Positions 1 through 64,000 of a stretch of 64,000 nt of DNA are shown here, in pieces. Under the pieces are notes generated by a model. The model did no database searches and was not told where the DNA came from. It saw only the letters and a list, made by a program, of their open reading frames with translations. Numbering within the stretch: position 1 is the stretch's first letter; the number at the start of each line of letters is the position of its first letter. This stretch comes from Opitutus sp. ER46 (lineage in GTDB: Bacteria > Verrucomicrobiota > Verrucomicrobiia > Opitutales > Opitutaceae), in the NCBI RefSeq assembly GCF_003054705.1, contig NZ_QAYX01000023.1, positions 558,001 through 622,000 on the forward strand. Direction: 5' to 3'. The translations under genes and the position numbers were made by a program.

Positions 1-1535
1 ATGTCGTGGCTCCAGAAACCAAAGCCGCACAGCCCAAGCGACAATCCCCCCCGGAGGCTCTCAGCCATCGACTCGAACGTGGAATGGCAGTCGCCACCCC
101 AGTGCACCGGGAAACGCTGGCCGGAAGCATGCGAGGAGCGCGCGAAGACGACGGCATTGCCGGCGCCGCGAACCTCCTCGATCAACCGGAAGACCGCCTC
201 GTTGTAGATGACGCTGTAGTGATTGTGCATCCGCACCGGGTCGGAGCCGTCGTGGTAAACGACGTCGGTCGGGATGCGCTCGCCGAAGTCCGTCTTGAAG
301 CAGTCGACGCCCATCTCGAGCAGGCGCCGGAGATGTGCCGTGTACCAGTCGCGCGCGCCGGGGTTGGTGAAGTCGACGATGGCCATGCCCGGTTGCCAGA
401 GGTCGCTCTGCCAGACCTCGCCATTCGCTTTGCGCAGGAGGTAACCCTGGCGGCGGCCCTCTTCGAAGAGGGGCGAGAGCTGGGCGATGTAGGGATTGAT
501 CCACACGCTCACCTTCAGGCCACGTTCGTGCAGGCGGCGGAGGAGGCCGGCCGGGTCGGCAAACGTGCGGGGATCCCATTCGAAGTCGCACCACCGGAAT
601 TCCCGCATCCAGAAGCAGTCGAAGTGAAAGACATGCAGCGGCAGATCGCGCTGCTTCATGCCATCGATGAACTGCGTCACCGTCGCTTCGTCGTAACTCG
701 TCGTGAAGGACGTGGTCAGCCAGAGCCCAAACGACCAGGCGGGCGGCAGCGCCGGCCGGCCGGTGAGCTGGGTCAGCTTCTGCAGGATCTCCTTCGGGGT
801 CGGACCGTAGATGAGGAAGTACTCGAGCGATTCGCCGGGGACGCTGAACTGCACCTGCGAGACGCGTTCGGAGGCGACCTCGAACGAGACGGGGCCGGTG
901 TTGCTGACGAGAACACCGTAGCCGCGATTCGTGAGGTAGAACGGGACACTCTTGTAGGCCTGTTCGCTGCAGGTGCCGCCGTCCTTGTTCCAATTGTCGA
1001 CCACCTGGCCGTTCTTCACGAAGGCCGTGAATCGTTCGCCAAAACCGTAGACACATTCGCCGACGCCAAGGGCGAGACGCTCATGCACGAACGTCGTCCG
1101 GTCGCGGCCCTCGACAAAGCCGATCCCGCGCGCGGCGCTGCGCGTGAGGACGTGGCCGTCCGCCTTGAAAGCCAGCTCCCAGTTCTCGCCGCGCGCGATC
1201 TGCGCACTCAAGGCGCCCGTGCGAAGGACCGCCTGGTCGGCCGCGGTCGTATCGATGACCACCGCGGGCGAGGGACACTCCTGCAACGGGATCGAAGGGC
1301 CCTGGTCAGGGCGACCGCGAAGGTGCTCGATGCGCACCCGGACCACGTCGGCGAGCGGTGAGTCGAGCCGGATCGTGAGGAGCGGCCCCTGCAGCGTATC
1401 GCCGCGGTGACGGATGCGTCGCGTCGGCGCCACCACGACCAGGGCGTCCGCCACCTGGGAGACCTCATAGGCCTCCGCGGGATGGTGGGCCTGCAGCCCG
1501 GGTTGGAGCAGCCAGTTGCCGTCGGTGAATTTCAT
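1..1535 (-). CDS. yicI: Alpha-xylosidase, GH31 (YicI family), 3' end beyond the window
   Basis: Family 31 glycoside hydrolase, best matched to YicI-type alpha-xylosidases, which release alpha-linked xylose from the non-reducing end of xyloglucan oligosaccharides such as isoprimeverose. The 511 codons seen hold the N-terminal beta-sandwich and most of the catalytic barrel. The nucleophile motif CFKTDFGERIP puts the catalytic Asp at residue 416, the number it has in E. coli YicI. It is followed by VYHDGSDPVRMHNHYS, and the FGLWLTTSF and WINPYIAQLSPLF segments are also typical. The proton-donor Asp would lie just beyond the left edge. Family members are about 770 residues long, so roughly a third is missing. 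ATG at 1535 gives MKFTDGNWLL, the usual N-terminus. No signal peptide is seen, so it is probably cytoplasmic. It may act downstream of the secreted GH9 enzymes at the other end of the window. Confidence 0.95.
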   Translation of the reverse strand, partial: MKFTDGNWLLQPGLQAHHPAEAYEVSQVADALVVVAPTRRIRHRGDTLQGPLLTIRLDSPLADVVRVRIEHLRGRPDQGPSIPLQECPSPAVVIDTTAADQAVLRTGALSAQIARGENWELAFKADGHVLTRSAARGIGFVEGRDRTTFVHERLALGVGECVYGFGERFTAFVKNGQVVDNWNKDGGTCSEQAYKSVPFYLTNRGYGVLVSNTGPVSFEVASERVSQVQFSVPGESLEYFLIYGPTPKEILQKLTQLTGRPALPPAWSFGLWLTTSFTTSYDEATVTQFIDGMKQRDLPLHVFHFDCFWMREFRWCDFEWDPRTFADPAGLLRRLHERGLKVSVWINPYIAQLSPLFEEGRRQGYLLRKANGEVWQSDLWQPGMAIVDFTNPGARDWYTAHLRRLLEMGVDCFKTDFGERIPTDVVYHDGSDPVRMHNHYSVIYNEAVFRLIEEVRGAGNAVVFARSSHASGQRFPVHWGGDCHSTFESMAESLRGGLSLGLCGFGFWSHD

Positions 1536-1756
1536 GTCAGCGGGGGCGCGCGAAGCCCGAAAAGGGCGATTTACTGCCTACTTTATCGCTAAATCAGAGG
1601 TTGCAATCACATTTTTAGGTGCGACGCGCAGGGGCGGGGGGTCCTGCGGGCGCCCGGTCTCACCCGAAGTGTCCGCGTCTCTGCTCCGGTCGCGCAGCGA
1701 AGCCGACGCATGGGGAATGCTGGCCCCGCCCACTCCGCACCGCTTTAGTCGAGGCA

Positions 1757-2485
1757 ATGAACCGGAGTCTGACCTTAACGTCCCACGTGACCTACGGGGA
1801 TATCGACCGGGACGAGCGGCAGCTTCTGCCGCGCGTGTTCAAGATGCTGCAGGACGCGGCGATCGAGCATGCGAACCTCTTCGGCACCGGCACGAATGCG
1901 GTGGCCACGCGCGCGGAAAGCTGGGTGCTGAACCGGATCGTGGTGGAGATCGCGCGGTACCCGCGGCCCGGCGAAGCGCTGAAGGTTGAGACCTGGTCCA
2001 CCGGCATCAAGGGCTTCAAGGGCTACCGCGATTTCCGCGTGTGCGACAGCGGCGGGCGGCAGGTGATGACGGCGAGTTCGCTGTGGCTGTACATCCGGCT
2101 CGCCTCGAAATCGATCGTGCGCGTGCCGCGCGAAGTCGCGGACATCTTCCCGATCGGCGAGGGGGTGGCCTGTTGTCCCGAACTGGAGCAACTGCCATTC
2201 GATGTGCCCGGCAGTGCCGCGACGGCGGTGCCGGTCACGCTCCGGTACTCGGATTTCGACGTGAACAACCACGTCAACAATGCGGCTTACCTGGATTTCG
2301 TGCAGACCGCGCTGGCGCGGGTCGGCGCGCCGAAGCGTCCCCGCCAAGTGCGGCTGAAATACGCGAAGGAGATCCCGCTCGATGCCGACCGGGTGGACGT
2401 GCGCGTCGAGCAGGCGGGGGCGGATGCGGTGTTCAGCGTCGAGCGCGATGGCGTGGTGTTTGCCGTCGGGCGGGCGCTGGGCTGA
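1757..2485 (+). CDS. Acyl-ACP / acyl-CoA thioesterase, double hotdog
   Basis: Thioesterase of the acyl-ACP thioesterase family (FatA/FatB-like), 242 residues, which would release fatty acids from acyl carrier protein or CoA. The first hotdog holds TYGDIDRDERQLLPRVFKML and HANLFGTGT. The second begins near residue 155 with TLRYSDFDVNNHVNNAAYLD, the Asn/His-containing active-site segment of the family. The ATG at 1757 is chosen because it opens directly onto the family start (MNRSLTLTSHVTY). An in-frame earlier start at 1619 would add 46 unconserved, Arg-rich residues. A GAGG lies only two bases before the ATG, too close for a good ribosome site. It stands alone between the divergent yicI and tRNA-Tyr. 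The true substrate chain length cannot be read from sequence. Confidence 0.85.
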   Translation: MNRSLTLTSHVTYGDIDRDERQLLPRVFKMLQDAAIEHANLFGTGTNAVATRAESWVLNRIVVEIARYPRPGEALKVETWSTGIKGFKGYRDFRVCDSGGRQVMTASSLWLYIRLASKSIVRVPREVADIFPIGEGVACCPELEQLPFDVPGSAATAVPVTLRYSDFDVNNHVNNAAYLDFVQTALARVGAPKRPRQVRLKYAKEIPLDADRVDVRVEQAGADAVFSVERDGVVFAVGRALG

Positions 2486-2692
2486 GGCGGGGCGACGATC
2501 TGTTTCCGCGCCAAGTTCAGGGAGATCGGCCAGTGGCCAACCCCGCGATTTCCGGCGCGACCGCCTGACTTGGGGCGCACGGCCGGTCTTGCCCCTCCAT
2601 GGCATCTGCGAGGCGACTTTTGCGGATGCGGCTTTCGCGGATTTTGCACTTGAGACTGGTCCGGAAAGTCGCCTTTTTGACCCCTTCCCTTT
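2486..2692. other. Non-coding stretch before tRNA-Tyr
   Basis: No convincing gene is seen here. Short open frames lack family motifs and overlap in several frames. The promoter of tRNA-Tyr should be here, and the least GC-rich part (about 2610-2680) is the likely place, but no clear -35/-10 pair can be picked out. The stretch after the tRNA up to 2978 is equally empty. Confidence 0.4.
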
Positions 2693-2779
2693 GGTGGGTT
2701 CGCATAGCGGCAATTGCGGCGGACTGTAAATCCGCTGACCTAACGGTCTACATTGGTTCGAGTCCAATACCCACCACCA
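2693..2779 (+). tRNA. tRNA-Tyr (anticodon GTA)
   Basis: Class II tRNA of 87 bases with encoded CCA. The 5' arm GGTGGGT (2693-2699) pairs with ACCCACC (2769-2775), followed by discriminator A and CCA at 2777-2779. The anticodon stem GCGGA/TCCGC encloses loop CTGTAAA with anticodon GTA at 2726-2728. A long variable arm (GACC/GGTC) and a standard T arm (ATTGG TTCGAGT CCAAT) follow. Long variable arms in bacteria occur in Tyr, Leu and Ser tRNAs, and the anticodon decides for Tyr. Confidence 0.97.
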
Positions 2780-2978
2780 TCCTTCGCTCAACCGGCAAGC
2801 GGTTGAGGCTACGGATGGCGGGCCATCCCGAGTGCGGGTGGTCTCACGACCCGACTCCCCGAGTGGCCGACCGCGTTACGACGCTTGGCCGGCTATCCAA
2901 CGCCCCGAGCGGACTGAGTGGACGGTAGGCAGACGTCCTCGCGACTTAAGCGCTTCGACTGGTACCTTGCGGGGCGGG

Positions 2979-3707
2979 CTAAAGCATCCCGGCTTCGCGA
3001 AAGCTGAAGTAGCCGCGGCCTTGGGGATCGGCCGGCGCCCGACCGACGATCACGTGGTCGAGTAGTTCGATATCCACCGCCTTCGCGGCCTCGCGGAGCT
3101 GGCGGGTGACCTGGACGTCGGGTGCGCTTGGCGCCGGGTCGCCGGACGGGTGGTTATGAGCGCAGATGACGGCTGAGGCGGCCTCGCGGATTGCCGCGCG
3201 AAATACCTCCCGCGGATGGGCGAGTGCGGCCGTGGCGGTGCCGGAGGTGATTTCGACCTGCTTGAGGAGCCGGTTCTTTCGATTGAGGCACAGGACCCAA
3301 AATTTCTCCACCTGGAGCCCGCACGCCTGGGGCCCGAGGTGGCTGGCCACAAGGTCCGCGCGATTGAGCAGCGGCGCCTCACCTCGTTGCTGACCTAGCA
3401 CCCGACGCGCGATTTCCATCACGGTGACGAGTTGCAGGGCCTTGACGCGGCCGATCCCCTTTTGCTGACGAAACTCGGCCGGGCCCCAGCCAATCAGGCC
3501 GCCGAGCGAACCCGCGCTGGCGATGAGGCGCGAGGCGAGGGTGAGGACGTCCAGGCCGCGCGTGCCGCTGCGAAGCAGCATGGCCAGCAATTCGGTGTCA
3601 CTCAGGGCCGCGGCGCCGAAGCGCTCGAGACGTTCCTGGGGGCGCTCGCCGAGCGCGGTGTCGCGGAGCCGGTTGCTGGCAGGGTATTCAGCGTCGGGGG
3701 TAGTCAC
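2979..3707 (-). CDS. radC: RadC family JAB/MPN-domain protein
   Basis: RadC-family protein, historically called a DNA repair protein although its biochemical role is unsettled. The N-terminal half has the family segment RLRDTALGERPQERL, then SDTELLAMLLRSGT and a helix-hairpin-helix (QQKGIGRVKALQLV). The C-terminal JAB/MPN domain keeps the full metal site, AHNHPSGDP with Asp in APSAPD (HxHx10D type). GTG at 3707 is preferred and gives 242 residues, near the usual 220-230. The alternative TTG at 3803 would place the start inside the terminator of the upstream gene and adds unconserved sequence. No good Shine-Dalgarno is visible, so the start stays uncertain. Confidence 0.9.
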   Translation of the reverse strand: MTTPDAEYPASNRLRDTALGERPQERLERFGAAALSDTELLAMLLRSGTRGLDVLTLASRLIASAGSLGGLIGWGPAEFRQQKGIGRVKALQLVTVMEIARRVLGQQRGEAPLLNRADLVASHLGPQACGLQVEKFWVLCLNRKNRLLKQVEITSGTATAALAHPREVFRAAIREAASAVICAHNHPSGDPAPSAPDVQVTRQLREAAKAVDIELLDHVIVGRAPADPQGRGYFSFREAGML

Positions 3708-3774
3708 AAAAGTGGATTGGCGACGGCCAATCGTGATGTCAAACTGTGCCTGCGCCGGCGCCGTCACCGTCCGC

Positions 3775-3800
3775 AAAAAAAGCCGGTCCGAAGACCGGCT
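3775..3800 (-). terminator. Rho-independent terminator of the mfd-ppiC unit
   Basis: Read on the minus strand: perfect 8-bp stem AGCCGGTC/GACCGGCT (3800-3793 and 3788-3781) with the stable tetraloop TTCG, followed at once by a run of at least six T (3780-3775). It lies 23 bases after the stop codon of the PpiC gene and before radC, so it ends the mfd-ppiC transcript and separates radC from it. Confidence 0.9.
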
Positions 3801-3822
3801 CAAAAAGGGGGGCGCGGGGCGC

Positions 3823-4860
3823 TCAGTAGTGCTTCACGTAGCCGTTGCGACGGAGGCGCTCGAGCCACCGCTCCTGGCTGGTGTGCGAGAGCTGCGTGAC
3901 CAGAATGCGCTCGATCTGGTCGCGCACATCGTCGATCGGCTGGATGCCGGCGAACTTCCGGTCCTCCGCGAAGAGGATGAAGCAGCCTTCCGGGAGGAGG
4001 ACCGGCTCGGAGGCCTCGCCCTTCTTGAGATTGAAGGCCCGCTCACTGAATTCCTGCCGGAAATCGGAGCGCTTCAGCCAGCCCCAGTCACCGCCCTTGG
4101 AGCGGCGGGCATCACGGCTGTATTCCTTGGCGAGATCCTCGAATTTCTCGCCGCCGTTGAAGCGGGCGAGCACGAGGTTGGCCTGCTGCCGCAGCTTCTC
4201 GTCGGTTTCACCTTCGTTCCGCGTGAGCTGGATCAGCCGCAGGTGAACCTGATCCTCCTGGTAAAACTTGTCCTTGTTCTCGTTGTAGTAGGTCTCGATG
4301 CGCACCGGGCTGATGATCGTCTCGGACTTGCGCTGCTGACCGCGCATGTAGCCGTAGATGATCTCCTCTTCGACGTCGCGGCGGTATTCGCGGACCGTCT
4401 TTCCTTGGGCCCTCAGGTAGGCGAGGAACTTGGCGCGATCATTGTCGAACTGCTCGGCGATGCGGTCGGAAATGGCGTTGTCGACGTAGCTGACCGGGAT
4501 CTGACGCTTCTCGTCCTTGTGGAACTCCTTGATGATCAGCACGCGGTCGATCAGCTCCTGAATGACGCTGTCCTCGAGCTGCTCCATCTTCTCGTCGTAT
4601 TCCTTCTGGGAGCGGGCCTCGTTTCGGATCTGCTGCTGCAGGGGAATGATCTCCCGCATCACGTCCGCCACGGTGATGATCTTCTCCTCGGCGACTGCCA
4701 CAATGCCGTTGGCGAACCGCAGGTTCAGACTCTCCATCGTGTTGGGCGCAGTGATCTGCCCTTCAGCGCCGGCTGCCGGGGTGGAGTGGGGCGTTTGCGC
4801 GTAAACGGCCGCGCTCGTTGCGGCGGCAAAGACAAACGAGGCAAGGCGACGAAGGGTCAT
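3823..4860 (-). CDS. SurA/PpiC-type peptidyl-prolyl isomerase, exported
   Basis: Parvulin-type periplasmic foldase of 345 residues. A signal peptide (MTLRRLASFVFAAATSAAVYAQ) is followed by a SurA_N-like helical region with VNGIVAVAEEKIITVADVMRE-type spacing (about 50-180). The PpiC rotamase domain spans about 205-300 (VHLRLIQLT, FEDLAKEYSRDARRSKGGDWGW, FNLKKGEASEPVLLPEG), and a C-terminal helix ends in YVKHY. It would assist folding of outer-membrane proteins such as the TonB receptor. The ATG at 4860 overlaps the mfd stop as ATGA, so translation is coupled to mfd. The in-frame extension to 4989 is rejected because it hides the signal peptide. A strong terminator follows. Confidence 0.88.
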   Translation of the reverse strand: MTLRRLASFVFAAATSAAVYAQTPHSTPAAGAEGQITAPNTMESLNLRFANGIVAVAEEKIITVADVMREIIPLQQQIRNEARSQKEYDEKMEQLEDSVIQELIDRVLIIKEFHKDEKRQIPVSYVDNAISDRIAEQFDNDRAKFLAYLRAQGKTVREYRRDVEEEIIYGYMRGQQRKSETIISPVRIETYYNENKDKFYQEDQVHLRLIQLTRNEGETDEKLRQQANLVLARFNGGEKFEDLAKEYSRDARRSKGGDWGWLKRSDFRQEFSERAFNLKKGEASEPVLLPEGCFILFAEDRKFAGIQPIDDVRDQIERILVTQLSHTSQERWLERLRRNGYVKHY

Positions 4861-7800
4861 GGACTCGGCAGATTGATCAGAAAGGCGATGATTTCGCGCA
4901 ACCGTAGGAGGGGCTTGGGGGCGGTCAACCTTGGAAACCGGGTTCCAACTTGCACCCAGTCGTCCCGTCGGCCGGAATTGCGCAAACACTTGAGGCGGTT
5001 GGAGTCGGTTTCGACGGAAACGATGCCCTTTTGTTCCGCCCGGATCCTGATCTCAGTGATTAGCAACAGCGCCCGGACCTCGTCGCCGAACTTGCCGAAC
5101 CGGTCGCGCAAATCGTCTTCGAGTTGCTTGAGCGCCGGCAACGACTCGGCCAGGGCCAACTTGCGGTAAAAATCGATGCGCAGCCGGGTCTCGCCGAGGT
5201 AAGTCGACGGGATGCGCGCCTGGATCCGGGGGACCTCGACCACGGCTTCGTCCTCGGCGGCCTTGATGGCCGTGTAGCCGTCCATGTGGCGGCCCCGCTC
5301 GCTCGTGCCGCTGGCGCCCGCATCCGCGGCCGGCCCTTCCCCGACGAACACGAAATCCAGCTTCACGCTGGCGCGGACGTGCGACGCGGTTTTCTCGCCC
5401 TTCAACCGCGCCACCGATTGCCGGAGCAGCTGGCAGTAGAGTTCAAAGCCGACGCCGACAATGTGCCCGCTCTGTTCGGCGCCGAGCAGGTTGCCGGCGC
5501 CGCGCAATTCCAGGTCGCGCATCGCGATCCGGAAGCCCGCGCCGAGCTGGTTGTGCTGCCGCATCGCGGTCAGGCGCTGGCGGGCCACGTCGAGCAGCCG
5601 CGTGTGCCGGTGGAGCAGGAGATAGGCATAGGCCTGGTGCTTGAAGCGTCCGACCCGGCCGCGAAGCTGGTACAACTGCGACAGCCCAAACCGGTCCGCG
5701 CCTTCGATGATGATCGTGTTGCAGTTTGGAATATCGAGGCCGCTCTCGATGATCGTCGTGCAGACCAGCAAGTGGTACCGGCCGGCGACGAACTCGGTCA
5801 TGACCTCCTCCAACTCGTGCGACTCCATCTGCCCGTGTCCGACACCGATCGTGAGGTCCGGCAGGAGCTCGCGCAGCCGGGCCGCGACCAGGTCGATGGT
5901 GTCGATGCGATTGTGCAGGTAGAAAACCTGGCCCCCGCGTCGGATCTCGTGCCGCACCGCCTCCACGACGAGCTTCTCGTCGTAGGTCTTCACGATGGTC
6001 TGGATCGGATGCCGGTTTCGCGGCGCCGTCTCGATCACGCTCAGATCCCGCGCGCCGGTCAGCGCCATGTAGAGGGTGCGCGGAATCGGCGTCGCGCTCA
6101 TCGAGAGCACGTCGACGGTGGACCGGAGCCGCTTGAACACCTCCTTGTGCTTCACGCCGAAACGCTGCTCCTCGTCGATGATCACCAGCCCCAGCTCCTT
6201 GAACACCACGTCCCGCTGCAGCAGCCGATGCGTGCCCACGAGGATGTCGACCTGGCCCGCGCCCAACGCCGCGATGACCTTGCTCTGTTCGGATTTCGTG
6301 CGGAAGCGACTCACCATCTCGACGGCGATCGGGTAGCCGGCCATCCGTTCGCGAAACGTGTTCAGGTGCTGCTGCGCCAGGACCGTCGTCGGCACCAGCA
6401 CGGCCACCTGCTTCCCGCCCTGTACCGCCTTGAAGGCGGCCCGGATCGCTACCTCGGTCTTGCCAAAGCCGACGTCGCCGCAGATCAGCCGGTCCATCGG
6501 CCGCGTGCGCTCCATGTCGGCCTTCGTTTCCTGGATCGCCCGCAGTTGGTCCGGCGTTTCGGTGAACGGGAATGAGGCCTCGAACTCCTTCTGCCAGGTG
6601 TTGTCCTCCGCAAACGCGAACCCCGGCTCGGCTTCCCGCGCGGCGTGGATGCGCAAGAGCTCCGCCGCGAGGTCGATCGTGGCGCGCTCCGCCGCCTGCC
6701 GGGCCTTTTCCCACCGGCCCGACCCGATCCGGCCGAGCTGAGGCTTGGCCTTGCTCAGGCCGACGTAGCGGCTGATCAGGTGCGACTCCTGCAACGGCAC
6801 GTGCAGCGTCACGTGATCATCGAACTCGAGTGAGATCACCTCGCGGATGCCCTCGGCGGTGTCGAGTTTCGTCAGCCCGCGGTACAACGCGATGCCGTGC
6901 TGCAGGTGCACAACGAAGTCGCCTTCGACCAGTTCGGAAAAATCAAGCAACTGGTCGATTTGCGCCCGCTGCGCCATGGCGCGCTCATTCAGCGCCGGTC
7001 GCCGCTGCCGTTTCCGCCCGAAAATCTCCGTCTCGCTCACTACCACCAGCCCGGCGCTGCCGGCCAAGACGGCCTCGTTCTTTGCGGCCTGGCCCCTGCG
7101 GGGCTTGCCCGGCGCCGGTCGCGCCCACGTCAACGCCGCGCCCGCGCGATACGTGATCCGAAAGCCCTCGTTCAACCCGCCGCGCAACCAGCGCGCGTTG
7201 ATTCCTTTCAGCGCCGCATCCGCCCCGAGAATCTCCTGCGAGCGCTGCTCCTCGCCCTCCTTCGAGGTCACGAACACCACGTCGTACCCTTCGCGGTTCC
7301 ACTTTGCCACCTGCTGCAGAAACGTATGTCGCGCCTCCTCTTCCACGTGCAGGCGTTCCTGTGCAACCAGCGCGTCGTCGGGATACGAGCGGTGGTGCAT
7401 CAGGCTCTCGCTGTCCCACGTCGTTTCGTCACCCACGTCCTCAAACAGCGCACTCGCCTCGTCCAGGTCGCTCACGCCGTAGAGCGCCGCGCATTTGTTG
7501 AGCAACGGCGTGAGCGCGTCGCCTTGCTCGCGCGCGATCGTGCTGAAGGCCTCGTCGAGCCCGGTCGGCTCCACCAGCACGAGCCGCAGCGCCGCATTGA
7601 AGTAGTCCGCCAACCCGGTCTTCGAGGGATCCAGCTTCACCCGCGGCGACGCGGCGATGGAGATCGTCTCCACCGTCGTCCCCGAACGCTGGGTCACGGG
7701 ATCGAACTCGCGGATCGTCTCGATCTCGTCGCCGAAGAAATCGAGCCGGTACGGCGTGTTCGCCGTGATCGGATAGACGTCGATGATGCCGCCGCGGACC

Positions 7801-8306
7801 GCGTAATGCCCCGGCGCCTCGCACACGGCCTCGGAGTCGTAGTCGAGCCGCTGCAACTGCTCGAGCAGTCCGGCAAAGGGCTGCGTCTGCCCGCGCGTCA
7901 GCGTCAGTTCGCGCGTCGCGAATTCCTCCAGCGAGGGCACCGGCTGGCCCAGCGCGCCCGGCGTCGTCACCACGACCAGCGTGTCCGGCGTGCTGGTCTG
8001 CCCGCGCACCGAGCGCAGTCGCGAAAGCACCGTCAGCCGGTCGCTCGAGGCCGCGAACGCCTCCCGCATGTCGCGGGTCTCCGGCATCGACTCGGGAAAG
8101 ACCAACGCCTCCAGCGCCCGCTCACCGCCCGCGTTGCGATGAAAGAACAGCACGTCGTCCGCAATGTGCTCCGCCGTCCGCAGGTCCGCCGCCACCACCA
8201 GCCACACGGGCGCCGGGTCTGCGCGACAAAGCTCGTCCACCACCGCGCCCCGGGCGGGCGGGCAGACGCCGGTCAGCTTGTGACGCTGGGCGGTCAGAAC
8301 AGGCAT
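4857..8306 (-). CDS. mfd: Transcription-repair coupling factor Mfd
   Basis: Full-length Mfd (1149 residues), the DNA translocase that removes stalled RNA polymerase and recruits UvrA. The UvrB-like N-terminal region spans about 1-350. The RNA polymerase interaction (CarD-like) domain is at about 455-520 (LVEGDFVVHLQHGIALYRGL). The RecG-like motor has Walker A GDVGFGKT (610-617), Walker B DEEQ (711-714), SATPIPRTL, and motif VI QLRGRVGR (about 880-887). The TRCF C-terminal domain follows from about 1040. An unusual short insert rich in Ala/Gly (EGPAADAGASGTSERGRH) precedes that last domain. The stop overlaps the ATG of the foldase gene downstream, an uncommon partner for mfd. Confidence 0.98.
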   Translation of the reverse strand: MPVLTAQRHKLTGVCPPARGAVVDELCRADPAPVWLVVAADLRTAEHIADDVLFFHRNAGGERALEALVFPESMPETRDMREAFAASSDRLTVLSRLRSVRGQTSTPDTLVVVTTPGALGQPVPSLEEFATRELTLTRGQTQPFAGLLEQLQRLDYDSEAVCEAPGHYAVRGGIIDVYPITANTPYRLDFFGDEIETIREFDPVTQRSGTTVETISIAASPRVKLDPSKTGLADYFNAALRLVLVEPTGLDEAFSTIAREQGDALTPLLNKCAALYGVSDLDEASALFEDVGDETTWDSESLMHHRSYPDDALVAQERLHVEEEARHTFLQQVAKWNREGYDVVFVTSKEGEEQRSQEILGADAALKGINARWLRGGLNEGFRITYRAGAALTWARPAPGKPRRGQAAKNEAVLAGSAGLVVVSETEIFGRKRQRRPALNERAMAQRAQIDQLLDFSELVEGDFVVHLQHGIALYRGLTKLDTAEGIREVISLEFDDHVTLHVPLQESHLISRYVGLSKAKPQLGRIGSGRWEKARQAAERATIDLAAELLRIHAAREAEPGFAFAEDNTWQKEFEASFPFTETPDQLRAIQETKADMERTRPMDRLICGDVGFGKTEVAIRAAFKAVQGGKQVAVLVPTTVLAQQHLNTFRERMAGYPIAVEMVSRFRTKSEQSKVIAALGAGQVDILVGTHRLLQRDVVFKELGLVIIDEEQRFGVKHKEVFKRLRSTVDVLSMSATPIPRTLYMALTGARDLSVIETAPRNRHPIQTIVKTYDEKLVVEAVRHEIRRGGQVFYLHNRIDTIDLVAARLRELLPDLTIGVGHGQMESHELEEVMTEFVAGRYHLLVCTTIIESGLDIPNCNTIIIEGADRFGLSQLYQLRGRVGRFKHQAYAYLLLHRHTRLLDVARQRLTAMRQHNQLGAGFRIAMRDLELRGAGNLLGAEQSGHIVGVGFELYCQLLRQSVARLKGEKTASHVRASVKLDFVFVGEGPAADAGASGTSERGRHMDGYTAIKAAEDEAVVEVPRIQARIPSTYLGETRLRIDFYRKLALAESLPALKQLEDDLRDRFGKFGDEVRALLLITEIRIRAEQKGIVSVETDSNRLKCLRNSGRRDDWVQVGTRFPRLTAPKPLLRLREIIAFLINLPSP

Positions 8307-8408
8307 GTTGGAAGGGGGAAGCAGGAACTCAGGAACGCCGCGCTGGCAAGCATCGCCCCGGACGCGGCGCGCGTGCGTCGCCGGCCGAAGCTGCTAGGGG
8401 CTAGCGTG

Positions 8409-9158
8409 TTACTGCCGATCGCCGGTCTCCTTGAACTGCTCGAGCGCCGCCCGTGCGGCCGCCTCTTCCGCGAGCTTCTTCGAGGTGCCCCGGCCGGAGC
8501 CGACCTGCTGGTTCTGCACGAAAACGGCGATCTCATACTCGCGGGCATGGTCCTCTCCGACCACCCGCACCACCTGGTATCGCACGGCGTTGTTGCCGTA
8601 GCGGGGCTGCATCATCTCCTGCAGCCGGCCTTTGGGATTCTCCACCTGTTCGACCACGGCCAGCCGGGCGCCGAGATCCCCGTACAACGCGAGCACGACC
8701 CGCCGCGCCGCCGTCAGGTCCGCGTCCAGGAAGATCGCGCCGACCAGCGCCTCGAAGGCATCCTCCAGCGAGGACGCCCGGGTGCGTCCGCCGGTCGATT
8801 CCTCGCTCGCCGCGAGCCGCAGGCAGGCGTCGAGCCCGATCTCCCGGGCGAGCTGGGTGAGAAATGCGCCGTTCGCCAGCGCCGCGCGCCGGCGGCTCAA
8901 GGGGCCTTCGCGCTCGGCCGGAAACAGGCCGTATAACGCTTCCGTGAGGATCAACTGCAGCACGGCGTCGCCCAAGAACTCCAACCGCTGGTTGCTCTCT
9001 CCGATTTCCGGCTGGTCCTGCAGCAGCGAGGAGTGCGTCAACGCGGTACCCAGCAGCGCGGGGTTGCGAAACCGGTACCCGATGCGTTCCTGCAGCGCCT
9101 CCAGCGGAGTGCCGGAAGCGGACGAACCGGTCGGAGAACTGAAGGGCCAAAGGCGCAT
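8409..9158 (-). CDS. rnc: Ribonuclease III
   Basis: Double-strand-specific endoribonuclease used in rRNA and mRNA processing, 249 residues. The signature RLEFLGDAVLQ holds the catalytic acidic cluster, and the second acidic site is in EDAFEALVGAIFLD. The C-terminal double-stranded RNA binding domain (PKGRLQEMMQ ... GSGRGTSKKLAEEAAARAAL) is complete. The ATG at 9158 (MRLWPFSS) is taken; a TTG 13 codons earlier is in frame but less likely. It lies about 100 bases upstream of mfd in the same direction. Confidence 0.96.
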   Translation of the reverse strand: MRLWPFSSPTGSSASGTPLEALQERIGYRFRNPALLGTALTHSSLLQDQPEIGESNQRLEFLGDAVLQLILTEALYGLFPAEREGPLSRRRAALANGAFLTQLAREIGLDACLRLAASEESTGGRTRASSLEDAFEALVGAIFLDADLTAARRVVLALYGDLGARLAVVEQVENPKGRLQEMMQPRYGNNAVRYQVVRVVGEDHAREYEIAVFVQNQQVGSGRGTSKKLAEEAAARAALEQFKETGDRQ

Positions 9159-9246
9159 GTGAGCGGGCAGTATCGGGGAGGCCGCCGCAGGGATCAAGAC
9201 GCCGGGCGCGCGCCCAGGCCGCGGCCGGCACGCTCCCCGGGGGCGT

Positions 9247-10035
9247 TCAGGAGGAGGCGCTCGTGTAGCGGCGCAGCCCGCGGTTGAACATCACGACCGC
9301 GAGCGCAAACCAGACCGCGGCGAGCCCGAACAACCAGCCAACCCAGCTCCACCGGAACCCGTGCAGCACGGTGCTCGCGGGTGCGTTGCTCACGACCACC
9401 GCCGGGATGAGCCAGACAAAGAGCACGCGCGAAACCAGCCCTTTGAACGCGCGCTGCGGGAGACGGGAGAATTCCGTGGCGACGAAATAGATGCCTTCCA
9501 CCCCTTGGGCGCTCGTGAGCCAGAACACCGAGGAGACCGACATCACCAGGATGCTGTAGTGGATCACCACGCCCGCGAGAATCATCAGCGTGTACAGCAC
9601 CACGTCCGCCGCCTGGGGCGAGAGATTCAGCTTCTGCGCCGCGTACACCACGATGCCGCCGGCAATCACGGCGTTCACCAGGCCGTCCGGGTCCAGCTTC
9701 CGCGTCGTTGCCATGAACATCACGTTGCCCGGCTGGGCCAGGAAGAAGTCGAAGTTCCCGGTGCGCACGTTCCGGCCCATCTCGAAGATGCTGCTCCAGA
9801 AGAATCCCATCAGGATGCGTTGCACCAGCATCGAGGTGCCGAGCAGGAGGATCATCTCGTACTTGGTCCAGCCGGCGATCGACGCGGTGTGTTCGTAGAT
9901 GACGGAGATCGTGAGCAGGTTGACGCTCATCCAGAACAGCTCGACCAGCGACCAGATGATGAAGTCGCCGCGGAACATCATCGTCCGCACCATCGAGTAC
10001 CGGGCGCTCGCCCACCAGATTTGGAGGTAACGCAT
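9247..10035 (-). CDS. ABC-2 family permease (COG4587/COG3694 type), first of a pair
   Basis: Six-helix integral membrane protein of about 262 residues, resembling the ABC-2 family permeases that usually come as a pair with an ABC ATPase. The typical early segment RTMMFRGDFIIWSLVELFW and the FDFFLAQPGNVMFMATTRKLDPDGL region match this family, whose exporters have poorly known substrates. ATG at 10035 is preceded by AAAGGA at 8 bases; a GTG directly before it (10038) is also possible and has a 5-base spacing. It begins 10 bases or so after its sister permease (10048-10863). No ATPase is found beside the pair. Confidence 0.85.
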   Translation of the reverse strand: MRYLQIWWASARYSMVRTMMFRGDFIIWSLVELFWMSVNLLTISVIYEHTASIAGWTKYEMILLLGTSMLVQRILMGFFWSSIFEMGRNVRTGNFDFFLAQPGNVMFMATTRKLDPDGLVNAVIAGGIVVYAAQKLNLSPQAADVVLYTLMILAGVVIHYSILVMSVSSVFWLTSAQGVEGIYFVATEFSRLPQRAFKGLVSRVLFVWLIPAVVVSNAPASTVLHGFRWSWVGWLFGLAAVWFALAVVMFNRGLRRYTSASS

Positions 10036-10047
10036 CACGGGATTCCT

Positions 10048-10863
10048 TTAGCCGCCCACCGCGGTGTGGCGGCGCAGCCCGCGGGTCCAAAGCAGGTTGG
10101 CCAGGCCGAGGAGTACCGCGACCCAAACGAGTTGGATGGCCAGGCCCTGCAGGATCAGCACGGGCTCATTGATCCGGCCCGACAAGATCGCGCCGGGAAA
10201 ATACATCTGGTAGTAGAACGGCAGATACCGCGCGATGCCGTAGGCCCAGGCGGGGAGGAGATCGAGCGGGAACATCTGGCCGCCCAGGACCGATTCGATG
10301 GCGTAGGAGAGGATCACGAAGCCCTGGATCTCGAGAAACCAGAAGCTCAGCATCCCGAAGCAGTACGCGATGGAGAACTGGATCAGCGCCGACAGGAACA
10401 TGGCCGGCACGCCAAGGCCGAAACGCCACCAGTCGAGCGGGTAGGTGAGGCTCTCGTGCAGCACGGGCAACGCGAGGACGAGCGGGATCAGGATCAGGGC
10501 GCCCGACACCAGCCGCGCCGCGGCGAAGATGCTGAGGCGGTAACCGAAGTAGTTGATCGGCTTGAGCAGGAACTGGTTGATCAGCCCGTTCCGGATTTCC
10601 TCGCTGATCTGGTAGTCCTCGTTGAACGCGCTGATCAGGAACTGCAGCACCAGCAGAGTCACGAAGTACGTCAGCGTCTGGTTGAGGTTGAACCCGCCGA
10701 TCGTTGCGGGCGCACCGGCGTACGCCGCGCCCCACAGGATGAACACCGCCGCGAGGTGAAAGAGGGAGAAGAAGCCGCGGACCGCGAAATTCCACCGGTA
10801 CACCAGATTGCTCTGGAGCCCCACCAAGAAGGCATGCCGGTATTTTTCGAAGGTCGCGTACAT
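10048..10863 (-). CDS. ABC-2 family permease, second of a pair
   Basis: Second membrane subunit (271 residues, about six helices), carrying the conserved segment AFNEDYQISEEIRNGLINQFLLKPINYFGYRLS seen in this permease family, and FVILSYAIESVLGGQMFPLDLLP in the C-terminal half. Normally the ATPase gene (COG4586 type) precedes it. Here the upstream 250 bases contain only a palindromic repeat pair, and the next gene is parA. A partner ATPase must therefore be encoded elsewhere, or the pair is a remnant. Confidence 0.86.
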   Translation of the reverse strand: MYATFEKYRHAFLVGLQSNLVYRWNFAVRGFFSLFHLAAVFILWGAAYAGAPATIGGFNLNQTLTYFVTLLVLQFLISAFNEDYQISEEIRNGLINQFLLKPINYFGYRLSIFAAARLVSGALILIPLVLALPVLHESLTYPLDWWRFGLGVPAMFLSALIQFSIAYCFGMLSFWFLEIQGFVILSYAIESVLGGQMFPLDLLPAWAYGIARYLPFYYQMYFPGAILSGRINEPVLILQGLAIQLVWVAVLLGLANLLWTRGLRRHTAVGG

Positions 10864-10999
10864 CGGAAGCAGCCCGCCAACACACGGATGCGGCGCCGCG
10901 AGTCAAACGCCGGTTCGGACCCCCGCATGTCGCGCCGGGGCCGGCGCCGGGGTCCGGCGAGCGGGCGTAGGCCGCGAGATCGGGTCGAGACCGGTCCGA

Positions 11000-11057
11000 G
11001 ATAACACGCCAAATCTGGCGTGTTATCGCCCGTAACACGCCAGATTTGGCGTGTTAT
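11000..11057. repeat. Two-copy perfect palindrome (TAACACGCCA arms)
   Basis: Two adjacent dyads. Copy A (11000-11027) has 12-base arms GATAACACGCCA / TGGCGTGTTATC around centre AATC. Copy B (11033-11056) has 10-base arms TAACACGCCA / TGGCGTGTTA around centre GATT. Because the centres are also complementary, each copy is the reverse complement of the other. There is no T-run, so it is not an ordinary terminator. It sits between parA (ending 11117) and the start of the ABC-2 pair (10863). Confidence 0.9.
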
Positions 11058-11116
11058 CTCGATTTTGGGGCAGCGAGGCCGAAGGGACGGCGCGGCCGTC
11101 CGCCGATCGGGTGGGG

Positions 11117-11902
11117 CTACTTCGCCGCGAGGCCGAAGCGCTCGATGATCTCCTTGGCCAGGTTCCGGTACGCGGTCGCGCCGGGGTTGAGCGGGTCGTA
11201 GGCGAAGATCGGTTTGCCGAAACTGGGCGCCTCGCTCAGGCGCACCGTGCGCGGGATCACGCTGTTGAAAATCTTGTCGGGCAGGTGCTGCTTCACCTCG
11301 TCGACCACCTGGCGGGAGAGGTTCGTGCGCAGGTCAAACATGGTCATCACGATGCCGCCCACTTCGAGCGCGTCGTTGATGTGCGCCGTCTTGAGCCGCT
11401 CGACGTTGCGCAGGATCTGGCCGAGGCCCTCCAGCGCGAGGTATTCACACTGTAGCGCGATGAGCAGGTAGTCCGCCGCCGCGAGGCTGTTCATCGAGAG
11501 CATCCCGAGCGCGGGGGGACAATCGATGATGATGGCCCGATAGCCGCCGGAGGAGCGGATGGGTTCGAGCACGGCGCGCAGCTTGCCGAGGTAGTTCTCC
11601 ATCTGCGCCAGCTCGATCTCGGCTGCGGCCAGGTCCTCCTCGCTGGGCAGCAGAGCCAGGTGCTCGTAGGCGGTCGGGACGATCATTTCCACGGCCGAGC
11701 CCTCGCCGTGCATCGGACCATAGAGGCTCTTCCCGGCCTGCTTCTCGACGCCCACCGCGCTGGTCGCATTGGCCTGCGGGTCCAGATCCACCAGCAAGGT
11801 GTGAATCTTCTTCTCCGCCAAGGCAGCGGCGAGATTCACCGCAGTGGTGGTCTTTCCGACGCCGCCCTTTTGGTTGGCAATGGTGAAAACGGTGGTGGGC
11901 AT
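11117..11902 (-). CDS. parA: ParA/Soj-family ATPase
   Basis: Walker-type ATPase of 261 residues for partition of chromosome or other cargo. The deviant Walker A KGGVGKTT (12-19) follows the N-terminal MPTTVFTIANQ. Then come VDLDPQANAT, the Walker B region IIIDCPPALGMLSMN, and the Soj-type C-terminus SVIPRTVRLSEAPSFGKPIFAYDP. Length and N-terminus are those of chromosomal Soj. A parB gene usually follows directly, but here the downstream 250 bases hold only a palindromic repeat pair and then transporter genes. Confidence 0.93.
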   Translation of the reverse strand: MPTTVFTIANQKGGVGKTTTAVNLAAALAEKKIHTLLVDLDPQANATSAVGVEKQAGKSLYGPMHGEGSAVEMIVPTAYEHLALLPSEEDLAAAEIELAQMENYLGKLRAVLEPIRSSGGYRAIIIDCPPALGMLSMNSLAAADYLLIALQCEYLALEGLGQILRNVERLKTAHINDALEVGGIVMTMFDLRTNLSRQVVDEVKQHLPDKIFNSVIPRTVRLSEAPSFGKPIFAYDPLNPGATAYRNLAKEIIERFGLAAK

Positions 11903-12012
11903 GAGCGTGCGCAGGCTATGACGAATGCCCGTGCCTGCCGCAAGCGCGGTCTGGGCGCGCCCCGCCCTGGATCCTGGCGCACGGGGGCGTCGTTCCCGCG
12001 TGAGCGAGCCGG

Positions 12013-13371
12013 TTACCGGGGCAGCTCCACGATCACCCGCAGGCCTGACCGGTCGGTGCGGTTTTCGGCCCGCAGCGTGCCCCGGTGCAGGTCGACGATC
12101 CCCTTGCAGATCGCCAGGCCCAGACCATGGCCGGGGCGGGGCCTCGGCGCCGCGGCGCCATGGTCAAAGCGTACGAAACGCTGGAAGACCCGCGCGAGTT
12201 GCGCCTCCGGCAGCCCGGGGCCTTCGTCCACGACCACGAAGCACCATCCGTTTGCGAGGGCAAAGGACTCGAGGGTGACCACGCCGTTCGGGGGCGAGAC
12301 CGACATCGCATTGATCACGAGGTTGAGCAGCATTTGCCGCAGCAGGTCGGCGTCGCCGCGAATCTCGCCCTCCTCGTTTCGCGCCAGGTGGAAACGCACC
12401 CCGCGGTCCTCGGCCAGCACGTCGGCATCTTCGGCAAATGCCGCCATCAGCTTCGGCACCACCACCGGCACCAGGGGAAGATTGAGCGCGCCGCTTTCCG
12501 ATTTTGCCAGGAACAGCAGGCTCTCGATGACCTGGTTCAACCGGGCGATCTCCTCGAGGATGTCGGCCAGCGCCGCTTCGTTTTCGGTCTCGGTGGTGCG
12601 CCCGCCCCGCAGCTTCTCGACGTTCAGGCGGATGAGCGCCAGTGGCGTCTTGAGCTCGTGCGAGGCGTCGGCCGTGAACTGCCGGACCTGTTCAAAGGAC
12701 TCCTGCAGGCGGTCGAACATCTGGTTCAGCAACCGGGTCAGCGCCGCGAGTTCGTCGTGGCCCGGCGGTTCCGGAATGCGCTCGGTCAGGCGGTCACCGC
12801 GAATCCGGCGCGCCGTCTCTTCGATGGCGCGAATCGGCCGCAGCGTGGCCCGGCTGAAGTTGTAGCCCAGGCCGACGCTCGCGAGCCCCACGGCGATCAC
12901 CAGCATGACCGAGATGCGGACGTAGTCCCGCAACAACCTCTCCGATGGCTCGAGCGGGCTCCCAATCTGGATCTGGTACGTGCCGAACGGGAACGAAGAG
13001 AGATGCACCCGGCCCAACGCCGGGAGGGCAATCGTCCGGTGCTCCGGCGCGTGGCCGACGGGCAGCACCGTGTCCCGCAGGTTGTCCGAACGGAACACCA
13101 CCTTGCCGCCGCCGTTGAGCACCTGGATCACGAACAGCGCGGCGTCGTTGTCGGAGTCGCGTTTGATGCGTTCCGCGAGCGCGGCCGGCGCGATGTCCGG
13201 ATCTCCGCCGATCAGATCGCGGAGTTCCTGCGCCTCGACCTCATGGAGCAGTTCCAGACCGCGCACGACCTGGTGATTGAGCAGCATCCCGCCGACCGCC
13301 AGCACGGCTGCGGTCGTGAGGGTGACCAGCACGGCGAAGCGGACGGTGAGACGGAGGGTGAAGGATTTCAC
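12013..13371 (-). CDS. Sensor histidine kinase (OmpR-system partner)
   Basis: Membrane sensor kinase of 452 residues. TM1 is about 12-32 and TM2 about 152-172, flanking a periplasmic sensor of roughly 115 residues. A HAMP segment (RPIRAIEETARRIRGDRL) follows, then HisKA with phospho-acceptor His238 in ADASHELKTPLA. The HATPase domain has N box LLNLVINAM, G1 DEGPGLP and G2 GHGLGLAICKGI. The start is GTG at 13371, overlapping the stop of the response regulator as GTGA, so the two are translationally coupled. The signal sensed is unknown; the neighbouring oxidase operon upstream could be a target, but nothing proves it. Confidence 0.95.
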   Translation of the reverse strand: MKSFTLRLTVRFAVLVTLTTAAVLAVGGMLLNHQVVRGLELLHEVEAQELRDLIGGDPDIAPAALAERIKRDSDNDAALFVIQVLNGGGKVVFRSDNLRDTVLPVGHAPEHRTIALPALGRVHLSSFPFGTYQIQIGSPLEPSERLLRDYVRISVMLVIAVGLASVGLGYNFSRATLRPIRAIEETARRIRGDRLTERIPEPPGHDELAALTRLLNQMFDRLQESFEQVRQFTADASHELKTPLALIRLNVEKLRGGRTTETENEAALADILEEIARLNQVIESLLFLAKSESGALNLPLVPVVVPKLMAAFAEDADVLAEDRGVRFHLARNEEGEIRGDADLLRQMLLNLVINAMSVSPPNGVVTLESFALANGWCFVVVDEGPGLPEAQLARVFQRFVRFDHGAAAPRPRPGHGLGLAICKGIVDLHRGTLRAENRTDRSGLRVIVELPR

Positions 13372-14036
13372 GAGAGCTGGTATCCGGTGCCACGGATCGT
13401 CCGGATCAGCGGCTCCACGCCGGGGCGATCGAACTTCTGGCGGAGGCGGCGCACGTACACGTCGATCAGGTTCGTCCCGAGATCGTAGGAGGCGTCCCAG
13501 ATCTTCTCGGCGATCATCGTGCGCGTGAGCACGCGCCGCGGGTTTTGCAGGAAGAGCTCGAGGAGGGCGAACTCCCGGTTGGTCAACTCGATCGGCTGGC
13601 CGTCCAGCTGCGCCGTCCGCGCCAGAAGATCGAGCGTCACCCCGCGGTGCTCCAGGATCACGGCGCGCGGCGCCGTGCCCTGGCGGCGGAGCAGCGAGCG
13701 AACCCGCGCGATCAGTTCGTCGACGCTGAAGGGCTTGGGCAGATAGTCGTCGGCGCCGAGGTTGAGCCCCTGGATACGGTCTTCGACCGCATCCCGCGCG
13801 CTGAGAATGAGCACGGGTTCGTCAAAGCCGCTCGCGCGCCACTCCCGCAGCAGCACCAGGCCGTCACCGTCCGGCAGACTGAGGTCGAGGATCAGGGCGT
13901 CGTACGGCGAATCGGCCAGCGCGTCGCGCGCCGCCGCCGCCGTGCCGACCAGGCGCACGGTATACGCCTGCTCCACGAGCGCGCGCTCCACAAAGCGGCC
14001 CACCTTGTCGTTGTCCTCGATAATCAGAATCTTCAT
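13368..14036 (-). CDS. OmpR/PhoB-type response regulator
   Basis: Two-component DNA-binding regulator of 222 residues. In the receiver domain the acidic pair is E7/D8, the phosphorylation site is Asp51 (ALILDLSLPDGDG) and the conserved Lys is in DDYLPKPFSVDEL. The C-terminal winged helix has the usual ELTNREFALLELF and NLIDVYVRRLRQKFD segments ending in IRTIRGTGYQL. The ATG at 14036 gives the standard N-terminus MKILIIEDN; the longer frame to 14438 runs into the cytochrome gene and is a shadow. It is 19 bases downstream of the fused cytochrome gene on the same strand, so it may share the oxidase transcript. Confidence 0.95.
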   Translation of the reverse strand: MKILIIEDNDKVGRFVERALVEQAYTVRLVGTAAAARDALADSPYDALILDLSLPDGDGLVLLREWRASGFDEPVLILSARDAVEDRIQGLNLGADDYLPKPFSVDELIARVRSLLRRQGTAPRAVILEHRGVTLDLLARTAQLDGQPIELTNREFALLELFLQNPRRVLTRTMIAEKIWDASYDLGTNLIDVYVRRLRQKFDRPGVEPLIRTIRGTGYQLS

Positions 14037-14055
14037 CGCTGCAGCGCGGCGGAAA

Positions 14056-15927
14056 CTAGCGGCGCGCGGGCGGCGGGTGCAACGTTTGGACGTAACGTGC
14101 CAGACCGAGCACTTCCCGGTCCGAGAGGTATTCGTGTCCGGCCATCGGGAGACCGGGCAGACCGAACTTGATGATCCGCGCCACCTGCAGTTCCGGGTCG
14201 GCTCCAGCGACGACATGCCGCCAGGGCGCGGCGGGCCAGTCGGGCGGACGCAGACTGAGGCGGCCCGCCAACGGCCCGTCGCCATGCCCTTCGGGGCCAT
14301 GGCAGGCCGTGCACAGGCGCAGGAAAAGCCGGCGGGCCTCCGCCGGCGCCAGTGCGTCGGCGGTGGCCGGGGCCCACGCGGCGATCTGCGCGGCCCGAGC
14401 CTCACCGGTGTCACGTCCGAGCGACGCCAGGTACGCAATCAGGTCGGCCCCGCGGGAATCGCCGTCCGCGAACAGCCCCGCATAGGACGGCATCCGCGAT
14501 CCGGCCGACACGCTGCCGGGCGAGATCAGGTGCAGCCGGTTCCATTCGGGCGAGCGACGGTTGCCTACCTGCGAGAGATCTGGCCCCTGGCGGCGGGTGC
14601 CGAACAGGGGCGGCGCCGCCTCCAGCGACTCCGGGAAAGGCACGCCGGGCCCCCAATTGCCGACCTCGGTGCGCACGCGGGGGCGGATGTACTGCGAGTG
14701 GCAGTGGATGCAGCCTTCGGAAATATAGACTTCGCGGCCCCGCACCACGGGATCAGCCGAGGCCGATTCGCGGGCGCAGCCGGCCGACAGCAGGACAACG
14801 ACCGCCATCGCGGCGAGGGATGCTCCGAAACGAACCTGCCTCGCCCGCCACAATGCCGCCGCCACCGCGGCTGCGGCGACCACGACGAAGGCGGTCGGCA
14901 CCCGATCCAGATCCTGCGCCATGCCGACGCCGAGCGCGGAGCCGGTCCATCCGGCAACCGCAAAGACCGCGGCCGCAACGCCGCGCCGCCCCGTGCGGGC
15001 GGGAAAGTCGACGAGCAGCGTCGAGTAGAGCGAGACGCCCCCCGTGTACCACCAGCCGGCGAAACTCGCCCCGGGCAAAACGCCGTCGAGGATCAGGCAC
15101 GCCACACCCAGGAGGGCCATGGCGGATGCGGCGACGCCGATTCGAACGCCACGATCAAGCAGGATCCCCCCGACCACCGCCGCCGCGAAATGAACCCCGG
15201 CATTCGCCCACAGGAGGTTGGACGTGCCCCAGGTTGCCGCGCGCAGGGCGGGCGTGTGCTGGATGACATAGAACGCCGCCGAGTCCATCCACACGAGCGC
15301 GAGCAGGACGACGATCCAGCGGATTACTCCGCCGCTCCGGCTCCGTTCGGCCGGGAGCGAAGGCGGCTCCGGCGCCTGCATCCAGCGCGGCAGTGCGGAC
15401 GCGAGCAACGCGACCAAGGCGGCGACGAGACTCTGCGTGGTGGGTGAGGCTTGAAACAGGATCGGCAGGTTGCAGGTGGCGTAGGCCAGCCCCGTGCCGG
15501 CGCCGATGCACAACCCAAGTCGCCGCTCACCTGCGGCGGCGCGGAGGGCCGAGGCGAGCGCGACGGTCACGAACCCGAGCGACAGCCCCACCGCCGCGGC
15601 GGCGATGATCAGTCCAGCCCAGGAGGAGACCGCGAGTGCCAGGAGCGCGCTGGCCGCGCCCGCGCGGAGGCCCCAGGCGAGGCTGCTGTTGCCACGTGCG
15701 GCCGCCCACCGGCGGCTGGCAGCCAGCACCGCCCCGGAGATGCCGCCAAGGCAGAGAGCCGCGAGGATGAGACGAAGCTGGTCGGCCGCGGGGACGCTCG
15801 CCCGCGCGAGTTCCAGGAACGCGAACTCCGCGAAAATGAGGAAGTACACGTACGTCGCCGTGATCGCCCCGAGCGCCGCAAACCAGGAACGAACCGGGTG
15901 CTGGGGAGTTGGAGCCGTCGGCGTCAT
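14056..15927 (-). CDS. Fusion: 12-TM MFS-like domain + CcoO-like cytochrome c + second cytochrome c
   Basis: Unusual 623-residue protein. Residues 1-365 form about 12 hydrophobic helices with MFS-like layout and no cytochrome motif. A further helix (367-384) ends in a lipobox-like LLSAGC. Residues 390-500 are a c-type cytochrome closely resembling CcoO of cbb3 oxidases: EGCIHCHSQYIRPRVRTEVG (heme site C406-C409-H410), TRRQGPDLSQVG, and RMPSYAGL with the Met ligand. A second cytochrome c (about 530-615) has CTACHGPEGHGDGP (C539-C542-H543). It should carry electrons to the oxidase-like subunit encoded just upstream, whose stop overlaps this ATG (ATGA at 15927). In the normal ccoNO pair CcoO is a single-helix protein. 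The role of the MFS-like part is unknown. Confidence 0.85.
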   Translation of the reverse strand: MTPTAPTPQHPVRSWFAALGAITATYVYFLIFAEFAFLELARASVPAADQLRLILAALCLGGISGAVLAASRRWAAARGNSSLAWGLRAGAASALLALAVSSWAGLIIAAAAVGLSLGFVTVALASALRAAAGERRLGLCIGAGTGLAYATCNLPILFQASPTTQSLVAALVALLASALPRWMQAPEPPSLPAERSRSGGVIRWIVVLLALVWMDSAAFYVIQHTPALRAATWGTSNLLWANAGVHFAAAVVGGILLDRGVRIGVAASAMALLGVACLILDGVLPGASFAGWWYTGGVSLYSTLLVDFPARTGRRGVAAAVFAVAGWTGSALGVGMAQDLDRVPTAFVVVAAAAVAAALWRARQVRFGASLAAMAVVVLLSAGCARESASADPVVRGREVYISEGCIHCHSQYIRPRVRTEVGNWGPGVPFPESLEAAPPLFGTRRQGPDLSQVGNRRSPEWNRLHLISPGSVSAGSRMPSYAGLFADGDSRGADLIAYLASLGRDTGEARAAQIAAWAPATADALAPAEARRLFLRLCTACHGPEGHGDGPLAGRLSLRPPDWPAAPWRHVVAGADPELQVARIIKFGLPGLPMAGHEYLSDREVLGLARYVQTLHPPPARR

Positions 15928-17162
15928 CGTGCCAGGGCGTCCACCCACCAGCGAATCGCGGCCGCCGTCATGCTGGCCCCGGCGACGAGTCGGGTCGCGA
16001 ACAACGCCTGCGTCCAGGGCTCACTGCGAAAGAGTTCGGCCATGTGCGGGACTTCCTGCACGCCGAGCACCACCATTGAGCCAACATAGACGGCGCAGCC
16101 CGCCTGCCAGGCGAGGAAGACGCCGCGCGGCGCGGGCCGGCCGGTGAGCACGGTCAGGATGGCGGCGTGGACGCAGGTCACCAGGCCCGCCATTGCCAGG
16201 TGAGCGTGGCCGACCATGGCGTGGGTGAACTTGAGGCGCTCCGAGATCCCGGGCAGGTACGTGATCCAGCCGGTGAGGATCAGCACCGCCCACCACACCG
16301 CGGCGGCGCGGAGCCAGATGCGGGCGGAGTCCGGCCAGGCGTGGTGACGCCAGAACAGCGGCAGGAGCGGAATCCAGAGAAACAGGGTCGTCAGCGTCAG
16401 CACCGTGCCGCGCACGTGGTGGGAGACGTAGCCGCGATCCACGGTGGCAAACACGAGCCAACCCAGTCCGAGCACGGCGTAGAACCAGCGGACCGGGCGG
16501 CGGGTGCGCAGCCCCAGCCAGAGGGGAACGAGCATGAAGATGGCCACGATCCCGAGGGTTGAACCGAGCAGCGCCGCGCCGGTCGCCCCGCCGCTATCCG
16601 GGTTGATCGGCTGATAGATGTCCCGGCTCAGCGTGTGAAAGAGGACGCCCGGCACGACTGCCAGCAGCGCGAGCAAACCGGCCCGCCCGGCGCGGGCCAG
16701 CGGCGGGAGCATGGGCCAACGCCGCCAGGTTTGGCGCGCCAGCACGCCCCACAGCACCACCATGGCCGCGGGCAGCAGCGGGCGCGCCCAGCCGTGCCAG
16801 TCGAGGAACAGCTTGCCACTCACGTTGCCGGCGAGCCACGACGCGCCGCCGAGCAGGAGCGCCAGGCTCCAGACGAACAGCGCGAGCCGGGCATCGCGCG
16901 TCGCCCTGGAATCCGCGGGATCGAGGTACCAGGCGAACAGCGCGCCCACGAGCGGCAGCGAGCACCAGCCGTACAGTTGCCAGTCGAGATGCAGCGGCGC
17001 CCAGCGGCCGAACGTCAGCGGCGCAAGCGCGTTGCCGAGCGCGGGCCACAGCAGGCTCAGCGCGAGCCAGACGCCGACGAGGTTGGCCGCCGCCAGCCAG
17101 CCCAGGCAGTACCGAGCGACCGTGCGACCGTAAGGGGGCGGTGCCGCAACCACGGCACTCAT
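15924..17162 (-). CDS. Divergent heme-copper oxidase subunit I (CcoN-like / NO reductase-like)
   Basis: Twelve-helix membrane protein of 412 residues that aligns by eye with the catalytic subunit of cbb3-type oxidases. Candidate heme ligands are His58 (PLHLDWQLYGW, helix II) and the HxH pair His319/His321 in VGHAHLAMAG (helix X). A His pair, 248-249 (GYVSHH), falls where helix VII carries two CuB ligands. In helix VI, where CcoN has GHNAVGFFLT, this protein reads DSGGATGAALL, so the third CuB His seems replaced, with Asp189 nearby. Such changes occur in NO-reductase branches of the superfamily, so oxygen reductase, NO reductase or another activity remain open. The ATG at 17162 overlaps the ABC ATPase stop. 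Confidence 0.75.
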   Translation of the reverse strand: MSAVVAAPPPYGRTVARYCLGWLAAANLVGVWLALSLLWPALGNALAPLTFGRWAPLHLDWQLYGWCSLPLVGALFAWYLDPADSRATRDARLALFVWSLALLLGGASWLAGNVSGKLFLDWHGWARPLLPAAMVVLWGVLARQTWRRWPMLPPLARAGRAGLLALLAVVPGVLFHTLSRDIYQPINPDSGGATGAALLGSTLGIVAIFMLVPLWLGLRTRRPVRWFYAVLGLGWLVFATVDRGYVSHHVRGTVLTLTTLFLWIPLLPLFWRHHAWPDSARIWLRAAAVWWAVLILTGWITYLPGISERLKFTHAMVGHAHLAMAGLVTCVHAAILTVLTGRPAPRGVFLAWQAGCAVYVGSMVVLGVQEVPHMAELFRSEPWTQALFATRLVAGASMTAAAIRWWVDALAR

Positions 17163-17842
17163 GTGGCGATCTCGTCGAGGCCGCCGTCGCGGACGCGAAT
17201 GATCCGATGGCACGCTTCGGCGAAACGACGTTCGTGGGTGGCGAGCACCACCGCGATGCCCTCGCGTTCGACCAAGTCGCGGAGCAAGCCGAACACCGTC
17301 GCGCCCGTGGCCTCGTCGAGCGAGCCCGTCGGCTCGTCCGCCAGCAGGAGCGACGGGGCGTTCATCAGCGCCCGGCAGATCGCGGCGCGTTGCCGTTCGC
17401 CGCCGGAGAGGTCCTGGATGCGATGGGTGAGGCGATGACCGATCCCGAGGTGCCCGGCGAGCTGCTCGAGCCGCGCGGTGGCGGCCGCCCGGGGCGTGCC
17501 GATCGCGAGCGCCGGCACCCGCAGGTTCTCGGCCACGGTGAGGTCGGGGATGAGGTTGTGCAGCTGAAAGACAAAGCCCAGCCGCCGGCGCCGCAGCACG
17601 ATCCGGTTGGCCTCCGGCCGTGGATCGAGATCGCACACCGCAAGCTCGCCCCGGTCCGGCACGTCGAGCCCGCCCAGGAGGTGCAGGAGCGTGCTTTTGC
17701 CGGAACCCGACGCGCCCCACAACGCGACCAGTTCGCCGGCCCGGACATCAAGGCTGACGTCGCGCAGGACCGCGATGCGACCGCGATCGTAACTCTTGGA
17801 GACGTGGCGGGCGCGGACGAGAAGCGGGCGTGGTTCACTCAT
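17159..17842 (-). CDS. ABC transporter ATPase, LolD/MacB type
   Basis: ATP-binding subunit of 227 residues with Walker A GASGSGKST, Q-loop FVFQLHNLIPDLTV, signature LSGGERQRAAICRAL, Walker B SLLLADEPTGSLDE and H-loop ATHERR. It belongs to the LolD/MacB/FtsE group that works with FtsX-type permeases, which drive mechanical transmembrane movement and not classical import. The start overlaps the end of the permease gene by eight bases, and its stop overlaps the oxidase subunit start, so this transporter is made together with the oxidase. Confidence 0.93.
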   Translation of the reverse strand: MSEPRPLLVRARHVSKSYDRGRIAVLRDVSLDVRAGELVALWGASGSGKSTLLHLLGGLDVPDRGELAVCDLDPRPEANRIVLRRRRLGFVFQLHNLIPDLTVAENLRVPALAIGTPRAAATARLEQLAGHLGIGHRLTHRIQDLSGGERQRAAICRALMNAPSLLLADEPTGSLDEATGATVFGLLRDLVEREGIAVVLATHERRFAEACHRIIRVRDGGLDEIAT

Positions 17843-18947
17843 AGCGAAGGGCCTCGGCGGGCTCGATGCGCGCGGCGAAGCGGGCTGGATAGAGGGCGCC
17901 GGCCGCGGCGGTCACAAATGCCGTGCCGATGATGCCCAGCAGCACCGGCACATCGATGCCGGAGCGGACGTAACCCTGGAACTGCGGGAGCCGCTGCAGC
18001 ACGGCGAGCAGCCCGAAGCCAAGGGCAAAGCCGGCGGTCACGCCGGCAGCCGCGACCGAGGCGGCCTCTCCGAAGATGAGGCCGGCCACCTGGGCGCGGG
18101 AAAAGCCGCAGACCCGCAGGACCGCGATTTCGCGGATCCGGGTGAAGACCGACAGCAGCATCGTGTTCGCCACGCCCAGCCCCCCGAGGCAGAACGCGCA
18201 GATGCCGACGGCCCAGGCCGTGAAGTTGAGAATCTTGAAGCTGTTGTACGTGGAGTTGAACTCGCGGTTCTCGAGCGCGATCACGCCCGGCTCTGCGGTC
18301 GTGATGCCGGCCTTGAACGCGTCGCCGCGGCGGCGGTCGCGCAGCTTGACCGTGACGACCGAGGCGGCGTCGCCGCGGTGGAAGAATGCCTGCGCCTGCG
18401 CCAGCGGCATGAAGACGCCGCCGTCCTCGAATCCGTTCTCGGTCTGGAACACGCCGCCGACGCGGAACTGGCCGCGGCCGATCGCGATGGTTTCACCGGC
18501 GCGGGCCTGCAGGAACTCGGCCGCGCGCGAGCCAAGATACACTTCGTCCTCACGCGCTCCGAACGCCGCCGGCGTGCCGGACTGCCACTTCGCCCGCGCC
18601 AACCGCGGGTCCGACGGCTCGATGCCGAAGCACGTGATGACCGGATGGTCCGGAGCGGAGACAACGCCAAACAGGACCGGGTGGGCGGACTCGACTTCGG
18701 GGCGGGCCCGGATGGCCGCGACCTGCTCGCGGGTGACCGAGCTGAAGAACAGGTCCGACACGTTGCGCTCAAAGACCAGGTAGTGGCTGTCGCTCGAGAG
18801 CAACCGTTGAAACATCCCGATGGCGCCGGTCACGATCGCGACGATCGTGAGCATGGCGGCGACGCCGAAGGCGATGCCGGCGGTGCCGATCAGGGCGCGG
18901 CCGCGGTGCCGGCGCAGGTTGGTGAAGACGAGGGAGAGAACTTGCAT
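17835..18947 (-). CDS. ABC transporter permease, MacB/FtsX type
   Basis: Permease of 370 residues with one N-terminal helix (about 18-42, NLRRHRGRALIGTAGIAFGVAAML), a large extracytoplasmic MacB-core-like domain (about 45-230) and three C-terminal FtsX helices (from about 240: GICAFCLGGLGVANTMLLSVFTRIREIAVLRVCGFSR). The ending PARFAARIEPAEALRYE is the usual one. It pairs with the ATPase downstream. Its place in an operon of respiratory and isoprenoid genes suggests a role in moving a lipid, heme or cofactor for oxidase assembly, but that is inference from neighbours only. Confidence 0.92.
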   Translation of the reverse strand: MQVLSLVFTNLRRHRGRALIGTAGIAFGVAAMLTIVAIVTGAIGMFQRLLSSDSHYLVFERNVSDLFFSSVTREQVAAIRARPEVESAHPVLFGVVSAPDHPVITCFGIEPSDPRLARAKWQSGTPAAFGAREDEVYLGSRAAEFLQARAGETIAIGRGQFRVGGVFQTENGFEDGGVFMPLAQAQAFFHRGDAASVVTVKLRDRRRGDAFKAGITTAEPGVIALENREFNSTYNSFKILNFTAWAVGICAFCLGGLGVANTMLLSVFTRIREIAVLRVCGFSRAQVAGLIFGEAASVAAAGVTAGFALGFGLLAVLQRLPQFQGYVRSGIDVPVLLGIIGTAFVTAAAGALYPARFAARIEPAEALRYE

Positions 18948-18953
18948 GCGGAT

Positions 18954-19928
18954 TCAGGCGGCGAGCCGGCGGAGTTTCCCCGCCAGCGGGGCGGCGGCTT
19001 CGGCAAAACTGCGCTGAAAGCCGTGCAGGTAGCCCCAGGCCGGGCGGAGCCGCCCAAGCTGGTCGACCTGGCGCGCGGCGAGCGTCAGCAGCCGGTTGAT
19101 GCGTACCCGGGATGCCGATACTCCGAGGGCGAGGGCCAGGTTGGGCCGGGTCAGGGCGCGGTCACGTTGCGTGGTCTTCTGGGTGTCCACGCTGTTGCCC
19201 AGCACGTCCTGCAGGTCATCGAGGGCCTGGAACGCGAGCGCCCAGTGCGTGCACAAGGCGTTCAGCGCGTGCTGCTCGGCGGCGCTGGGGCGGGCCAGCA
19301 GGGCCGGAATCGCGAGCCCGAGGCGGAAGGTGGTCCCGGTCTTGGCGAGCGCCACCCGACCGACCTCGCGGGTCGTGCGCGGCCCGCGCGCAAAACCGAG
19401 ATCGCGCGCCTGCCCGCCGACGAGCCCATTGGGCCCCAGGCTCGCCTCGAGGGCCGCGTGCGCCCGCCGGCGCACCGCGGGCGGAAAGCTGGCGAAGGCT
19501 TCGCCAAACGTGGCGTACGCCCGGTTGATGAAGGCCAGCGCGGCGAGGACGGCCGTCGCTTCGCCGTACACCCGGTGAACACATGGCTGGCCCCGACGCA
19601 CCGCCGCGTCGTCCATGCAGGGCAGATCGTCAAGAATCAGGGACGCCAGATGGTAGTACTCGACCGCGACGGCGAGTTGGAGACCTACGGGCGCGGCGAC
19701 GCCGTGCGCCGTGGCCGTGGCATACGCGAGTTGGGCGCGCACAAGCTTGCCCGGGCGGCCGGCAAGCATGCCAATCGCCGCGCGCAACCGGGGCTCCGTG
19801 GCCGGGTTGACCGGGGCATGTTCGACGAGCGCCGCGGCCAGACGCGCCTGGAGATCTGCGCCGCCCGGCCGGGCTGGCGCGGGCTGAAGGGGCGCAACGT
19901 TCACGAGGGTGGGAGAGGGCGCGCTCAT
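18954..19928 (-). CDS. Polyprenyl (farnesyl/geranylgeranyl-type) diphosphate synthase
   Basis: Trans-isoprenyl diphosphate synthase, 324 residues. The first Asp-rich motif is of the IspA kind, LILDDLPCMDDAAVRRG (DDxxxxD), and the second is FQALDDLQDVLG (DDxxD). The motif lengths suggest a short-chain product (C15-C20), and GNSVDTQKTT is near the usual KxT site. It has an unusual proline/alanine-rich N-terminal tail of about 25 residues. ATG 19928 overlaps the yceI stop (ATGA), and the ABC permease follows 6 bases after its own stop. Possible roles in this setting are quinone or carotenoid supply, or the farnesyl group of heme O. Confidence 0.88.
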   Translation of the reverse strand: MSAPSPTLVNVAPLQPAPARPGGADLQARLAAALVEHAPVNPATEPRLRAAIGMLAGRPGKLVRAQLAYATATAHGVAAPVGLQLAVAVEYYHLASLILDDLPCMDDAAVRRGQPCVHRVYGEATAVLAALAFINRAYATFGEAFASFPPAVRRRAHAALEASLGPNGLVGGQARDLGFARGPRTTREVGRVALAKTGTTFRLGLAIPALLARPSAAEQHALNALCTHWALAFQALDDLQDVLGNSVDTQKTTQRDRALTRPNLALALGVSASRVRINRLLTLAARQVDQLGRLRPAWGYLHGFQRSFAEAAAPLAGKLRRLAA

Positions 19929-20503
19929 GGCGAAACCGCGGCGGTGGCGGCGGAGGCCGGGAGCCGTCCCTGCACGTGGAAGCGCACATGCACGACCGGG
20001 TCGACCTTGAGGAGGCCGAACATCCGGATGATGGGCAGACCGTATTCGCGGGTGTCCACGGCCGCGTTGCCATCGATCGCGTAGAGCGTTCCGTCCTTCG
20101 TCACCGTCGCGGGGAACGAGAGCTCGCGGCGCACCCCGTGGAATGTCAGCCAGCCGGCCGCCGTGAATCCCTGGTCGGGGTTGGCGTGGAGCGACCCGAG
20201 GATGAACTCGCCGTCGGGGTGTTCGGACGTGTGCTGCCACTCGTGCATGGCCTCGTCGCGCTTGGGCTTGCCGGTGTCGACGTCGCGGAAGTGGAACGCA
20301 AGCCGGGCATGCGAGACCATCCCGTCGTCGCCGACAGTGATCATCGGCTCGAATCGAGTCAGATGGCCCGTGAAGGAATCGACGGTGGCTTTGACGAGCA
20401 CCTCGACCTGGGACTGCGCGAAGTCGATGGCGAGGGGACGTTCGCCGGCGTGCAAGACGCCGGGACTGAGGCAGACGAGCAGAAGGGCGAACCGGGGGAA
20501 CAT
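19925..20503 (-). CDS. YceI family periplasmic protein
   Basis: Secreted lipocalin-like protein of 192 residues. It has a signal peptide (MFPRFALLLVCLSPGVLHA) and then the YceI fold, with VKATVDSFTGHL, FHFRDVDTGKPKRDEAMHEW and TAAGWLTFHGVRRELSFP, all hallmarks of the family. Structurally studied members bind long isoprenoid chains in a central cavity, which makes the overlap with a polyprenyl diphosphate synthase gene striking. It is the first gene of the oxidase operon: a good Shine-Dalgarno AAGGGG lies directly before the ATG, and a palindrome flanked by direct repeats lies just upstream. Confidence 0.92.
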   Translation of the reverse strand: MFPRFALLLVCLSPGVLHAGERPLAIDFAQSQVEVLVKATVDSFTGHLTRFEPMITVGDDGMVSHARLAFHFRDVDTGKPKRDEAMHEWQHTSEHPDGEFILGSLHANPDQGFTAAGWLTFHGVRRELSFPATVTKDGTLYAIDGNAAVDTREYGLPIIRMFGLLKVDPVVHVRFHVQGRLPASAATAAVSP

Positions 20504-20520
20504 GCCCCTTGATACCGCAG

Positions 20521-20552
20521 GGAGATGAATGCCGGTTTAACCGGAGATGAAT
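20521..20552 (-). promoter_or_regulatory. Candidate operator upstream of the yceI-oxidase operon
   Basis: A perfect 13-base palindrome CCGGTTTAACCGG (20532-20544) overlaps two direct copies of GGAGATGAAT (20521-20530 and 20543-20552), spaced 22 bases or two helical turns. It lies 18-49 bases before the yceI start codon, where a regulator or the promoter would act. No -35/-10 pair is clear. The regulator is unknown. Confidence 0.45.
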
Positions 20553-20709
20553 TTCTGTTCATCGTGGCGGCGCACTTTGGGGCGATCGCGGGTGCGGCGG
20601 GGGCACGCGTCCGCACGATGGTGGCAGCGGTCGAAAGCGCCACTTGCGGGCGCCGGGTGTCTTCTCGTATATCTGCCTCTGTCGTCCGCACCCTGATCTC
20701 TTACCCGCC

Positions 20710-21090
20710 ATGGCCTTCACCCTTCAGTTTGTCGATCGCCGCAAACGCCTTGCCCGCATCCAGGCGGGTTCGTTCACGGACGCCTTTCAGGTTCCGACTG
20801 GGAAGCCCACCGGGGAGCAGGAGACCGCGTGGTACCGCGAACTGCGCAAGTTGCTCGGCGACACCAAGCGCACCGCGCTGCTGGTTTCGGGTGACAAGCG
20901 CACCGCCGCGCGGGCGTGGACGTTTTACCGGGTGAAGGACACCGTGGTCGTGCAGAACCGGCTGTATCCGGATGGCTTTGACCCCAAGGCGATTCCCAAC
21001 CGCGGCACGAAGGTCGCGGGCGAGAAGGTCCGCGAGCACACGGTCCGCGTCGTCGACCTCGCCGCCTTTCTCGCGACCCGGGAGCGCTGA
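20710..21090 (+). CDS. Conserved-looking hypothetical protein
   Basis: Protein of 126 residues without a family I recognise. It is rich in basic residues in its first half (MAFTLQFVDRRKRLARIQAGSFTDAFQV) and has WYRELRKLLG and DKRTAARAWTFYRVKDTVVVQNRLYPDGFDPKAIP. It has no signal peptide or membrane helix, so it is probably cytoplasmic. Codon positions are strongly GC-biased as in real genes nearby. The ATG at 20710 is preferred over an earlier in-frame start at 20644 because the extension looks random. It stands alone, divergent from yceI. Confidence 0.6.
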   Translation: MAFTLQFVDRRKRLARIQAGSFTDAFQVPTGKPTGEQETAWYRELRKLLGDTKRTALLVSGDKRTAARAWTFYRVKDTVVVQNRLYPDGFDPKAIPNRGTKVAGEKVREHTVRVVDLAAFLATRER

Positions 21091-21196
21091 GCGGGCAGGC
21101 TGAGACGCGGTTGGCGGCCCGGCGGAAGCTTGTCCGCCGTTCTACTTGACGCGTCTGCAGTAAATGCCACTTTCGCCGCTTCCCAGGCTTTGTTAG

Positions 21197-21271
21197 GGCG
21201 CGGTAGCCAAGTGGTAAGGCCGAGGTCTGCAAAACCTCTATGCGTCGGTTCGATTCCGACCCGCGCCTCCA
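21197..21271 (+). tRNA. tRNA-Cys (anticodon GCA)
   Basis: Cloverleaf of 75 bases with encoded CCA. The acceptor GGCGCGG (21197-21203) pairs with CCGCGCC (21261-21267), then discriminator T and CCA (21269-21271). The anticodon stem GAGGT/ACCTC encloses loop CTGCAAA, with anticodon GCA at 21229-21231. The T arm GTCGG TTCGATT CCGAC is regular. It lies between a hypothetical gene and the convergent MFS gene. Confidence 0.97.
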
Positions 21272-21354
21272 AGCTTATTCCTGATTATCAGGTGTTTAGA
21301 TGCGAATGCTGAGGCGAATACGGCATCCCAGATAGTCGGCCTACGGCACCTGCC

Positions 21355-22575
21355 CTACACCGCTGCAGCCTGTTTGCGTCGCTGGATGAACAAGTATCCG
21401 ACGTAGATCGTCATCGCGCCCGTCAGGAGTGTCGCCATCGCGATCGAAAGGTTGAGCGCGGTGCCCCAGGCGAGTGGCGCGATGATCGCGGTCACGATCG
21501 CGTTGCCCGAGCTCTGGCTGAAGCTCTGGCACGAGGACGCCAGCCCGCGGCGGGTGGGAAAGAGGTCCAGCGCCATGAGCGTCAGTGAAGGCACGGCGAT
21601 CGAGTTGCCCAGCAGGTAAAGCACGAGTGGCACAATGCTCCACGGCAGCGCGGGCGCGTGCAGGGTATTGAAGGCGAGGTTGCCCAGCGCCGCCACGCCC
21701 ATGATCGAGTAACCGAATGCGACCGTGCGCCCGCGGCTGACCCGCCCCGCCAGTCGGGCCGAAATCCAGGTGCCGAAAAGAATCCCGAGCGAGATCGGCG
21801 CAAAAAGCCACAGGAACTGCGTTTCCGCCAGGTGCAGGTGGCCGAGCAGAAATGCCGGCGCCGACACGATGTACACGAAGCTCGCCGAGAAGTTCAGCGT
21901 CAGCGCGAGCACCAGTGCCACGAAGGGCACCGAGCGCAGCGCGTCCACGTAGCCGCGCAGGAGCGCCTTCGCCTGCAGCGGCTGCCGCAGGTGCGGTGGC
22001 AGCGTCTCCGGCATCGCCCGCCAGCAGGCGTACCACATCGTGCCCGCGAACAGCGCCAGGAAGGCGAACACCGAACGCCAGCCAAACCACACGTGCAGCC
22101 ATCCGCCCACCACCGGGCCGAGCGACGGCGCCAGCGCGAACATGATCGCCACATGGCTCATCAGCCGCTGCGCCTCCGCCCCGTCCAGCACGTCGCGGAC
22201 GACCGCCCGTCCGATCACCATGCCCGCGCCGGCCGTCATTCCCTGCAGCGCCCGAAACGCCAGCAGCGCACCGATGTTCCAGGCAAACATGCAGCCGATC
22301 GAGGCGCAGAAGAAAAGTGCCAGCATCGTCAACGTCACCCGCCGGCGTCCGAGCGCATCTGAGATCGCCCCCTGCCAGATCGTCATCGCGGCAAACGGGA
22401 CCATGTAAGCAGTCAGCGTCTGCTGCACCACGAGCTGCGGCACGGCGAACTCCTTCCCAATCTCGCGAAAGGAGGGCAGGTAGGTGTCGGTCGAAAACGG
22501 CCCGATGGCCGACAATCCCGCCAACAGCATCGCCAACCCGCGATGGTGATGGGCCTGATTTCTGGCCGCGCTCAT
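21355..22575 (-). CDS. MFS drug efflux pump, Bcr/CflA type
   Basis: Twelve-helix major facilitator of 406 residues. The opening GLSAIGPFSTDTYLPSFREIGKEF is the hallmark of the Bcr/CflA subfamily (bicyclomycin and chloramphenicol efflux, also sulfonamides or arabinose in some members). Motif A follows as WQGAISDALGRRRVTL, and the second-half repeat as ARLAGRVSRGRTVAF. ATG 22575 (MSAARNQAHHHRG) is chosen over a GTG 15 codons earlier. A His-rich short N-terminus is present. No adjacent regulator is evident, so the substrate is unknown. Confidence 0.9.
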   Translation of the reverse strand: MSAARNQAHHHRGLAMLLAGLSAIGPFSTDTYLPSFREIGKEFAVPQLVVQQTLTAYMVPFAAMTIWQGAISDALGRRRVTLTMLALFFCASIGCMFAWNIGALLAFRALQGMTAGAGMVIGRAVVRDVLDGAEAQRLMSHVAIMFALAPSLGPVVGGWLHVWFGWRSVFAFLALFAGTMWYACWRAMPETLPPHLRQPLQAKALLRGYVDALRSVPFVALVLALTLNFSASFVYIVSAPAFLLGHLHLAETQFLWLFAPISLGILFGTWISARLAGRVSRGRTVAFGYSIMGVAALGNLAFNTLHAPALPWSIVPLVLYLLGNSIAVPSLTLMALDLFPTRRGLASSCQSFSQSSGNAIVTAIIAPLAWGTALNLSIAMATLLTGAMTIYVGYLFIQRRKQAAAV

Positions 22576-22840
22576 CCGCGACCGACCGGGACGCGATCCG
22601 GCCGCGCCGGATGCGAGCACGCCACGCGCAGGCCGGACCCTTGGCCCGGCAACGTGTCAGCGTCCTGTTCAACTGACCTGACTGGAGACATAGCGGGCAA
22701 TCATAACACCCGGGTGGCCACCTTAGGGAAGCCTTTAGGCAGGGTAGGGACCGCCCGTATTGGCGATCACCATCCGCGCAAGGATTGCACGGCCGAGCAC
22801 AATTTCGTGAGATTAGGTCTCTAGTGCGCGACGGCATGCG

Positions 22841-22871
22841 TGGACATTGTTCTTCATAAATACCATATGAT
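22841..22871 (+). promoter_or_regulatory. Possible sigma-70 promoter of the iron-uptake block
   Basis: TGGACA at 22841 and TATGAT at 22866, each five of six matches to the consensus, lie in the AT-rich stretch. The spacing is 19 bases, longer than the optimum of 17, so the assignment is tentative. Confidence 0.3.
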
Positions 22872-22921
22872 TAAAAGGTAGCGATTTTTATGCATCTAGG
22901 ATTAATTGAAGCTTGCTAGGT

Positions 22922-22934
22922 GAGAATAGGTCTC
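22922..22934 (+). promoter_or_regulatory. Candidate Fur-type iron box
   Basis: GAGAATAGGTCTC matches the core GAGAATnATTCTC found in many Fur boxes at 10 of 12 informative positions and keeps the two inverted half sites. It lies just downstream of the AT-rich stretch and ahead of the genes of a siderophore receptor, Dps and a PepSY protein, where iron control is expected. One site found by eye is weak evidence. Confidence 0.35.
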
Positions 22935-22950
22935 GCTAACAGATGCAGCC

Positions 22951-23721
22951 ATGTTCCCGTGCGCCTGCTCCCTGCTATCGACCCAGTGCGCCGCGCTGAT
23001 CGCGCTGGCCGCTGCGGCGGGGCTCGCCCGCACGGAGTCCGAGATAGAATCCAGCCGTCTCGCCGCCGATGCGCACGACGCCGGCTGCGTCGTCGACCGG
23101 GCGCCGGACCGTGACCAAACCTCGTACGCCGTCGTGCCCAGCTACGTCTCGCCCTGGCTCTCACCGGCTGCTTTTGCCAGCGCCTGGCTCCTGGCGTCTG
23201 CCCCGTCTGCCCCCGACACCCTGGCCGGCATCCTCGCTTCGTACTCCGGGGACGCTCCGCCTGCATCGGCTCCCGTCTGCCCGCCGCCTCCGCGTCTTCG
23301 CGCCGTGGCGACGCCCCTCCCACCCGGTCTCGATTCCCTCCTCGTTCCTGTTTCCTGCGCGCACCTTCGACTCCCCTTCGCCGTTGGCCCCCCGTCGCGC
23401 TCCCGCCACGTCCAACCGACCGCGGTCGCCGCCTTCACCTCCGGCAACTTCACCGCGGAAACGGACTGCTCCGAAGTTGCCCTGCCTTCCTCCGTTACCG
23501 TTGCGCGCCTAGCGCGCTGTTCCGCTCTCCTTTCCCGTTCCGCCGGTCCGGTTGCTGCCGCCGACGCGAACCTCCCGCGCCACCCCCCTGCCGCCGCCTG
23601 GTCCGCCGGAGCCTTGCTCTGCGCCCACGGCCGGGCCGTGCCGTCACTGTCTGGCCAATGGCCCGCGCCGCCCTCCGCGTCCGGCGCGAGCCACAGCTGC
23701 CGCACATTCCTTACCTCATGA
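22951..23721 (+). CDS. Doubtful open reading frame ahead of the TonB receptor
   Basis: Open frame of 256 residues with no recognised family. It begins with a hydrophobic, Cys-containing segment (MFPCACSLLSTQCAALIALAAAAGLA) that could be a signal peptide. The rest is rich in Ala, Pro, Ser and Arg and looks poorly ordered. In favour of it: GC-rich third positions in the first half, a start 17 bases after the Fur-like site, and a stop overlapping the TonB receptor ATG as ATGA. Against it: odd composition, no good Shine-Dalgarno, and the same stretch is open in other frames. It may only be a long leader region. Confidence 0.3.
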   Translation: MFPCACSLLSTQCAALIALAAAAGLARTESEIESSRLAADAHDAGCVVDRAPDRDQTSYAVVPSYVSPWLSPAAFASAWLLASAPSAPDTLAGILASYSGDAPPASAPVCPPPPRLRAVATPLPPGLDSLLVPVSCAHLRLPFAVGPPSRSRHVQPTAVAAFTSGNFTAETDCSEVALPSSVTVARLARCSALLSRSAGPVAAADANLPRHPPAAAWSAGALLCAHGRAVPSLSGQWPAPPSASGASHSCRTFLTS

Positions 23722-25973
23722 AAGCCCATACCCTGAGTCCCATGTCTCCTGGTCGCGCCGCCTTGCTGGCCGGCCTCTCGCTGCTCCTCGCCCTGCCGCT
23801 CCGTGCGCAGGCCGAAGACGTCGACCGCGACGTGGTCGCCCTGTCCAAATTCGAGGTCGTCGGCACCCGCCCCCAGGCGAGCGATGCCACCGCGCTCAAG
23901 CTGTCGACCACCGTCCTCGACACCCCGCGCAGCGTCACCGTGTTCGACGCCTCCCGGCTCCGCGAGCAGGACATCCAGACCGGCGGCGACCTGCTCTTCT
24001 GGGTCCCCGGTCTCAACACCAACGGCGCCGTCCAGGAGAGCTACCACTTCTATGCCCGCGGCTACCGCATGGTGCCGAACGACTGGCGCGTCGACGGCTT
24101 CGCCGGCCGCGTCGTCGGCGGCAGCTACAGTCCGAATCTCTTCGGCGTCGAGCAGGTGAGCATTCTCAAAGGCCCGGCCGGTCTCCTCTACGGCGCCACC
24201 AGCTCCCCGGGCGGCATGATCAACCTGGTTTCCAAGAAGCCGCGCGACGTCGCCAGCACCACGATCGAGACCCGCGTCCGCACCTTCGGCGGTGGTGAGG
24301 TGCCGCTCGCCGATCGCTGGTCCAACGAGGTCGAACTCGACACCACCGGGCCCGTCACCGCCGACGCCCGCCTGCGCTATCGCGCCCTCGCCAGCCTCGA
24401 GCGCAGCGCGCTCGCCGCCGAGTCTCCCGCCGACGACAACCAGTTCTACCGGCTCGCCTTCTCCTACAAGCTCGACGCGGCCGGCCGTTTCGACCTCACC
24501 CCGAGCTACGAGTGGACCCGCGAAGACCGCGCCCAGCGCGCCCCGACGATCTCGCCCGCGTCGTCCCGCACCACCGCCGACGGTCGCACCGACTACACGT
24601 TCGCCGACGTCAACTCCCGCAGCGTCAACCTGGTCGCCGGCGGCCGCGTCGACACCAATCGAACCTGGGGCGCCGACCTCGCCGCCAACCTGACCTCTGT
24701 CTGGAAGGCCAACGTTGGCTTCCGCTACATCGACCGCGACTACGTCAACGACGCCTATGCGCTCAACACGGCCACGCTGCGGCAAACCAACGCCGCCGAT
24801 CCCCGCGCCTGGGTCGTGTCGCGCCGCCACTCGCGCGCTGCCAACACCTACCGCACCACCAGCTTCGATGCCTCCACGACCTACGAATTCCGTCCGGCCG
24901 CCTGGGCCAAGAGTCTCCTTCAGCTTGGCGTCAATGGTCGCCGCAATCTCAATACGACTGCCTCCAGCGGCAATGGCGCCGACCAGTCGCCGGTGAACAT
25001 CTACACCGGTGTCGCCGCCGCGCCGCTCGTCGCCAACGCGCCTGCGCTCGTCCCGGGCAACCGCACCGACACCTTCACCGCCAACGCCTACGCGCAGAGC
25101 CAGACCGAGTTCTTCGGCCGCACCGTCCTCACCCTCGGCTTCGGCACCGCCCGCGACCGCAGCCGCACCACCACGCCGGCCGGCGTCGTGACCGAACCGC
25201 CTGATCGCAAGAGCTCGCTCACCCCTAACGTCGCCCTGCTCCATCGGCTCACCAAGAATCTCTCGGTGTACGCCAGCTACTCGACCAGCTATTCGCTGCC
25301 CGATTCCACTTATGAGGATGTCACCGGCCGCACCGGCGCCTTCGATCCGATCGAAGGCGAGAACTACGAGGTCGGCGCCAAGGCCGCCCTCTGGGACGAA
25401 CTCGTCGCCGCCAGCCTGAGCGTTTTCGACACCGAGCTGAACGGCGTCCTCGTGCAGTCGCAGGTCAACGAGCTCAACCCCAACGGCAACCGGTTCTATC
25501 GCCAGATGGACAACGGCCGGAAAGCCCGCGGCGTCGAGGCGGAGTTCACCGTGAGCCCCATCAAGGCGTGGGACACCACCTTCACCTACGCCTACATCGA
25601 TGCGTTCGATCGCGGCTCGACGGCCGCGTTGCCCGACACGCCGGCCGAGATGACGCCGCGACATGCCGTGAGCGCCTACTCGCGGTACGCCATCACGCAG
25701 GGCCGCTTCGAGGGCCTGAGCTTCCGCGCGGGGGTGATCTGGCAGAGTGAGCGCTGGGCCGCGTCCCGCACGCCCACCGCGCCCGACCCGCTGCTGCTCG
25801 AGAGCTTCCACCGGATCGATGCCGGACTCGGCTACGTTTACCGCGGCTGGCGCTTCGCGCTCAGCATCGAGAACATCACTAATGAGTACTACCTCCTCGC
25901 CGGATCCACGGGGGTGGCCTTTAGCCCCGTTAATCCCCGGTCCTACGCGTTGCGGGTTTCCCGAACCTGGTGA
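23718..25973 (+). CDS. TonB-dependent siderophore receptor
   Basis: Outer-membrane receptor of 751 residues for ferric siderophores (FhuA/FpvA-like group). The signal peptide ends around LPLRAQAED. It is followed by the TonB-box-like region VVALSKFEVVGTRP, a form common in Verrucomicrobia. The plug (about 50-180) contains DTPRSVTVFDASRLREQD, VPGLNTNG and VEQVSILKGPAGLLYGATSSPGGMINLVSKKP, which define the siderophore subfamily. The barrel follows, with YEVGAKAAL and ESFHRIDAGLGYVY near the end, a C-terminal YALRVSRTW and the expected terminal aromatic. ATG 23718 gives a clean signal peptide; an in-frame start 20 codons earlier does not. Dps and a PepSY protein follow, which supports an iron role. 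Confidence 0.93.
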   Translation: MKAHTLSPMSPGRAALLAGLSLLLALPLRAQAEDVDRDVVALSKFEVVGTRPQASDATALKLSTTVLDTPRSVTVFDASRLREQDIQTGGDLLFWVPGLNTNGAVQESYHFYARGYRMVPNDWRVDGFAGRVVGGSYSPNLFGVEQVSILKGPAGLLYGATSSPGGMINLVSKKPRDVASTTIETRVRTFGGGEVPLADRWSNEVELDTTGPVTADARLRYRALASLERSALAAESPADDNQFYRLAFSYKLDAAGRFDLTPSYEWTREDRAQRAPTISPASSRTTADGRTDYTFADVNSRSVNLVAGGRVDTNRTWGADLAANLTSVWKANVGFRYIDRDYVNDAYALNTATLRQTNAADPRAWVVSRRHSRAANTYRTTSFDASTTYEFRPAAWAKSLLQLGVNGRRNLNTTASSGNGADQSPVNIYTGVAAAPLVANAPALVPGNRTDTFTANAYAQSQTEFFGRTVLTLGFGTARDRSRTTTPAGVVTEPPDRKSSLTPNVALLHRLTKNLSVYASYSTSYSLPDSTYEDVTGRTGAFDPIEGENYEVGAKAALWDELVAASLSVFDTELNGVLVQSQVNELNPNGNRFYRQMDNGRKARGVEAEFTVSPIKAWDTTFTYAYIDAFDRGSTAALPDTPAEMTPRHAVSAYSRYAITQGRFEGLSFRAGVIWQSERWAASRTPTAPDPLLLESFHRIDAGLGYVYRGWRFALSIENITNEYYLLAGSTGVAFSPVNPRSYALRVSRTW

Positions 25974-26081
25974 TGGTGCGGCGTACGCTTAACGAGACAC
26001 TTGCCCGCCGTGACGACGTTTGTCCGGCGAAACACCGTGCGTCGCAACGCCTCGCCGGCGGTGAGGTCTCACTTCCGCACT

Positions 26082-26555
26082 ATGAAAACTACCACTGAAT
26101 CCACCTCGAAAACCCGCACTGATTCGTCCGTCGTCAAGGGACTCAACCAACTCCTCGCCGACTCCTACGCGCTGATGGCGAACACCCACTACGCGCACTG
26201 GAACGTGGAGGGCGAAGGCTTCTTCTCCCTGCACAAGGCCTTCGAGGAACAGTACGAGTCGCTCTTCGCAGCCGTCGACGAGGTCGCCGAACGCGTGCGC
26301 GCGCTCGATGCCTACGCCATGGGTGGACTGCGCAACTTTTCCAGTGAGTCTGGCATCGATGAGCTGAAGACGCCGGCCGCGGCCAAGGACTTCGTCGCCG
26401 CTCTCGTCGTCGCCCACGAGAAGGCGATCGCCGATGCGGTCACGCTCCGCGACGCCGCCGGCAATGCCGACGACCTCGAGACGCAGGACCTCGCGATCGG
26501 CCGCATCCAGTGGCACCAGAAGACGGCCTGGATGCTCAAGAGCTACCTGAAGTAA
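26082..26555 (+). CDS. dps: Dps-family ferritin-like protein
   Basis: DNA-protection/iron-storage protein of 157 residues. The intersubunit ferroxidase site is complete: HYAHWNVEGEGFFSLHKAFEEQYESLF, with the two His, the Asp in the AAVDEVAERVRAL helix and the Glu. The N-terminal tail MKTTTESTSKTRTD is short and only mildly basic, so DNA binding by the tail would be weak. ATG 26082 is preferred over an upstream in-frame start at 26001. It detoxifies peroxide while oxidising Fe(II), fitting its place between the siderophore receptor and a PepSY protein. It has its own terminator. Confidence 0.94.
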   Translation: MKTTTESTSKTRTDSSVVKGLNQLLADSYALMANTHYAHWNVEGEGFFSLHKAFEEQYESLFAAVDEVAERVRALDAYAMGGLRNFSSESGIDELKTPAAAKDFVAALVVAHEKAIADAVTLRDAAGNADDLETQDLAIGRIQWHQKTAWMLKSYLK

Positions 26556-26566
26556 CGCCTCGCTCG

Positions 26567-26599
26567 GCGCGCCGGCCCGTTTGTCGGCGCGCTTTTTTT
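26567..26599 (+). terminator. Rho-independent terminator of dps
   Basis: Perfect 8-bp stem GCGCGCCG (26567-26574) / CGGCGCGC (26585-26592) with a 10-base loop, followed by TTTTTTT (26593-26599), 12 bases after the dps stop codon. Confidence 0.92.
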
Positions 26600-26638
26600 G
26601 AGTCTGATCCCTGCGACTGAGTTTCGCTCGCCTGCCAA

Positions 26639-27118
26639 ATGCCCGCCTTGTTCTCCACTCCCATCGTTCGCCCGGCCCATTCGCCTTCCATTTGTCCGTT
26701 TCACGATGGCCTCGACACGCTCGACGCCTTGCTCGCGGAGCTTAACCCCAGCGAGCCGGCCCGCTTCGATGCCGTCCTCGACTTGCGCACGCTCGCGCAG
26801 AAGGGGCGCGATGCGGCGGCCTGCGTCGACCAACTGTTCCGCGTCCGCGCCCTGCTGGGCGACGTGCATTACCTCGCGTTCTACCGGGTGCGCTGTTGGG
26901 CCCACCGGACGCTTCGCGTCGAGGTGCGGCCGCACCGCGCGGCCGCCTGGCGTTCGCTTCCGTTCCCGCGCAACGGTGCGCGAGTCGACGAGGTGGTGAA
27001 CGAGGCGCTCGCGGCGTTCGCCGACGCCGCCGGTGGCATCCCGCCATTCGCCCAGGTCCGCTTCACGTTCGCTGCCGCCTCGCGCCGTGCAACTGGCGTG
27101 AGCGCAGCTTGCCGCTGA
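26639..27118 (+). CDS. Hypothetical protein between dps and the PepSY gene
   Basis: A 159-residue protein with no recognised domain. It has a mixed, ordered-looking sequence in the middle (FDAVLDLRTLAQKGRDAAACVDQLFRVRALLGDVHYLAFYRVRCWAHRTLRVEVRP) and no signal peptide or membrane helix. The ATG at 26639 follows the dps terminator by 40 bases, so it should have its own promoter, and the PepSY gene lies 137 bases downstream on the same strand. Coding potential looks genuine in the centre but the C-terminus (ASRRATGVSAACR) is less convincing. Confidence 0.5.
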   Translation: MPALFSTPIVRPAHSPSICPFHDGLDTLDALLAELNPSEPARFDAVLDLRTLAQKGRDAAACVDQLFRVRALLGDVHYLAFYRVRCWAHRTLRVEVRPHRAAAWRSLPFPRNGARVDEVVNEALAAFADAAGGIPPFAQVRFTFAAASRRATGVSAACR

Positions 27119-27255
27119 GGGTCGACCGTTCGGGCGACCGCGGGCGCCGCGCTCCGCCGGGACCTTTTTGTCTCACTTTCCTGCTGCGTCCGCGTCCATT
27201 CCCCGACTCGTCGTTCTACTCTTTCCTCCCGCACTCAACGTCCGTTCCAGCCTCC

Positions 27256-28611
27256 ATGTTTCGCAAGACCCTGTTCTGGTTGCACCTCATCTGTGGCGTC
27301 ATCGCCGGCGTCGTGATCGCCATCATGTCCTTCACTGGCGCGGCGCTCGCCTTCGAGAAGGAACTCATCGCGTACGCCGAGCGCGACGCGCGCCGGGTCG
27401 AGGTCCCGGCCGGCGCCCAGGCCCTGCCGCTCGAGGAGTTGCTGCGCCAGGTGCGCGCGGCGCGGCCCGACGCCCGCATCAGCAACGTGGTGCTCACAAA
27501 TGATCCCACCGCCGCGATTGCGCTGACCGCCGGCGGCCGCGGCCCGGGGGGCGGGGGCGGCGCCGCCACTGCCTTGTATGCCAACCCCTATACGGGCGAG
27601 GTGCGCGAGGCCGCCGCCCCGCGTACCCGCGCCTTCCTGCGCACGATGACGGCGTGGCATCGCTGGCTCGGCGCCGGCGAGGAGCGTCGCGCCATTGGCA
27701 AGGCGATCACCGGCGCCTGCAACGTGGCCTTTCTCGGGCTGGGACTCACCGGCCTCTACCTCTGGTGGCCGCGCGCGTGGAGCGTTCGCGTTCTGCGCGC
27801 CATCGCGCTGCTGAACCCGCGGGCGCATGGCAAGGCCCGTGACTTCAACTGGCATAACGCGATCGGCATCTGGTCGGTCCTCGTGCTGATCGTCCTCACC
27901 GCAACCGCCCTGCCCATCTCGTATCACTGGGCTGGTGACGCCATCTATCGGCTCACGGGCAGCGAGCCGCCGGCGCCCGGGGCCGGGCGCGGCGGACCAC
28001 CCGCCACGAACGCCCCGCAGATCCAGGTGCCCGCGCCGCCCGAGGGCGCGCGACGTCTCGGCTACAACGCCCTCGTCGTCGCCGTGGAAAAGCTCCATCC
28101 GCGTTGGGAGCAGCTTACGCTGCGCCTGCCCGGCGCACAGCCGGAACGGGGTGCCGGCGGGAGCCGCGCCGAGGGCGCGGGCCGCATGGGGGCGCGGACG
28201 GAAGGCGCCATGGGCGAGGGGCCTGCGCGCCGGATGGAAGGGGAGCGGCCGTCGCGCGCCGAGGCCAATAGCAGCGCCGCGTCGAAGGCTGGCTCGTCGC
28301 GCGGCCCGGGCGCGACCGGCGCGGTCGTGATCACGCTCAAGGAGGCCGGCACCTGGCCGCGCACCGCCACGACCACGCTGTCACTTGATCCGTACACCGG
28401 CAGCGCCTTGCATCGCGAGGGCTTCGCCGACCAGGAACTCGCCCGCCAGGTGCGCACGTGGACGCGTTTCCTGCATACGGGCGAGGCGCTCGGCTGGCTC
28501 GGGCAACTTATAGCCGGCCTGGCGTCGCTCGGCGCGGTTGTCCTGGTCTACACCGGCTTCGCCCTGTCGTGGCGGCGCTTCTTCTCGCGCAAGGTGACGC
28601 CCTCGGTATGA
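27256..28611 (+). CDS. PepSY-associated transmembrane protein (PiuB-like)
   Basis: Inner-membrane protein of 451 residues of the PepSY-TM family, often found beside siderophore receptors and thought to take part in periplasmic iron reduction. It opens with MFRKTLFWLHLICGVIAGVVIAIMSFTGAALAFEKEL, the typical first helix with its His. Further helices hold TAWHRWLG...NVAFLGLGLTGLYLWWPR, NWHNAIGIWSVLVLIVLTATALPISYHWA and a final pair near the C-terminus (FLHTGEALGWLGQLIAGLASL). Membrane His residues could bind heme or metal. A low-complexity insert rich in Gly, Ala, Arg and Glu (about 293-355) interrupts the periplasmic part and looks like slippage expansion. The ATG at 27256 is clear. Confidence 0.88.
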   Translation: MFRKTLFWLHLICGVIAGVVIAIMSFTGAALAFEKELIAYAERDARRVEVPAGAQALPLEELLRQVRAARPDARISNVVLTNDPTAAIALTAGGRGPGGGGGAATALYANPYTGEVREAAAPRTRAFLRTMTAWHRWLGAGEERRAIGKAITGACNVAFLGLGLTGLYLWWPRAWSVRVLRAIALLNPRAHGKARDFNWHNAIGIWSVLVLIVLTATALPISYHWAGDAIYRLTGSEPPAPGAGRGGPPATNAPQIQVPAPPEGARRLGYNALVVAVEKLHPRWEQLTLRLPGAQPERGAGGSRAEGAGRMGARTEGAMGEGPARRMEGERPSRAEANSSAASKAGSSRGPGATGAVVITLKEAGTWPRTATTTLSLDPYTGSALHREGFADQELARQVRTWTRFLHTGEALGWLGQLIAGLASLGAVVLVYTGFALSWRRFFSRKVTPSV

Positions 28612-28706
28612 CGTGCCGCTCCGCTTCCTAAAGCGCGGGCCGCGCCTCCGACCCGAGCGGGTGGCCGGGCGGTCGTTGCGTCCTGCTCCCGCTTCGAGCG
28701 CGGGCG

Positions 28707-29435
28707 TCAGACCGCGACCTCGGCCCGCGCCCATTGGATCGCGTGGCGCATCAGGTCCGCCCCGGAATCCAGCCCGAGCTTGAGCTTCAGGTGCTCGCGG
28801 TACGAATCGATCGTCTTGGAGCTGAGGTTCAGCTTCTCCGCGATCTGCCGCGTGCTGTAGCCGTTGCCGATGAGCTGGAACACCTCCATCTCGCGGTGGC
28901 TGAGCGTATCCATCGCGAACACCATCCCGTCGCTCTTCTTGCTGACGAAGCGGTGGAGCACGCGCTCCTTCATCTTGTTGCTGAGGTAGAGCTCGCCGCG
29001 GATCAGCTGCTGGATCGCGGTGACGATCTTCTCCCCCGCCTCCTGCTTCATCACGTAACCCATGGCGCCCGCGCGCAGCGCGCGCTCCGCGAAGAGCGCT
29101 TCGTCGTGCATCGACACGACCAGGACGGGGAGCTCGGGATACCGCTCCTTCAGGAGTTTGGTGAGATCGAGGCCGCTCGCGTTCTTCAGCGACACGTCGG
29201 CGACGACGATATTGGGCCGCAGTTGCGCCACGAGTTCCACGGCATCGGTGGCGGAATCGGTTTCGCCGCAGACTTCGAGGTTGAGCTGTTGGTTGACCAG
29301 CGCCTTCAGTCCCTGGCGCGTGATCGGATGATCCTCGACCAGCAGCACGCGGACCTTCGACGAGTGTTCTGGCTCTCCGGATACGCTGATCGTGGATACA
29401 GTGGAGACACGTTGTGATTTTCCCGGGTTGTTCAT
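28707..29435 (-). CDS. NarL/FixJ-type response regulator
   Basis: Two-component transcription factor of 242 residues. After an N-terminal tail of about 26 residues, the receiver runs from VRVLLVEDHPITRQGLKAL, with phospho-acceptor Asp80 in IVVADVSLKNASGLDL and the Lys in GAMGYVMKQEAGEKI. The C-terminal LuxR helix-turn-helix is complete (TLSHREMEVFQLIGNGYSTRQIAEKLNLSSKTIDSYREHLKLKLGL). ATG 29435 is chosen; a GTG 10 codons upstream is also in frame. No sensor kinase is adjacent, so it is an orphan in this window. Confidence 0.93.
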   Translation of the reverse strand: MNNPGKSQRVSTVSTISVSGEPEHSSKVRVLLVEDHPITRQGLKALVNQQLNLEVCGETDSATDAVELVAQLRPNIVVADVSLKNASGLDLTKLLKERYPELPVLVVSMHDEALFAERALRAGAMGYVMKQEAGEKIVTAIQQLIRGELYLSNKMKERVLHRFVSKKSDGMVFAMDTLSHREMEVFQLIGNGYSTRQIAEKLNLSSKTIDSYREHLKLKLGLDSGADLMRHAIQWARAEVAV

Positions 29436-29701
29436 GAGAGAGGTGCACCGGCAATCGCCGGGCACGCCTCACCGTTGCGAGTGCGGCAGTGATGTTCCGT
29501 CTCACCGCAAATTCGCGGCGAAAACTGCCGTGGGATTTGCCCCGCGCGGAAGCAGGTGTTGCCCGCGGGTTTCCGGGTTGGAGCCTCCACCTGCCGCGGC
29601 GCCTGGGATCCCGCGCGGAACCGCCTGCGGGCGGTCGTGTCGGCAGCCGCATCCCTCCTGGACCGGGAGCAGGGGGAGACGACCCCAGACCGAGCACGTT
29701 C

Positions 29702-30103
29702 ATGACTACCCTGCAATCAACGACCTCCCGGCTCACGGCGAGTGGCGCCGTGCTTCAGGTCGGACCCGCGCCGACGCGCACCTTCCTGGTCGGCTCGTTC
29801 CGGTGGATCGATGCCCACCGCGTGTTCTGGTTCACGGCGCATGGTGATAGGCTCGACGACGGTCATGTCCTCGAGTTCGACGCCGCCGAGATCGTCGACG
29901 GGGGCGGGGTGCAGTTCCTCGCCGCCGGCCGCCGGGTCGGCGTGCTGATCGCCATCGGCTGCGCGCAACTTGATGACCCCGAAGACTACCAGGTCGCGTT
30001 CAGCCTCTGGCAGCAGGTGGCGCCGTGCACGCGGGCGCTGATCGAGCGAAGCTGCGCGCAGTTCGACGTTGAGGTCGAGGCGGAGCTCCGTTCGCGGCCC
30101 TGA
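29702..30103 (+). CDS. Hypothetical protein
   Basis: Protein of 133 residues without a recognised family. The sequence looks folded and cytoplasmic (TFLVGSFRWIDAHRVFWFTAHGDRLDDGHVLEFDAAEIVDGGGVQFLAAGRRVGVLIAI, then AFSLWQQVAPCTRALIERSCAQFDVEVEAEL), with no membrane helix. ATG 29702 is preferred; the open frame extends to 29489 but the extra part is Arg/Gly/Pro-rich and non-specific. It is followed 76 bases later by a receiver-like protein on the same strand, so the two may form a unit. Confidence 0.55.
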   Translation: MTTLQSTTSRLTASGAVLQVGPAPTRTFLVGSFRWIDAHRVFWFTAHGDRLDDGHVLEFDAAEIVDGGGVQFLAAGRRVGVLIAIGCAQLDDPEDYQVAFSLWQQVAPCTRALIERSCAQFDVEVEAELRSRP

Positions 30104-30179
30104 CCGCCACCCGCTCAGGCATGGGGTGTCAACCTACTGGAGCCGCCAACCGAACCGAGGCACAGTATTCCCCGGTATA

Positions 30180-30593
30180 ATGTCCGTCTCTGGCACAGCC
30201 CCGATCTTCCTCGTCGTTGATTTCCAACGCGAGAGTCGGTTCTTGCTGGTGAAGACCCTCCTCCGGAAGTTTCCGCAGGCGGTCATCCGCGAATGCGAGG
30301 ATGCCGAGCAGGCGATCCAGATGGCGCGCACGCAGGACGTCGCCTGCATCGTCACCCATCGCACTTTTGAAACCGCTGGCGCCGATCTCGTGCGCGCGCT
30401 GCGCGAGGTCGATCCCGATGTGCCCATCGTGATGGTGTCCGGCATCGATCGGGAAAAGGCGGCGTTGGATGCCGGCGCGACCAGCTTCCTAAACTACGAC
30501 GAATGGCTGCGCATCGGCTCCATCGTCGAGGTGCACATGGCCAGCCGCGACCGCGCCGAGGACGCGAAAGGCGACCGCGACTGCGTCGCCTAG
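30180..30593 (+). CDS. Degenerate receiver-domain protein
   Basis: Single-domain protein of 137 residues with the CheY-like pattern of strands and helices: IFLVVDFQRESRFLLVKTLLRKFP (acidic Asp14), DVACIVTHRTFETAGADLVRALREVDPDVPIVMVSG, and ALDAGATSFLNYDEWLRIGSIVE. The position that should be the phosphorylated Asp reads T59/H60, and the conserved Lys before the last loop is absent (FLNYDEW). It is therefore probably not phosphorylated and may act as a protein-binding pseudo-receiver. The acidic/Arg-rich tail is short. It is a possible partner of the NarL-type regulator encoded nearby. Confidence 0.75.
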   Translation: MSVSGTAPIFLVVDFQRESRFLLVKTLLRKFPQAVIRECEDAEQAIQMARTQDVACIVTHRTFETAGADLVRALREVDPDVPIVMVSGIDREKAALDAGATSFLNYDEWLRIGSIVEVHMASRDRAEDAKGDRDCVA

Positions 30594-30612
30594 CCATCGA
30601 GAGCTGAGATCC

Positions 30613-30633
30613 GACAGATCCGACCGATCTGTC
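30613..30633. repeat. Short perfect hairpin after the receiver gene
   Basis: GACAGATC (30613-30620) and GATCTGTC (30626-30633) are perfect inverted repeats around CGACC. There is no T-run on either strand, but the position between two convergent genes is where a bidirectional stop signal would be. Confidence 0.5.
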
Positions 30634-30650
30634 TGATCATCCCGCTCCGC

Positions 30651-30797
30651 CTTCTGGCTTCCGGCCTCTGGCCTCTGGATTCCGTCCTCCGGCCTCCGAC
30701 TTCCGCCATCCGGCCGCTGGCTTCAGGCTTCAGGCTTCTGGCTTCTGGCCTCGGGCTTCCGGCTTCCGACCTCCGGCTTCTGGCTTCCGTCCTCACT
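30651..30797. repeat. 21 in-phase heptamers, consensus CTTCYGG
   Basis: Uninterrupted 7-base periodicity: 21 consecutive units starting CTTCTGG, CTTCCGG, CCTCTGG, CCTCTGG and ending CTTCTGG, CTTCCGT, CCTCACT. Most differ from the consensus by one or two bases. On the minus strand the last part is translated as the C-terminal tail of FolP, where a 21-base period gives heptapeptides GSQKPEV, GSRKPEA, RSQKPEA. Confidence 0.9.
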
Positions 30798-31703
30798 CCA
30801 CGCTTCGCCGGCGGCGATGGCGTCGGTTACGACCGCGATCCGCTTCATGGTCGCAACGTCATGCACGCGCACCATGGCGGCCCCGCGTTGGATCGCCCAC
30901 ACCGCCGTCGCCGCCGATCCTTCCATCCGGTCGTCGACCGCCGCGCCGCCCAGCACCTTGCCGAGCGTGGACTTGCGCGAGGTTCCTACCAGCACGGGAA
31001 ACCCGAGCGCGACGATGCGCTCGAGGTGCTTGATCACCTCGAGGTTTTGCGCCGGCGACTTCGCGAAGCCGAATCCCGGGTCCAGCCAGAGCTGATGCGC
31101 CGCCACGCCGGCCCGTTCCGCCAGCGCGAGGCTCAGCCGCAGGTCGTTCAGCACGTCGGGCCAGAAAGCGCGGTACTCCCGGTCCGGCCGGTTGTGCATC
31201 AGAATCGCCGGACAACCCAGCCGCGCGACGACTGCTGCCATTGCGGAGGCGGCGCAGGTTGGAATCACCTCGCCGGTTCCGAGTGCCGCAATCGCCTGCG
31301 CGCGCGTCGCGACCTCCATCCCGTGCGTGAATCCCCAGACGTCGTTCACGATGTCCGCGCCCGCCTCGATGGCCGCGGCGGCGACCGTGGGCTTGAACGT
31401 GTCAACCGACATCGCCACCGCGGGAAACCGCCGCCGAATGGCCTCGATCGCCGGCAGCACCCGCGCCCGCTCGTCCGCCTCTGCGACCGGCGCGCCGCCG
31501 GGTCGCGTCGACTCGCCGCCAATGTCGAGCACGTCGGCCCCCGCGAGAATCATTGCCTCCGCCCGCGCCAGCACCGCGTCGAGGTCCCGCAGCTGGCCGC
31601 CGTCGGAAAACGAGTCCGGCGTCATATTCAGGATGCCCATGACCAGCGTCCGCCGGCCAACGACCGGCAGCGAACGACCATGCGGACTCATCCATTGCGC
31701 CAT
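30723..31703 (-). CDS. folP: Dihydropteroate synthase
   Basis: Folate enzyme joining 6-hydroxymethyl-dihydropterin diphosphate to p-aminobenzoate; it is the target of sulfonamides. Signatures: LVMGILNMTPDSFSDGG, ADVLDIGGESTRPG, SVDTFKP, WLDPGFGFAKSPAQN, PVLVGTSRKSTLG and the terminal VRVHDVATMKRI. It has 326 residues, longer than the usual 270-290, because the reading frame runs on past the enzyme (from about residue 303) into a heptamer repeat array, adding the tail GSQKPEVGSRKPEARSQKPEA. It is transcribed divergently from folB-folK-folC. Confidence 0.96.
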   Translation of the reverse strand: MAQWMSPHGRSLPVVGRRTLVMGILNMTPDSFSDGGQLRDLDAVLARAEAMILAGADVLDIGGESTRPGGAPVAEADERARVLPAIEAIRRRFPAVAMSVDTFKPTVAAAAIEAGADIVNDVWGFTHGMEVATRAQAIAALGTGEVIPTCAASAMAAVVARLGCPAILMHNRPDREYRAFWPDVLNDLRLSLALAERAGVAAHQLWLDPGFGFAKSPAQNLEVIKHLERIVALGFPVLVGTSRKSTLGKVLGGAAVDDRMEGSAATAVWAIQRGAAMVRVHDVATMKRIAVVTDAIAAGEAWSEDGSQKPEVGSRKPEARSQKPEA

Positions 31704-31842
31704 GCCCGGGAGACGAAACCCGAGCGCCGCACGCTGACAAGGCCGGAAGCGGACGAGCCACTCCGGAGATACGTCTCCTGAGCGGGGACGACCAAAGGTC
31801 AGGGCCGGCGTTCAACCACCCCGATCGCCGTGAAGGTCCCCA

Positions 31843-31874
31843 CTGTCACTTTCACTCTCACTCCTCACTTTCCC
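31843..31874. repeat. TCACTC-type low-complexity run
   Basis: Short pyrimidine-rich run (ACTGTCACTTTCACTCTC and so on) in the folP-folB divergent region, of the same kind as the longer one at 37454-37482. Confidence 0.6.
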
Positions 31875-31923
31875 GTTTATTCGGGACCGCCGGCCGCTAT
31901 GGTCCCGCGTCACCTCCTCCCCG

Positions 31924-32298
31924 ATGGACAAACTCATCCTGCGTGAAATGCACTTTTCGGCCCGACATGGCGTGCTGCCGGCCGAAGCGGAGAACGACCA
32001 GCCGTTCTCCGCGACCGTGGAACTCGAGCTGTCGACGGCCCGCGCGGGCGCCTCGGACCGGATCGAGGACGCCATCGATTACCGCAAGGTGCAGGGCGTC
32101 GTGCGCGATGTCATCGGCGGCTCGCGGAAACACCTGATCGAGACGCTGGCGGAGCAGATCGCGGGGCGGCTGCTCGCCGCGTTTCCCGAGGTGCACGCGG
32201 TCGTGGTCGAGGTGGTGAAGCCGCGGCCGCCGGTCGATTTCCAGTTTGCCGGGGTGAGCGTGAAGATCCGCCGGGAGCAGGGAGGGGCCGCCCGATGA
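31924..32298 (+). CDS. folB: Dihydroneopterin aldolase
   Basis: 124-residue enzyme that cleaves 7,8-dihydroneopterin to 6-hydroxymethyl-dihydropterin. The family features are MDKLILREMHFSARHGVLPAEAENDQPF (with the substrate-binding Glu and the Tyr/His region), DAIDYRKVQGVV, LIETLAEQIAGRLL and VVEVVKPRPP with the active-site Lys. It is first in a folB-folK-folC operon, and its stop overlaps the folK start (ATGA). Confidence 0.94.
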   Translation: MDKLILREMHFSARHGVLPAEAENDQPFSATVELELSTARAGASDRIEDAIDYRKVQGVVRDVIGGSRKHLIETLAEQIAGRLLAAFPEVHAVVVEVVKPRPPVDFQFAGVSVKIRREQGGAAR

Positions 32299-32813
32299 GC
32301 CCGATCGTCCGCCAGGCCCTGTTGTCCGCCGGCTCCAACCTCGGCGACCGCGCCGCCGTCCTCTGCGACGCCATGGAGCGGCTGCGCACGATGCCCGGTA
32401 TCCTAAATTTGGAGATGTCGGGTCTCTTCGAAACCGATCCCGTCGGACTCACCGACCAGCCCCGCTTTCTCAACCTTGCGGCCGGCGTTGCCACCGCGCT
32501 TTCACCGGAGACGCTGCTCGAAATGCTGCAGTCGATCGAAACCGAGTTTGGTCGGGAGCGCTCCGTGCGCTGGGGCCCCCGCACGCTGGACCTCGATCTG
32601 CTGGCTTACGAGGGCGAGGTGCGCGCTTCGCCGGGGCTGACGCTGCCGCATCCGCGGCTGTTCGAGCGCGCGTTCGTGCTCGTGCCGCTGCGCGAGCTGC
32701 TCGCGCGTCCTTCCTTCCAGCGGCCGGCTTGGGATGCCCTCCGCGCCCAGGTCGCGCAGCCGCTGGCGGACGAGTCGGGCGTGTGGCAGCTCGGGTGCGC
32801 GCCCGAGCGCTGA
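32295..32813 (+). CDS. folK: HPPK (2-amino-4-hydroxy-6-hydroxymethyldihydropteridine pyrophosphokinase)
   Basis: Transfers pyrophosphate from ATP to the pterin made by FolB. It has 172 residues with SAGSNLGDRAAVLCDAMERL, the FETDPVG and QPRFLNLAAGVAT segments, and RWGPRTLDLDLLAYEG carrying the two Mg-binding Asp residues, followed by LPHPRLFERAFVLVPL. It is translationally coupled to folB, and folC begins six bases after its stop. Confidence 0.96.
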   Translation: MSPIVRQALLSAGSNLGDRAAVLCDAMERLRTMPGILNLEMSGLFETDPVGLTDQPRFLNLAAGVATALSPETLLEMLQSIETEFGRERSVRWGPRTLDLDLLAYEGEVRASPGLTLPHPRLFERAFVLVPLRELLARPSFQRPAWDALRAQVAQPLADESGVWQLGCAPER

Positions 32814-32818
32814 GCCGC

Positions 32819-34129
32819 ATGAGCACACCGGAGCCGCCGCTCGACGCCGACACGCGGCGGTACCTGCACGGGCTGAAGCAGCGCGGCGTGGCGCTGGGAC
32901 TCGAGCGCATGCAGGCGTTCCTGGCCGCAGCCGGTGGTCTCCCGCGCGACCTGCCCATGATCCATGTCGCCGGGACCAACGGCAAGGGTTCAGTGGCGGC
33001 GATGCTCGAGGCGATCTTGCGGCACGCCGGCTGGCACACCGGGCTTTACACCTCCCCGCATCTGGTGCGGCTCGGCGAACGCGTGCAGGTGGACCGCCGG
33101 CCGCTCGGCGCCGCCGAACTCGCCCGCCTCGTGGACGAATTGCGCCCGACGGTGGATGCGCTCGTCGCGCCCGGCGGTGTGTCCGCCGGGCCGAGCTATT
33201 TCGAGTTCATGACCGGCCTCGCGCTCCGGCATTTTGCCCAGGCACGTTGCGACATCGCGCTGGTGGAGGTTGGCATGGGCGGCCGGTTGGACGCGACCAA
33301 CCTCGTGATGCCCGAGGTCAGCGTTATCACCTCCATCGGCCTCGATCACTGTGACTTCCTGGGCACGACGCTGGCGGCGATCGCGCGCGAGAAGGCGGGC
33401 ATCATCAAGCCGGGGCGCCCGGTCGTGATCGGCCGCCTCCCCGCCGAGGCCGAGGAGGCAGTGCGGCTCGTCGCCCGCGCGCAGGGCGCCCCCGTCGGGT
33501 CGGTCGCCGCGGAATTTGGACCCGACCTTGCGACGTATCCCACGACGAATCTGCCTGGCAACTACCAGCGGGTGAACGCGGCCACCGCGACCCTCGCGGC
33601 GCGCCAGTTGCCCGCGCGTTGGCGACTCACGCCGGAGGTGATCGCCGCGGCGTTGCTGCAGGTCGACTGGCCCGGCCGGTGGCAAACGCTGCAGGTCGGC
33701 GGTCGTCGGGTCCTGATCGACACTTCTCACAACGCGGAAGGCGCGCAGGTGCTCGATGCCAACCTGGCCGAGCTGCGGCGCGAGACCGGCCACCGGCCCG
33801 TCGTGGTGACGGGCGTGCTGGGCGCCGCCCGCGCGCGGCCTTTGCTGGAAGTGCTCGGCCGGCACGCCTCCGCCCTGCATCTCGTCGTCCCCGCGCAGTC
33901 CCGGGCCTGCGGCTTCGAGGCACTCGAGGCGCTGTTGCCGGCGGAGTGGCGGGGGCGGGCGGTGCGGGACGAGATCGCGCGGATCTTTCCGGCTCCGGGC
34001 CTCTGCCTGTCCGGTGTGCCGCTCGAGGTCCCCCTCGTTGTCACGGGCTCGATCTATCTCGCCGGCGAAGTGCTTGCGCGGCTCGAGCCGCAGCGCGGGC
34101 CGCTCGAATCCGACCTGCAGGACTTCTAG
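32819..34129 (+). CDS. folC: Dihydrofolate synthase / folylpolyglutamate synthase
   Basis: Mur-ligase-type enzyme of 436 residues that adds glutamate to dihydropteroate and folates. It has the ATP site MIHVAGTNGKGSVAAMLEAIL, the YTSPHLVRLGERVQV and VGMGGRLDATN motifs, SIGLDHCDFLG with EKAGIIKPGRPVV, and the C-terminal domain beginning near DTSHNAEGAQV. ATG 32819 (MSTPEPPLDADTRRYL) directly follows the folK stop. With folP divergent at the left, most of the late folate pathway is gathered here. Confidence 0.95.
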   Translation: MSTPEPPLDADTRRYLHGLKQRGVALGLERMQAFLAAAGGLPRDLPMIHVAGTNGKGSVAAMLEAILRHAGWHTGLYTSPHLVRLGERVQVDRRPLGAAELARLVDELRPTVDALVAPGGVSAGPSYFEFMTGLALRHFAQARCDIALVEVGMGGRLDATNLVMPEVSVITSIGLDHCDFLGTTLAAIAREKAGIIKPGRPVVIGRLPAEAEEAVRLVARAQGAPVGSVAAEFGPDLATYPTTNLPGNYQRVNAATATLAARQLPARWRLTPEVIAAALLQVDWPGRWQTLQVGGRRVLIDTSHNAEGAQVLDANLAELRRETGHRPVVVTGVLGAARARPLLEVLGRHASALHLVVPAQSRACGFEALEALLPAEWRGRAVRDEIARIFPAPGLCLSGVPLEVPLVVTGSIYLAGEVLARLEPQRGPLESDLQDF

Positions 34130-34249
34130 CGGCTCGCGGCGGCGCGGGCGGGAGAGGTGGGCAGAGCCAGATCCCGTGAACCTGCGTCCGGGCCTGGCTC
34201 CTCCTGGCTTGTCACTGGGGCCAGACTGAGGCTGGTATCGCCTCCTGCC

Positions 34250-35479
34250 ATGAGCCAGCCGCTCCCGAACCTGGATGGGTTGCGCATTGCGCGTGAGAAT
34301 GCGCCGCGCCGCCGCTCGGCCCTTTTGCCTGTTGCCCTCGCCGCCGTCGCGGCGGTCCTCGTCGCGGGAGGCACGTGGTGGTATTCGCGCAGCCGCGCCG
34401 TCGAGGTCCGCGTCGCTGTCGCGCGCGAGGCGGCCGCCACGAGCGCCGACCCGGGCGTTGTCCTCAACGCGTCGGGCTACGTGGTGGCCCGCCGCGAGGC
34501 GACCGTGTCCTCCAAAGTCACCGGCCGTGTCGCCGGTATCCTCATCGAGGAGGGCATGACCGTGACCGAGGGCCAGGTGCTCGCCCGGCTCGACGACACC
34601 AACGTGCGCGCCAGCTTCGATCTGGCCCAGGCTCAGGTAAACGCCGCCCGGGCCGCGTTGGGCGAAACCCGCGCCCACCTGCGCGAGGCGGAACTCGATC
34701 TCAAGCGCCAGCGGCAGTTGCGCACGCAGGCCGTTGCCGCCCAGGCCGAGCTTGATCGCGCGGAGGCGGCCACCGACGCGTTGCGCGCCCGGCTCGAGCA
34801 GCAGCAGGCCGAACTTGCCGTCGCCGAGCGCAACGCCGCGGTCTGGCAGCAGCAGCTCGACGATATGGAAATCCGCGCGCCGTTCGCCGGCACCGTCACC
34901 TCCAAGAACGCCCAGCCGGGCGAAATGATCTCCCCGATGTCGACCGGGGGCTTCACCCGCACCGGCATCTGCACGATCGTCGACATGCAGTCCCTCGAGA
35001 TCGAAATCGACGTCAACGAGAGCTACATCAACCGCGTCCGCGCCGGTCAGCCGGTCGAGGCCACGCTCGACGCCTATCCCGAGTGGCGCATCCCGTGCCA
35101 CGTCGTCGCGATCATCCCGACCGCCGACCGCAACAAGTCCACCGTTCGGGTTCGCATCGGCTTTGAGGCCCTCGATCCGCGCATCCTGCCGGAAATGAGT
35201 GCCAAGGTGGGCTTCCGCGAAGCGGCCTCCGGCGTCGTCGGTCCGTCGTCCGCCCGCCGCGGCGTGCTCGTGCCCCGTGCGGCGGTGATCTCCGACGGCG
35301 GACGCGCCGTCGTGCTGGTGGTGAGCGGCAGCGTCGCCGAGCGCCGCGCCGTCACCGTCGCGGCCGGGCAGGGCGAGGACGCCCTGGTGACCGCCGGGCT
35401 CGCCGCCGGCGAACGCGTGATCCTTCGTCCACCTCCGGGCCTCACCGACGGCACGCGCGTCGATCTCCTCACCCCATGA
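34250..35479 (+). CDS. Membrane fusion protein (HlyD/MacA-type) of an ABC exporter
   Basis: Periplasmic adaptor of 409 residues with one N-terminal helix (about 27-45, [21 protein letters not shown]). The lipoyl halves are [30 protein letters not shown] and [30 protein letters not shown], flanking an alpha-helical hairpin (about 120-205). A beta-barrel and C-terminal domain follow. It links an inner-membrane ABC unit to an outer-membrane channel. ATG 34250 is chosen over an upstream extension. Its stop overlaps the ATPase start (ATGA). No TolC-like gene is in the window. Confidence 0.9.
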
Positions 35480-36186
35480 GCACGTCCCCCCTCACTGCCG
35501 GCGACGCCGTCGTCCGGCTGACCGGCGTCGAAAAGGTCTTCCACCGCGGCGCGGAGGACATCCATGTGCTGCGCGACGTGAACCTCACCGTCGCGCCGGG
35601 CGAGTTCCTGGCGCTGATGGGCCCGTCGGGCTCGGGCAAGAGCACGCTGCTGAACCTGATCGGCGGACTGGACCGGCCGACGCAGGGCGTCGTCGAGGTC
35701 GCAGGGGAGAGCGTGCACACGCTTTCGGATCACCGGCTCGCCGGCTGGCGGGCGCGGCACATCGGTTTCGTCTTCCAACTCTACAATCTCCTCCCGGTCC
35801 TGAGCGCGGAGCGCAACGTCGAGCTCCCGCTCCTGCTCACGCACCTGGGCCGGGCCGAGCGGCGGAAGCACGTGGCCACGGCGCTGGCGGTCGTGGGGCT
35901 CTCGCATCGTGCGACGCACTTCCCCCGCGAGCTCTCGGGCGGCGAACAGCAGCGCGTGGGCATCGCCCGCGGGATCGTCACTGATCCGACGCTGTTGTTG
36001 TGCGACGAGCCCACCGGCGACCTCGACCGCAAGGCGGGGGACGAGGTGCTCGACCTCCTGCAGGCGCTCAGCCGCCAGCACGGCAAGACGATCATCATGG
36101 TGACGCACGACCCGCATGCATCGGCCCGTGCGTCGCGCACCGTGTACCTCAACAAGGGCCAAATCGAGGCCACCCCGGGGGTGTAG
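35476..36186 (+). CDS. ABC exporter ATPase, MacB/LolD type
   Basis: ATPase of 236 residues: Walker [11 protein letters not shown]-loop [17 protein letters not shown], signature [15 protein letters not shown], Walker [15 protein letters not shown]-loop MVTHDPHA. It is translationally coupled to the adaptor gene and followed by two FtsX permeases, giving a complete MacA-MacB-like four-gene exporter. Its relative at 17159 has different partners. Confidence 0.95.
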
Positions 36187-36236
36187 GCCGCCGTGCCCCG
36201 CCGCCTTCGCTCCGCCGCCGCCCGTATCACCACGCC

Positions 36237-37394
36237 ATGTACGCGCACCTCGTCTGGGCCAACCTGAAGCGGCACAAGCTCCGCACCGGCCTCACGCTGC
36301 TGTCGATCGTCGTGGCGTTCCTGCTGTTCGGGCTGCTCGCTGCGATCAAGCAGGGCCTGCTCGGCGGCGTGACGCTCGCCGGCGCCAGCCGGCTTATCGT
36401 GCGCCACAAGGTCTCGATCATCCAGTTGCTGCCGGAGAGCTACCAGGCGCGCATGCAGCGGATCCCCGGCGTGGCGCTGGCCACCCACTATACCTGGTTT
36501 GGCGGCATCTATCAGGACCCGAAGAACTTTTTCATGCAGCAGCCGGTGATCCCGGATGAATTCGTTGCCATGAACCCCGAGATCGTTCTGGCGCCGGAGC
36601 AACTGGCCACGTGGCGGCGCACCCGCACCGGCGCGATCGTGGGCCGCAAGACGGCCGAGCGGTTCGGCTGGAAAGTCGGCGATCGCATCCCGCTCACGGC
36701 CCCCATCTGGCGAAACGCCGACGGCACCCACCAGTGGCAGTTCGACCTCGTCGGCATCTACGACGGCCGGGAGAAGAACACGGACACGACCAGCATGTTT
36801 TTCCGGTACGACTACTTCAACGAGTCGCGGCCGGAGCAGATCCGCGGCTGGGTCGGCTGGTACGCCATCAAGATCGAGGACCCGGCGCAGGCCGCCGCCG
36901 TCGCCCAGCGGGTCGACGCCGAATTCGAGAATTCTCCGGCTGAGACGAAGACCGAGCCGGAGGGCGCGTTCATCCAGGGGTGGGCGAGCCAGATCGGCGA
37001 CATCGCCCTCATCACCGCGTCGATCCTCGGGGCCGTCTTTTTCACCATCCTCCTCGTCACCGGAAACACGATGTCGCAGGCCGTGCGCGAGCGTACCGGC
37101 GAGTTGGGCGTGCTCAAGGCGATCGGCTTCACGAACGGCCAGGTCGTCGCCCTCGTCCTCGCGGAGTCCTGCTGCCTCGCGCTCGTGGGCGGCTGCGGCG
37201 GACTCGGGCTCGCCGCGCTCGTGACGGCCAACGGCGATCCCACCGGCGGCATGCTGCCGATGTTTGCGTTCCCGACGCGCGACCTCCTGCTCGGCGTCCT
37301 GCTCAGCCTCGCCCTCGGCCTAGTCACCGGCTTCTTCCCCGCGCTCCAGGCCATGCGCCTCCGTGTTGCCGACGCCCTCCGCCGCCTCGCCTGA
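36237..37394 (+). CDS. ABC exporter permease, FtsX type (first)
   Basis: 385-residue permease: N-terminal helix (NLKRHKLRTGLTLLSIVVAFLLFGLL), a periplasmic domain of about 210 residues with TRTGAIVGRKTAERFGWKVGDRIPL, then three helices including FFTILLVTGNTMSQAVRERTGELGVLKAIGFTNGQV, and the usual ending GFFPALQAMRLRVADALRRLA. The ATG at 36237 is 51 bases after the ATPase stop. Confidence 0.92.
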   Translation: MYAHLVWANLKRHKLRTGLTLLSIVVAFLLFGLLAAIKQGLLGGVTLAGASRLIVRHKVSIIQLLPESYQARMQRIPGVALATHYTWFGGIYQDPKNFFMQQPVIPDEFVAMNPEIVLAPEQLATWRRTRTGAIVGRKTAERFGWKVGDRIPLTAPIWRNADGTHQWQFDLVGIYDGREKNTDTTSMFFRYDYFNESRPEQIRGWVGWYAIKIEDPAQAAAVAQRVDAEFENSPAETKTEPEGAFIQGWASQIGDIALITASILGAVFFTILLVTGNTMSQAVRERTGELGVLKAIGFTNGQVVALVLAESCCLALVGGCGGLGLAALVTANGDPTGGMLPMFAFPTRDLLLGVLLSLALGLVTGFFPALQAMRLRVADALRRLA

Positions 37395-37453
37395 CCGCCC
37401 TTTCCCCGCCCTCCTCGCCTGCTTCCGTCCTTCATCCCTTCCGTCACCCACGT

Positions 37454-37482
37454 TCACTCTCACTCTCACTCTCACTCTCACT
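37454..37482. repeat. (TCACTC)n run in the start region of the second permease
   Basis: Five near-perfect TCACTC units lie between two permease genes, seven bases before the TTG start proposed for the second. The same simple motif is seen before folB, so it is a recurrent element here. Confidence 0.75.
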
Positions 37483-37488
37483 TCCCCG

Positions 37489-38688
37489 TTGTCCTCCCTC
37501 TTCAATTGGCTCTCCCAGATCGGCGCCGTGACGACGTTCGGTCTGCTCGGCATCCCCCAGCGTCGCGGCTCGGTGGCGGCGGCGGTGTGCGGCATCGCCG
37601 GGGTCGTGGCGGTGCTGGTGGGCGTCTTGTCGATCGGCGCCGGCTTCCGGCGGGCCATGATGTCCTCGGGCGCGCCCGACACCGTCATCGTGCTGCGCAG
37701 CGGCGCGGACACCGAGATGGTGAGCGGGCTGTCACGCGAGCAGACGCGGCTGATTGCGGACACGCCCGGAATCGTGCGCCGCGCGGAGGGGCCGCTTTCT
37801 TCGGCGGAACTGTTCGTGATCATCAATCTCCCGAAGCTCTCGACCGGCACCGATGCCAATGTCCCGTTGCGCGGCGTGGAGCGTCCCGCGTTCCTCGTGC
37901 GGGACCAGGTGCGGATCGTCGAGGGGCGGGCGTTTGCCTGGGGCAAGAACGAGGTGATCGTGGGTGTCGGCGCCTCGCGGACATTTGCCGGCCTGCGCGT
38001 TGGCGACCGGCTCAAGGTTGGCCGCAGCGAGTGGCCGGTGGTCGGCGTGTTTTCCGCCGAGGGCGGGGCGGCCGAATCGGAGATCTGGAGCGACGCAACG
38101 GTCCTGCAGTCTGCCTACCAGCGTGGCGACAGCTTCCAGTCGGTTGCCGCGCGGCTCGAATCGCCCGAGGCCTTCCGCGTTTTCAAGGATGCGCTCACGA
38201 CGAACCCGCGCCTGGAGGTGAAAGTGTTGCGCACGGCGGACTACTACGCGGAGCAGTCCACTGCGTTGGTGCGGCTGATCACGACGCTCGGCTATCTCGT
38301 GGCCGCGCTCATGGCCGTGGGCGCGGTGTTTGGCGCGCTGAACACGATGTACAGCTCGGTGGCTGCGCGCACACGGGAGATCGCCACCTTGCGGGCGCTC
38401 GGTTTCGGGCGCGGTGCCGTTGTCGTGGCGGTGATGCTCGAGTCGATCGCGCTCGCGTTGGTCGGCGGCGCGCTGGGCGCGGTGGTCGCCTATCTGGGTT
38501 TCAACGGTTTCCAGGCTGCCACGGTGAACTGGCAGAGTTTCAGCCAAGTCACCTTCGCCTTTGCCGTCACCCCCGCGCTGCTCCTGCAGGGAGTCGTGCT
38601 CGCCACCGTGATTGGAATCATCGGCGGTCTGCTGCCGGCGGTGCGCGCCGCGCGCCAACCCGTCGCAAAGGCCCTGCGCGAACTGTGA
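37489..38688 (+). CDS. ABC exporter permease, FtsX type (second)
   Basis: 399-residue permease, partner of the one before it: LFNWLSQIGAVTTFGLLGIPQRRGS near the N-terminus, a periplasmic domain, FtsX helices (LVAALMAVGAVFGALNTMYSSVAARTREIATLRALGFGRGAV) and the ending LLPAVRAARQPVAKALREL. No ATG suits the N-terminus: TTG 37489 (MSSLFNWLSQIG...) fits the family best, whereas a GTG at 37363 would start inside the preceding gene and translate the TCACTC run. A variable start next to a simple repeat may affect expression. Confidence 0.88.
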   Translation: MSSLFNWLSQIGAVTTFGLLGIPQRRGSVAAAVCGIAGVVAVLVGVLSIGAGFRRAMMSSGAPDTVIVLRSGADTEMVSGLSREQTRLIADTPGIVRRAEGPLSSAELFVIINLPKLSTGTDANVPLRGVERPAFLVRDQVRIVEGRAFAWGKNEVIVGVGASRTFAGLRVGDRLKVGRSEWPVVGVFSAEGGAAESEIWSDATVLQSAYQRGDSFQSVAARLESPEAFRVFKDALTTNPRLEVKVLRTADYYAEQSTALVRLITTLGYLVAALMAVGAVFGALNTMYSSVAARTREIATLRALGFGRGAVVVAVMLESIALALVGGALGAVVAYLGFNGFQAATVNWQSFSQVTFAFAVTPALLLQGVVLATVIGIIGGLLPAVRAARQPVAKALREL

Positions 38689-38725
38689 GCGCGCGCGGCG
38701 GCTTTCTTCATAATGCCGCAGGAAA

Positions 38726-38763
38726 GTATCCGGACATTATTCCGGAGTATCTGGACATTATTC
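38726..38763. repeat. Two 17-base direct repeats, 21-base period
   Basis: GTATCCGGACATTATTC (38726-38742) and GTATCTGGACATTATTC (38747-38763) differ at one base. CCGGA and TCCGG around CATTAT also make the first copy a small hairpin. They lie 38 bases after the permease stop and about 155 bases before the methyltransferase. Confidence 0.7.
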
Positions 38764-38916
38764 GATAAGTTTCCGTCCGACGGGGTTTTATAATTGCAGC
38801 CCTCCTGCCCTCGCATCGTTGGCTTTCCCGAACCAACGCGTGATTCCGTCGCTCGGGCGCGCGGCCAATTCGGCTGAGACTCGCCGGCGTGCCCGGCGGG
38901 GGCTACATCGGGGCGC

Positions 38917-39729
38917 ATGAAAGATCATGCCGCGGATGAAATCCTGGGCAGCTACGAGCACTTCGACGAAGACAAGCGGCTCGCGGATCCGTATGGCGTG
39001 CTGCAACGTCGGCATACGGAAGAAATCCTGCGCCGGTATCTGCCGCCGGCTCCCGCCGACGTTCTCGATGTGGGCGGCGCGACGGGCCCTTACGCTTTCT
39101 GGCTCGCTGATCTCGGCTACGCCGTGCACCTCGTCGATCTGGTGCCCCGGCACGTGGACCTGGCGCGGCAGCGCAACGACCGCGTCCATCCGCTGCGCAG
39201 CTGTGTCGTCGCGGATGCTCGCGCGCTGCCGTTTCCGGACGGCAGTGCCGATGCGGTGATTCTGCATGGTCCGTTGTATCACCTTGCTGCACGCGCGGAT
39301 CGCGACCGCGTGTGGGCGGAGGCTAGGCGGCTGCTGCGCCCGCGCGGGCTTGTCTTTGGCTTCGCAATTTCACGCCACGCCGGGCTCGTGTACGGGCTCT
39401 CGCAGAATCTGGTGTTCGACGACGCCTACTACTCCGTCATCGAACACGAGGTGAGCACGGGAGTGCGGGACAATAATCCACCGCGCATCCGCTCGATGCT
39501 GAAGGCGTACTTCCACCTGCCCGACGAACTCGAGGCGGAGTTGCGCGTGCACGGTTTTGCCGTGGAGCAGACGCTCGGCGTCGCCGGGCCCGGCTGGAAC
39601 ACCCCGGACGCCGCCGCGGCGGTCGCCGATCCGGCAAAGCTGGACCGCCTCCTCGCCATCGCGCGTCTCGTCGAGCGCCAACCCTTGCTCAGCCAGGGCT
39701 TGGTTACCATCGGCTGCCGCCCGGCTTGA
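38917..39729 (+). CDS. SAM-dependent methyltransferase (class I)
   Basis: 270-residue Rossmann methyltransferase. Motif I is DVLDVGGATGPYAFWLADLGY, followed by acidic loop VDLVPRHVDLARQ, ADARALPFPDGSADAVILHGPLYHL (motifs II/III) and RLLRPRGLVFGFAIS. It resembles the UbiE/Methyltransf_11 group; the DGSADAVILHGPLYHL segment is also seen in small-molecule methyltransferases of unknown substrate. No biosynthetic partner is adjacent. Confidence 0.88.
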   Translation: MKDHAADEILGSYEHFDEDKRLADPYGVLQRRHTEEILRRYLPPAPADVLDVGGATGPYAFWLADLGYAVHLVDLVPRHVDLARQRNDRVHPLRSCVVADARALPFPDGSADAVILHGPLYHLAARADRDRVWAEARRLLRPRGLVFGFAISRHAGLVYGLSQNLVFDDAYYSVIEHEVSTGVRDNNPPRIRSMLKAYFHLPDELEAELRVHGFAVEQTLGVAGPGWNTPDAAAAVADPAKLDRLLAIARLVERQPLLSQGLVTIGCRPA

Positions 39730-39837
39730 GTCCCGCGGAGCGCCGCTCCGCATTTCCTTGTTTTCCACCTTCCGTTTGCACGGCAGCGAAAACGGCCCTG
39801 TAACGTTTCGGCCGCCCGCGGGTTTTCGTGATGACGC

Positions 39838-42237
39838 ATGCTCTCGGATCTCCGTCTCTCGGTTCGTACGCTCGCCAAATCGCGCGGCTTCGCGCTGACC
39901 GCCGTCCTGACGCTGGCGGTCGGCATCGGTGCCGCGACCACCATCTTCAGTGCGCTGCGCGCACTCGTGCTCACCCCCTTTCACTTCCCGCAGAGTGAGC
40001 AGCTCGTGCACGTGTGGTCGGGGGACCGCTGGCCGCTCTCGCAGGCCGACTTTCTCGACCTCCGGCAGCAGGCTTCGTGTTTCACCGCCTTCGGCGTGTA
40101 CCAGCCGATGCCGGTCAACTTCGGGCAGGAAAACGCCCAGTCGGTTTCCGCCATCTCCGGCACGGCCGATGTGCTCCGGGCGTTTGGCGTGGCGCCGATG
40201 CTCGGCCGGCTGCTGACGGAGGCGGATGACGAGACCGGCGCGCCGCCGGTGGCCATCATCAGCCATGCGCTCTGGCAACAGGTGTTGGGCGGGAGTCGCG
40301 ACGCGCTCGGCCGCAAGGTGAGGATCAACGGCGCCGACTACCAGGTGGTCGGCGTCATGCCTCCGAGCTTCGAGTTCGTCAGCCCGTGGATGCGGGCGGA
40401 CAGCCCGCAGCTCTGGCTGCCGTATGCCATCGATCCGAAGAAGGCGCGGCGGGACAACCACGGCCTGTTGGGCATTGCCCGGTTGAAATCGGGCGTTTCG
40501 GTCGCCATGGCCGACGCCGAGATCAAGACGATCGGCCGGCGGCTCACGGCGCAGTATCCGGAAAGCAACACGCACAAGAAATTCCTGGTGCGGTCGCTGC
40601 ATTTCGAGATCACGCGCGGGATTAAGAACCAGATTTGGATGCTGTCTGCCGCGGTCGCGCTCGTGCTGCTCGTGGCCTGTGGCAACGTCGCGAGCATGCT
40701 GCTCGCCCGCAGCGCCCGGCGGCAGGGCGAACTCGCCGTGCGCGTGGCACTGGGGGCGGCGCGCGCGCACCTGATCCGACTCGCGTTGCTGGAGAGCCTC
40801 GTGCTGGCCGCGACCGGCGCGGCGCTCGGCGTCGCGCTGGCCTATGGTGGGGTCGAGGTGCTACGGGTGCTCACGCCCGTGAGCGACGTGCGCAAGGCCG
40901 CCATCGCGGTTGATTTCTTCGCGCTCGGCTTTGCGGTCGTGGCGACCCTGGTGTCCGCGCTGCTGGCCGGGCTGCCGCCCGCCCTGGCCGCGCTGCGCAC
41001 CTCTCCGCTTGGGGCGATCCGCAGCGACGCGCGCGGCGCCGTCGGTTCGTCGCAGCGTCACCGCATGCTGCGTTTCCTGATCATCGCGCAGGTCGCCGTG
41101 GCGTTTGTCCTCGCCAACGGGGCCGTCCTGCTCGCCGCCAGCTACTCGCGGCTGTGGGAGGAGAACCGGTTGCTGGCGACCGACGAGGTCGTCTCCGCGC
41201 GCATCGCGCTGCGCGGCCCGCGGTACAAGGAGGACGCCGATCGCGTTCGCACCTGGTATCAAATTGCCGAGCGCGTCCGGGCCCTCCCCGGGGTGACGCA
41301 GGTGGGCCTGACCTCGAAGCTCCCGCTCGAGGGCGGCAGCAATACGAACGTCCTCGTCAACGACGAGACCTACGATCCGACGCAGCGCCGCACGCTGGTC
41401 GAGCGCTCATCGGTCACCGAGGACTACTTCGCCGCGATGGGCGTGCGCCTCCTGCGCGGACGTCTACTCGGCGCGGAGGATCGGACAGGGGACATTCGCG
41501 GGGTGGTGGTGAACCAGGAGTTCGTCACCAAGGCCTGGCCCGACAAGGACCCCATCGGGCAGTTGATCCGGGGCAACACTTCCGGCAAGCCGTGGTTCAC
41601 GGCGCGCGTCGTGGGCGTGGTGGAAAACGTGAAACAATGGAGCGCCGAGGCCGCGGTGCAGCCCGAGATGTACACGACTCCCGAGGGCCACTGGGGCGTC
41701 AACGCCTGCCTCATTGTTCGCACGGCGCGGCCCCTCGACCAGTTGGCGCCGCTGCTGCGGCGCGAGTTGGCGGCTATCGATTCCGAACTTGCGCTGCGGC
41801 AGGTCCGCACGATGCGGCAGGTCGTCGGCGAGTCGACGCAGGGTCACCGTGCGGTCGCCGGGTTGGTGAACTTCTTCATGATCACGGCGCTCGGCCTCGT
41901 GGCGGTGGGCCTGTACGGCACGCTTTCCTACCACGTACAGCAGCGCACGCGGGAGATCGGGGTGCGCATCGCGATCGGGGCCGTCGGACGGGACATCCTC
42001 CGCCTGGTGCTGGTCCAGGGCGGCCGCTGGGTGGCGATCGGACTCGCGCTCGGCGTCGCCGGCAGCTTCGCCCTGGCCTCCGTGCTCAAGACGCTCGTGT
42101 ACCACATGGACGGCCTGACGCTCGGGCCCGTGCTGGCCGCGATGGTCGCGGTTGCGCTCGCCGGCGGCATCGCCTGCTGGCTCCCGGCCTTCCGTGCGGC
42201 ACGGCTCGACCCGCTCGAGGCGCTGCGGGCGGATTGA
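39838..42237 (+). CDS. ADOP-type ABC permease (duplicated MacB/FtsX architecture)
   Basis: 799-residue permease with two MacB-core plus FtsX halves in one chain, an architecture common in Acidobacteria and Verrucomicrobia. It opens LRLSVRTLAKSRGFALTAVLTLAVGIGAATTIFSALRALVL. The first FtsX block is about 275-400 (LLVACGNVASMLLARSARRQGELAVRVALGAAR). A mid helix occurs near 415 (MLRFLIIAQVAVAFVLANGAVLL), and the last block is about 680-799 (ALGLVAVGLYGTLSYHVQQRTREIGVRIAIGA). It ends ACWLPAFRAARLDPLEALRAD. No ATPase gene adjoins it, which is typical for the group. Substrate unknown. Confidence 0.93.
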   Translation: MLSDLRLSVRTLAKSRGFALTAVLTLAVGIGAATTIFSALRALVLTPFHFPQSEQLVHVWSGDRWPLSQADFLDLRQQASCFTAFGVYQPMPVNFGQENAQSVSAISGTADVLRAFGVAPMLGRLLTEADDETGAPPVAIISHALWQQVLGGSRDALGRKVRINGADYQVVGVMPPSFEFVSPWMRADSPQLWLPYAIDPKKARRDNHGLLGIARLKSGVSVAMADAEIKTIGRRLTAQYPESNTHKKFLVRSLHFEITRGIKNQIWMLSAAVALVLLVACGNVASMLLARSARRQGELAVRVALGAARAHLIRLALLESLVLAATGAALGVALAYGGVEVLRVLTPVSDVRKAAIAVDFFALGFAVVATLVSALLAGLPPALAALRTSPLGAIRSDARGAVGSSQRHRMLRFLIIAQVAVAFVLANGAVLLAASYSRLWEENRLLATDEVVSARIALRGPRYKEDADRVRTWYQIAERVRALPGVTQVGLTSKLPLEGGSNTNVLVNDETYDPTQRRTLVERSSVTEDYFAAMGVRLLRGRLLGAEDRTGDIRGVVVNQEFVTKAWPDKDPIGQLIRGNTSGKPWFTARVVGVVENVKQWSAEAAVQPEMYTTPEGHWGVNACLIVRTARPLDQLAPLLRRELAAIDSELALRQVRTMRQVVGESTQGHRAVAGLVNFFMITALGLVAVGLYGTLSYHVQQRTREIGVRIAIGAVGRDILRLVLVQGGRWVAIGLALGVAGSFALASVLKTLVYHMDGLTLGPVLAAMVAVALAGGIACWLPAFRAARLDPLEALRAD

Positions 42238-42375
42238 GGCGTGGGGCGGGGAAGGCTCCGCCGAGATGCGCCCGCGCTCGCGGCAGCGTCGTCGGTGGTG
42301 TCGACGACATGCCACCCGCGGGGCTTGAGCTTTCCCGGGCCGTGTGGCTGAACCGGAGGCGAGTTCGACTCCAAT

Positions 42376-43170
42376 ATGAATAAAAATACCCTGCGCCGCC
42401 TTTGCGTGGCGCTCTCCGCCACGGTCCTCGCGTCCCTCGTCTGCGCCCAGCCGGCGCCCACCACACCGCCGCCGGCCGCGCCCGCCGCCGCGGCCCCCGC
42501 GGCCAGGGAGGACGCCAGCGCCGCCATCGAGAAGAAGGATCCGCGCGGCCGCTTCCAGCGGCTCCACGCCGAGTTCCTCGAACGGGCCAAGTCGCCCATC
42601 CAGGTCCTCTTCCTGGGCGACTCCATCACCGAGGGCTGGCGGAAGGCGCCGCACATTTGGGACTATTTCTACGGCATGCTGCAGCCGGCCAACTTCGGCA
42701 TCGGCGGCGACCAGACCCAACACGTGATCTGGCGCATCGAGAACGGCGAACTCGACGGCGTGAAGGCCAAGGTCGTCGTGCTCATGCTCGGCACCAACAA
42801 CACCGGCCAGCACACGGCCGACGAGATCATCGCTGCCGACAAGAAGATCGTGGAGATGATCCGCGCCAAGGTCCCCGGCGCGAAGGTGCTCGTGCTCGCG
42901 GTGTTCCCGCGCGGGCCGCGCAAGGTCAAGGGCGTGCTCGACGAAGCCGATTCCAACCGCCGCATGGAGGTCATCAACGCGGTGAACGCCGGCCTCGCGA
43001 AGTTCGATGACGGCAAGACCGTGCGCTTCCTGAATATCAACGAGCGTTTCCTCGGACAGGACGGGAAGATCCCGCACTTCATCATGCCCGATCAGCTCCA
43101 TCCTTCCCCGGCGGGCTACCAGCTCTGGGCCGAGGCGATGCAGCCGCTCCTGACCGAGATGCTGAAGTAA
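42376..43170 (+). CDS. Secreted SGNH/GDSL hydrolase (PAF-acetylhydrolase-like)
   Basis: 264-residue exported esterase-type protein. A signal peptide (MNKNTLRRLCVALSATVLASLVCAQ) and an Ala/Pro linker are followed by the four SGNH blocks: FLGDSITEGW (Ser), FGIGGDQTQHV (Gly), VVLMLGTNNTG (Asn) and DQLHPSPAGYQLW (Asp/His). It resembles platelet-activating-factor acetylhydrolase subunits and bacterial acetyl esterases of carbohydrate metabolism. Given the glycosidases in the window, de-acetylation of polysaccharide is a fair guess, not shown by the sequence. Confidence 0.92.
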   Translation: MNKNTLRRLCVALSATVLASLVCAQPAPTTPPPAAPAAAAPAAREDASAAIEKKDPRGRFQRLHAEFLERAKSPIQVLFLGDSITEGWRKAPHIWDYFYGMLQPANFGIGGDQTQHVIWRIENGELDGVKAKVVVLMLGTNNTGQHTADEIIAADKKIVEMIRAKVPGAKVLVLAVFPRGPRKVKGVLDEADSNRRMEVINAVNAGLAKFDDGKTVRFLNINERFLGQDGKIPHFIMPDQLHPSPAGYQLWAEAMQPLLTEMLK

Positions 43171-43262
43171 GTGACGGCGCGGGCGTGCGACGCGGGTGGA
43201 TACCCCGGGGCACGCCCGGCGCGTTCGGTCGGCAGGGCGCGGCGAGGCCGCGCCCGCCGGCG

Positions 43263-45350
43263 TTAGTGACTTCCGTTGCGCCCTCGCCCGTTGGTCGCGT
43301 TGACCCGGGACGTGGGGCGCGAGGTGAAATCCTCGAAGTTCAGGTCGGCTCCGGCGCTCTTGTTGCCGTTGCGGTGCGAAGCCCCGTGCCGCGGATCGAC
43401 ATCTTCGAAGGTCAGTTCGGGCGTGCTGCGTGCGTGCGGGGCTGGCTTCGAACGGGGTGCGGCTTGGGACGCGATGCGCGCTGGCTTGCCCGCGGCCCCC
43501 GCGACCGGCTCCGCCCGTCGGGTCTGCGCCAACGCAGCGGTCTGCTCATTCACGCCGTGGACCAGTGCCAGCAGCTCGGCGACGTTGGTGCGCAGGACCG
43601 ACGCCTGCTCCTTGAGCTGTTCGGCCGCGGCCGCGGTCTCCTCGGCGCTGCTGGCGTTCGACTGCGTCACGCGGTCCATCTGACCCACTGCGGTGTTCAC
43701 CTGCGTGAGCCCCTGGCTCTGCTCGGTGGAGGCGAGGACGATCTCGCCGACGAGCGTGTCCATCCGGCGCGCCTTCTCGACGATTTCGCCGAGCGATTTG
43801 GCCACGGCGTGCGAGATGCGGACACCGGCTTCGCTGTTGCTGATCGCCTCCTCGATCTTCTGCGCGGTCTCCTTGGAGGCGTGCGCGGAACGCTGGGCCA
43901 GGTTGCGCACCTCGTCGGCGACCACGGCGAAACCCATGCCGGCCTCGCCGGCGCGGGCGGCCTCGACCGCCGCATTGAGCGCGAGGATGTTCGTCTGGAA
44001 CGCGATCTCGTCGATGGCCTTGATAATCTTCGCGATGCCGTCGGAGGAGGTCTTGATGGCGTCCATGGCCGCCTCCATCTGGCGCATGTCCTTCGCGCCG
44101 GTCTCGGCGGCGAGCCGCGTCTGGTCCGACAATGTCTTCGCCTGCTCGGCGCTCTCCACGTTGCGTTTGGTCATGCTGGAGAGCTCCTCGAGCGAGGCGC
44201 TCGTTTCCTCGAGACTGGCGGCCTGTTCGCTGGCGCCGTTGGCGAGGGTCTGGCTGGCGCTTGAAACCTGGTCGGACGAGGACGCGGTCTGCTCGGAGTT
44301 CTCGGAGAGTATCTGGGCGACATGCGAAAGCACGCGGTTCGTCTGGCGGGTGACGATGACGGCCGTGGCGATTCCGATGACGACGGCCACCGCGCCGCCG
44401 ATGACGAGGAGCACCATGAGGCTGCTGACGCGTGCGGTGGTATCGGTCGCGCCGGCATCCACGAGGTTGGTCGAGCCTTGCTGAATGGTTTTCACCGCGG
44501 CGGCGAACACGCCATAGGCGGTGGTCCGCGCGTCGCGGGCCGCGAGTTTGTGGTCGATGGCGTCCTTCAGCCTGAGGGTGCCTTGCTCGTAGGTCCGCAG
44601 GGCCGCGATGGCTTCGTCCAGCCGTGCGACGATCGCGGCGCTGCGGGAGCGCTCCTTCAGTTGCAGGAGCTTCAACGCCGCGACTTTTGCGCGGGCGTTC
44701 GCTGCGACCGCGTGCTGCGGATCCTGCGTGCCAACCACGCGCCAGCACGACATGCGGACTTCGGCCGCATCGCGGAAAGCGTCGGCCAGGAGCTTCATCA
44801 GCACCACGTTCTCATGGACGGCCGCGGCGGAACCACCCTTGGCGAGTTCGGTGCTGGCCTGCTCCAGTTGGGTGGTGACGGCCATGATTGCCTCGAACAA
44901 CCGGCCCCCGGCGGGGACGAGCTCGTTCCACTGCGCCTGGAAGGCGAGAGTGGACTCCCGGAACTCCGCGAGCGTGGTCTGATAGCGCTGGAAGGCGGGC
45001 AAGGCGGTGGCGAGACCGTCGCGCAGACTGGTGAGTTCCCCGTGCGCGCGGCTGAAGGCTTCGATCGCCTTCACCGCCGCCCGCGTGTGCTCGAGATCAC
45101 TCTCCACGACCTGCCAATGGGTGTCGTCCGAAGTGACGTCGTACCCGCGGGCGCTGATCGCCACGGCGTTGGCGCGCGCCAGCACTTCGGTGGCCAGCGC
45201 GCCCTGCTTGGTGAAGAGCGAGCTGACATCGCTGGCGTGGCGGCCGACGACGCGCAGGCGCACGAGGGCGAAGCTGCCGAGCACGATCAAGGTGAGGCAG
45301 AGCAGGCCGAAGCCGACTCCGATGCGTTTGCGGAGACTCCATTTCTTCAT
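43263..45350 (-). CDS. Methyl-accepting chemotaxis protein
   Basis: Chemoreceptor of 695 residues. Helix 1 (about 9-32) and helix 2 (about 310-335, [26 protein letters not shown]) enclose a large, mainly helical periplasmic sensor. The signalling domain holds the hairpin tip [44 protein letters not shown]. The C-terminal tail of about 90 residues is unusual: Ala/Arg-rich, then two similar acidic pieces ([11 protein letters not shown] and [11 protein letters not shown]), with no CheB/CheR pentapeptide. ATG 45350 ([13 protein letters not shown]) is clear. No other chemotaxis gene is nearby. Confidence 0.95.
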
Positions 45351-45500
45351 GGCGAAAGACAGCGAACTTCCCCGCTCGCCGGTGGCAGAAAACAGCGGGA
45401 TTGATTGGTGGATCGCTATCTTTCGGCCACCTCGGCGCGGACCGTAGCGCGGTTTTTGCCAAATCACGCTCGGCCCTTGCGGAGCGTCTCCAAAATCAGG

Positions 45501-48005
45501 TTACACCTTGCATCCTGCACGATCCGGGCCGGCTTGGATGGCCGGTTTGCCGCCGACGAGCCGCCGGGAAGGCCACGCGAAGAGCGCGGCCCCGCTGATG
45601 ATCAGCAGGAGCAGGGCGCCCGCACTCAGACGCAGCGACGACGCCAGCCCTTCCGGCTGATACGAAACGCTGATCTCGTGCCCGCCCGCGTTCACCAGGA
45701 CGCCCTGGAAGGCATGGTTAACCTGCAGCAACGCGGTTGTTTGCCCATCCACCCGGACTTGCCCGTGGCGGGGCCACCGCGCCTCTGTGAGCACCACGAG
45801 GCCGGCGGTGGGCGCCGCGATGTGAAAGGTGGTGGTGGCCTCGGTCAGCCGGTAACGGGTCGCTGGCACGATGCGGCGGGGACCAACGGTGTCATCGAGC
45901 CGCAACGTTGCCGGAAGCGATTGCGCGGTGGTGCGTTGCACCGCCGCGAAGGGACGTCCGTCTCCGGTTTCGATCTCGCGCACCAGGTCGGTCGCGTGCT
46001 CATACCGCCGCGCGCGATCGGTGAAGAACGCGCGGGGCCAGCTTGATGGGCTTTCGTAAACGCCCAGGTCTTGCGTCCCTCGCACCACCCAGCCGGGGAG
46101 GCCGGCTGGAGCCTTGCCGGCGTCGAGCACGCAGAAACGGACATTCAGGAAATCGAGGAAGCGCTGGCAGCGGGCGGCGTCCGCGGCTTCCAGGTGATAG
46201 CGCCAGTCCCATTCGCGTCGGAGGGGCGACGCCTCCATCAGTTCCCGGTACGCCACGTTCATCAGCGCGTCGGGCGCGCTGATCGTCTCAATGCCGTACA
46301 CACCGGACCAGCCGGGCATGAGCGTGCGGCGGAGTCCGACCACCCGCCCCGGCTCTCGCGCGAGTTCCGGGCGGAGTTGCTCCAGCGCAGGCGACGGCGC
46401 GTGCAGGTCGGCGCGCGGACCGGGGCGGACGGTGAAGTGCGAGAAGCCGACCTCGGCGTGGAGACCCGGACGCCAGAGTAGAACGAGCGTGCAAAACGCG
46501 ATGCCGGCGGCGCGCCCGCGCGTGGGGCGGCGGTCCGTCAGCACGCGGCGGATAGCGAGGCTCAAGCCGAACAGCGCCGCCACGAGCACGCCGAGATAGC
46601 CCCAGACGAAAGGCTCGCTGCCAAGGCGGCCCGCGACGGGCTTCGTTTCGGGCGAGACATAGGTGAGGAGCCCGACGACGTAGGCGCCGAGGAGAACCGC
46701 CAGCGCGGCGCCCGCGATCTGCAGGTCCCGCCGGCCGACCGGCTTCCGCAGCCGGGCCGCGGCGGCAGCGAAGCCATAGCCCGCGAGCACGCTCCAAAGG
46801 ATGATCAGCACGCAGGAGAATGTGTTATCGACGTGGATGATCTGCCCGAGGAACGGCACGGCGCTGATCCAGCGCGCCGGCACGAGGCCGTACACGATCG
46901 CCATCGCCGGCAGCGTGGCGGCGACGAGTGCCAGGAACGTGCGGTCGGCGCGAAACCGACGCCAGCCCGCCACGAGGTAGAGGCAGCCGCCAAGGACCAG
47001 GAAGTTGGCGGAAGGATCGAGCACGACGGTGCCGGGCGTGAGCGGACGGAAGAGGGCTTCGTCAAAGCTCGCGAGCAGGAGGGACAGGGAGAGCTGCCGC
47101 GCGCCCGGGAGATCGTAGCTCGTGCGGGCATCTTGAAGCACCGATAGGAACGTCCACCACGTCGGGAGCGTGAGGACGACGAACAGGACGCCGGCCCACG
47201 CCGCCAAGGCGAGTTTGGCGAGACGCGTCCGCCAGGGAGCCCAGTCCAGCAGGAGCACGAGCGCCCCGGTGAGGTTCAGCGCCATGAGCAGGACATACGC
47301 CTCCTTGATCGTGCCGCTGTGCAGCAGTGCGAAGTTCGCCAGGAGCAGTGCCCCCAGCCAGCCCGCCCAGGCGCGCCGGCGGGTGCTGCGCGCGAGACGG
47401 AGCCAGCAGTAGAGCGGCCACGGGGCGTAGCAGAGACTGAAGACCGCGGGGTGATTCACGCGGAAGACGAAGAACCCGATGCACGGCGCGGCGAACGCGA
47501 CCCAACCGGCGGCGCCGTGGTGACCGGTCGCGACCAGCACGGTCAAGCCGAGGCCGAGACCCAGGAGGAATTTCGCGAGCAGAAATTTGAGGTCCCAGGC
47601 CCACGCGGCCCCCCGCGCGGCGATCACGAGAAAGTGCAGCGGGTCGCCAAACATCGTCTGGCCCTGGCCCAGGAGCGGGATGCCGGACGCGGAGTAGCGG
47701 TTCCACACCGGTAGTTCACCACCGGCCAGCGCGCGGTGCTGGAACATCGAATACGGCACGTGCTGCCACATCAGCGCCCCGACGTCGGAGCCTTGCACCG
47801 TTGTGGTCCGCGCCGGCCGCGCCTGCGGCAGCATCGGCGGCGACTCGTATAGCAGCGGCGAACCGTAGTGCGGCGAAACGTAGCTCTTGCCCAGGAACAC
47901 GACCGGATAGGCGCTGAACACCATGCCGGCGGCCGCGAGGAGCGCGATCGTCCATCCCGCCGGCAGGAGCCGAAGGCGCAGCAACCAGGCGCGGAGGAGG
48001 GTCAT
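45501..48005 (-). CDS. YfhO-like multi-helix membrane protein
   Basis: 834-residue integral membrane protein with about 12-14 helices and a C-terminal soluble domain (about 560-800), resembling the YfhO/GT-C-like group of putative glycosyl or lipid-linked sugar transferases. Typical parts are DVGALMWQHVPYSMFQHRAL and GELPVWNRYSASGIPLLGQGQTMFGDPLHFL near the N-terminus, and VVLTEARWPRHGQVRVDGQTTALLQVNHAFQGVLVNAGGHEISVSYQP near the end. ATG 48005 is taken; the 66-codon upstream extension is Arg-rich noise. Possibly involved in modifying surface polysaccharide, as other envelope genes lie to the right. Confidence 0.82.
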   Translation of the reverse strand: MTLLRAWLLRLRLLPAGWTIALLAAAGMVFSAYPVVFLGKSYVSPHYGSPLLYESPPMLPQARPARTTTVQGSDVGALMWQHVPYSMFQHRALAGGELPVWNRYSASGIPLLGQGQTMFGDPLHFLVIAARGAAWAWDLKFLLAKFLLGLGLGLTVLVATGHHGAAGWVAFAAPCIGFFVFRVNHPAVFSLCYAPWPLYCWLRLARSTRRRAWAGWLGALLLANFALLHSGTIKEAYVLLMALNLTGALVLLLDWAPWRTRLAKLALAAWAGVLFVVLTLPTWWTFLSVLQDARTSYDLPGARQLSLSLLLASFDEALFRPLTPGTVVLDPSANFLVLGGCLYLVAGWRRFRADRTFLALVAATLPAMAIVYGLVPARWISAVPFLGQIIHVDNTFSCVLIILWSVLAGYGFAAAAARLRKPVGRRDLQIAGAALAVLLGAYVVGLLTYVSPETKPVAGRLGSEPFVWGYLGVLVAALFGLSLAIRRVLTDRRPTRGRAAGIAFCTLVLLWRPGLHAEVGFSHFTVRPGPRADLHAPSPALEQLRPELAREPGRVVGLRRTLMPGWSGVYGIETISAPDALMNVAYRELMEASPLRREWDWRYHLEAADAARCQRFLDFLNVRFCVLDAGKAPAGLPGWVVRGTQDLGVYESPSSWPRAFFTDRARRYEHATDLVREIETGDGRPFAAVQRTTAQSLPATLRLDDTVGPRRIVPATRYRLTEATTTFHIAAPTAGLVVLTEARWPRHGQVRVDGQTTALLQVNHAFQGVLVNAGGHEISVSYQPEGLASSLRLSAGALLLLIISGAALFAWPSRRLVGGKPAIQAGPDRAGCKV

Positions 48006-48174
48006 GCGCCCGTTCTGACGCGATAAACGGCGGTTGGTTGCATTTGTTTGCGGCGCACCGGCATGTGTCGGTTGGCGCCGCCGCCACGTCGCCGCGCTGT
48101 GGGTCTGCCGCGGCGAGGTGAGGCCGCGGCCGGGCACGTTGCCCGCCGCGCGGTCAGCCCGGCTGGCGGCCGGC

Positions 48175-48840
48175 CTAGTTCGGGAGGTCGGTCGTGCTCG
48201 CAACGACCGTGGCGAACCGGTCGGCGAGTTCTGCTAGGGCCACGCGGTGCACCGTCTCCGCCGGGGCGGTCGCGCCCCGCAGGTCGGGCAGGTCGCGCGT
48301 GGCGCAGGCGTTCGCCACGACGGTCACGTGATAGCCATGGTCGATGGCGGCGCGGGCCGTCGTGCTCACGCACATGTGGGTCATGGCCCCGGCGAGGATG
48401 AGTTCACGGCGTCCGAGCCGCTGCAGCGACTCGGCTAGGGTCGTGCCGGCGAAGGCGCTCGGCCGCTGCTTGGGGATCACCGTCTCGCCCGCGAGCGGCT
48501 GCGCGCCGGGGGCGAACTCCGCGCCAGGCGAGCCGGCGGCGAACAGGCGGCTGTCCGCGGGGCTCAGGTGCTGGATGTGGATGATCGGCACATGGGCGGC
48601 CCGGGCCCGCTGCAGGAGGCGGTCGATCTCGGACAACGCGGCGTCGATGCCCGCCAGGGGTACCCGACCGCTCGGCAGGTACTCGCGCTGCGCATCGATG
48701 ATCACGACCACACTCTCGGAGAGCCGGCTGGCGCGTGGCTGGCCGCCCCCGAGCTGCACGAGCGTTTGCGGCGCGGCGGAGACGGTGGCGGCGAGGGAGA
48801 ACAGGGTCCAGAAGGCGGGAAGCAGGAGGAGTGGTTTCAT
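48175..48840 (-). CDS. Exported isochorismatase-like cysteine hydrolase
   Basis: 221-residue protein with a signal peptide (MKPLLLLPAFWTLFSLAATVSA) and the isochorismatase-like fold. The catalytic triad is present: Asp in VVVIIDAQREY, Lys in ETVIPKQRPSAFAGT, Cys in AGAMTHMCVSTTARAA, with the cis-peptide segment before the Cys. Most relatives are cytoplasmic (amidases, nicotinamidase-like), so secretion is less usual. It is divergent from a LysR regulator across 97 bases, which normally means control by that regulator. Confidence 0.9.
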   Translation of the reverse strand: MKPLLLLPAFWTLFSLAATVSAAPQTLVQLGGGQPRASRLSESVVVIIDAQREYLPSGRVPLAGIDAALSEIDRLLQRARAAHVPIIHIQHLSPADSRLFAAGSPGAEFAPGAQPLAGETVIPKQRPSAFAGTTLAESLQRLGRRELILAGAMTHMCVSTTARAAIDHGYHVTVVANACATRDLPDLRGATAPAETVHRVALAELADRFATVVASTTDLPN

Positions 48841-48937
48841 GAGCGGAGAACGCGATGCTAGCGGATCCGGCGCGCCGCGGCTAATGCCGGGATTTTTTGT
48901 TCGTATGCCTTTTGGTTATGTCGCCTGCTGGGGGGAC
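48841..48937. promoter_or_regulatory. Divergent promoter region, isochorismatase-like gene / lysR
   Basis: The 97 bases hold the control signals of both genes. A less GC-rich core (ATTTTTTGTTCGTATGCCTT, from 48892) is the probable promoter and LysR-binding zone. No exact T-N11-A dyad can be singled out. Confidence 0.4.
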
Positions 48938-49870
48938 ATGGAACTGCGGCATCTCCGGTACTTCGCGGTCGTGGCGGAAACGCTTCATTTCTCGCGCGCC
49001 GCCGAGCGGCTGCACGTCACGCAGCCTGCGCTCTCGCGCCAGATCCGCGATCTCGAGGGCGAGCTGGGTGTGACGCTCCTGCGCCGCCACCGCACGCAGA
49101 CGGCGCTGACGCCGGCGGGGGAGCAGTTTCTGCGGCGCACGCGGGAAATCCTGGCCGCGACGGAGGAGGCGGTGCTCGAGGTGCGCACGCTCGGGCGATC
49201 GCTGCGGGTGGGGCACTACGGCACGCTGTGGACCGACTACTTCGGGGCCGCGCTGCGGCGATTCTCCCGGGCGCATCGCGAGCTCTCGTTGACTCCGGTG
49301 GAGCTGACGCCGGTGGACCTGGTGGCGGCGTTGCGGCGGGACGAACTCGATTTTGCGCTCGTGGGTGGCGTGAGCCCGCGGCTCGAGCGGGAATTCGCCA
49401 CGCGGCGGCTCTGTGCCCTTGATGCCGTGCTGGCGCTCGCGGCCGACCATCCGCTCGCGAAGCGCCGCCGGCTCACGCTGTCGGACCTGCGCGATGCAGA
49501 CTGGGTCGTGTGGGACGAGCATGCCTTTCCCGGTCGCGTGGACCTGCTCCGCACCGCGGCCGCCAAGGCGGGGTTCACGCCGCGCGTGGTCGCGGGCGTC
49601 GACAGCGTCGCCTCCATGTTCGTCGCCGTCGCGACGAGCGGGGCGGTCGGGTATGTGCTGCCGATGACGCGGAAGCTCCCGCACTCGGGCGTGGTATTCG
49701 CGCGGCTCCAGCCGCCGGCCATCTGCTTTGAAATGCATGCGGCGTGGCGACGGGAGTCCCGCCATGCCGCAGTGCTCGCGGAGCTGGCCGCGACCCTGGC
49801 CGAGGGTTCGCGCGAGGGTGCCGGCCTGCGGACGCCTACCGCGACGGCTCCTGCTTCAGGCCGCGGATGA
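48938..49870 (+). CDS. LysR-family transcriptional regulator
   Basis: 310-residue regulator. The N-terminal winged HTH is canonical: MELRHLRYFAVVAETLHFSRAAERLHVTQPALSRQIRDLEGELGVTLLRR. The effector domain follows from about residue 90 (SLRVGHYGTLWTDYF ... DELDFALVGGV). ATG 48938 has a G-rich ribosome site (GGGGGG) immediately upstream. It probably controls the exported hydrolase encoded divergently. Its last codons overlap a short open frame on the other strand. Confidence 0.94.
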   Translation: MELRHLRYFAVVAETLHFSRAAERLHVTQPALSRQIRDLEGELGVTLLRRHRTQTALTPAGEQFLRRTREILAATEEAVLEVRTLGRSLRVGHYGTLWTDYFGAALRRFSRAHRELSLTPVELTPVDLVAALRRDELDFALVGGVSPRLEREFATRRLCALDAVLALAADHPLAKRRRLTLSDLRDADWVVWDEHAFPGRVDLLRTAAAKAGFTPRVVAGVDSVASMFVAVATSGAVGYVLPMTRKLPHSGVVFARLQPPAICFEMHAAWRRESRHAAVLAELAATLAEGSREGAGLRTPTATAPASGRG

Positions 49871-49949
49871 AAGCCTCGGCGTCGCGAATCGACGTCTCCA
49901 TGTCGGCGGCCAGTCGGCTGATGTCGGTTCCGAGCTCGCGATCGAGCAT
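49836..49949 (-). CDS. Very short doubtful ORF overlapping the lysR 3' end
   Basis: 37-codon frame (MLDRELGTDISRLAADMETSIRDAEAFIRGLKQEPSR) whose sequence looks like an amphipathic helix with natural composition. In contrast, the rest of the long frame it belongs to is a shadow of the amidase gene. It lies in the gap between lysR and the amidase gene. No Shine-Dalgarno is evident. Confidence 0.25.
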   Translation of the reverse strand: MLDRELGTDISRLAADMETSIRDAEAFIRGLKQEPSR

Positions 49950-49991
49950 CGACAGCCGCGGGACGACCGGCAGCGTGGACGGCTCGTCGTG

Positions 49992-51011
49992 ATGTTTCGT
50001 CCCCTTCGTTCCCTTCTTCGCTTCGCGCTCTTCATTTCGTTGGTGGTCCTGGCGCTCGCGCCGGCAAGTCGGGCGGCATCGGCGTACGAGGCGGTGCGGC
50101 TGTTTGGGGTCGACTACGTGGATGTCCGCGACGTCGGTCGGCGTCATGGGCTGGCGCCACAGTGGATCACCGCGCGCGACACGCTGCGGCTGCGCAGCAC
50201 GTGGACGACGCTCGAGTTCACGGTGCGGCGCGTGGAGGCGCGGCTGAACGGCGTGACGGTCTTCCTGAGCGAGCCCGTGGTGGCGCGGCTCGGCTCGCTG
50301 TACATCGCGCGCAACGACGCCGAACGATTGTTCGCCCCGATTCTTGTGCCACGACTCGGCCCGCGGATTTCGCCCCTGCGGACGGTCATGATCGATCCCG
50401 GGCATGGCGGGCGGGATCCCGGCAACCAGAACCTCCGGCTGCGGCTGCACGAGAAGACGTTCACGCTCGACATCGCCCGCCGGCTCTCGGGCCTGCTCAC
50501 GGCGGCGGGCTTTCGCGTGGTGATGACCCGCACGCGCGACCGGTACGTCTCGCTCGAGGAGCGCGCCGCGTTGGCGGACCGCCATCGGCCCGATCTGTTC
50601 ATCAGCCTGCACTTCAACGCGTTTTCGGACCGCACCGTCTCCGGGGTGGAAACGTTCGTGATGACGCCCCTGCGCGACCGCTCGACGCCGCAACGGGAGC
50701 GCGACCTGGAGATGCTGCGGACGCGCTTCCCGGGTAACGCGCACGACCACTGGAATGCGGTCATCGGCTACCAGATGCAGCGGGCCTTGGTCATGGGCAC
50801 GCATGCCGAGGACCGCGGGTTGAAGCGCTTCCGGTTTAGCGTGCTGCGCTCCGTGTCTTGTCCGGCCGTGCTGGTCGAAGCCGGTTTCCTCTCCAACGAC
50901 ACCGAAGGCCGGCGCGTCGCCGATCCCGCTCACCGCCAGCGGATCGCCGAGGCCATCGCGACAGCGGTAAAGGCCCACCGGACGACCCGGCAGGCTGCCA
51001 GTCGCGGCTGA
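49992..51011 (+). CDS. N-acetylmuramoyl-L-alanine amidase, AmiC type
   Basis: Secreted zinc amidase of 339 residues that cleaves the stem peptide from peptidoglycan, normally in cell separation. A signal peptide (MFRPLRSLLRFALFISLVVLALAPASRA) leads to a beta-rich N-terminal module (about 30-125) like a copper-amine-oxidase-N-type domain. The Amidase_3 domain starts at TVMIDPGHGGRDPGN (zinc His), then EKTFTLDIARRLSGLL (Glu), HRPDLFISLHFNAF (zinc His) and PAVLVEAGFLSND with the catalytic Glu. The ATG at 49992 gives the best signal peptide. Confidence 0.93.
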   Translation: MFRPLRSLLRFALFISLVVLALAPASRAASAYEAVRLFGVDYVDVRDVGRRHGLAPQWITARDTLRLRSTWTTLEFTVRRVEARLNGVTVFLSEPVVARLGSLYIARNDAERLFAPILVPRLGPRISPLRTVMIDPGHGGRDPGNQNLRLRLHEKTFTLDIARRLSGLLTAAGFRVVMTRTRDRYVSLEERAALADRHRPDLFISLHFNAFSDRTVSGVETFVMTPLRDRSTPQRERDLEMLRTRFPGNAHDHWNAVIGYQMQRALVMGTHAEDRGLKRFRFSVLRSVSCPAVLVEAGFLSNDTEGRRVADPAHRQRIAEAIATAVKAHRTTRQAASRG

Positions 51012-51314
51012 GCCGGCGCCGGCGGTGGCCGCCACCGCCAGAGTTGGCAAGTTGCAGGTTGGAACGTTGCAGGGACCTGGTCCGCGACTGGCCGGTCTTT
51101 CTCTTACTCGTACTCTTTCTCTTTCTCTCCGACCTGATCGGCCGACGTCCGCCGGCCGAGAACGAGAACCAAGGCCTCGAGAGTAAGAGAAAGAGGAAGA
51201 GTAAGAGAAAGATTTGGGGGGCACTTTGCCCCCCGTGTCCGGAAACCCCGGGCTGGTTCGTTGTAGGGGTGGTGCGGCCCAATGAGGGGCCCTGCCGTAA
51301 ATCCCACACCCACA
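51012..51314. other. Non-coding region filled by a repeat element
   Basis: No gene is seen between the amidase and the VOC gene. The first part is GTTGGCAAGTTGCAGGTTGG-like repetition (51042-51075). A long inverted repeat follows (51096-51212), and then G/C runs GGGGGGC...GCCCCCC (51216-51234) that can pair. Confidence 0.7.
51096..51212. repeat. Inverted repeat with 34-base polypyrimidine/polypurine arms
   Basis: The left arm (51096-51129, starting TCTTTCTCTTACTC) and the right arm (51179-51212, starting GAGAGTAAGAGAAAG) pair at 31 of 34 positions around a 49-base core with its own GC-rich dyad (GGCCGACGTCCGCCGGCC). A related element in opposite orientation lies at 61179-61271. Confidence 0.88.
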
Positions 51315-51806
51315 ATGAAGAATACCACCACTATGGACGCGCCGAACGCCACGGCCAAACCCGCCGGCTGCCGCCACACGGTAACGCCGCACCTCGTCAT
51401 CAAGAACGCGCTCGAGGCGCTCGCGTTCTACAAGCAGGCGTTCGGTGCCACCGAGCTCATGGCGATGAAGGCACCTAACGGGAAGCTCGTGCACGCCGAG
51501 ATCCAGATCGGAGACTCCATTGTGATGATCGGCGAGGAGGCACCGGAGTGGGGCGCGCTGAGCCCGACCACCCTCAAGGGAACGCCCGTCACGATCCATC
51601 TGCAGGTGCCCAACGTGGACGCGTTCATCGACCAGGCGGTGAAGGCCGGCGCCAAGGTCGTGATGCCGCCGTCGGACCAATTCTGGGGCGACCGTTACGG
51701 TACGATCGACGATCCGTTCGGCCATCGCTGGGGCGTCGCGACGCATCTCCGGGACGTAAGCCACGAGGAGATGGCGAACGCGTTGCGCCAGATGTTCGGC
51801 GCTTGA
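51315..51806 (+). CDS. VOC-family protein (PhnB/glyoxalase-like)
   Basis: 163-residue vicinal-oxygen-chelate fold protein: TPHLVIKNALEALAFYKQAFGATELMAMKAPNGKLVHAEIQIGDSIVMIGEE, then TIHLQVPNVDAFIDQAVKAGAKVVMPPSDQFWGDRYGTIDDPFGHRWGVATH. This is the PhnB/YdcN-like subgroup of glyoxalase/bleomycin-resistance relatives whose substrates are mostly unknown. The ATG at 51315 is taken; the next Met (51333) is also possible. It stands alone after the repeat element. Confidence 0.92.
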   Translation: MKNTTTMDAPNATAKPAGCRHTVTPHLVIKNALEALAFYKQAFGATELMAMKAPNGKLVHAEIQIGDSIVMIGEEAPEWGALSPTTLKGTPVTIHLQVPNVDAFIDQAVKAGAKVVMPPSDQFWGDRYGTIDDPFGHRWGVATHLRDVSHEEMANALRQMFGA

Positions 51807-51885
51807 TCACTTCCGAAACGGAGATCCACGGCTGAACCCCGTGGATCTCCTGCCGTGCGGCGCCGCCGAAGGGGCGGCGCGACGC

Positions 51886-52677
51886 TCAGCGGGGCGCGAG
51901 CGTGAGGAGCTGACTCTCCCGCGGCTCGCGGCGTCGATAATCCCCGCGACTGAAGTACTTCTCGAGCCACACGTACGCGCAGATGAAGAAGTACCGGCTG
52001 CCCATTTCCTTGATCTTGAGCTTCGCGACGCCGAAACGGCGGTTGCGCCAGGAAATCGGCGTGATGGCGAAACGGTAACCGCGGACGATCGCCTTGAGTG
52101 GAATCTCCACCGTGAGATTGAAGTGCGCGCTCAGGAACGGCCGGCAGCCGTCGATCACCGTGCGGCGATAGGCCTTGAAGGCATTGGTGGTGTCGTTGAG
52201 CGGAATGCCGAACCCGACCCGCACGAGGAAGTTCGCGATGCGGTTCACTGTCAGCTTCACCCGCGGGTAGTCGTAAACGTGGCCGCCAGGCATGAATCGG
52301 CTGCCAAACGCGCACTCGTGCCCCTGGTTCAACAGACGCCAGTAGGTGACGGCGTCCTCCGGTGAGTCCGACGCATCCGCCATCATGATCACGACCGCGT
52401 CGCCGTGGCTGTGATCGAGGCCCCAGAGAATGGCCCGGCCAAAGCCGTGCTCTCCGGTATTCCGTGTGGGCGCGAGCGTGGGGTACTGCTCCTTCAGGTC
52501 CTGCAACACGGCCCAGGTGCGGTCGCGGCTGCCGTCATCCACCACGACGATCTCGTGCGGGATGTCGGCCGCCGTGAAGGCGCGCACGATGTCCGCGATC
52601 GTGGACGGCAGGGACTCCTCCTCGTCGCGGGCGGGGATGATCACCGAGTAGAGCGAGAGCGGGGCGGGAGTGGGCAT
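51886..52677 (-). CDS. Family 2 glycosyltransferase (dolichyl-phosphate sugar transferase-like)
   Basis: 263-residue GT2 enzyme: SVIIPARDEEESLPSTIADIV, IVVVDDGSRDRTW, the nucleotide-sugar region EHGFGRAILWGLDHSHGDAVVIMMADASDSPED, GSRFMPGG, and PLNDTTNAFKAYRR. The C-terminal part (FKAYRR ... ITPISWRNRRFGVAKLKI) is the DPM1-like ending, without membrane helices. It likely transfers a sugar to a polyprenyl phosphate in surface glycan synthesis. It is 17 bases downstream of the epimerase gene. Confidence 0.92.
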   Translation of the reverse strand: MPTPAPLSLYSVIIPARDEEESLPSTIADIVRAFTAADIPHEIVVVDDGSRDRTWAVLQDLKEQYPTLAPTRNTGEHGFGRAILWGLDHSHGDAVVIMMADASDSPEDAVTYWRLLNQGHECAFGSRFMPGGHVYDYPRVKLTVNRIANFLVRVGFGIPLNDTTNAFKAYRRTVIDGCRPFLSAHFNLTVEIPLKAIVRGYRFAITPISWRNRRFGVAKLKIKEMGSRYFFICAYVWLEKYFSRGDYRRREPRESQLLTLAPR

Positions 52678-52694
52678 GGGCGGCAATGGGGAGG

Positions 52695-53822
52695 TTAGGC
52701 GACGGCCGCGGCGAGGGGCGCGTGGTTGACCGGCGCGGCTAACGCCGCCGATTCCGGCGCCGTGGCTTCGGCGCCGCGGCGCGGCCAGGCGTCGACGATC
52801 TGGCGAATGGTGTCTTCGAGCGACTGGGTGATGTCCCAGGCGGGATAGTGCGCCCGCATCTTCCGCAGGTCGCTGTAGTAGCAAATGTGGTCCCCGGCGC
52901 GGGCCTGCTCGACGTACGTGTACACCTGCGGCTTGCCGGAGAACTTCTCCGCGAGCTTGAACGCCTCGAGCACGGAGCAGGCGTTACCCTTGCCTCCCCC
53001 CAGGTTGTACACCTCGCCGGCACGCGGCGCGGCGACGAAGGCCGCCATGAAGCGCGCAACATCGAGGGAGTGGATGTTGTCGCGCACCTGCTTCCCTTTG
53101 TAACCGAAGAGCCGATACTCGCGGCCCTCGAGGTTGCATTTCACGAGGTAGCTGAGGAAACCGTGCAGCTCGACCCCCGTGTGGTTGGGACCGGTGAGAC
53201 AGCCGCCGCGCAGGGCGCAGGTCGGCAGATTGAAATAGCGGCCGTACTCCTGGACCATCACGTCGGCGGCGACCTTGGACGCGCCGAAGAGCGAGTGCTT
53301 CGACTGGTCGATCGTGAACGTCTCCGGAATGCCGTGCTCGAAATGCGGGTCGGCGTAGTCCCAGCGGGTCTCGAGCTCCTGCAGCGCGATGCGGTTGGGG
53401 GCGTCGCCATATACCTTGTTCGTGCTCATGTGCACGAAGGGCGACTCCGGGCACGCCTGGCGCGCCGCTTCGAGCAGGTTCAGCGTGCCGACCGCATTGG
53501 TGTCGAAATCGTCGAACGGGATGGCCGCGGCGCGATCGTGGCTCGGCTGGGCCGCGGTGTGCACGATGGCGGCCGGCTTCAGCCGCCGCACGAGGTCCAG
53601 CACGCCAGCGCGATCACGGATATCGAGTTCGTGATGCTGGAAGCCGCGGAGGTCGCGGGCGAGCCGCCGCTGGTTCCAGCGCGTGTCGCCCTGCGGGCCG
53701 AAGAAGGTCGCGCGCTGGTTGTTGTCGATGCCGTGGACCGTGTAGCCGAGTTCGCGGGCGAAGTAAGTGCACACTTCGGACCCGATCAGGCCCGAAGAGC
53801 CGGTGACGAGAAGGGTTTTCAT
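52695..53822 (-). CDS. NAD-dependent sugar epimerase (CDP-paratose 2-epimerase-like)
   Basis: 375-residue extended short-chain dehydrogenase: [12 protein letters not shown] nucleotide site, [23 protein letters not shown] (a hallmark of the CDP-paratose/tyvelose epimerase group), [21 protein letters not shown] and [25 protein letters not shown]. The catalytic Tyr-x3-Lys position reads [12 protein letters not shown], with Phe where Tyr is expected. A Pro/Ala-rich tail of about 30 residues ends the protein. It probably supplies a nucleotide sugar for the GT2 encoded downstream. Confidence 0.9.
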
Positions 53823-54007
53823 GCGGGAGAGGGAACGCGACTCGGACCAGGGGTGGATGCGGCGTGGGGCCGCGGCCCGAGGTGCGCGACGAGAGTGTGC
53901 CGGATCGCGGCACGCCGAGGAACGGGGCGCGAACCCCATCCGAAGGTGGCGCTACGGCGGAGTTGGAAGGGCGGCAGGTTCGCGACGCGCATGCGCGCGG
54001 GTGCGGC

Positions 54008-55939
54008 TCACGGGCGCGGCCCCATCGCGTCGGAGCGCGGGGTGAACAAGAGGGGCAGACCGAAGCGGACGGGGGCGTCAGGTTTCGGCGCGGGCGGCGG
54101 CGGGTCGGACGGTGCGGCGGTCGTGTTCCAGAACACCCCCTGGCTCGGATTCTCGTAGGTGCCGCTGGCGGTCGTGTGCGTTCGCACCGCGCGCACCATG
54201 TACGTGGCGCCGGTCGCGGGCGTGCGGTCGATGAACTGCGTGGTGGTAACGGCCTGCGCGCTGACGCGCGCGTAGGGGCCTTCGGCGGCGGCCGCGCGGT
54301 ACACGACGTACGCCATGCCCCCGGCTTCGGCGTCGGGCGAGGCGTTCCAGGCGAGTTGCACGGTGCCGTTCTGCCACGAGCCGGTCAGGCCGCTGATGGG
54401 CGCGGTGTATTCGAGGCGCAGCGTGGGGTCGCCGAGCCACGCAATGTGCACGCCGCGGCGGTACGCGTTGGCCGGGCTGTAGTAGAGCGTCGTGTTGTTC
54501 TGCGTGAGCCGGATGCCCTCGGCGAGGGGCTGGCCGAGGCCGAGCGGGTGGAGGATGAAGCTGGGCCGGCCCGACCACGCTGCGCCGAGGCCGCCGTTCG
54601 GCGCGGCGAGCGTGGCGCGGAGGAGGTTGTCTGGTTGCTGCCACTCGAGGAAGTAGCTGCCGAAAAGGAGATAGAAACCGGCGCGCGCGCGGGCGACGTC
54701 CGCGCTGGTGGCGGACTTGAACTCGCCCTGGAGGCCGAGGCTCGCGACTGCGGAATTGCCGCCGCCGCCGCTGCCAAAGGCCCACGCCGGCGCGTTTTGC
54801 TGCAGGAGCGTGATCCAGCGCTCTTGGTCCGCCGCGGCGTCCTCGGTGTTCGCCAGGAAGATGTTCTCCGCGCCGAACATCGCGGAGAAGGCGCGATACG
54901 CCCCTGCGGCGGGGACGCGCCCCCGGTCGAGCCCGACGCGGTCGCCGATCAGGGCGCGGCGGTCGAAGCGCAGGGCGGCGTGGCGAAAGGCGTGGTCCTT
55001 GTCCAGGTAGCGCGCGGTGAGCGGCACCTCGTCGAGTCCGGCGCCGATGCCGCCGAGCTCCGCAAAGTCGATGCGGCCGACGGCCAGCTCGATGTCGGAG
55101 GGAATCTCGTCGCCCTCGAAGACGCCGTTGCGATCGGCGTCGACCCAGTTGCCGTCGACATCGCCGTAGTAGGCGTCGGTCGGCATCGCGCGGTCCTCGT
55201 GGAAGTCGGGCGCGTAGTTGCCGGCCTTCGCGATGGGCACGCGACCGAGGAGGACAACGGCGCCCGAGCTCGCACCCACGGAACGGATCCGGTCGCGGAC
55301 ACTGGCGGGCGTGTCGTTGCGGTTCACGTTCACCTGGGTGACGAGCCAGCCGTCGCCGACGAGGTCGCTGCGGAGCCGCTGCACGCGGTCGGTGAGGTCG
55401 TCGGCAATCGTCTGCTCAACCACGAGGATCACGCGTCCGCGCTGGTCGGAGAAGGGGACGTTGATGCCGCTGAGCAGATAGCCGTAGGCGGCGTGGTCCC
55501 AGTCCGGCACGGCCGGATCGGCGAACACGCGGACAAGCTGGTACTCGTAGGCGACGCCGGGCTGGACGTTGGCGTCGGTCCAGGTCGTCTGGCCCGCGGA
55601 CACCGACTGCGGCGAACCCCACGCCGCCTCGCCGGGTGCCTTGCGCGCGATGGTGTACGAGGGCACGTAGCCGTTGCGCCCCGGGGTGGTGTCCTCGACC
55701 CACGAGAGCGTGATGCGGGCGGGAGAGGTGCTGACGGTCGCGTGGGCCTGGACAGCGTAGTTCCAAGTGGCATCGGCTGCCTGCGCCGGGAATGTGCCCG
55801 ACAGCAGGCAGCCGATGCCCCAATAACAGACCTCCCGCCAAAAGGGGGTGGCGCGGGACAAGGCCGGCGCGCGTCGACAGTGCGACGCGGAGCGAGGGGC
55901 CGGCGAGGAAAGGCGCGCGCGATCGGGAGAGAAAATCAT
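54008..55939 (-). CDS. Secreted protein with FN3 domains around a gingipain-like (C25-like) core
   Basis: 643-residue exported protein. A long N-region and signal (to about 57, ending LSGTFPAQAAD) is followed by a first fibronectin-III-like domain (about 60-150, ARITLSWVEDTTPGRNGYVPSYTIARKAPGE). The core (about 165-500) has VILVVEQTIADDLTDRVQRL, SSGAVVLLGRVPIAKAG and YYGDVDGNWVDADRNGVFEGDEIP (calcium-loop-like) then IELAVGRIDF, reminiscent of C25 peptidases. A second FN3 domain (about 515-610) and a Pro-rich tail end the protein. I see no convincing catalytic His-Gly plus Ser-Cys dyad. It lies just downstream of the GH9 gene, so it may be a binding or cell-surface accessory. Confidence 0.65.
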   Translation of the reverse strand: MIFSPDRARLSSPAPRSASHCRRAPALSRATPFWREVCYWGIGCLLSGTFPAQAADATWNYAVQAHATVSTSPARITLSWVEDTTPGRNGYVPSYTIARKAPGEAAWGSPQSVSAGQTTWTDANVQPGVAYEYQLVRVFADPAVPDWDHAAYGYLLSGINVPFSDQRGRVILVVEQTIADDLTDRVQRLRSDLVGDGWLVTQVNVNRNDTPASVRDRIRSVGASSGAVVLLGRVPIAKAGNYAPDFHEDRAMPTDAYYGDVDGNWVDADRNGVFEGDEIPSDIELAVGRIDFAELGGIGAGLDEVPLTARYLDKDHAFRHAALRFDRRALIGDRVGLDRGRVPAAGAYRAFSAMFGAENIFLANTEDAAADQERWITLLQQNAPAWAFGSGGGGNSAVASLGLQGEFKSATSADVARARAGFYLLFGSYFLEWQQPDNLLRATLAAPNGGLGAAWSGRPSFILHPLGLGQPLAEGIRLTQNNTTLYYSPANAYRRGVHIAWLGDPTLRLEYTAPISGLTGSWQNGTVQLAWNASPDAEAGGMAYVVYRAAAAEGPYARVSAQAVTTTQFIDRTPATGATYMVRAVRTHTTASGTYENPSQGVFWNTTAAPSDPPPPAPKPDAPVRFGLPLLFTPRSDAMGPRP

Positions 55940-56064
55940 GGGCACAGGTGTCGCGCGCGATCCTACCCGGGTTCTCCCCGCGCCAGAATGGGTTGCGTGC
56001 CCGAAGCAAGGCCGGGCCGCGACCCCAGCGGGCGCGGTCGATCGGAGGAGAGGGCGTCGGCGGC

Positions 56065-59000
56065 TCAGCGCTTCGCGTCGGGCGGCGCGGGCGGCGTCCG
56101 CTTGCCGGCGGCGTCCCAACGCACGCGCCCGCCGTGCAGGCGGAAGGTCATGCCCTTGAGGGTGCGGCCTTCGAGCGCGACGGCCTTGGCAGGCACGTCG
56201 AGTCGGACCCAGCGGCCGGCTGGCGGCACGGGGCCCATGGGCCACTGGCCGGGCGTGTTCGCCTTGCCCCACGGGATGAGATTCGGGCCCCAGTACGCGC
56301 GGTGCTCGAACGAACCGTCGTTCCACTCGAGCATGATGGTTTTCGGCGGGTGCTTCGGATCGATGAACATCCAGGCGAAGAGCACGTCGCCGGGATCGAC
56401 TTCCAGCCGCGTCTCGGCCTCGTCGAACCCGTGTTCGTGAATCGCCGGCGCGAGGGCCGACTCGTGCTGGGGTGTGGTGCTGTGCGCGGCAGCGAGCTCC
56501 GGCGGTTTGCTGGCGGGCTTGATCCAGCCCCAGTTGTCACCGCCCTGGGCGGAGGGGCGGGCGCCGCGGGGGAGCGCGCCGTTGATCCAGTACACGACGG
56601 GGGCGGTGGCGCGAAACTCATGCCGCGCGACGACGCGCCGGCCGTCGGGGAGCGCGGCCTCGGCCTCGACCCATTGTGCGCCGGTCTCAGTCGGGGCGAA
56701 GGTGAACGTGGGCCCGAACGCCGGCTGCTGGTCGCGAGCCTCCCAGACGATGCGGGCGGCGCCGAGATCGAGCGCGCCCGCCTCGAGCCGGAAGGTCAGC
56801 GGAGCGCCGACGGCGACGGTGCCGGCGGCGCCGATGATGCGCGCAGGCGTCGGGCGCCACGCCTGGGTGCGCGCCGGGGTTTGCGCGGCCCAGAATGCGA
56901 GTGAGGCGAGGCTGCGCGCCTGGTTGGTGACGACAAACTCGGTGGAGAGGTTGTAGGCGTCGGACCACCGATCGTAGAGCGGGTAGATCGGCCCCGCGCC
57001 GCTGTCGCGCGGCCAGCTTTCATCGGCGAGTTGGGCGCGGTACAGGCCGCTGTAGTGGTACTCCGACTGCACCGCGCCGAGCGGAATGCCGCTCGGGGGC
57101 AGCGCGCGGTCGTCGGTCTGCGCGAACTGGTGCACGATCTCGTGCTGCCGGCGTATCCCGAGTCCGGTGACGAACACCCGGTTCACGGGATTGGCGCCGA
57201 GCTCGTAGTTCAGGTTGGCGAGGACCCCGGCGAGGTAAGCCGGGCGCGCCTGCAGTTGGTAGGCGACGGTCAGGTCGAACGCCTCGTCGCTGGCGAAGAA
57301 CCAGCCGGCGCGACCGATGCGCTTCGAGGCCTCGGGAAAGCTCACGCCGTAGGCGCTCTGCTGGGAGGCACGGAGGACATCGTCGCCCGCGCGGCGCAGC
57401 TCGAGTTCGCAGCGGGCAAGATAGTTCGCATCGACCTGGTTGCGGGCGAGCCGGCCGTTGCGGGGGGCGAAGGCATAGCTGCGCAGGGCGTTGCCGTAGG
57501 CGAATGAGGCGCGGCGCCAGCCGTACTGGCGGGTGGCGGGATCCCCCGGGTTGGGAAACCACTCGAAGAGGCGACGCTCGTAGGCGCGGTTGCCGGTGGC
57601 GACGAAGAGCTCGGCGGCGGCCCAGGCAAGTTCGTCGTCGTGCTGGAAGCTGTCGCCGTAGTGCGTGAGCCGCTGGTAGGCGTCGGCTTTGCCGTGCTGC
57701 GAGAGCGCGCGCTCGAGAAACGCCCAGCCGCGCGTGGCTTGGGCAAGATAGCGCTGCGCGACGTCGGGATAGTGCCGCTTGAACGCCGGTGAACCCGCGC
57801 ACTGCGCAAGCGCCGCGACGGCCGCGGCCGTGGCCGCCGTGGTCTTCGGCCACACCACCTGCGGGTCACCCCGATCGGGCGGCACGTCGTTCTCGTAGCG
57901 GCGGTCGCGCGGGTACACCAGGAAGTAGAACCCGCCGTCGTCATCCTGGAGCTTCGCTAGGTAGTCGGCCTCCCATTTGGCCTCCTGCAGAAGGTCGCTG
58001 ATCCCGTCGCCGCTCTCGGGAATGCCGAGATTGTCCAGGGCGGCGACGCCGGGGAACGAGTCGACGGCGAACACGAGCGCGTGGATCAACGTGGCGCTGT
58101 TGATCGTGTACTTGCTGTAGTCGCCGGCGTCGTGATGCCCCCCGGAGACGTCCACCTTGCCCTGTCGCACGAACGGATACAGGAGGTCCGACGCGCGGTG
58201 GATCTGCTGCTCGGGGCGCTCGGGTTGGCCGGCGTCCTTGTAGAGATCGGCGATGATTCCCCAGGTTTTGGCGAACGCGTCGACCGGCAGCGGCACGTCG
58301 GCCGGAGCGGTGTGGCACGCGGCGTGGGCGAACCGCGTGAACGGCGGACCTTCGTCGCAGCCGCAGCGCTGGTGGTAAAGGCCGAGTGCGTACGCGCGCG
58401 CGACGCCCAGGAGTTCGCCGTCGCCGATTCGGAACGGCAGGGAGGCGCCGAGCCCGGCGACGGCGAGTTGGTAGGTGCCCGCGCGATCGAACGCGCTGAA
58501 GTCCGCCTCGTAAACGGCCTGGTAAGGCTGGGGCACGACGGCGAACCCCTGTTCGCGCCGCCGGCGGAGCTCGCCGTGATGCACGCGCTCGCCGGTGCGT
58601 GCGTCGAGCAGGTCGAAACCTGCCTCGGCCGGGATCGGCAGTTCACCGCCTGTGCCGAGATAGTACCCGACAAAGGCGACCTTGGGCTGGCCGCGCTCGT
58701 AGCCTTCCTGGTTGACGTGCAGCGCCGGGCTGTAGCGGCGCGGCTCGGATCGGGTGTGGAAAACCTTGCTCGCTGGCCACAGCGGGCTGTTTGCGTGCGA
58801 GAGGCGAACCTCCTGGTTGTCTGACACCGGCGCGCTGAGCTGCGCGATGAGGTGCGTCGCGACCCGCAGATCGCGGCGCTTGATCGGCGCGTAGAGCACG
58901 CGGCGCTTGAAGCTGAGACCGGTGACCGTAACGGGCTGGCCGGCGACGGAGACTTTGAAGTCCGCGGCGCGGAACGTCGCCTCTAGCGGGAGCGGCGGAT

Positions 59001-59190
59001 CATCGGGGCCGGGCGCGGAAATCACCACCAGTTCCAGGAGTGTCGGCGAGAGGAGGCGCAGCGTCGCGTCGCCTGGCGCGGGCAGCCGCGGGCTCGCTTC
59101 GTCGATGGGCGCCGCGCCGACGGATCGCGGCAGCGCCAGCAGCAGCGTCAGCGCGACGAGCCGGGAGACGAAACGCAACGGCGGAGGCAT
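56065..59190 (-). CDS. Family 9 endoglucanase with N-terminal Ig-like domain and extra C-terminal module
   Basis: Secreted GH9 cellulase of 1041 residues. Signal peptide: MPPPLRFVSRLVALTLLLALPRSVGA. Two beta modules follow, the second the usual cellulase-N Ig domain (about 153-255, SPALHVNQEGYERGQPKVAFVG). The catalytic domain includes VDVSGGHHDAGDYSKY with catalytic Asp354/Asp357, GIPESGDGISDLLQEAKWEADYLAKLQ, NYELGANPVNRVFVTGLG, and STEFVVTNQAR with Glu751 at the likely acid. A short Ig-like part (about 785-860) precedes a C-terminal module (about 865-1035: VYWINGALPRGARPSAQGG, IMLEWNDGSFEHRAYWGPN) of a type seen in Planctomycetes and Verrucomicrobia secreted proteins. The paralogue at 61448 lacks this module. 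Confidence 0.93.
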   Translation of the reverse strand: MPPPLRFVSRLVALTLLLALPRSVGAAPIDEASPRLPAPGDATLRLLSPTLLELVVISAPGPDDPPLPLEATFRAADFKVSVAGQPVTVTGLSFKRRVLYAPIKRRDLRVATHLIAQLSAPVSDNQEVRLSHANSPLWPASKVFHTRSEPRRYSPALHVNQEGYERGQPKVAFVGYYLGTGGELPIPAEAGFDLLDARTGERVHHGELRRRREQGFAVVPQPYQAVYEADFSAFDRAGTYQLAVAGLGASLPFRIGDGELLGVARAYALGLYHQRCGCDEGPPFTRFAHAACHTAPADVPLPVDAFAKTWGIIADLYKDAGQPERPEQQIHRASDLLYPFVRQGKVDVSGGHHDAGDYSKYTINSATLIHALVFAVDSFPGVAALDNLGIPESGDGISDLLQEAKWEADYLAKLQDDDGGFYFLVYPRDRRYENDVPPDRGDPQVVWPKTTAATAAAVAALAQCAGSPAFKRHYPDVAQRYLAQATRGWAFLERALSQHGKADAYQRLTHYGDSFQHDDELAWAAAELFVATGNRAYERRLFEWFPNPGDPATRQYGWRRASFAYGNALRSYAFAPRNGRLARNQVDANYLARCELELRRAGDDVLRASQQSAYGVSFPEASKRIGRAGWFFASDEAFDLTVAYQLQARPAYLAGVLANLNYELGANPVNRVFVTGLGIRRQHEIVHQFAQTDDRALPPSGIPLGAVQSEYHYSGLYRAQLADESWPRDSGAGPIYPLYDRWSDAYNLSTEFVVTNQARSLASLAFWAAQTPARTQAWRPTPARIIGAAGTVAVGAPLTFRLEAGALDLGAARIVWEARDQQPAFGPTFTFAPTETGAQWVEAEAALPDGRRVVARHEFRATAPVVYWINGALPRGARPSAQGGDNWGWIKPASKPPELAAAHSTTPQHESALAPAIHEHGFDEAETRLEVDPGDVLFAWMFIDPKHPPKTIMLEWNDGSFEHRAYWGPNLIPWGKANTPGQWPMGPVPPAGRWVRLDVPAKAVALEGRTLKGMTFRLHGGRVRWDAAGKRTPPAPPDAKR

Positions 59191-59275
59191 GTTGGCTCGC
59201 AATCACACCAAGCGGCGTCCGCTCCCGGAAGGAGGTCCACACCCCATTCCCGGGTGGGTGGCGCCACCCCGGAAG

Positions 59276-59441
59276 TGTCACGTATTACGTGACAGTCGCC
59301 GGACGCGTCTCGGGCGGAAAGTGTCACGTAATACGTGACACTGGCGGCGGGCGTACGAGGGAAAGGCCGCGAAAAGTGTCACGCAATACGTGACACTTCG
59401 GCGGGGGAACGGCGGCGGGAGGTGTCACGCAATACGTGACA
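59276..59441. repeat. Array of four 19-bp palindromes (TGTCACGYA-T/A-TACGTGACA)
   Basis: Copies at 59276-59294 (TGTCACGTATTACGTGACA), 59322-59340, 59377-59395 and 59423-59441. The first two are perfect 9+1+9 palindromes; the last two carry C in place of T at position 8, which breaks one pair. Starts are spaced 46, 55 and 46 bases, with G-rich spacers of 27, 36 and 27 bases that are similar in composition but not identical. The last two copies fall in the 3' end of the membrane-protein gene. Confidence 0.95.
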
Positions 59442-61016
59442 GTGGCGCGGGGCGCGGGTGGCGGTAGCGAGCAGCACGGTGCCGGCGAGGGCGAGTAGCC
59501 AGCCGAGGCGCGCGACGGCGAACACGATGCGGGCGACGGGTCGCGGCGGCTCCTCGGGTGCGAGAATTGAGCGCGGGAGGACCGCGGCCATCGCCGGATC
59601 CGCGAGCAGCGCCGCGAACGCGGTGGGATCACGCTCGAGGATCGGGAGCTGCCAGTTCGTGTTTTCCGGCAGCGTGGCGAGGTCGCGGCTCGGGAAGAAC
59701 GCGCGCACGGCAGGGACCCACTCGCGCTCCTTGCCGTGGGCAAGTTGGATGGCGGTGGCGCCCATGGTGGCGAGGTAACCGGGCACGATGAGTGCGGCCC
59801 AGAGGACCAGCCAGCGGCGCAGGCGCGGCGCGGAGCGGGCGAGGAATACGGCGGCGGCCATGGCGGTGAAGCCGAAGAGGGCGACGACGTCGAGGAAGCG
59901 CGTCTGCACGAGGATCTCGGTCGAGCGCGCGACGGCGGACGCACCCTGCAGGAGGAGGGCGAGGAGCCCGACGACGACGATGCCAATGGCGGCGCTAGGG
60001 AGCCGGCGCGTTCGGGCGATGCGGGCGGCGAGGAGCAGCAGCGGTGTGGTGAGGAGCAGCGCGAGGAGAACGTGGAGCGTGACGTGGAGCGCGGGATGCG
60101 CCTGGAGCGTGCGGGCGGCGGCGAGGACGAGACTCTGTTCGGCGCTGGGAAGGCGCAGGACGAACCCAGGCACGAGACGGGCGGTTTCGGGCAGGTGAGC
60201 GACGATGAGGAGGAAGTTGCTGTACGGCCACGCCAGCAGCTTGGCCAAGGTGAACGCCTGATCGCCCGGTGGGCCGAGTGGCGCGGCGTGGGCGGCACGG
60301 AGAGCGGCGCCACCGGCGGCGAGCGCGAGCGCAACCAGGCCGTAGCCGACCGCAGCGCGCGCGGGCCAGAGGCGGAACACGCCGGCGAGCAGCGCGACGA
60401 GTGCGAGGGTGGCGGCGACGACGGGGCCGGCACCAAGCGTGAACGGAGCCGCGGCGGCGAGGGCAAGGGCGAGCCAGCGCCGGCCGGCCACGACGGCGCA
60501 GAGCGCGCCGGCGGCGGTGAGAAGAAAGAAGTCGAACTGCGACTGGAACGCCCAGAGCAGGTTGCGGTAGCCAAAGGGGAAGGCGAACAGCGCGGCGAGC
60601 AGGGTGCCGAGGGCGAAACGGGTGCGATCGAGTGCGCCCGCGAGGAGGTGGATGAAGCCGGTGGCAGCGGCGCCGAAGATCACCGTCTTCGCAATCATGA
60701 CCAACTTGGGGTCCCAGGCGCCGTTGACGGTGAACCAGAAGATTTCCCAGAGCCGGGTGGCAACGATGCGGTGGTCGCCGTTGTGAGCCTCGAACAACGC
60801 GGCGAGCGAGAACGTGCCGTGAGCCCAGGCGGAGAGCACCTCGCGTCCGGTGGCTTCCCACTCGTCGACCAGCGCGATGCTCGCGCCCAGGCGTTCGACG
60901 AGAAAACAGCGGACGCCGACGACGAACAGGAAACAGCCGAGAAGGAAACGCCGCCAGCGGGCGGCGTCGTGCGGCGAGCGAACGGGAAAGAGCGAGGAGG
61001 ATGGGCGCACGGGCAA
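59379..61016 (-). CDS. Multi-helix membrane protein of unknown function
   Basis: 545-residue integral membrane protein with about 11-12 helices. The N-terminal third has VRCFLVERLGASIALVDEWEATGREVLSAWAHG and ALFEAHNGDHRIVATRLWEIFWFTVNG, a pattern of GT-C-like glycosyltransferase-related proteins whose first extracytoplasmic loop carries acidic residues. The C-terminal soluble piece is about 75 residues. The last 25 residues (from CHVLRDTSRRR) are encoded by the palindrome array, so the natural end has probably been replaced by repeat sequence. It is the only gene between the two GH9 genes. Function unknown. Confidence 0.75.
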   Translation of the reverse strand: MPVRPSSSLFPVRSPHDAARWRRFLLGCFLFVVGVRCFLVERLGASIALVDEWEATGREVLSAWAHGTFSLAALFEAHNGDHRIVATRLWEIFWFTVNGAWDPKLVMIAKTVIFGAAATGFIHLLAGALDRTRFALGTLLAALFAFPFGYRNLLWAFQSQFDFFLLTAAGALCAVVAGRRWLALALAAAAPFTLGAGPVVAATLALVALLAGVFRLWPARAAVGYGLVALALAAGGAALRAAHAAPLGPPGDQAFTLAKLLAWPYSNFLLIVAHLPETARLVPGFVLRLPSAEQSLVLAAARTLQAHPALHVTLHVLLALLLTTPLLLLAARIARTRRLPSAAIGIVVVGLLALLLQGASAVARSTEILVQTRFLDVVALFGFTAMAAAVFLARSAPRLRRWLVLWAALIVPGYLATMGATAIQLAHGKEREWVPAVRAFFPSRDLATLPENTNWQLPILERDPTAFAALLADPAMAAVLPRSILAPEEPPRPVARIVFAVARLGWLLALAGTVLLATATRAPRHCHVLRDTSRRRSPAEVSRIA

Positions 61017-61178
61017 CGGGGGCCGGGGGGAGCAGCGTCACTCTAGCGTGTGGACGAGTGGGGCGAAGGTGGGTGAATACCGTAGCGCCGCGCGGACGCG
61101 GCGCGGACGCGCCGCTGTTTAAGGTTTCAAGGTTTAAGGTTTAACGTTCGGACCGACGGCGGGGGGGACCACCGGCGG

Positions 61179-61271
61179 TCTTTCTCTTTCTCTCCCACGT
61201 CTGCCGGTCGCGGGGTCCGCGACTGGCAGGGGCTTTTGAGAGAAAGAGGAAGAGTATGAGTAAGAGAAAGA
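61179..61271. repeat. Second polypyrimidine/polypurine element, opposite orientation
   Basis: The purine arm 61238-61271 (GAGAGAAAGAGGAAGAG...) is, as reverse complement, 32 of 34 identical to the left arm of the element at 51096. Here the other arm is shortened to 16 bases (61179-61194). The core has a near-perfect GC dyad at 61202-61228 (TGCCGGTCGCGG ... CCGCGACTGGCA). The 13-mer GTCCGCGACTGGC in that dyad recurs just outside the 51-kb element. Confidence 0.85.
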
Positions 61272-61406
61272 GGTGGGGCGGGTGCAGACGGCAAAGCGCC
61301 GGGTGGCTTCGATAACCACCCGGCGCCGATGCTATGTTCGGTAGCGGTAGTGCGACCGCTCCGAAAGTTGATGCTTGCCTGGATGCCTTGCTGGGAAAGG
61401 AAAGGG

Positions 61407-61436
61407 GCCGGCGACGGGCGCACCCGCGCCGCCGGC
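61407..61436 (-). terminator. Possible terminator of the second GH9 gene
   Basis: GC-rich hairpin with 7-bp outer stem GCCGGCG/CGCCGGC and an inner GGGCG/CGCCC-type pairing, 12 bases after the GH9 stop. On the minus strand it is followed by CCCCTTTCCTTTCC, a pyrimidine stretch but not a true T-run, so efficiency is uncertain. Confidence 0.4.
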
Positions 61437-61447
61437 CGCGGCGATGA

Positions 61448-64000
61448 TTACTGGGCGGTGAAGCTGCCGGTCGCGAAGACGCGGCGGCCGTCCGGGTACA
61501 TGATTTCCACGTCGACCCAGTTCGCGCCGGTGCTCTTCGGCGTGATGGTGTACGTCGAGCCGAAATCCGGCAGCTGGTCACGGGCTTCCCACGTGATGCG
61601 GGCGCCGGTGACGTCGAGGCCGTTCAGGTTGAGCGCGAGCGTGACGGGCTGACCGACCTTGGGTGTGCTGCCCGAGACGATCTGCACGGTGGAGGCGGTG
61701 GGCTTCCACGGCGTGGACTTGGCGCTGGTCTGGGCGGCCAGGAACGCGGCACCGATGAGCGCGCGGCCCTGGTTGAGCGTCACGAACTCGGTGGTGACGT
61801 TCCAGATGTCGCTGAACCGGTCCTGGAGCGGGTAGCTCGTGCCGCTGCTGCCGTCGGCCGGGAAGCTGACGCCGGTCAGCTCGCTGCCGTACAACGGCAG
61901 CCAGGCGAAGCTGGAGTGCACGTTGCTCATGGGCTGGCCGATCGGCGGGAGGACCCAGCGATTGTTGTTCCGGAACTGGCTCACCATCTGGGTGGGCCGG
62001 CGGACACCGAGGCCCGCGATGAACGAGACGTTCACCGGGTTGGCGCCCGTCTCGTAGTTCATGTTGGTGACGAGGGCGTCGATGTACTCCTGCTTCGGGT
62101 TGATCTGATACGCCATGGCCATCGCGTTGGCGGACTCCATGGAGAAGTACCAACCCGTCTGCATCGTGCGGCGGATGTTGTCCGGGAACACGGTGCCGTA
62201 GGCGCTGCCCTTGGTCCACTTGAGCGCCTCCTCGGCGGCGGCGGTGATCTGGCCTTCGCAGGCGGCGAGGTAGGTGGCGTTCAACTGGCTCGCGGCCAGG
62301 CGGCCGGAGCGGGCGGCGAACGCGTAGGTACGGATCGCGGCGCCCCAGCCCTGGTACAGGCGTTCCCAGCTCCAATGGAGCGTGTTCGGGTCGGCCGGGT
62401 TCGGGAACCACTCGAGCAGCTTCTGCTGGTACTGCGCCTCGCCGGTGGCGACGAACATGGCGGCGGCGGCCCAGGCGAGCTCGTCGTCGTGCATGAACTC
62501 ATCGCCGTAGAACGTGATGCGCTGGTAGGCGCCGTCCTTGCCGTACTTGGCGATGGCGTTCATGAGGAACTGCCAGCCGAGCTTGGCCTTGGCGAGGTAC
62601 GAGGCCGCGAGGTCCGGGTAAGCCTTCTTGAAGGCCGGGGACGAGGCGAACTCGGCGAGCACGGCGACCGAGGCGGCCGTGGCGGACGTGTTCTTGGGCC
62701 AGACAACCTGCTGGTCGCCCTTCTCCGGGGAGATGTCGTATTCGTATTCCCGATTCTTCGGGTACACGATGAAGTAGAAGCCGCCGTCGGAGTCCTGCAG
62801 CTTGGCCACGTAGTCGGCCTCCCACTTCGCTTCCTGGAGGATGTCGCCGATGCCGTCGCCGCTCTCGGGGATGCCGAGATTGTCGAGGCTGCCGGCGCCC
62901 TGGATCGAGTCGGCGGCGAACAGGATGTTGTGCGCGAGGAGCGCCACATCGATGGTGTACTTGCTGTAGTCGCCGGCGTCGTGATGGCCGCCCGAGACGT
63001 CGACCTTGCCCTGCCGCACGAACGGATAGAGCTGGGTGGCGGGGCCCGTGAGGACCGGCGCGGTCTGGCGGCTGTTGCCGCTGCTGTACGAGGTGATCAC
63101 ACGCCACGTGAAGTCGTAGGCGGGATCGGACGTCGGGACCTCGGCGGCGGCCGTATGGCAGGCCGCGTGGACGAAGCGCGTGTAGGGCAGCTCGTTGGAG
63201 CCGCCGCAGCGCTGGTGATACAGGCCGAGTTCGTAAGCCCGGGCGAACGCCATGGCGACGCCTTCGTTGATGACGAACGGGAGCGAAGCGCCCATGCCGG
63301 GGACGACGACCTGGTACTCGCCGGGCGTCTTGTAGCTGGTGAAGTCAGCCTCGTACACCTTCTGGTAAGGCATCGGGCTGGTCTGGTAGCCGGTATCGCG
63401 ACGATTGGTCAGCGTGCCGGTGTACACGGTGACGCCGGTGGCGGCGTTCACGAGCTTGAAGCCCTTGGCGGCGTCGACGTCCATCTCCCCCAGGTTGCCC
63501 AGGTAGTAGCCGACCATGGCCTTCTTGCTGAAGCCGGGGACATAGCCCTCCTGGTTGACGTGGATCGCAGGGTTGAAGCGCAGGGCTTCAGCCTTGCTGG
63601 AGAACGTGAAGGCGGAGCCCCACAGCGCGTTGCCGGGATTCTTCACCTCGACGGTCTGACCCTCGGTGATCGGGGCGGACAACTTGAGGAACAAGCTGGC
63701 CTCGACGCGGAGGTCGCGAACGTTGAGTTGGGCGTAGGCGGCGCGGCGGCGGAAGCCGACCGAGCTGACGCTGATCGCCTGACCGTTGGACGTGACGGCG
63801 AACTGCGACGTCGCGGGAGCGTTCAGGTTGCCGGACGCGTCGACGAAGTTCCAGTCGGCGAACGTTGCGGGTTCGGCGGGCTTGGCGAGCACGCGGCGGA
63901 GTTCGAGCAGCGTCGGCGAAAGGACGCGGAGCTCGTGATCACCAACCTGCGGAATGCGCGCGAGGACGTTTTCGCCCCACGTGGACGGAGGCAGGGGAGT
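61448..64000 (-). CDS. Family 9 endoglucanase (5' end beyond the window)
   Basis: 850 codons of a second GH9 enzyme, open at the right edge, so the signal peptide is missing. The first residues seen (IPQVGDHELRVLSPTLLEL) match the paralogue at 56065. It has an Ig-like domain (NPAIHVNQEGYVPGFSKKAMVGYYLG), catalytic VDVSGGHHDAGDYSKY, GIPESGDGIGDILQEAKWEADYVAKLQDSDGG, MNYETGANPVNVSFIAGLG and WNVTTEFVTLNQGR. A short Ig-like end (about residues 755-850) closes it, with no C-terminal module. The G+C is a little lower and the residues are more polar than in the paralogue, so the two diverged some time ago. Confidence 0.95.
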   Translation of the reverse strand, partial: TPLPPSTWGENVLARIPQVGDHELRVLSPTLLELRRVLAKPAEPATFADWNFVDASGNLNAPATSQFAVTSNGQAISVSSVGFRRRAAYAQLNVRDLRVEASLFLKLSAPITEGQTVEVKNPGNALWGSAFTFSSKAEALRFNPAIHVNQEGYVPGFSKKAMVGYYLGNLGEMDVDAAKGFKLVNAATGVTVYTGTLTNRRDTGYQTSPMPYQKVYEADFTSYKTPGEYQVVVPGMGASLPFVINEGVAMAFARAYELGLYHQRCGGSNELPYTRFVHAACHTAAAEVPTSDPAYDFTWRVITSYSSGNSRQTAPVLTGPATQLYPFVRQGKVDVSGGHHDAGDYSKYTIDVALLAHNILFAADSIQGAGSLDNLGIPESGDGIGDILQEAKWEADYVAKLQDSDGGFYFIVYPKNREYEYDISPEKGDQQVVWPKNTSATAASVAVLAEFASSPAFKKAYPDLAASYLAKAKLGWQFLMNAIAKYGKDGAYQRITFYGDEFMHDDELAWAAAAMFVATGEAQYQQKLLEWFPNPADPNTLHWSWERLYQGWGAAIRTYAFAARSGRLAASQLNATYLAACEGQITAAAEEALKWTKGSAYGTVFPDNIRRTMQTGWYFSMESANAMAMAYQINPKQEYIDALVTNMNYETGANPVNVSFIAGLGVRRPTQMVSQFRNNNRWVLPPIGQPMSNVHSSFAWLPLYGSELTGVSFPADGSSGTSYPLQDRFSDIWNVTTEFVTLNQGRALIGAAFLAAQTSAKSTPWKPTASTVQIVSGSTPKVGQPVTLALNLNGLDVTGARITWEARDQLPDFGSTYTITPKSTGANWVDVEIMYPDGRRVFATGSFTAQ

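Follow-up and report, generated by a model that had tools for sequence, protein, structure and literature searches.

A widespread gene set with a heme-copper-oxidase relative of eroded copper site and a probable role in handling a quinone-like envelope lipid

The gene set described here is located at positions 14056 to 20503 of the window (the whole 64,000-nucleotide stretch of DNA that was analyzed). Because the oxidase relative that it encodes belongs to a family mostly without the copper site, the set probably acts on a quinone-like envelope lipid rather than in oxygen respiration. We favor, at a probability of about 0.45, the reading that it would be a dedicated isoprenoid-(mena)quinone module of the cell envelope and not a terminal oxidase. 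Sequence comparison of related loci indicates that YceI, an ABC transporter pair (elsewhere an RND transporter), an MFS domain, the oxidase-fold subunit, and a CcoO-like cytochrome are inherited together. Heme-copper oxidases are usually viewed as oxygen or NO reductases whose defining feature is a copper or iron site next to the heme.

Results

Organization of the gene set

The six-gene run proposed in the preliminary description was present in the window with the junction overlaps that it had listed, all on the reverse strand. The first gene (19925 to 20503) encodes a YceI-family periplasmic lipocalin of 192 amino acids (Pfam YceI 57.4 bits, cut-off 23.7) with an N terminus that is signal-peptide-like by eye. 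It is followed by genes for a polyprenyl diphosphate synthase (PPS; 18954 to 19928; Pfam 117 bits and intact Asp-rich motifs), a LolCE/MacB-type ABC permease (17835 to 18947; MacB_PCD 76 bits, FtsX 59 bits), a LolD-type ABC ATPase (17159 to 17842; best model LolD), and a CcoN-like membrane protein with a heme-copper-oxidase fold (15924 to 17162), assigned from an AF2 model, PDB comparison, and ligand counts over 84 sequences. The sixth gene (14056 to 15927) encodes a single fusion of three parts: a domain recognizable as an MFS fold (approximately residues 1−385), a FixO/CcoO-like c-type cytochrome with a CIHCH heme motif and the Met of MPSY, and a second cytochrome c with a CTACH motif, which is weakly ccoP-like (17 bits vs. 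a cut-off of 180). FixO and cytochrome counts were made on a filtered set (n = 79).

The run continues with a co-directional gene for an OmpR-type response regulator (13368 to 14036), 19 bases past the fusion gene, and with a sensor histidine kinase gene (12013 to 13371) that overlaps the regulator gene by 4 bases. Their best models were cztR/silR/copR (209 vs. a cut-off of 279) and cztS/silS/copS (210 vs. 293), so that both scored below the cut-offs of the heavy-metal two-component subfamilies. An orthologue of the response regulator gene stood at the corresponding position in 24 of the 57 related loci, and the sensor kinase was present in 24 of 57.

Conservation across genomes

From 89 dereplicated loci, 31 were excluded for short flanks and one (L090) because its 9,990 upstream bases are N, leaving 57 to be counted; genes were scored on the CcoN strand only and within 6 kb. 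The complete eight-gene set was found in 38 of these loci, and the cytochrome in 55 of the 57. Carrier records were labeled Opitutaceae, Akkermansiaceae, Verrucomicrobiaceae, or Acidobacteria, and the Acidobacteria-labeled records had the same order without the ABC pair. YceI and the synthase were present in 52 and 49 loci, respectively; PPS was missing from eight, YceI from five, and the ABC pair from five, and thus none of the three is indispensable. The preliminary description had named two observations that would point to chance neighbors: a gene order confined to this genome, or homologous oxidase loci without YceI and the synthase. Neither was made, because the unit is conserved widely, in Verrucomicrobiota and in Acidobacteria-labeled records, with YceI and the synthase inside it.

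Divergence of six partner genes tracked that of the CcoN-like gene (r = 0.87−0.92 over 49 loci, 0 of 500 permutations for each), a correlation that shared descent by itself would also give. Two loci (L067 and L072) were scored as lacking the MFS and cytochrome parts because a his cluster splits the operon and the 6-kb same-strand rule was applied. This cluster, the large proteins at L087 and L114, and a sulfatase at L108, all named by eye, were read as unrelated insertions in single loci. Automatic neighbor clustering was left out of the counts, having been swamped by shadow frames in GC-rich DNA. A tblastn search of plasmids gave no match. Among titles and the beginnings of abstracts, where subscription papers are thinly covered, neither this operon nor a family of heme-copper oxidases lacking CuB was found to be described.

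The CcoN-like protein keeps its predicted heme ligands and has an eroded copper site

A structure prediction of subunit I had been proposed as a check, and the AF2 model compared with the PDB gave a heme-copper-oxidase fold; a sequence-only PDB search with the CcoN-like protein gave no relevant match. For ligand counts, the alignment comprised 84 sequences, the window protein among them, chosen by coverage and identity from a pool of that protein and 98 hits; a joint alignment was also made with 20 true CcoN sequences. The predicted heme ligands H58, H319, and H321 align with the CcoN ligands and were present in 84 of 84 sequences, as were G191, G192, G195, and S201 within the copper-ligand region; the two search patterns used (one around H319/H321, the other the NP-SGGAT stretch with G191 and G192) favor sequences keeping those residues, and the 18 relatives found without patterns agree, H319 and H321 being invariant in 19 pattern-free sequences. 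The predicted ligand set comprises a bis-His site for a low-spin heme and, in H319, the His at the high-spin position.

The copper ligands were kept less well. The first CuB His is missing from the window protein and from 79 of the 84 family members, which have A, S, T, G, V, or W at position 196; the other five have His there. The second (H248) was found in 79 of 84 and the third (H249) in 53 of 84, both being present in the window protein. The column of the catalytic Tyr of cbb3 oxidases (TM7) holds Thr in the window and Tyr in only three of the 84 sequences, and a full CuB triad would be possible in one (L040). These comparisons indicate that the CuB site is eroded while the heme ligands are retained. 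Because H248 and H249 persist, Tyr occurs in three sequences, and L040 could form the triad, some metal site may remain. The three-His FeB site of nitric oxide reductase (cNOR) was not found in the CcoN-like protein.

An assignment of the copper-ligand position to the invariant G195 was rejected: it appeared in one hhalign alignment only, hmmsearch and MAFFT place the position differently, and five sequences have His at 196. Our conclusion on copper-site loss therefore depends on the conserved-His counts and not on any single alignment.

Like cbb3 oxidase (CcoN/CcoO/CcoP), the gene set thus has the CcoN fold and heme ligands and a FixO/CcoO-like cytochrome with a Met ligand, whereas here the CuB site is eroded and the CcoO-like domain is fused behind an MFS domain. 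Models for CcoQ, CcoG, CcoH, CcoI, and CcoS gave no match among the six proteins (for the ATPase, among its best 25 NCBIfam matches).

Isoprenoid and quinone genes

The sequence shows the operon PPS to be intact in its motifs and to be an extra, separate paralogue. Both Asp-rich motifs are intact (DDxxxxD as DDLPCMDD and DDxxD as DDLQD), with Ala at −5 of the first, a position held by Tyr in the FPP-type copies (in work on FPP synthase, exchanging this Tyr for Ala is reported to give a longer product); D100, D101, D106, R111, R112, K196, Q234, D237, D238, and D241 were present in all 71 operon PPS of a filtered set that includes the window. These 71 formed an exclusive tree group against 31 other PPS, for the most part the copy that scored best in its genome (support 0.92). 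When 19 more were added, among which were FPP-type paralogues and three third copies encoded elsewhere than in the operon, the group was still exclusive against 50 others, with only moderate support (0.59). The window's operon PPS is the third PPS in its genome. The CcoN-like gene was found in nine of 31 family genomes, in eight of which the operon PPS is a third copy; in the remaining one (G021), the operon lacks PPS and the genome has only two.

The suggestion that the operon provides its own isoprenoid gained strength from the relatives, which carry an IPP isomerase, a synthase-MenF fusion, UbiA, MenD, and HpnN/BstA-type pumps. An IPP isomerase gene lies between yceI and PPS in two loci (L041 and L075). 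At L076, PPS and isochorismate synthase (MenF; TIGR00543 293 bits, cut-off 225) share a single open reading frame; this fusion is one metagenome reading frame. UbiA is found at L083 and L117, the latter copy known by its similarity to the former, and at L086 a MenD gene lies some 7 kb upstream of that for the CcoN-like protein. The MenF fusion, MenD, and UbiA could be local accidents, since each occurs in one or two loci only, and the window's own operon contains no quinone prenyltransferase or headgroup gene. MenD was above cut-off in 30 of 31 family genomes and PF02621 in none of the 31; thus, these genomes make menaquinone by the Men route. Against a quinone-type model (cut-off 181), the UbiA of L083 reached 301, whereas against ctaB (cut-off 210) it reached 68, and on this account the heme O side chain, another of the products first considered, is not favored.

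YceI and the lipid transporters

The sole PDB sequence match of YceI below E 0.1 was 5ixh (E 0.0069), a YceI-like protein named BcnA (PMC9113575). In that work, proteins of the YceI family are binders of ubiquinone-8 that have a membrane protein with b-type heme as their partner, and LcoA is proposed to re-reduce BcnA-bound quinone (PMC9113575). The present operon shares with BcnA/LcoA, a lipid-peroxyl-radical detoxification system of YceI plus cytochrome b561, the placing of YceI beside a b-type heme membrane protein (PMC9113575). It differs in that the heme protein has the heme-copper-oxidase fold and not that of b561, and in its additional c-type cytochromes, prenyl synthase, lipid pumps, and MFS domain; a Pfam search of the six proteins, taken up to E 1, gave no cytochrome b561 model. 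In Cellvibrio Cbp2D (YceI/X158 plus c-type cytochromes), a YceI quinone-binding domain likewise accompanies c-type cytochromes, whereas that protein is a carbohydrate-binding one of secretomes, for which neither a heme b protein of the membrane nor a prenyl synthase is described in the accessible part of the source (PMC8981238).

The assignment of the ABC pair to the MacB/LolD type held, with both members below the equivalog cut-offs. Permease and ATPase fall in the LolCDE/MacB group of ABC transporters but score far under the cut-offs for LolD (210 vs. 308) and for LolCE (80 vs. 362), the latter being the permease's best NCBIfam model. Moreover, unlike LolCDE, the operon has one permease gene, and the partner carrier would be YceI and not LolA. 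In six loci of the form without the ABC pair, RND lipid pumps like those of the HpnN/BstABC group (hopanoid and sterol transport) lie downstream; the two tested scored 317 and 290, below the HpnN cut-off of 752. L083 also encodes a weakly BstC-like protein (28 bits vs. a cut-off of 350).

Discussion

By analogy, we infer that the module resembles BcnA/LcoA in its working, with a different heme protein. PPS would make the long prenyl tail of a quinone of the menaquinone type, which the ABC or RND pump would lift from the inner membrane. YceI would then ferry this lipid across the periplasm, much as its relatives elsewhere do with ubiquinone-8. The hemes of the CcoN-like/CcoO-like complex would lie close to the periplasmic face, and the complex could pass electrons between membrane quinol and YceI-carried quinone by way of its heme b and then the two c hemes in turn. 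A likely use would be to maintain an antioxidant quinone of the envelope in its reduced form, which is also the role proposed for BcnA/LcoA, and the two-component pair might induce the module under envelope, metal, or redox stress. More tentatively, the copper-less oxidase scaffold may have become a heme relay that faces the periplasm and serves a mobile isoprenoid quinone, with tail synthesis, Lol- or HpnN-type extraction, YceI carriage, and redox recycling gathered in one operon of Verrucomicrobiota and Acidobacteriota. We know of no earlier dedicated pathway of quinone export to the periplasm or outer membrane; this would be the first.

The preliminary description suggested a respiratory module around a divergent oxidase, with an isoprenoid made and delivered by its own operon. 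We rejected a genuine terminal oxidase or NO reductase of this kind on the CuB ligand counts and hold it to be quite improbable: 79 of the 84 sequences lack the first His and 31 the third, the catalytic Tyr is replaced in nearly all, and 29 of 41 family genomes, including that of the window, have a regular CcoN above the ccoN cut-off, so that oxygen reduction is already covered there. That the genes are mere neighbors by chance is hardly credible after the 57-locus comparison, with the order common to two groups of records.

A quinol-to-cytochrome outlet, in which a dedicated quinone is oxidized and electrons leave through c-type cytochromes for acceptors in the periplasm or outside the cell (such as minerals or oxidative enzymes that act on polysaccharides), would account for the two-heme periplasmic cytochrome, and Cbp2D offers a precedent in fusing YceI to c-type cytochromes, its cytochrome domain donating electrons to LPMOs (PMC8981238). 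We nevertheless think it unlikely, since it leaves the lipid pumps unexplained and, when the genes listed for 16 loci were looked over by eye, no multiheme, porin-cytochrome, or oxidative-enzyme gene was noticed. The loss of copper might instead have opened a high-spin heme pocket in a membrane enzyme that modifies an isoprenoid lipid, with the cytochromes supplying electrons and the transporters and YceI moving the product to the outer membrane. The small residues G191, G192, G195, and S201, the mostly A, S, or T at 196, and the retained H319 fit such a pocket, and HpnN moves polycyclic isoprenoids, as BstABC is proposed to do; but we know of no heme-copper relative that modifies isoprenoid lipids, and we regard this enzyme as rather improbable.

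A new use of the fold is implied by a family that is widespread, retains both heme sites while its metal site decays, and travels with quinone-lipid genes. The envelope quinone module that we favor makes two matters testable, the deliberate movement of quinones out of the inner membrane and the role of the common YceI lipocalins. Carriers recorded as strains and not as metagenome bins include Haloferula luteola YC6886 (L086), Luteolibacter marinus NBU1238 (L109), and Opitutaceae bacterium EW11 (L061).

Organization and distribution of the operon

Six genes lie on the minus strand of the window: yceI (20503-19925), a polyprenyl diphosphate synthase (PPS) gene (19928-18954), genes for an ABC transporter permease (18947-17835) and ATPase (17842-17159), a CcoN-like gene (17162-15924), and a gene for an MFS-cytochrome fusion (15927-14056). 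As the preliminary description had it, the five junctions in this run are four overlaps (of 4, 8, 4, and 4 bases) and a single gap of 6 bases. A response regulator gene (14036-13368, minus) begins 19 bases past the fusion and overlaps by 4 bases a kinase gene (13371-12013, minus); heavy-metal (copper/silver) regulators were nearest to this two-component pair (12013-14036), with scores below their cut-offs.

The CcoN-like gene was present in 19 of 100 genomes sampled from the window's family, the Opitutaceae (own genome counted). In a phylum sample of 387 genomes, 59 gave any CcoN-like match, 19 of them above 300 bits and the remaining 40 with short, weak matches only. A scan of species genomes produced 89 relatives; the 80 retained are labeled Opitutaceae, Verrucomicrobiaceae, Akkermansiaceae, Acidobacteria, Thermoanaerobaculia, and others besides. 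Together with 18 family regions these made 98 loci, dereplicated to 89, of which 58 had at least 4.2 kb of upstream and at least 3.7 kb of downstream sequence; removal of L090, whose upstream sequence is all N, left 57. Among these 57 loci, YceI was found in 52, PPS in 49, the permease and ATPase in 52, MFS in 51, a cytochrome in 55, the two-component pair in 24, and a small membrane gene in 48 (of two tested, one matched DUF4345 weakly). Absence of the last, as in the window operon, is the minority state. Recurrence of the gene set, complete with all eight genes in 38 loci, rules out chance neighbours; the unit proposed from the window is real, larger, and far more widespread than the window could reveal. 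Divergence of six partner genes correlated with that of the CcoN-like gene (r 0.87-0.92, 49 loci, 0 of 500 permutations for each), as expected for a jointly inherited unit, although shared descent alone would also produce such a correlation. At loci L067 and L072 an apparent histidine-biosynthesis cluster of ~7 kb splits the operon, and the MFS-cytochrome gene lies beyond it.

Heme and copper ligands of the CcoN-like protein

The CcoN-like sequences of 83 relatives and the window were aligned with 20 true CcoN sequences of the same bacterial family (residue numbers are those of the window protein). H58 and H321, ligands of the low-spin heme, and H319, ligand of the high-spin heme, were invariant in all 84; for H319 and H321 this is partly built in for the scan loci, because the search patterns included the stretches containing both residues, and the 19 sequences obtained without patterns also keep both. 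The second CuB histidine was present in 79 of the 84 and the third in 53, and no His aligned with the first in any of them. Position 196, near the first CuB site and within a TGxS motif resembling the CcoN motif YGHN, was A in 51 sequences, S in 15, T in 9, H in 5, G in 2, V in 1, and W in 1. At the catalytic Tyr column the window protein has Thr, and 3 of the 84 have Tyr.

With its heme ligands kept and CuB eroded, the CcoN-like protein is, judged by its residues, not an ordinary oxidase. The oxidase assignment made from the window is therefore unsupported: the first CuB histidine never aligned, and a complete triad is conceivable in only one of the 84 proteins, that of L040. This protein (L040:9261-10622, minus), alone in the family in carrying His at all of positions 196, 248, and 249, may be a relict that retains a metal site. 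Those of L039, L041, L071, and L075 combine His at 196 with Asn at 248. An invariant Gly, read from a single alignment as a copper-ligand position, was withdrawn. Regular CcoN above the ccoN cut-off occurs in 29 of 41 family genomes, the window's own among them, and in 39 of 41 when weaker matches, including divergent and partial ones, are counted.

Another divergent CcoN-like protein is encoded in the window's genome, ~39 kb ahead of the window (L004; G000:C23:517975-519141), in a 503-aa frame with a COX1 score of 77 bits. It may bind no heme, because Arg replaces the TM2 heme His (GRVEALRESAFIYG) and no H-x-H motif is visible by eye. Many family genomes contain a second, low-scoring CcoN match.

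Polyprenyl diphosphate synthase and possible isoprenoid supply

The catalytic motif residues were intact in 71 of 71 operon PPS sequences, and 70 have Ala five residues ahead of the first Asp-rich motif. Of 50 other PPS from family genomes, the 18 with the same long DDxxxxD motif all have Tyr at that position; the remaining 32 have a short motif and Ala. The 71 operon PPS formed a group containing none of the other 50 (support 0.59; 0.92 in a tree with 31 others). The CcoN-like gene was present in 9 of 31 family genomes, 8 of which carry a third PPS at the operon; the window's genome has three in all. In the ninth carrier (G021) the operon is without PPS and the genome has two. Three of the 31 (G006, G018, and G022) have a third PPS located elsewhere. 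A type I IPP isomerase gene stands between yceI and PPS in L075 (196 bits, cut-off 127) and L041 (assigned by similarity, 50% identity), and in L042 one lies near the operon on the opposite strand. The intact motifs, the operon-linked extra PPS, and the isomerases of L041 and L075 support the isoprenoid part of the preliminary description.

Quinone genes and lipid-type transporters at related loci

In five loci PPS lies immediately 5' of the CcoN-like gene and the ABC pair is missing (L082, L083, L104, L121, and, as a fused gene, L076); L090 and L117 resemble this form downstream and are unreadable upstream. L082 is labeled Verrucomicrobia and the other six Acidobacteria, Acidobacteriota, or Thermoanaerobaculia. 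An HpnN/BstA-like RND gene follows downstream in six of the seven; the sequence of L121 ends too early to judge. L027 and L028, of the window's family, also lack the ABC pair. By the title of a cited paper, hopanoids depend on HpnN for their delivery to the outer membrane; BstABC bind sterols and have been proposed to transfer them there (excerpt of PMC10942540).

In L076, PPS runs on into isochorismate synthase in one open frame (293 bits, cut-off 225). This frame (L076:7539-9932, plus) is an unusual union of menaquinone tail and headgroup enzymes. The L083 operon extends into genes for a metallo-beta-lactamase-fold protein, the RND pump, a polyprenyltransferase resembling UbiA (301 bits, cut-off 181; ctaB just 68), and a weak BstC-like protein; UbiA is present in L117 too. 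In L086, a distance of ~7 kb separates the CcoN-like gene from MenD upstream of it (254.5, cut-off 244.2). Support from these genes is uneven: isomerase, MenF, MenD, and UbiA each occur in one to three loci, and none in the window's own operon. Menaquinone synthesis in family genomes follows the Men route (MenD above cut-off in 30 of 31, PF02621 in 0 of 31).

Possible function

The sequences establish co-inheritance, intact PPS motifs, heme ligands, an eroded CuB site, and lipid-type transporters for the unit. YceI proteins elsewhere carry octaprenyl compounds or ubiquinone-8, and Burkholderia BcnA (YceI) with LcoA (cytochrome b561) reduces lipid peroxidation; re-reduction of BcnA-bound quinone by LcoA is a proposal (excerpts of PMC9113575). 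By analogy, the likeliest reading is that the operon works in a similar way. PPS would make the tail of a menaquinone-like lipid, which the ABC or RND pump would extract and YceI would carry, and a CcoN-like/CcoO-like complex would exchange electrons with the carried lipid via heme b and two hemes c. The operon falls outside BcnA/LcoA as defined, because the b561 role would be taken by another protein. Alternatively, the complex might pass electrons to periplasmic or extracellular acceptors, a reading in line with Cellvibrio Cbp2D, where YceI accompanies c-type cytochromes (excerpt of PMC8981238), or it might be a heme enzyme altering an isoprenoid.

Other genes near the operon

Of 99 sequences searched, 29 have a metallo-beta-lactamase-fold gene close to the operon. 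The hydrolase (e.g., L086:4423-5346 and L083:4709-5665) is PRK00685-like, below cut-off, and both phyla have it in this neighborhood. A thioredoxin-like gene was near the operon in 26 of the 99 (e.g., L112:6075-6560 and L075:5510-6034, both minus). Its product, recognized by eye with no NCBIfam match, has a signal-peptide-like start, and the gene adjoins the operon, usually in opposite orientation.
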